12,908 nucleotides of DNA from contig CALUJT010000035.1 of the NCBI GenBank assembly GCA_944321005.1, forward strand, positions 1-12,908, read 5' to 3'. Positions 1 to 12,908 of this stretch are shown here, one piece after another (position 1 is the first letter of the stretch; each line of letters opens with the position of its first letter). The position numbers and the translations under genes are program-made. The notes beneath the pieces were generated by a model. The model was not told the DNA's origin, ran no database searches, and saw nothing but the letters and a program-made list of their open reading frames with translations. Source of the stretch: an uncultured Atopobiaceae bacterium. Its GTDB lineage: Bacteria; Actinomycetota; Coriobacteriia; Coriobacteriales; Atopobiaceae.

Positions 1-299
1 GTGGGCACCGGGTCGTAGCGGTTGATCTTGATGTAGCGGCTCCAGTAGGCCCAGTGCTCCTCCAGCGTGTCGTAGGGATAGAACCCGCCGGAGTACATGT
101 CGCGAAAGCCGTAGCGCGTCTCAAAGTCCGCAAAGTGCTCGCGGAACCGCGGGCCCGAGTACGTGAGCCCGGCGGCGGTGGATAGGCCGGCGCCGGCACC
201 CACGAGCACGGCGTCGGCCGCCTCAAGCGCGGCGGCGAGCCGTTCGAGCTCCGTCGAGAAGCTCCTGGTAAATGCACTCGTCAGACGGGAGAAAAACAT
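1..299 (-). CDS. SirTM-type (class M) sirtuin, NAD-dependent protein ADP-ribosyltransferase, N-terminal part
   Basis: Only about 99 N-terminal residues are present; the gene leaves the window at base 1 with its frame open. Seen: the NAD-binding signature GAGAGLS at residues 34-40, followed by a TYSGPRF stretch and then a region containing YSGGFYPYDTLEEHWAYWSR (about residues 69-88). This looks like the class M sirtuins of Streptococcus and Staphylococcus rather than ordinary deacetylase sirtuins. In that family the enzyme uses NAD to ADP-ribosylate a partner protein, typically a lipoylated GcvH-like carrier. The ATG at 299-297 is chosen because AAGGTG lies 7 bases upstream; it makes the gene overlap the end of the macrodomain gene by 77 bases, implying coupled translation. 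The catalytic histidine and the zinc ribbon lie beyond the edge, so activity cannot be judged. Confidence 0.88.
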   Translation of the reverse strand, partial: MFFSRLTSAFTRSFSTELERLAAALEAADAVLVGAGAGLSTAAGLTYSGPRFREHFADFETRYGFRDMYSGGFYPYDTLEEHWAYWSRYIKINRYDPVP

Positions 300-1056
300 C
301 GAATATCACCTTGAGCCTGTGGTCGGTGTGCGTGAGGTGCTCGAGGACGGCGTCGAGGGCGATGCGTGTCGCCTCCTCCTGAGGAAAGCCGAAGATGCCC
401 GTTGAGATGCAGCAGAACGCGAGCGTCTTGAGCCCGCGACGCGTTGCCTCCGCAAGGCACGCCCTGTAGCAGCGGGCGAGAAGCACCTCGTCTCGCGGCG
501 TTGGCCGGCTGTCCCGCACGATGGGCCCCACCGTGTGAAAGACCAGGCCGCTCGGGAGGTTGTGCGCGGGCGTGGCCTTGACCTGGCCCGTGGGCTCCTC
601 GTGGCCCTGCGCCTCCATGAGGCGCGCGCAGTCGAGGCGCAGCTGCATGCCGGCATAGGTGTGGATCGCGTTGTCGATGCAGTGGTGGCCGGGCACGAAG
701 CAGCCGAGCATCTGGCTGTTGGCGGCGTTCACGATGGCGTCCGCGGCAAGGAGCGTGATGTCCCCGCGCCAGAGCGCCACGCGGGAGAGTGCGGGGTCGG
801 CGGCGTCCACGGGCGGGAGGGCCGCTGCGTCAACGGCCCCGCCCCGCTCCCGCAGGCGCTCGGCGAGGTAGGCGTCCTGCACGGCCAGCGCCTCGGGCGC
901 CACGGGCGCGGGCGGACGGACGTTCATGAGGGCTCGCAGGAGGGCCCGCTGGTCGCTGGCGCTCCTCGGCACCGCGATCTTCTCGCCGTCCGCGCGCTCT
1001 GCCAGCAGCGCCTGGATTAGGTACCGCCTGCGCTCGTCCTGGGTCATAAACGTCAC
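223..1056 (-). CDS. Zinc-dependent macrodomain protein ADP-ribosyl hydrolase
   Basis: Predicted to remove ADP-ribose from proteins and so reverse its SirTM neighbour. Residues 1-85 form an N-terminal helical extension. The macrodomain follows, with WRGDIT (96-101), the ADP-ribose-binding IVNAANS (108-114), the zinc-macrodomain signature LGCFVPGHHCIDNAIH (117-132; likely ligands C119, H124, C126), HTVGP (174-178) and the phosphate loop STGIFGFP (218-225). About 277 residues fits the SirTM-linked macrodomain family, which is longer than plain MacroD proteins. The start could be the GTG at 1056, with AGAAGG 4 bases upstream, or the ATG at 1047, with GGGTGA 5 bases upstream. It begins 20 bases after the SDR gene and overlaps the sirtuin gene, so all three are probably one transcript. 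Confidence 0.93.
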   Translation of the reverse strand: MTFMTQDERRRYLIQALLAERADGEKIAVPRSASDQRALLRALMNVRPPAPVAPEALAVQDAYLAERLRERGGAVDAAALPPVDAADPALSRVALWRGDITLLAADAIVNAANSQMLGCFVPGHHCIDNAIHTYAGMQLRLDCARLMEAQGHEEPTGQVKATPAHNLPSGLVFHTVGPIVRDSRPTPRDEVLLARCYRACLAEATRRGLKTLAFCCISTGIFGFPQEEATRIALDAVLEHLTHTDHRLKVIFDVFLPSDECIYQELLDGARTARRRA

Positions 1057-1076
1057 CCGCCCTTCTTGCCGCGTGC

Positions 1077-1721
1077 TTACTTGCTCACCACAGAGACGCG
1101 CTCGCGCACGTGCTCGCCGCTCTCGATGAGGTCCACGACGGCGATGGCGTAGTCCGCGTAGCTCACCGTGGACTCGCCGGCGGCGTTGAGCGTGAGCTCC
1201 TCGCCAGAAAGCGTGTACTCACCGGTGCGCACGCCGTCCGCCTGGAAGTCGGCGGCGGGGGAGACGTAGGTCCACGCCACGTCCGTGCGCTTGCGCAGGT
1301 TGGCGAGGGCGGCGCCGTGGGCGGCCGAGAGCGGCTTCCAGTCCTCGGGGAAGTCCGGGCCCTGGTCCACGGTGGCGGTGTACTCCGGGTTCACGAAGAG
1401 GCTGCCCGCACCGCCCACGACGACGAGGCGCGTGGGCGTGCCGGCCACGCAGTCGGCCAGGTGGACGGCCACGTTGGTGATGGCGGGGATGGTCTCGGGC
1501 GTCCAGCCGCCCGCGGCGTCCACCACGGCGTCAAAGCCGGCGAGGTCGGCCGCGGTGAGCTCGAGTGCGTCCTTCACGAGGCTCTTCTCGGCAGCGGTCT
1601 TGTTCTCGCCTCGCACGACGGCGGTGACGTCCATGCCACGGTCCAGCGCCTCCCTCACTACGAGCTGGCCCACGCGACCGTTGGCGGCGACGACGGCGAC
1701 CTTGAGGTTCTTCTGGGACAT
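1077..1721 (-). CDS. NAD(P)-binding SDR/NmrA-like oxidoreductase (YwnB type)
   Basis: A 214-residue atypical short-chain dehydrogenase with a Rossmann fold. The nucleotide-binding loop AANGRVGQLVV (about residues 12-22) is a GxxGxxG-like variant and is followed by a predicted NADP-type arginine (AVVRGENKT). A central DAVVDAAGG and a LVVVGGAG strand-loop are typical of NAD(P)H-binding proteins of the PF13460 type. The catalytic Tyr-Lys pair of classical SDRs is not evident, as in quinone-reductase or epimerase-like members. The ATG at 1721 has AAAGGA about 6 bases upstream. The frame stays open further upstream to 2057, but that extension crosses the HxlR gene and is not used. It is divergent from an HxlR regulator, a common pairing in which the regulator controls the reductase. 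Substrate unknown. Confidence 0.88.
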   Translation of the reverse strand: MSQKNLKVAVVAANGRVGQLVVREALDRGMDVTAVVRGENKTAAEKSLVKDALELTAADLAGFDAVVDAAGGWTPETIPAITNVAVHLADCVAGTPTRLVVVGGAGSLFVNPEYTATVDQGPDFPEDWKPLSAAHGAALANLRKRTDVAWTYVSPAADFQADGVRTGEYTLSGEELTLNAAGESTVSYADYAIAVVDLIESGEHVRERVSVVSK

Positions 1722-1758
1722 TGCGGTTCCTTTCTGCTTGCGTTCCTGTGGACACCGG

Positions 1759-1764
1759 TATAGT
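1759..1764 (+). promoter_or_regulatory. Possible -10 box (TATAGT) for the HxlR gene
   Basis: TATAGT differs from the sigma-70 consensus at one base and lies about 80 bases before the HxlR start. No convincing -35 is present at the right distance, so this is a weak call. Confidence 0.25.
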
Positions 1765-1807
1765 CTCGCTTTTAGTGCACAGCAGAAAGTAGGCACAATA
1801 AAGTGCG

Positions 1808-1829
1808 GTAAGTACCTCTTGGTAACTAA
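1808..1829. promoter_or_regulatory. Candidate HxlR operator dyad
   Basis: GTAAGTACC (1808-1816), four bases, then GGTAACTAA (1821-1829) form an imperfect dyad (6 of 9 positions symmetric) between the divergent SDR and HxlR genes. HxlR-family dimers bind dyads of this general kind near their own promoter. The assignment is inferred from position and symmetry only. Confidence 0.3.
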
Positions 1830-1844
1830 TGGCGGTGACCAGCA

Positions 1845-2186
1845 GTGGACGAGAAGAACCTGGCGCAGCGAGAGTGGCCGGCCTGTCCGGTGGAGACCAC
1901 GCTCGCGCTCATCGGCGACAAATGGAAGGTCCTCATCGTGCGCGAGCTCCTGGGAGGAACGCGCCGCTTCGGTGAGCTGCAGCGCGGTATCGGGCACGTC
2001 TCGCAGAAGGTGCTGACGAGCCAGCTTCGCGCCATGGAGGCGGACGGCCTCGTGCATCGGGAGGTCTTCGCCGAGGTGCCGCCGCGCGTGGAATACTCGC
2101 TCACGCCGCTGGGCCGCAGTCTCGCGCCGGTGATGGATGCGCTGCGCGCGTGGGGCGAGGGCTTCAAGTCCCGGCTGGGCGCTTAG
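1845..2186 (+). CDS. HxlR/MarR-like winged-helix transcriptional regulator
   Basis: A 113-residue HxlR-family regulator. Seen: the family opening CPVETTLALIGDKWKVLIVR with a single conserved Cys14, then FGELQRGIGHVSQKVLTSQL (recognition helix), a wing with HREVFAEVPPRVEYSLTPLG, and a C-terminal dimerisation helix. Family members with this lone cysteine (YodB, HypR and relatives in Bacillus) sense quinones, aldehydes or disulfide stress through thiol chemistry and usually control a neighbouring oxidoreductase. The GTG at 1845 is forced, because an in-frame TGA sits three codons upstream; GGTGA precedes it by about 6 bases. It is divergent from the SDR-macrodomain-sirtuin cluster, which is its likely target. 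Its stop codon abuts the convergent DUF1848 stop with no bases between. Confidence 0.93.
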   Translation: MDEKNLAQREWPACPVETTLALIGDKWKVLIVRELLGGTRRFGELQRGIGHVSQKVLTSQLRAMEADGLVHREVFAEVPPRVEYSLTPLGRSLAPVMDALRAWGEGFKSRLGA

Positions 2187-3119
2187 CTACAGCAGCGTGG
2201 GCTGCAGACGGCGCAGCGGCTTCTGCGCGCCCTGGGTCACCGTGTCCTCGGAGCGCAGGTGGCCCAGGAGCAGGGGCGACTCCGGATTGTGCTGGGTGCG
2301 GAAGTTCTCGAGCGCGCGCTTGGGGTCCTTGTTGGCGTAGCAGTAGCGGCAGCCGTTTGGGCAGGAGTCGTACGCGCCGATGTCGCGGCTCTCGATGCAG
2401 CCGCAGCCGGCGCGCTGCCCCTTGTGCTTGCGCGGCGCAAATTGGATGTCGTTGGCGGCGCCCAGGATATCGAGCGTGGTGCAGCCGCTCGGGTGGATGC
2501 CGTAGGAGCTCCAGTCACCGTTGGAGCCGCAGGTCTGGAGCCAGATGCCGTGCTCGGCGGCGATGGAGCCCATGCCACGGGCGAGCCGGTCCATGTCCTC
2601 CGGGCCGATGGGCGTGAGCTCGGGCATGTTGAACCGCAGCTTCTTGTAGAGCTCCACAAAGGAGAAGATGCAGCGGTCCACGTGGCCTGCCAGGCGGCCG
2701 CACAGGTGCTCGAACGTCTCCAGATGGCGCTCCACGGTGTAGGTGGGCGTGAGGAGCACTGGGTCGTAGCGCCAGGCGATGCGTCGCGCGCCCACGATTG
2801 TCTCGAGGTCATAGAGGGTCTCGACGGAGTCATCGATGCTGGGGACGCGCGGCTCGATGTCCTGACCGTAGGCGGTGATCGTGTAGTGGAAGTACGTGTT
2901 GAAGCGGTCCGTTATCTCGTGGAGGCGCGACAGGATGGGCGCATAGTTCTTGGAGCAGAAGATCACGACGTCAACCGCGTCCGGCGTGAGCTCGTAACGC
3001 GTCACCTTGGTGGGGAAGAGCGGGTTTCTCGCCAGCGCGTACCCCTCCTCAAAGCGCCTGAGCAGCCAGGGGGTGTACCACTGCACGGTGTCCGTGCGCG
3101 CTCCGGTGTTGAGAATCAC
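2187..3119 (-). CDS. DUF1848 family protein with C-terminal cysteine cluster
   Basis: A 310-residue protein recognised as DUF1848, whose function is not established. Seen: an N-terminal MILNTGARTDTVQWYTPW block typical of the family, a barrel-like body with IFCSKNYAPIL and FNTYFHYTITAYG, an acidic/aromatic middle, and a C-terminal cluster with Cys residues in GCGCIESRDIGAYDSCPNGC followed by RYCYAN. The CxxxCxYC-like spacing suggests an iron-sulfur cluster and recalls radical-SAM or spore-photoproduct-lyase-like proteins; that is inference. It starts with GTG at 3119, with AAGGAGG 4 bases upstream. Length is normal for the family. It is monocistronic, with its own upstream palindrome (3135-3148), and is convergent with the HxlR gene. 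Confidence 0.9.
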   Translation of the reverse strand: MILNTGARTDTVQWYTPWLLRRFEEGYALARNPLFPTKVTRYELTPDAVDVVIFCSKNYAPILSRLHEITDRFNTYFHYTITAYGQDIEPRVPSIDDSVETLYDLETIVGARRIAWRYDPVLLTPTYTVERHLETFEHLCGRLAGHVDRCIFSFVELYKKLRFNMPELTPIGPEDMDRLARGMGSIAAEHGIWLQTCGSNGDWSSYGIHPSGCTTLDILGAANDIQFAPRKHKGQRAGCGCIESRDIGAYDSCPNGCRYCYANKDPKRALENFRTQHNPESPLLLGHLRSEDTVTQGAQKPLRRLQPTLL

Positions 3120-3134
3120 GGCGCCTCCTTGATA

Positions 3135-3148
3135 GGAACATTTGTTCC
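3135..3148. promoter_or_regulatory. Palindrome resembling a Gram-positive LexA (SOS) box
   Basis: GGAACATTTGTTCC on the plus strand reads GGAACAAATGTTCC on the minus strand. It has the GAACnnnnGTTC core of Bacillus/actinobacterial LexA boxes and departs from CGAACRNRYGTTYC only at the first base in the minus reading. It lies between a putative extended -10 and the DUF1848 ribosome binding site, where a repressor would act. Regulation by LexA is inferred. Confidence 0.45.
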
Positions 3149-3155
3149 GTTAGAG

Positions 3156-3164
3156 TGTATATCA
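3156..3164 (-). promoter_or_regulatory. Possible extended -10 promoter (TGATATACA) of the DUF1848 gene
   Basis: On the minus strand TG-A-TATACA fits an extended -10 element. The palindrome at 3135-3148 would fall at the transcription start. No good -35 is seen, as is usual for extended -10 promoters. Confidence 0.35.
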
Positions 3165-3240
3165 GATTCTGCCGTGATGTGTGGATTGGGTTGCTGCGGT
3201 GTTCTTACGGCCGGGAGTTGGGGTTTACGGGGGAAGAAAG

Positions 3241-3280
3241 GGCCCCGGGCGGGGCAGTTTAGCCGCTCCCGCCCGGGGCC
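3241..3280 (-). terminator. Strong GC-rich hairpin, likely terminator of the ABC operon
   Basis: GGCCCCGGGCGGG (3241-3253) and CCCGCCCGGGGCC (3268-3280) are a perfect 13-bp stem with a 14-base loop, 6 bases after the permease stop on the minus strand. On that strand the stem is followed by CTTTCTTCCCC, a T-rich but imperfect tract. Confidence 0.7.
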
Positions 3281-3286
3281 AAAACG

Positions 3287-4012
3287 CTAGAGCTCGCGCC
3301 TTTCGTAGAGCTTGAGGGAGAGCGCCGCGGAGACGGCGAGGGCCACGGCGGAGACGGCCACGCACGCCGCCACGCCCGCCACCATGCCCGCTGGCGTCTC
3401 CAGTGCCGCGAGCAGGTCGGACAGCAGGTCCAGCCCCGGAATCCCGCCGTCGAGCATCCCGCTGTTGCCCAGCACCGCCACCGGCACCACGAACAGGAGC
3501 GCAATCGCCGTGGGCAGGATCTGCGTGGCGCGCGTCTGGCCCAGACGGAAGTAGATCGGGGTGACCACGCTTGCCACCACAGATCCTATGAGCAGGGTGA
3601 AGCTTGTCACGAAGAGCATCGGCCCCATGAGCTCCGCGTCAAAAGAGAACGCCTCGCCCACCTCGCCGCCGAGCCCCAGCGCACCCGCCACGCCCATGGC
3701 GACCAGCGCGCCCACGAGCCCCACGACCATGCCCGCGAGGCCCAGCGTCACGATGGCGCCGTAGCGGCCGAGCACCACGTCGCGCCGGGAGAGCGGCAGC
3801 GTGAGGCGGAAGAGGCCCCAGTGGTTGAGCTCGTCGTAGGCGGCCAGGCCCATTGCGCCCATCATGAAGAACATGCAGGTGAGCGTCGCCGGCATCGCGA
3901 GCGGCGTCTGCATGCCCAGGCCGATGCACAGGCTCACGATGAGCCCCAAGCCCACGAGCTGCTTCGCGTAGTCGCGGAAGATCGTCATCTCGATAAGGTA
4001 TGCGCGCTTCAT
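3287..4012 (-). CDS. ABC-2 type transporter permease (YtrA/B-linked family)
   Basis: A 241-residue integral membrane protein with about six hydrophobic segments (roughly residues 16-36, 40-58, 84-115, 130-158, 170-190 and 212-235). Between the second and third lies LPLSRRDVVLGRY, the cytoplasmic coupling-type motif common in ABC-2 permeases of small GntR-ABC cassettes. The ATG at 4012 is chosen because it overlaps the ATPase stop by one base (TAATG), a translational coupling junction; a longer in-frame extension to 4072 would lie inside the ATPase gene. It would pair with the upstream ATPase to export or sense a compound, often a cell-wall-active peptide or antibiotic in this family; the substrate is not evident. 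A strong hairpin ends the operon. Confidence 0.9.
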   Translation of the reverse strand: MKRAYLIEMTIFRDYAKQLVGLGLIVSLCIGLGMQTPLAMPATLTCMFFMMGAMGLAAYDELNHWGLFRLTLPLSRRDVVLGRYGAIVTLGLAGMVVGLVGALVAMGVAGALGLGGEVGEAFSFDAELMGPMLFVTSFTLLIGSVVASVVTPIYFRLGQTRATQILPTAIALLFVVPVAVLGNSGMLDGGIPGLDLLSDLLAALETPAGMVAGVAACVAVSAVALAVSAALSLKLYERREL

Positions 4013-4899
4013 TATCGGACACCGCCCTTCAGGGTGAGAGCCATGTAGTCGTCGATAGTCATGCGGTCGCACGGGATGTCGGGGAAGTTCTCGGCAAAGG
4101 CAAAGCGGTCGGGCACGAGCACGTCGATGCCGTATTCGTGCCGCAGGTAGCGCAGGTCGCGCTCCGGGATGATGCCGCTCGCGGCCACGCGTTCGAAGTC
4201 CGCCACGCGGCAGCGCGCGATGCCCATCTCGTCGGTGATGACGTCCTTGGGCAGGTCAAAGATGATGTGCCCGGCGTCGATGCAAACGATCCGGTCCGCG
4301 ATGCGCTCGAGGTCGCTCGTGATGTGGCTGCTCATGAGGACGGCGCGGCCCGGCTCTGCCACGAAGTCGCGCAGGCGGTCGAGCACCTCGTCGCGCGCCA
4401 TGGGGTCGAGCCCCGCCGTGGCCTCGTCCAGGATGAGCAGGCGAGCGTCGTGCGCAAACGCGCAGGCCAGGCTGAGCTTCATGCCCATGCCGCGAGAGAG
4501 CTCCTTGACGGTCTTCTTGGCGTCCAGGCCAAACTCAGCGGTCAGGTGCTCGAAGCGGCGCGCGTCCCAGGTGGCGTAGGCGCGAGCGTAGATGCGGCCC
4601 ACGTCGGCCATGCGCAGGTGCTCCGGCAGCGAGATGGCGTCAAAGACCACGCCAATCTGCTCCTTGGTTGCCGCACCGGAGGGGTGGGAGAGCTCGGCGC
4701 TCGGGGCGCCGAGCACGTACGCCTTGCCGCCGTCTACGGGGAAGAGGCCGAGAAGCGCCTTGATGGTGGTGGACTTGCCGGCTCCGTTCTGGCCGATGAA
4801 GCCCACGACCTCGCCCTCGTTTACGGTAAGGTCCACGCCCTCGAGGGAGAACCCGTCGTAGTGCTTGGTGAGGCCGCGTGCCTCGATGAGTGCGCTCAT
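4012..4899 (-). CDS. ABC transporter ATP-binding protein (YtrB/BcrA-like)
   Basis: A 295-residue ATPase subunit. Seen: Walker A GQNGAGKST (36-44), ABC signature LSRGM (134-138, a variant of LSGGQ), Walker B and D-loop LLILDEATAGLD (154-165), and H-loop SSH (190-192). The segment before the signature has IGVVFDAISLPEHL instead of a canonical Q-loop glutamine, as often seen in BcrA/YtrB-type exporters. The roughly 80-residue C-terminal part after the H-loop is of the kind found in drug- or bacitracin-type exporters. The ATG at 4899 has AAAGGA about 9 bases upstream. It lies 36 bases after the GntR gene and overlaps the permease start by one base, so it belongs to a three-gene operon. Confidence 0.95.
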   Translation of the reverse strand: MSALIEARGLTKHYDGFSLEGVDLTVNEGEVVGFIGQNGAGKSTTIKALLGLFPVDGGKAYVLGAPSAELSHPSGAATKEQIGVVFDAISLPEHLRMADVGRIYARAYATWDARRFEHLTAEFGLDAKKTVKELSRGMGMKLSLACAFAHDARLLILDEATAGLDPMARDEVLDRLRDFVAEPGRAVLMSSHITSDLERIADRIVCIDAGHIIFDLPKDVITDEMGIARCRVADFERVAASGIIPERDLRYLRHEYGIDVLVPDRFAFAENFPDIPCDRMTIDDYMALTLKGGVR

Positions 4900-4935
4900 G
4901 GTGACGTCCTTTCCGCGCGAGGTCCTTCTCGCACG

Positions 4936-5304
4936 CTATTCCAGTACCAGGGCGAGCATCTCGGAGAGCTCGTCGTTCGTGAGGCCCATCGCGCGGCCGC
5001 GCTCGACCGCCTTGGCGAGAAGCCCCTCGACCTCGCGCAGCTGCTCCTCGCGGATGAGCTCGGCGTTGCCGCCGGCAACGAAGCTGCCCTTGCCCTGCAC
5101 GGTCTCTATGAGGCCGGTCGCCTCCAGGTCCGCGTACGCGCGCTTGGTGGTGATGGCGCTCACGCGCAGGCTGTTGGCGAGGGCCCGGATGCTGGGGAGC
5201 TGCTCGCCCTCCTTGAGCTGGCCCGTTACGATCGCGGTCTTGATCTGGTCCGTGATCTGCTCGTAGATGGGCTTGCTGCTCGAGTTGGAGATGATGATGT
5301 CCAA
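4936..5304 (-). CDS. GntR family regulator, YtrA subfamily
   Basis: A 122-residue regulator. The winged helix spans about residues 11-78, with PIYEQITDQIKTAIVTGQL, then LPSIRALANSLRVS, TTKRAYADLE and the wing LIETVQGKGSFVAG. A short helical C-terminal tail (about 45 residues) replaces the large effector domain of other GntR types and is the hallmark of the YtrA subfamily. The start is TTG at 5304: AAGGA sits 7 bases upstream, the protein then has family length, and the longer in-frame extension to 5508 would cross the promoter. YtrA-like proteins repress their own ABC operon and respond to cell-envelope antibiotics; here that role is inferred from gene order (regulator, ATPase, permease). Confidence 0.93.
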   Translation of the reverse strand: MDIIISNSSSKPIYEQITDQIKTAIVTGQLKEGEQLPSIRALANSLRVSAITTKRAYADLEATGLIETVQGKGSFVAGGNAELIREEQLREVEGLLAKAVERGRAMGLTNDELSEMLALVLE

Positions 5305-5440
5305 GTTCCGATCCTTCCTTCCCGCCCCTCGGGCGTCCCCTTGGGGGTTTGCCGCTCCGGGGCGTCCCCCTCGGCGGCCGGGGAGCTGCGGACGTCTTCG
5401 CGCCTCCCCTCCGGATATACCGTGTATACCCGATAAGTAC
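5305..5440 (-). other. Structured GC-rich 5' leader of the gntR-ABC operon
   Basis: About 125 bases separate the likely transcription start from the TTG codon. On the minus strand there are several short GC stems, among them CCCC-AA-GGGG and CGCCC-GAG-GGGCG, the latter a few bases before the ribosome binding site. The decamer GGGCGTCCCC occurs twice on the plus strand (5331-5340 and 5360-5369). No known riboswitch was recognised. Confidence 0.3.
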
Positions 5441-5460
5441 AGTATATACTCACATATACA
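5413..5460. promoter_or_regulatory. Cluster of TATAC-type palindromes, candidate GntR (YtrA-like) operators
   Basis: Four related elements lie within 48 bases: ATATAC (5415-5420), GTGTATAC (5422-5429 region), the perfect 10-bp palindrome AGTATATACT (5441-5450) and CATATACA (5453-5460). They overlap the predicted -10 of the gntR operon and lie before the divergent esterase gene. GntR proteins bind short palindromes of GT...AC type, so auto-repression from here is plausible but inferred. Confidence 0.45.
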
Positions 5461-5468
5461 CAGTGCAA
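5441..5468 (-). promoter_or_regulatory. Predicted promoter of the gntR-ABC operon
   Basis: On the minus strand TTGCAC (5468-5463) is followed after 16 bases by TATACT (5446-5441). The -10 matches the consensus at five of six bases and the -35 at four. It falls inside the TATAC palindrome cluster, consistent with auto-repression. Confidence 0.5.
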
Positions 5469-5542
5469 GAGGGAATATGGGAAAGTTTCGGCGGTGCCTC
5501 TGCAACAATGGATACGATTTCCCTTGGTGCGAAGGAGGCCCC

Positions 5543-6130
5543 GTGATCTACGTCATCGACTCGCCGGAGCATCCGCTGCCCGTGGCCGAGGCTGCTGCTG
5601 GCCTGAGCTCGGAGATCATGTCCGTTCCGGTTGCCAACTGGGGCGATGCTCTCACGACGTGGCCCGCCCCGGCGCTCCGCCCGGGCGAGGAGGACTTCGG
5701 CGGTCGCGCGGAAGAGACGCTCGCCTCGCTCGCCGAGCTGCTGGACCAAGCACCCGGCCCCCACGCCATCTGCGGCTACTCGCTCGGTGGGCTCTTCGCG
5801 CTCTACGCGTTCGTGCGGGAGCCGCGTCTCTCCGCCTGCGCGTGCCTCTCCGGCTCGGTCTGGTACGAGGGCTGGGTCGACTGGCTGCGCGCGAACGCGC
5901 CCGATTGCGCCGGGCGCTCCGTGTTCTTCTCGGTGGGGAAGAAGGAGAAGCGCGCGGGGCTGCCGTTTCGCCATGTGGAGGAGGATCTGGCTGCCTGCGT
6001 GGACATCCTGCGGGCGTGCGGCTGCGAGGTTGCGGTGAGGCTCGGTCCCGGCAACCACATGCAGTACGTGGGGGAGCGTCTCGCCGCTGGCCTCTCGGCG
6101 CTGGACGAGGCGGTTGCGGGGCGTTCGTAG
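5543..6130 (+). CDS. Alpha/beta-hydrolase, Fes/IroE-like putative serine esterase
   Basis: A predicted cytoplasmic hydrolase of about 195 residues. Seen: an opening beta strand VIYVIDS, the nucleophile elbow CGYSLGGLFALYAF with its catalytic Ser, then LSGSVWYEGW, FFSVGKKE (strand 7 region, where the acid residue is expected) and the C-terminal GPGNHMQYVGERL with the likely catalytic His. This order matches the esterase-D/siderophore-esterase superfamily, though it is shorter than most. The GTG at 5543 is favoured because AAGGAGG lies 4 bases upstream and the domain begins there. An in-frame ATG at 5477 with a GAGGG box is an alternative, adding 22 residues that look unlike the family. It is divergent from the gntR operon with no clear functional link. 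The substrate is unknown; a role in siderophore hydrolysis is only a family-based possibility. Confidence 0.85.
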   Translation: MIYVIDSPEHPLPVAEAAAGLSSEIMSVPVANWGDALTTWPAPALRPGEEDFGGRAEETLASLAELLDQAPGPHAICGYSLGGLFALYAFVREPRLSACACLSGSVWYEGWVDWLRANAPDCAGRSVFFSVGKKEKRAGLPFRHVEEDLAACVDILRACGCEVAVRLGPGNHMQYVGERLAAGLSALDEAVAGRS

Positions 6131-6146
6131 GATGGGCGGCAATACA

Positions 6147-6191
6147 AGCACCCCGCCCGTGGAGCCAAGGGGCGCCGACGAACGGGGTGCT
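6147..6191. repeat. Inverted repeat between convergent genes, possible bidirectional terminator
   Basis: AGCACCCCG (6147-6155) pairs with CGGGGTGCT (6183-6191). Inside the 27-base loop, GGAGCC and GGCGCC can form a smaller stem. It lies between the esterase stop and the convergent DUF2798 stop. Neither strand has a T-tract after the stem, so termination is only suggested by position. Confidence 0.35.
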
Positions 6192-6229
6192 GTGTTGCTG
6201 CCAGAACTACAGTGGTGGCCGCGGGCTTG

Positions 6230-6733
6230 CTACGCGGAAGCGGGCTCGGCGAGGACGGTTCCCTCGGGGAAGGCCCGGCGGAAGAGCCAGCGGGAGACGG
6301 GACCGGCCACGAGCAGGTTCCAGGGCAGGGCCGCGACGAAGTTCCACGGGATGTTCGCGAGCCACGTGGGAAGGATCATCGCGGGGTCGCCCACGTGGGC
6401 GAACGCCTCGATCGCGCCGTAGAGGGACATGAGGAGCACCATGGGGAGGACCATCATCGTGCTGATGGCCAGCGTGATCGCAAGGCGGCTGCTCTTGCCG
6501 GGCGTCACCAGGAAGCGGAACGCGAACCACTTGGCAAACCGGCTGGCCACGAGGACGTCGAGGAGCATGGCTACGACGTAGGCGGGTGGGAAGCCGAGCC
6601 AGGCCGCGGCCAGCGTCTCCAGGCTAAAGTCCCAGCCGTGGACGCGTGCGACGTTGTAGAGGGACATCCAGAGCACCATGCAGAAGCACATGATGACGGT
6701 GAAGATGAGGCTCTCGCGCTTGTTGGTGGGCAT
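6230..6733 (-). CDS. DUF2798 family integral membrane protein
   Basis: A 167-residue membrane protein with four hydrophobic segments arranged as two similar halves: ESLIFTVIMCFCMVLWMSLY (about residues 7-26), a second around LAAAWLGFPPAYVVAMLLDVL, a third LAITLAISTMMVLPMVLLMSLY and a fourth WNFVAALPWNLLVAGPVSRW. The repeated hydrophobic-MSLY end of segments 1 and 3 shows the internal duplication typical of two-unit DUF2798 proteins. Function is not established. The start is the ATG at 6733; AAAGG is about 11 bases upstream, longer than ideal. The frame stays open to 6811 but that extension runs into the preceding terminator. It is convergent with the esterase gene. Confidence 0.87.
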   Translation of the reverse strand: MPTNKRESLIFTVIMCFCMVLWMSLYNVARVHGWDFSLETLAAAWLGFPPAYVVAMLLDVLVASRFAKWFAFRFLVTPGKSSRLAITLAISTMMVLPMVLLMSLYGAIEAFAHVGDPAMILPTWLANIPWNFVAALPWNLLVAGPVSRWLFRRAFPEGTVLAEPASA

Positions 6734-6777
6734 AGGCAGGCAAACCTTTCTCGACGGGTGCGGGCGCCGCTCGACAC

Positions 6778-6820
6778 ACAAAAAGACTGGCGTACCGATT
6801 CGCGCGGGCACGCCAGCCTG
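6778..6820 (-). terminator. Intrinsic terminator downstream of the GNAT gene
   Basis: On the minus strand CTGGCGT (6817-6811) pairs with ACGCCAG (6794-6788) around a 16-base loop. AG/CT flanks extend the stem past one mismatch, and TCTTTTTGTG follows directly. This separates the acetyltransferase from the DUF2798 gene. Confidence 0.8.
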
Positions 6821-6921
6821 GATATGCGGTCAGTTGTGAGCGGCTGTGGAGAATACCCTATCAAGTTACGTGGCCGCACGTAAGCGTTTTGTTTGTGGAG
6901 GCCGAGCCGGACTCGCGTGGG

Positions 6922-7389
6922 TCAGGAGGCCTGCTCCGGGAGCCGCATGTAGAGCAGCGGGTAGGGGCGCCCCTCCTCGTCGAGGTCCGTCCGGCGGTAG
7001 GTGGAAAAGCCCATGTGCTCGTAGAAGCCCACGGCCTGAGGATTCTGCTCGTTGACGGTGAGCTCAGCCACGCCGAGGCGGTCGATCCCGTACGTAAGGA
7101 GCTCGCGCCCGAGGCCCTGCCCGCGTGCCTCCGGATCGAGGAAGAGCATCTCCAGGCGGCCGTCCTGCACGCCCATGAAGCCCACGGCCTCACCATCCTT
7201 CTCGGCCACGACCAGCGCACCCACGCCCATGAGCGCCTGCGGGACGAACGGCTTGATCTCGGCGACCTCGGCATCAGAGAGGAACTCGTGCGTGGCGCGC
7301 ACCGAGCGCTCCCACACACGGACGAGAAGGTTGACGAGCTCCGGCATGCGCTCGGAGACGGGACATATTTCCACGCTGCTGCCTGCCAT
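6922..7389 (-). CDS. GNAT family N-acetyltransferase (YjaB-like)
   Basis: A 155-residue acetyl-CoA-dependent acetyltransferase. It resembles Escherichia coli YjaB along its length: LVRVWERSVRATHEFLSDAE near the N-terminus, a central strand VGFMGVQDGRLEMLFLDPEA, the acetyl-CoA pyrophosphate loop RGQGLGRELL (the Q/RxxGxG/A motif), then TVNEQNPQAVGFYEHMGF and a YPLLYMRL ending. The natural acceptor of this subfamily is not well defined, so the substrate is left open. The ATG at 7389 has AAAGGA 5 bases upstream. It appears monocistronic: a clear intrinsic terminator lies about 100 bases after the stop, and 155 bases separate it from TrmL upstream. Confidence 0.92.
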   Translation of the reverse strand: MAGSSVEICPVSERMPELVNLLVRVWERSVRATHEFLSDAEVAEIKPFVPQALMGVGALVVAEKDGEAVGFMGVQDGRLEMLFLDPEARGQGLGRELLTYGIDRLGVAELTVNEQNPQAVGFYEHMGFSTYRRTDLDEEGRPYPLLYMRLPEQAS

Positions 7390-7544
7390 GCGGGTCCTTT
7401 CTCTGCGCTGATGCAGGTAGATGATAGTATGTCTTGCACGGCGCGGGAAGATTATGGCTCGCTACGGAGGGTGACAGGCCATAGGGCGCCGTCAACACGC
7501 GTGCTCGTGGCATCTACGAGGGGCCTCTTTAGCTGGACGACGTC
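7390..7544. other. Intergenic region between TrmL and GNAT genes
   Basis: A 155-base gap. It should hold the GNAT promoter; a TACTAT-like -10 on the minus strand around 7420-7430 is the only candidate and lacks a clear -35. A small CTCGT/ACGAG stem is present downstream of TrmL without a T-tract. Nothing else was recognised. Confidence 0.3.
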
Positions 7545-8120
7545 TCACATTCCGCCGAACCCGGTCTGACGCAGTGCCTCGTAGAGCACGATGGCGGCGG
7601 CGTTGGAGAGGTTGAGCGCGCTGATGCGGTAGTCCTCTGGGTTCACGAAGTTGCCGCAGACGTCCTGGGCGAGGAGCGCGGCGTGGTCGATCTGCTGCCC
7701 TGGCGCGCCCCAGCTCGCTGCGTTGTCGAGCGAGACAGCGTCTGGCAGCATGGGTATGCGCTCGCAGAGGTCCGCGTGTGCCGCCAGGAGCTCCTCCGGA
7801 AGCCCCACGCTCTCGCAGCCAAAGACGAGGTAGTCACCGTCATGGTAGTGCGCCTCGGCATAGGTGCGCCGCGCCTTCTTGGTGAGGAGGTGGAGGCGGG
7901 CGTCGGGTCCGGCTGCCTCGAGGAACGCGCCCCAGTTGTCATGGACCGTGACGTCGAGACCCTCCCAGTAGCCGAGTCCCGCGCGACGCAGCGACCGCTC
8001 GTCCAGGGAGAACCCGAGTGGTCCCACGAGGTGCAGCCGCGATCCCGTGACCACGCACGTCCTCCCTATGTTTCCGGTGTTCGCCGGGATCTCCGGCGCC
8101 ACGAGTACGACGTTGAACAA
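7545..8120 (-). CDS. trmL: tRNA (cytidine/uridine-34-2'-O)-methyltransferase TrmL
   Basis: A 191-residue SPOUT-class methyltransferase that uses S-adenosylmethionine to 2'-O-methylate the wobble base (position 34) of leucine tRNAs. Seen: the N-terminal block VLVAPEIPANTGNIGRTC, LHLVGPLGFSLDER, the knot motif YLVFGCESVGLPEEL, RIPM and the C-terminal SPOUT helix LNLSNAAAIVLYEALRQ, in the usual order and at normal length. Compared with many TrmL proteins, SLNLSN reads ALNLSN. The start is TTG at 8120 with GGGAGGAG immediately upstream (GGAGG ends 4 bases before); no ATG or GTG is available upstream without entering the lipoprotein gene. It lies 50 bases after the lipoprotein stop on the same strand; co-transcription is possible but no functional tie is evident. 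Confidence 0.95.
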   Translation of the reverse strand: MFNVVLVAPEIPANTGNIGRTCVVTGSRLHLVGPLGFSLDERSLRRAGLGYWEGLDVTVHDNWGAFLEAAGPDARLHLLTKKARRTYAEAHYHDGDYLVFGCESVGLPEELLAAHADLCERIPMLPDAVSLDNAASWGAPGQQIDHAALLAQDVCGNFVNPEDYRISALNLSNAAAIVLYEALRQTGFGGM

Positions 8121-8170
8121 GTCTCCTCCCGGCAGGTCCGGCCCAGGTCTGGCTAAGGATTGGCCCTCGA

Positions 8171-9703
8171 TTAGATCTCGGCGAGGTCGTCTCCGACCTT
8201 CGCCTGATCGTCCAGCGCCACGATGACGACCTCGTGCCCGCCAAATCCTACCGACCCGATTGTCCCCTCGGTGAAGCAGGCAACGATGGCGTGGTCGGTG
8301 CGATAGATGAAGGTGCGGTCCTCGAGGAACAGGTCGTTCGTCACCTGGTCGTAGTCGACGTCCGCACCGAGGTCGCTCGGGTTCTCGGCGAGAAACGCCC
8401 GGAGGCCCGCCTTTGCCGCGAGCTTGAGCTCGCTCTCGCTCATGCCGAGGGCGTCGGTCGCCGGAATCTCCGCACCCTTGTCGAGGTCGTAGAACCTGCC
8501 GCTCACGTAGCGGGTGCCGTGCGCCCCGCCGTAGAAGGAGTAGCGGTCGAGGCGGACGCTCGCGATCGAGCCGTCTATGGAGGCGGTGGTGTCGTTGCAC
8601 CATAGGATTTGCTCGGGGGAGCCGCCGTCGTCCCCTGCCGCAGCCTCGGCGGTCATTGCCTCCTGTGCGGCGAGCCGTTCGGCAAACTCCTGCCGGAGGG
8701 TCTCGTTGAGGCGGGACAGCTGCTCGGGCACCTCCCCGTCCGACGTCTTGAACTGGGGGTAAGACCAGAGGTTCGTCTCCTCCCAGGAGCCTGCGCCCGC
8801 CTGATATGCGGAGACGGTGATCTCCCGGGAGACGTCTGACGCGGCGTAGGCGGTCTCGTCGGCGCTCTCCTCGACGCCGGTGTCGACGGCGCCCTCGAGC
8901 AGGGAGATCACGCGCTGGGCCTCGGCGACCGTCTCGGGGACGGTGTGCAGGGTGACGCCCTCGTCCGGCATGGCGGCGCCATAGCCCATGAGCGACCAGT
9001 AGTCGCTGGTCACGGGGCGTTCCATGGCGGTGCGGAAACCTTCGGCGTCGCTCGGTGCGCCGTCGACCGTGAAGACGTTGACGCTTCCGTCGAAGTTGTA
9101 TTCCTGCAGGTAGGAGAGGACTTGGACGAAGGCGCCGTCGCGCAGCGCGTACGCGCAGCCGCCGGAGCGCTCGCCAACCTCCGAGGGCCCGTATATCGTG
9201 GCAAGCACGACGGGCTCCCCGTCGAGCGTGGCGTCCTCAAAGCCGGTGAGCACGTCTTGTCCGTGTGAGAACGCGTCGGGATCGTCGAGCGCGCAGACGA
9301 GCTCGCCGTCGCGGACCGTCCAGATTTCCACCACGTAGGGGTGCATGTAGTCGGCATCGTCCGGGTTGCGGTGGCCGAGCACGAGCTCCTCGACGCCATC
9401 CCCGTCGTAATCTCTGAGGAGAACTAGGTTGAGGCCGGTGCCCGTCTGGGTCTCGTAGTCGGATTCCGCGGGGCCCTCGTAGGAGGGCTCGCCGTAGGCG
9501 GCAACGTATTCCGTGACTTTCCCCGCGTAGAGGCTGTAGGCCTCCTGCCGCGGGTCCGGCTCCGGGGTCTCCTCGGCATCGGCCGCCGGGGCCATCTCGC
9601 CCGCGGGGTCCGGTGCCATCTGTGGCGTTGTCGAGCAGCCCGCAAGGGCAATCGCCCCGACGAGAGCCATCGTTGCCAGCGATCGCGTGCGTTGACTGCG
9701 CAT
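8171..9703 (-). CDS. Secreted lipoprotein with Ca-binding-like repeat and DUF3298-like C-terminal domain
   Basis: A 510-residue predicted lipoprotein. It begins with a basic N-region (RSQRTR), a hydrophobic core and the lipobox LAGC, with Cys23 as the lipidation site. An acidic, proline-rich linker follows (about residues 27-52). The first domain (about 55-270) contains LVLLRDYDGDGVEELVLG, in which DYDGDGVEE resembles the calcium-binding loop of FG-GAP/dockerin-type repeats. The second half (about 290-510) looks like a DUF4163/DUF3298 (RsiV-like) extracellular module, with SFYGGAHGTRYVSGRFYDL and a C-terminal GFGGHEVVIVAL strand. Such modules occur in anti-sigma or cell-wall-binding proteins, but no transmembrane anti-sigma part is present here. 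The ATG at 9703 has AAGGGCGG upstream. Function not known; location is the outer face of the membrane. Confidence 0.88.
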   Translation of the reverse strand: MRSQRTRSLATMALVGAIALAGCSTTPQMAPDPAGEMAPAADAEETPEPDPRQEAYSLYAGKVTEYVAAYGEPSYEGPAESDYETQTGTGLNLVLLRDYDGDGVEELVLGHRNPDDADYMHPYVVEIWTVRDGELVCALDDPDAFSHGQDVLTGFEDATLDGEPVVLATIYGPSEVGERSGGCAYALRDGAFVQVLSYLQEYNFDGSVNVFTVDGAPSDAEGFRTAMERPVTSDYWSLMGYGAAMPDEGVTLHTVPETVAEAQRVISLLEGAVDTGVEESADETAYAASDVSREITVSAYQAGAGSWEETNLWSYPQFKTSDGEVPEQLSRLNETLRQEFAERLAAQEAMTAEAAAGDDGGSPEQILWCNDTTASIDGSIASVRLDRYSFYGGAHGTRYVSGRFYDLDKGAEIPATDALGMSESELKLAAKAGLRAFLAENPSDLGADVDYDQVTNDLFLEDRTFIYRTDHAIVACFTEGTIGSVGFGGHEVVIVALDDQAKVGDDLAEI

Positions 9704-9789
9704 GGTGAGCCGCCCTTCGGTTTTGCCCTGTCCGCACTCCCAAGTGTAGGGCCTCCGCGGCCCTGATGCGCGATGGGAGGAGAATTATG

Positions 9790-9845
9790 GCCCTACGTGC
9801 GATGTCCGGGCGACCCCGTGCGAGGTTTCGCCCTTCGTGCGATGC
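9790..9845 (+). repeat. Left arm of a perfect 56-bp inverted repeat
   Basis: From GCCCTACGTGCGATG at its outer end to CCCTTCGTGCGATGC at its inner end, this arm is the exact reverse complement of 9945-10000, with no mismatch or gap over 56 bases. It contains three spaced copies of a CGTGCGAKG motif. Confidence 0.95.
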
Positions 9846-9944
9846 AAATCTGGTGGAAAAACGACAGGCGGCGAAATAGATAGCAACGTTCTCCCATGAT
9901 TAAATATCAAATAAGAAACTGAATATTCAAATTGGTCGAAAAAG
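9846..9944. other. AT-rich 99-base core enclosed by the inverted repeat
   Basis: Base composition changes sharply from the GC-rich arms. It holds the palindrome TGAATATTCA (9920-9929). On the minus strand TTGAAT (9930-9925) and GATATT (9908-9903) are 16 bases apart, a weak promoter-like pair directed toward the lipoprotein gene. No credible coding sequence. Confidence 0.5.
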
Positions 9945-10000
9945 GCATCGCACGAAGGGCGAAACCTCGCACGGGGTCGCCCGGACATCGCACGTAGGGC
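9945..10000 (-). repeat. Right arm of the perfect 56-bp inverted repeat
   Basis: Exact reverse complement of 9790-9845. The outer boundary is sharp: after GTAGGGC the right flank reads AAAACCTCGCAG while the left flank reads CATAATTC. No short target-site duplication is visible outside the arms. Confidence 0.95.
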
Positions 10001-10012
10001 AAAACCTCGCAG
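9946..10012 (+). repeat. Two tandem 27-base units with 40-base period
   Basis: CATCGCACGAAGGGCGAAAC plus CTCGCAC (9946-9972) and CATCGCACGTAGGGCAAAAC plus CTCGCAG (9986-10012) differ at 3 of 27 positions and are separated by 13 bases. The second unit extends 12 bases beyond the inverted-repeat arm, so the arm is built from a smaller repeating unit. Confidence 0.85.
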
Positions 10013-10036
10013 CGGGAGCTTCTCCCCGTGGCCCGC

Positions 10037-10042
10037 TATACT
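10037..10042 (+). promoter_or_regulatory. Possible -10 box (TATACT) of the def-like/uvrA-like operon
   Basis: TATACT lies 45 bases before the deformylase-like start codon and matches the consensus at five of six bases. No recognisable -35 is present 16-18 bases upstream, where the sequence is GC-rich. Confidence 0.4.
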
Positions 10043-10086
10043 ATCGTGAGCAGCAAGATGGCAATACGCAGTTCGAAAGGAACCTC

Positions 10087-10506
10087 ATGATCAAGGACCT
10101 GGTGCACGACGACACCATCCTCTCCACTCCGTGCGAGCCCGCGACCGCCGAGGACGCCCCCGTGGCTCAGGACCTCGTGGACACGCTCGCCTCCATTGAC
10201 GACGCGGTCTGCCTGGCGGCCAACCAGATTGGCGTGACCAAGGCCATCATCGCCTTCCAGGACGACAAGGACGAGGTCCACGTCATGTACAACCCCAAGG
10301 TTCTCATGGGTCTGGGTGGCGCCAAGGTCGAGGAGAGCTGCCTTACGCACGAGGAGGTCTCCAAGGTCACGCGCTTCGCCAAGATCAAGGTGTCGTTCGA
10401 CGACCTCGTGGACGGACAGCTCAAGGCCCGTCGTCGCGACTACGTAGGCTGGACCGCGCAGATGATTCAGCACATGGTCGACCACTGCAAGGGCAAGCTG
10501 GTCTAG
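10087..10506 (+). CDS. def: Peptide deformylase-like protein with altered active-site motif
   Basis: A 139-residue protein of the polypeptide deformylase family, which normally removes the formyl group from the starting methionine of new proteins. The fold motifs are present: motif 1 CLAANQIG (42-49; normally GxGxAAxQ), motif 2 ESCLT (83-87; normally EGCLS) with the metal-ligand Cys85, and motif 3 QHMVDH (128-133; normally QHEXDH). Metal-ligand histidines H129 and H133 and the motif 1 glutamine Q47 are kept, but the general-base glutamate is Met130 and the motif 1 glycines are Ala/Cys. It resembles the short (about 136-residue) second deformylases of Firmicutes. It may be inactive, altered in chemistry, or a binding protein. 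The ATG has GAAAGGA about 6 bases upstream. The uvrA-like gene starts one base after its stop. Confidence 0.88.
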
Positions 10507-10507
10507 C

Positions 10508-12908
10508 ATGCCCCTCCGCGCCGAGGCCGCCCCGGACCACATAGAGATTCGGGGCGCCCGCGTCCACAATCTCAGGAACATCGACGTCGACATCCCCCTG
10601 AACGAGCTCGTGGGGGTTGCCGGCGTTTCTGGTTCGGGCAAGAGCTCGCTTGCGCTGGGCACGCTCTATGCGGAGGGCTCGCGACGCTATCTCGACGCGC
10701 TCTCCACTTATACGCGTCGCCGCATCTCGCAGACGGGGCGCGCCACCGTGGACGAGGTGCTGCACGTCCCGGCGGCGCTCGCCCTGCGCCAGCGCCCCGC
10801 GGTGCCGAGCGTCCACTCGACCTTTGGCACCTCCACCGAGCTCCTCAACTATCTGCGCCTGCTCTTCTCGCGACTGGGCAGCCACGTTTGTCCCAACGGG
10901 CATCGCGTGCCGCCCTCCATGGACGTGGCGCTCGGCCGAGCCACGCGCTGTCCGGTCTGCGGCGTGGAGTTCATGGGGCCGGGCGCGGAGGACCTGGCCT
11001 TCAACAGTGGCGGCGCGTGCGCCACCTGCGGCGGCACCGGCGTGGTGCGCACCGTCGACGAGGCCGCCCTTGTCCCGGACGAGAGCATCTCCATCGACGA
11101 CGGGGCGGTGCTTCCGTGGGGAAGCCTCATGTGGGACCTCATGAAGCAGGTGTGCGGTGCCATGGGCGTGCGCACCAACGTGCCGTTTTGCGAGCTCACG
11201 CCCGAGGAGCGCGACATCGTCTTCCATGGTCCCATGGAAAAGAAGCACATCCTCTATCGGGCCAAGAAGGGCGACGCCTTCGCCGAGATGGACTTCACCT
11301 ACTACAGCGCGGTCAACACGGTGAAAAACGCGCTCTCCAAGGCCAAGGACGAGAAGGGCCTCGCGCGCGTGGCGCGGTTCCTGCGCGAGGACATGTGCCC
11401 GGACTGCGGCGGCACACGCCTCTCGGCCGCCGCGCGCGCACCCGAGATTGACGGCATGAGCCTCGCGGACGTCGCCAACATGACGCTCGACGAGCTTGCC
11501 ACCTGGGTGCCCACGGTCCCGGGGCTCATGCCCAAGGAGATGCGGTCCATGGCGCGGACCATCTGCGCCGAGACGGAAGAGCCCATCTGCCGCCTCCGCC
11601 AGCTCGGCCTGGGCTACCTCTCGCTCGACCGTGCCAGCTCCACGCTCTCGACGGGCGAGCGTCAGCGAGTCCAGCTTGCGCGCGCCGTGCGCAACCGCAC
11701 CACGGGCGTGCTCTACGTGCTGGACGAGCCGTCGATCGGCCTTCACCCCTCCAACGTGGAGGGCCTGCTCGGCGTGGTGGACGACCTGCTGGCAGACGGC
11801 AACTCCGTCGTGCTGGTGGACCACGACGTGCGCGTGCTGCGCCACGCGGACCATCTCGTGGAGATCGGCCCCGGGTCCGGCGCCGAGGGCGGTCGCGTCA
11901 TCGCCCAGGGCAGCGTGGCGGAGGTCGAGAAGAACCCGGCGTCGCGCATCGGCCCCTTCCTCTCCGGCGCGCGGCACGTGCGCGCTCGTGCGCGGGCCGT
12001 TGAAGGGGAGGTCTTCTCGGCCGGGTCGCTGCGCCTGGAGACGGGCGCCATCCACACGGTGCGTCCGCTCGTGGTCGAGATTCCCCGCGGGCGTCTCACG
12101 GCGGTGACGGGCGTCTCCGGTTCCGGGAAGACGACGCTCGTGCTGGAGAGCCTGGTCCCCGCCCTGCGCGCCGACATCGCGGGCGAGCCGCTGCCGGCGC
12201 ACGTCCGCTCGGTCGATGCCGCGGGCCTGCGTCGCACCAACCTCATCGATGCCACGCCCATCGGCGCGAACGTTCGCTCGACGGTCGCCACCTACTCCGG
12301 CGTCCTCGACGACCTGAGGCGCGCCTACGCCAAGCTCCCGGAGTCCCGCGAGCGCGGCTACAGGGCCGGGGCGTTCTCGTACAACACCGGGTCGCTCCGC
12401 TGCCCCACCTGCGACGGCACGGGGCAGATATCGCTGGACGTGCAGTTCCTCCCCGACGTGGACATCCCCTGCCCGGACTGCGGCGGCGCGCGCTACGGGC
12501 GCGAGGCGTGGGACGTTCGCCTCGCCGGCGACGTGAGCCTGCCGGAGCTTCTCTCCTACACGGTGGACCAGGCCCGGGAGGCCCTGGCGGTGACGAGCCT
12601 GCGCTCCGCCAAGGGCAAGCTCGAGGTGCTGCACGACCTTGGGCTCGGCTACCTCACGCTGGGCGAGGCCACGCCGGCGCTCTCGGGAGGCGAGGCCCAG
12701 CGCCTCAAGCTCGCGAGCGAGCTCACGCGCGACCAGGCAGACGCCCTCTTCGTCTTTGACGAGCCCACCATCGGCCTGCACCCGCTCGACGTCGAGGTAC
12801 TTCTCGGCGTGTTGCAGCGTCTCATTGAGAACGGCGCCACCGTCGTGCTGGTCGAGCACGACCTGGACGTGGTCGCCGGCGCGGACTGGCTCGTCGGCCA
12901 GGGCCCCG
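10508..12908 (+). CDS. uvrA: UvrA-family ABC ATPase lacking the UvrB-binding insertion (class II UvrA-like), 3' truncated by the window
   Basis: About 800 residues are present; the frame is still open at the right edge and probably only a short C-terminal tail is missing. Two ABC cassettes are seen. The first has Walker [10 protein letters not shown] (about 39-47), signature [12 protein letters not shown] (a change from LSGGE) and [13 protein letters not shown]. The second has Walker [10 protein letters not shown], a perfect [12 protein letters not shown] and [12 protein letters not shown]. Cysteine pairs [27 protein letters not shown] and CPDCGG suggest zinc modules. The segment after Walker A moves directly from the LRLLFSRLG region to cysteine pairs without the roughly 130-residue UvrB-binding domain of housekeeping UvrA. 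Class II UvrAs are linked to DNA-damage tolerance and to resistance to DNA-binding drugs. The ATG follows the def-like stop by one base, so translation is probably coupled. Confidence 0.92.

Follow-up and report, generated by a model that had tools for sequence, protein, structure and literature searches.

What is the nature of a long and perfect inverted repeat that separates a lipoprotein gene on the minus strand from def on the plus strand? In the window, i.e. the whole stretch of 12,908 nucleotides that was analysed, the arms are complementary at 56/56 bases and enclose a core of 99 bases with a GC content of 0.35 compared with 0.67 for the window. The first-pass annotation is borne out in all of this, including the divergent genes on both sides, and it offered three readings: an invertible promoter, a non-autonomous mobile element without target duplication, or a long hairpin RNA. 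It also proposed a search for the arm in the host and in related genomes, and the arm is not single-copy. The repeat belongs to a dispersed four-site DNA element with about 26 copies in the genome, and because each arm contains 27-bp units at a distance of 40 bp it consists of more than two arms (Table 1).

Table 1. Features of the inverted repeat and its neighbours in the window
Feature	Position	Strand	Remark
Lipoprotein gene	8171-9703	-	Divergent neighbour of the repeat
Unit 1 (outer left)	9779..9805	+	PWM score 19.3; outer 11 bases degenerate, inner 16 unit-like
Left arm of perfect inverted repeat	9790..9845	+	Complementary to right arm
Left linker, 13 bases	9806..9818	.	Complements the right linker here; within the perfect repeat
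Unit 2 (inner left), TGCGAGGTTTCGCCCTTCGTGCGATGC	9819..9845	+	PWM score 44.6
AT-rich core, 99 bases	9846..9944	+	GC 0.35; belongs to a known core-length class
Central core motif ACGTTCTCCCATGATT	9886..9901	+	PWM score 15.6; 40 bases from unit 2; offset class recurs in other copies and types
Unit 3 (inner right)	9945..9971	-	PWM score 44.6
Right arm of perfect inverted repeat	9945..10000	-	Complementary to left arm
Right linker, 13 bases	9972..9984	.	Within the perfect repeat
Unit 4 (outer right)	9985..10011	-	PWM score 38.4
def	10087-10506	+	Divergent neighbour of the repeat

With the repeat as query its own genome (G000) gives 108 partial matches, many of them paired approximately 150-160 bp apart. 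The 27-bp unit, here called type A, has the consensus TGCRRGGTTTGSCCCTTCGTGCGATGY, and CGTGCGATG is present in 90/90 unit matches; the genome holds 89 exact matches to the 11-mer YTCGTGCGATG vs one to the reversed control. The units appear asymmetric by eye. Among the 26 loci with type A units, 19 (the window included) have four units, two have three, three have two (two of these cut by the end of an insertion sequence and one by a contig end) and two have a single unit. A complete element has two direct units, an AT-rich core and two inverted units, with a pitch between units of 40 or 41 bp. The 21 measurable cores fall into two length classes, 89-90 bp (9 cores) and 99-101 bp (12 cores), and a central motif close to RCGTTNNCSCAGKWT begins at a distance of 30, 40 or 41 bases to one of the inner units in 23/24 type A cores, partial cores counted. 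The motif trained on type A also exceeds 95% of shuffles in 11/15 cores of type B (offsets 28-29 or 39-40) and in 16/24 cores of type C (offsets 40, 41 or 51), the latter being non-independent orthologous copies from three genomes, but in only 5/15 assorted other elements.

Ten matches to solo units in or near genes were read as chance, and an even spacing of the elements along the chromosome was unconvincing by eye. A multi-copy insertion sequence with ends that begin AAACGCTTTTAAACCACTYTGGAGATGGG has 23 matches in the genome and lies no more than about 80 bases from contig ends wherever the length of the contig is known. Two of its copies (L033:2172-2248 and L035:2109-2185) are found at the same spot, the right edge of a tetrad core, which suggests a target preference of the insertion sequence.

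The steps of about 10 bases in the spacings point to a protein complex assembled on one face of the DNA rather than to RNA. A transcribed long hairpin (dsRNA) or another RNA-level element would agree with the very stable fold of the repeat (-147.8 kcal/mol, z -17, with 0/200 shuffles equally stable). However, linkers that match at 80% or more are found in 7/19 other type A elements and in 0/15 type B and 0/13 type C elements, and because of this mismatch and the spacing steps the hairpin RNA is very improbable; the window also gave no Rfam match at gathering scores. With matching linkers in only a minority of the elements compared, all of them type A, the perfect arms look like the result of recent homogenisation within the element and not like a requirement.

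Relatives in the genus Thermophilibacter carry elements with the same architecture but with other unit sequences, often in corresponding intergenic gaps. The sequence CTTCGTGCGATG has 69 copies in its own genome and at most two in each of 30 other genomes of the genus. A four-unit element upstream of def was detected in 12/29 oriented genomes, each with a pitch of 40/40 or 41/41 (detection score at least 30, compared with at most 28 in shuffles, three per genome, and at most 27 in the 17/29 non-detections). The unit sequences at this position vary among genomes, and three further def regions (G005, G019 and G020) resemble diverged elements by eye. In genome G009, where the unit is TGCAAAACNNGCCTTCGGGYCRGTGG, 12/18 fetched loci share their intergenic gap with a locus of G000. 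The flanks of these gaps are mostly 84-97% identical while the arms and cores seem unrelated, with the exceptions of L049, where a related type A element lies beside a type B element, and L074, which has a single type A unit. In one more gap common to both genomes G000 retains a single type A unit only (L044). Among type C orthologues conservation of the units exceeds that of linkers and cores and is similar to that of the flanks.

Presence and absence at orthologous sites is illustrated by the locus of L188, which holds type C elements in G004 and G023 and another type in G025, and approximately 80 bases between the flanks and no element in G001, G027 and G003. Target duplications are not in excess in 19 type A, 15 type B and 13 type C elements, and the dispersed copies, the presence or absence at orthologous sites and this lack of duplication place the non-autonomous element nearest to the data among the three original readings. 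On inspection the inner units do not generally have the identical overlap that a recombinase would need. Two inverted repeats from other taxa have a weak CCAGGT/GCAGGT-like motif near the exact centre, one in Slackia (L142:6162-6328, core of 113 bp) and one in Atopobiaceae RGIG5869 (L144:2572-2702, core of 81 bp); the element superfamily may extend past the genus.

Cores in both orientations, as in an inverton, are found between species or between copies. Thirteen comparisons of type C orthologues include six in which the orientation is clearly kept, three (at two loci) in which the core is inverted while flanks and linkers stay colinear, and four that are ambiguous. Core comparison gives 0.58 in the same orientation and 0.87 when reversed for L172/L189, 0.64 and 0.79 for L174/L178, and 0.62 and 0.88 for L246/L249. 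At a locus with another unit type G001 and G027 have the core in opposite orientations. Two copies within G009 are also opposite in core orientation, and an inversion between L031 and L049 was unsupported (0.66 vs 0.69). The separate loci L063 and L068 in G009 agree in the left flank, in units 1-2 and, after inversion, in the core, but differ in the right arm, as if gene conversion had acted rather than clean transposition.

These reversals agree with a dedicated invertible promoter switch, as proposed in the first-pass reading. The promoter part of that reading is not supported. The weak promoter-like boxes described in the core were not recovered by a scan for sigma-70-type promoters, which gave 0 matches in 9700-10100 (shuffle mean 0.2), and the -10-like TATAMT that is conserved ahead of def falls outside the element by eye. 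The genes that flank 60 elements, called automatically and roughly, are co-directional for 38 elements, divergent for 12 and convergent for 9, with 1 uncalled. Together with the comparisons in which orientation is kept and the presence of only two PF00589 proteins in G025, this makes a dedicated switch very improbable.

A candidate partner is found beside the CNNM gene, where an open frame of 338-395 codons ends just ahead of an element in 9/10 genomes examined (G000, G009, G024, G004, G003, G025, G015, G023 and G027); the tenth, G001, has neither gene nor element. In the present genome this DUF559-like gene (L034) directly precedes an element copy of the same type as the repeat in the window. 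An inverted repeat above the shuffle maximum lies 3' of the gene in 8/8 scanned genomes (narrowly so in G024), and in G003, where the repeat scan found none, four units are visible in the sequence. In its model the protein is similar to an AbiEi-type DNA-binding module fused to a homing-endonuclease/VSR (EDxHD) nuclease, with the EDxHD-type fold and catalytic-type residues present; H249 and D258 are invariant. Where a source names such proteins they are listed as hypothetical, uncharacterized or DUF559. Searches gave no match in NCBIfam for three of the proteins, in PADLOC for six, in the PDB by sequence, or among plasmids by tblastn with two of them.

The DUF559-like protein is hypervariable, with 39-72% identity among the first eight aligned orthologues and approximately 82% between G015 and G003, whereas the CNNM-side flank has 85-97% DNA identity to G004. 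The unit type tracks the protein in part: C2 units go with the similar proteins of G025 and G023, type C is found in G004, and the CNNM-locus protein that diverges most (G027) is paired with the unit TGCGCAATCAGGCCCTTGGTGCGAA. A comparison of G004 with G025 shows near-identical sequence on both sides of a stretch in which the gene's 3' part and the element differ. The distances among proteins and those among units are correlated across nine genomes (r 0.45, p 0.016, shared ancestry still being in the test). When the alignment is divided into four blocks the correlation is strongest for columns 80-160 (r 0.51, p 0.0025) and not significant for columns 0-80.

The association extends to other families in G025. 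A lax scan of 784 kb of this genome found 65 inverted repeats vs 7 in shuffles, some of them resembling chance matches in coding sequence, and many can be assigned to seven families, each of which has 4-10 two-strand clusters. Their layouts (L272-L311) are diverse, with up to six units at a 41-bp pitch in type H, alternating orientation in J and mostly one unit per arm in I. Five DUF559-like genes were found in the 784 kb besides the gene at the CNNM locus. The next element is of type J for L272, type G for L280, type E for L290 and type I for L307, the last overlooked by the scan but with arms visible in the sequence; L276 has no following element. With the CNNM-locus gene (C2) included, 5/6 genes directly precede elements, and these belong to five different families (C2, E, G, I and J) of the seven. 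A test by threshold only, within 60 bp, gives 3/5 DUF559-like genes vs 26/591 other open frames (P 0.0008); within 150 bp the background is 44/591 (P 0.004), and in a laxer test 26/228 background frames had some downstream repeat. A partner gene for type C was not seen in the 784 kb. Type H, the largest family, has a member right behind the stop codon of a Xer-like tyrosine recombinase gene in G004 (L199:2055-2285) and in the orthologous L200 of G025, i.e. in 2/21 PF00589 loci, with three forward and three reverse-type units that account for generic unit scores of 36-38. This adjacency may be due to chance, or it may mean that the partner of family H is of another kind. Both observations count against a strict one-to-one rule, and the type H finding lowers the probability we give to the pairing, to the best explanation and to the reading as a new class of selfish DNA. 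A pairing of gene and element is nevertheless judged highly probable from these adjacencies.

The elements could also be ordinary mobile miniature elements moved by an IS transposase, a RAYT or a Xer-like tyrosine recombinase, being short, non-coding, dispersed and intergenic inverted repeats. Y1_Tnp (RAYT-like) genes are indeed present in 4/4 genomes searched, with 1-5 per genome (L215-L225), and the type H element follows a Xer-like gene. However, the nine unit patterns form no two-strand cluster beside the 11 Y1_Tnp loci, two of which (L218 and L225) have a 9-base C-type match attributed to chance, and RAYT was rejected as partner. A tyrosine recombinase was likewise rejected for types A-C because G025 has only two PF00589 proteins (and one PF00239) and type A-C units occur in 0/21 PF00589 loci; the other 19 of these loci lack a two-strand cluster of the nine patterns, with a single type I match in L204. 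G009 has one serine recombinase, within an open frame of 196 amino acids. Neither an IS partner nor an autonomous transposase element with shared ends was seen in the fetched loci. With target duplications absent in three types and five other families adjoining DUF559-like genes, movement of this ordinary kind is improbable. A phage or plasmid origin was not supported, as distant blastn with 9700-10100 gave no match in either collection; a lone pattern match in viral_contigs (L169), without a tetrad, was read as chance, and the type B pattern had 0 matches there.

The observations, namely the element family, the phasing, the adjacency of genes and elements, one joint difference in gene part and element between close species, and the core inversions, suggest an undescribed kind of selfish DNA. 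A REPIN-like selfish element with a nuclease-fold protein as partner is, by a narrow balance, the reading we favour; from it we infer binding, cutting and copying by the protein. The DUF559-like protein would probably bind the four units in a complex that follows the helical phase of the DNA, and it may nick or cut the DNA at the conserved central motif or close to it. Breaks repaired from sister elements would place new copies in gaps beside genes and homogenise units and arms within a genome, and template switching from arm to arm could give perfect arms and flipped cores. An exchange of DNA specificity might come about when the gene's 3' part is swapped along with the element. That four-site families, each with its own AbiEi-VSR protein acting in this manner, form a new bacterial selfish class is put forward tentatively.

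Several observations are difficult for a selfish pair: the same gaps are reused across species, type C elements occur in genomes where the gene that is known belongs to type C2, type H adjoins Xer, and target duplications are missing. The elements might instead be operators or chromosome-organising sites that serve the host, bound by a fast-evolving protein and fixed by selection, with the DUF559-like protein as an autoregulated DNA-binding protein and not a mobiliser. The reuse of gaps (12/18), the stronger conservation of units than of linkers and cores, and the helical phasing agree with this, and AbiEi-type antitoxins are reported to autoregulate via inverted repeats (PMC7319586). Presence and absence at orthologous loci, def regions below the detection score in 17/29 genomes, several families per genome and unrelated core sequences at most shared loci are harder to reconcile with host sites, and 20 flanking proteins that were scanned are those of housekeeping genes with no common function. 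A host function is therefore rather unlikely.

The selfish-pair reading invites comparison with REPIN/REP-RAYT systems, which are reported to have dispersed short inverted elements, several classes per genome each defined by a copy beside an enzyme gene, and species-specific sequences (PMC3116915, PMC3686654). The present elements are also dispersed, short and inverted, with several classes per genome and species-specific sequences. In contrast, the partner is a DUF559-like nuclease-fold protein and not a tyrosine transposase, the unit patterns being absent from the 11 Y1_Tnp loci instead of lying beside a Y1_Tnp/HUH gene, and the units look asymmetric, with four per element (types A-C), a pitch of 40-41 bp and a conserved central motif. 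An enzyme of its own adjoins 5/7 G025 families when DUF559-like genes are counted, none being seen for C and a Xer-like gene preceding H. Unlike the EDxHD/VSR homing endonucleases such as I-Bth0305I, the protein carries an AbiEi-like module at its N-terminus, neither an intron nor an intein was seen around its gene, and the sites are multi-copy in the same genome. Unlike AbiEi-type antitoxins such as Rv2827c it has a nuclease-fold domain, and the element comes after the gene and not in its promoter. Bacterial MITEs and small dispersed repeats are also short, non-coding, intergenic inverted repeats, but the arms here have four units, target duplication was not found and no IS partner was present in the fetched loci. 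Among the matches listed from open-licence PMC papers, none dealt with such elements in Thermophilibacter or with a pair of DUF559 and repeat.

If the selfish-pair reading is true, these DUF559-like proteins would acquire a definite DNA partner and a role open to experiment, and the REP-RAYT lifestyle could be reached by a second route that uses an unrelated enzyme. The gene, the site and the type of site can be read from the sequence in many species, which makes the evolution of protein-DNA specificity directly testable, and many orphan inverted repeats of these genomes could be accounted for by the pairing.
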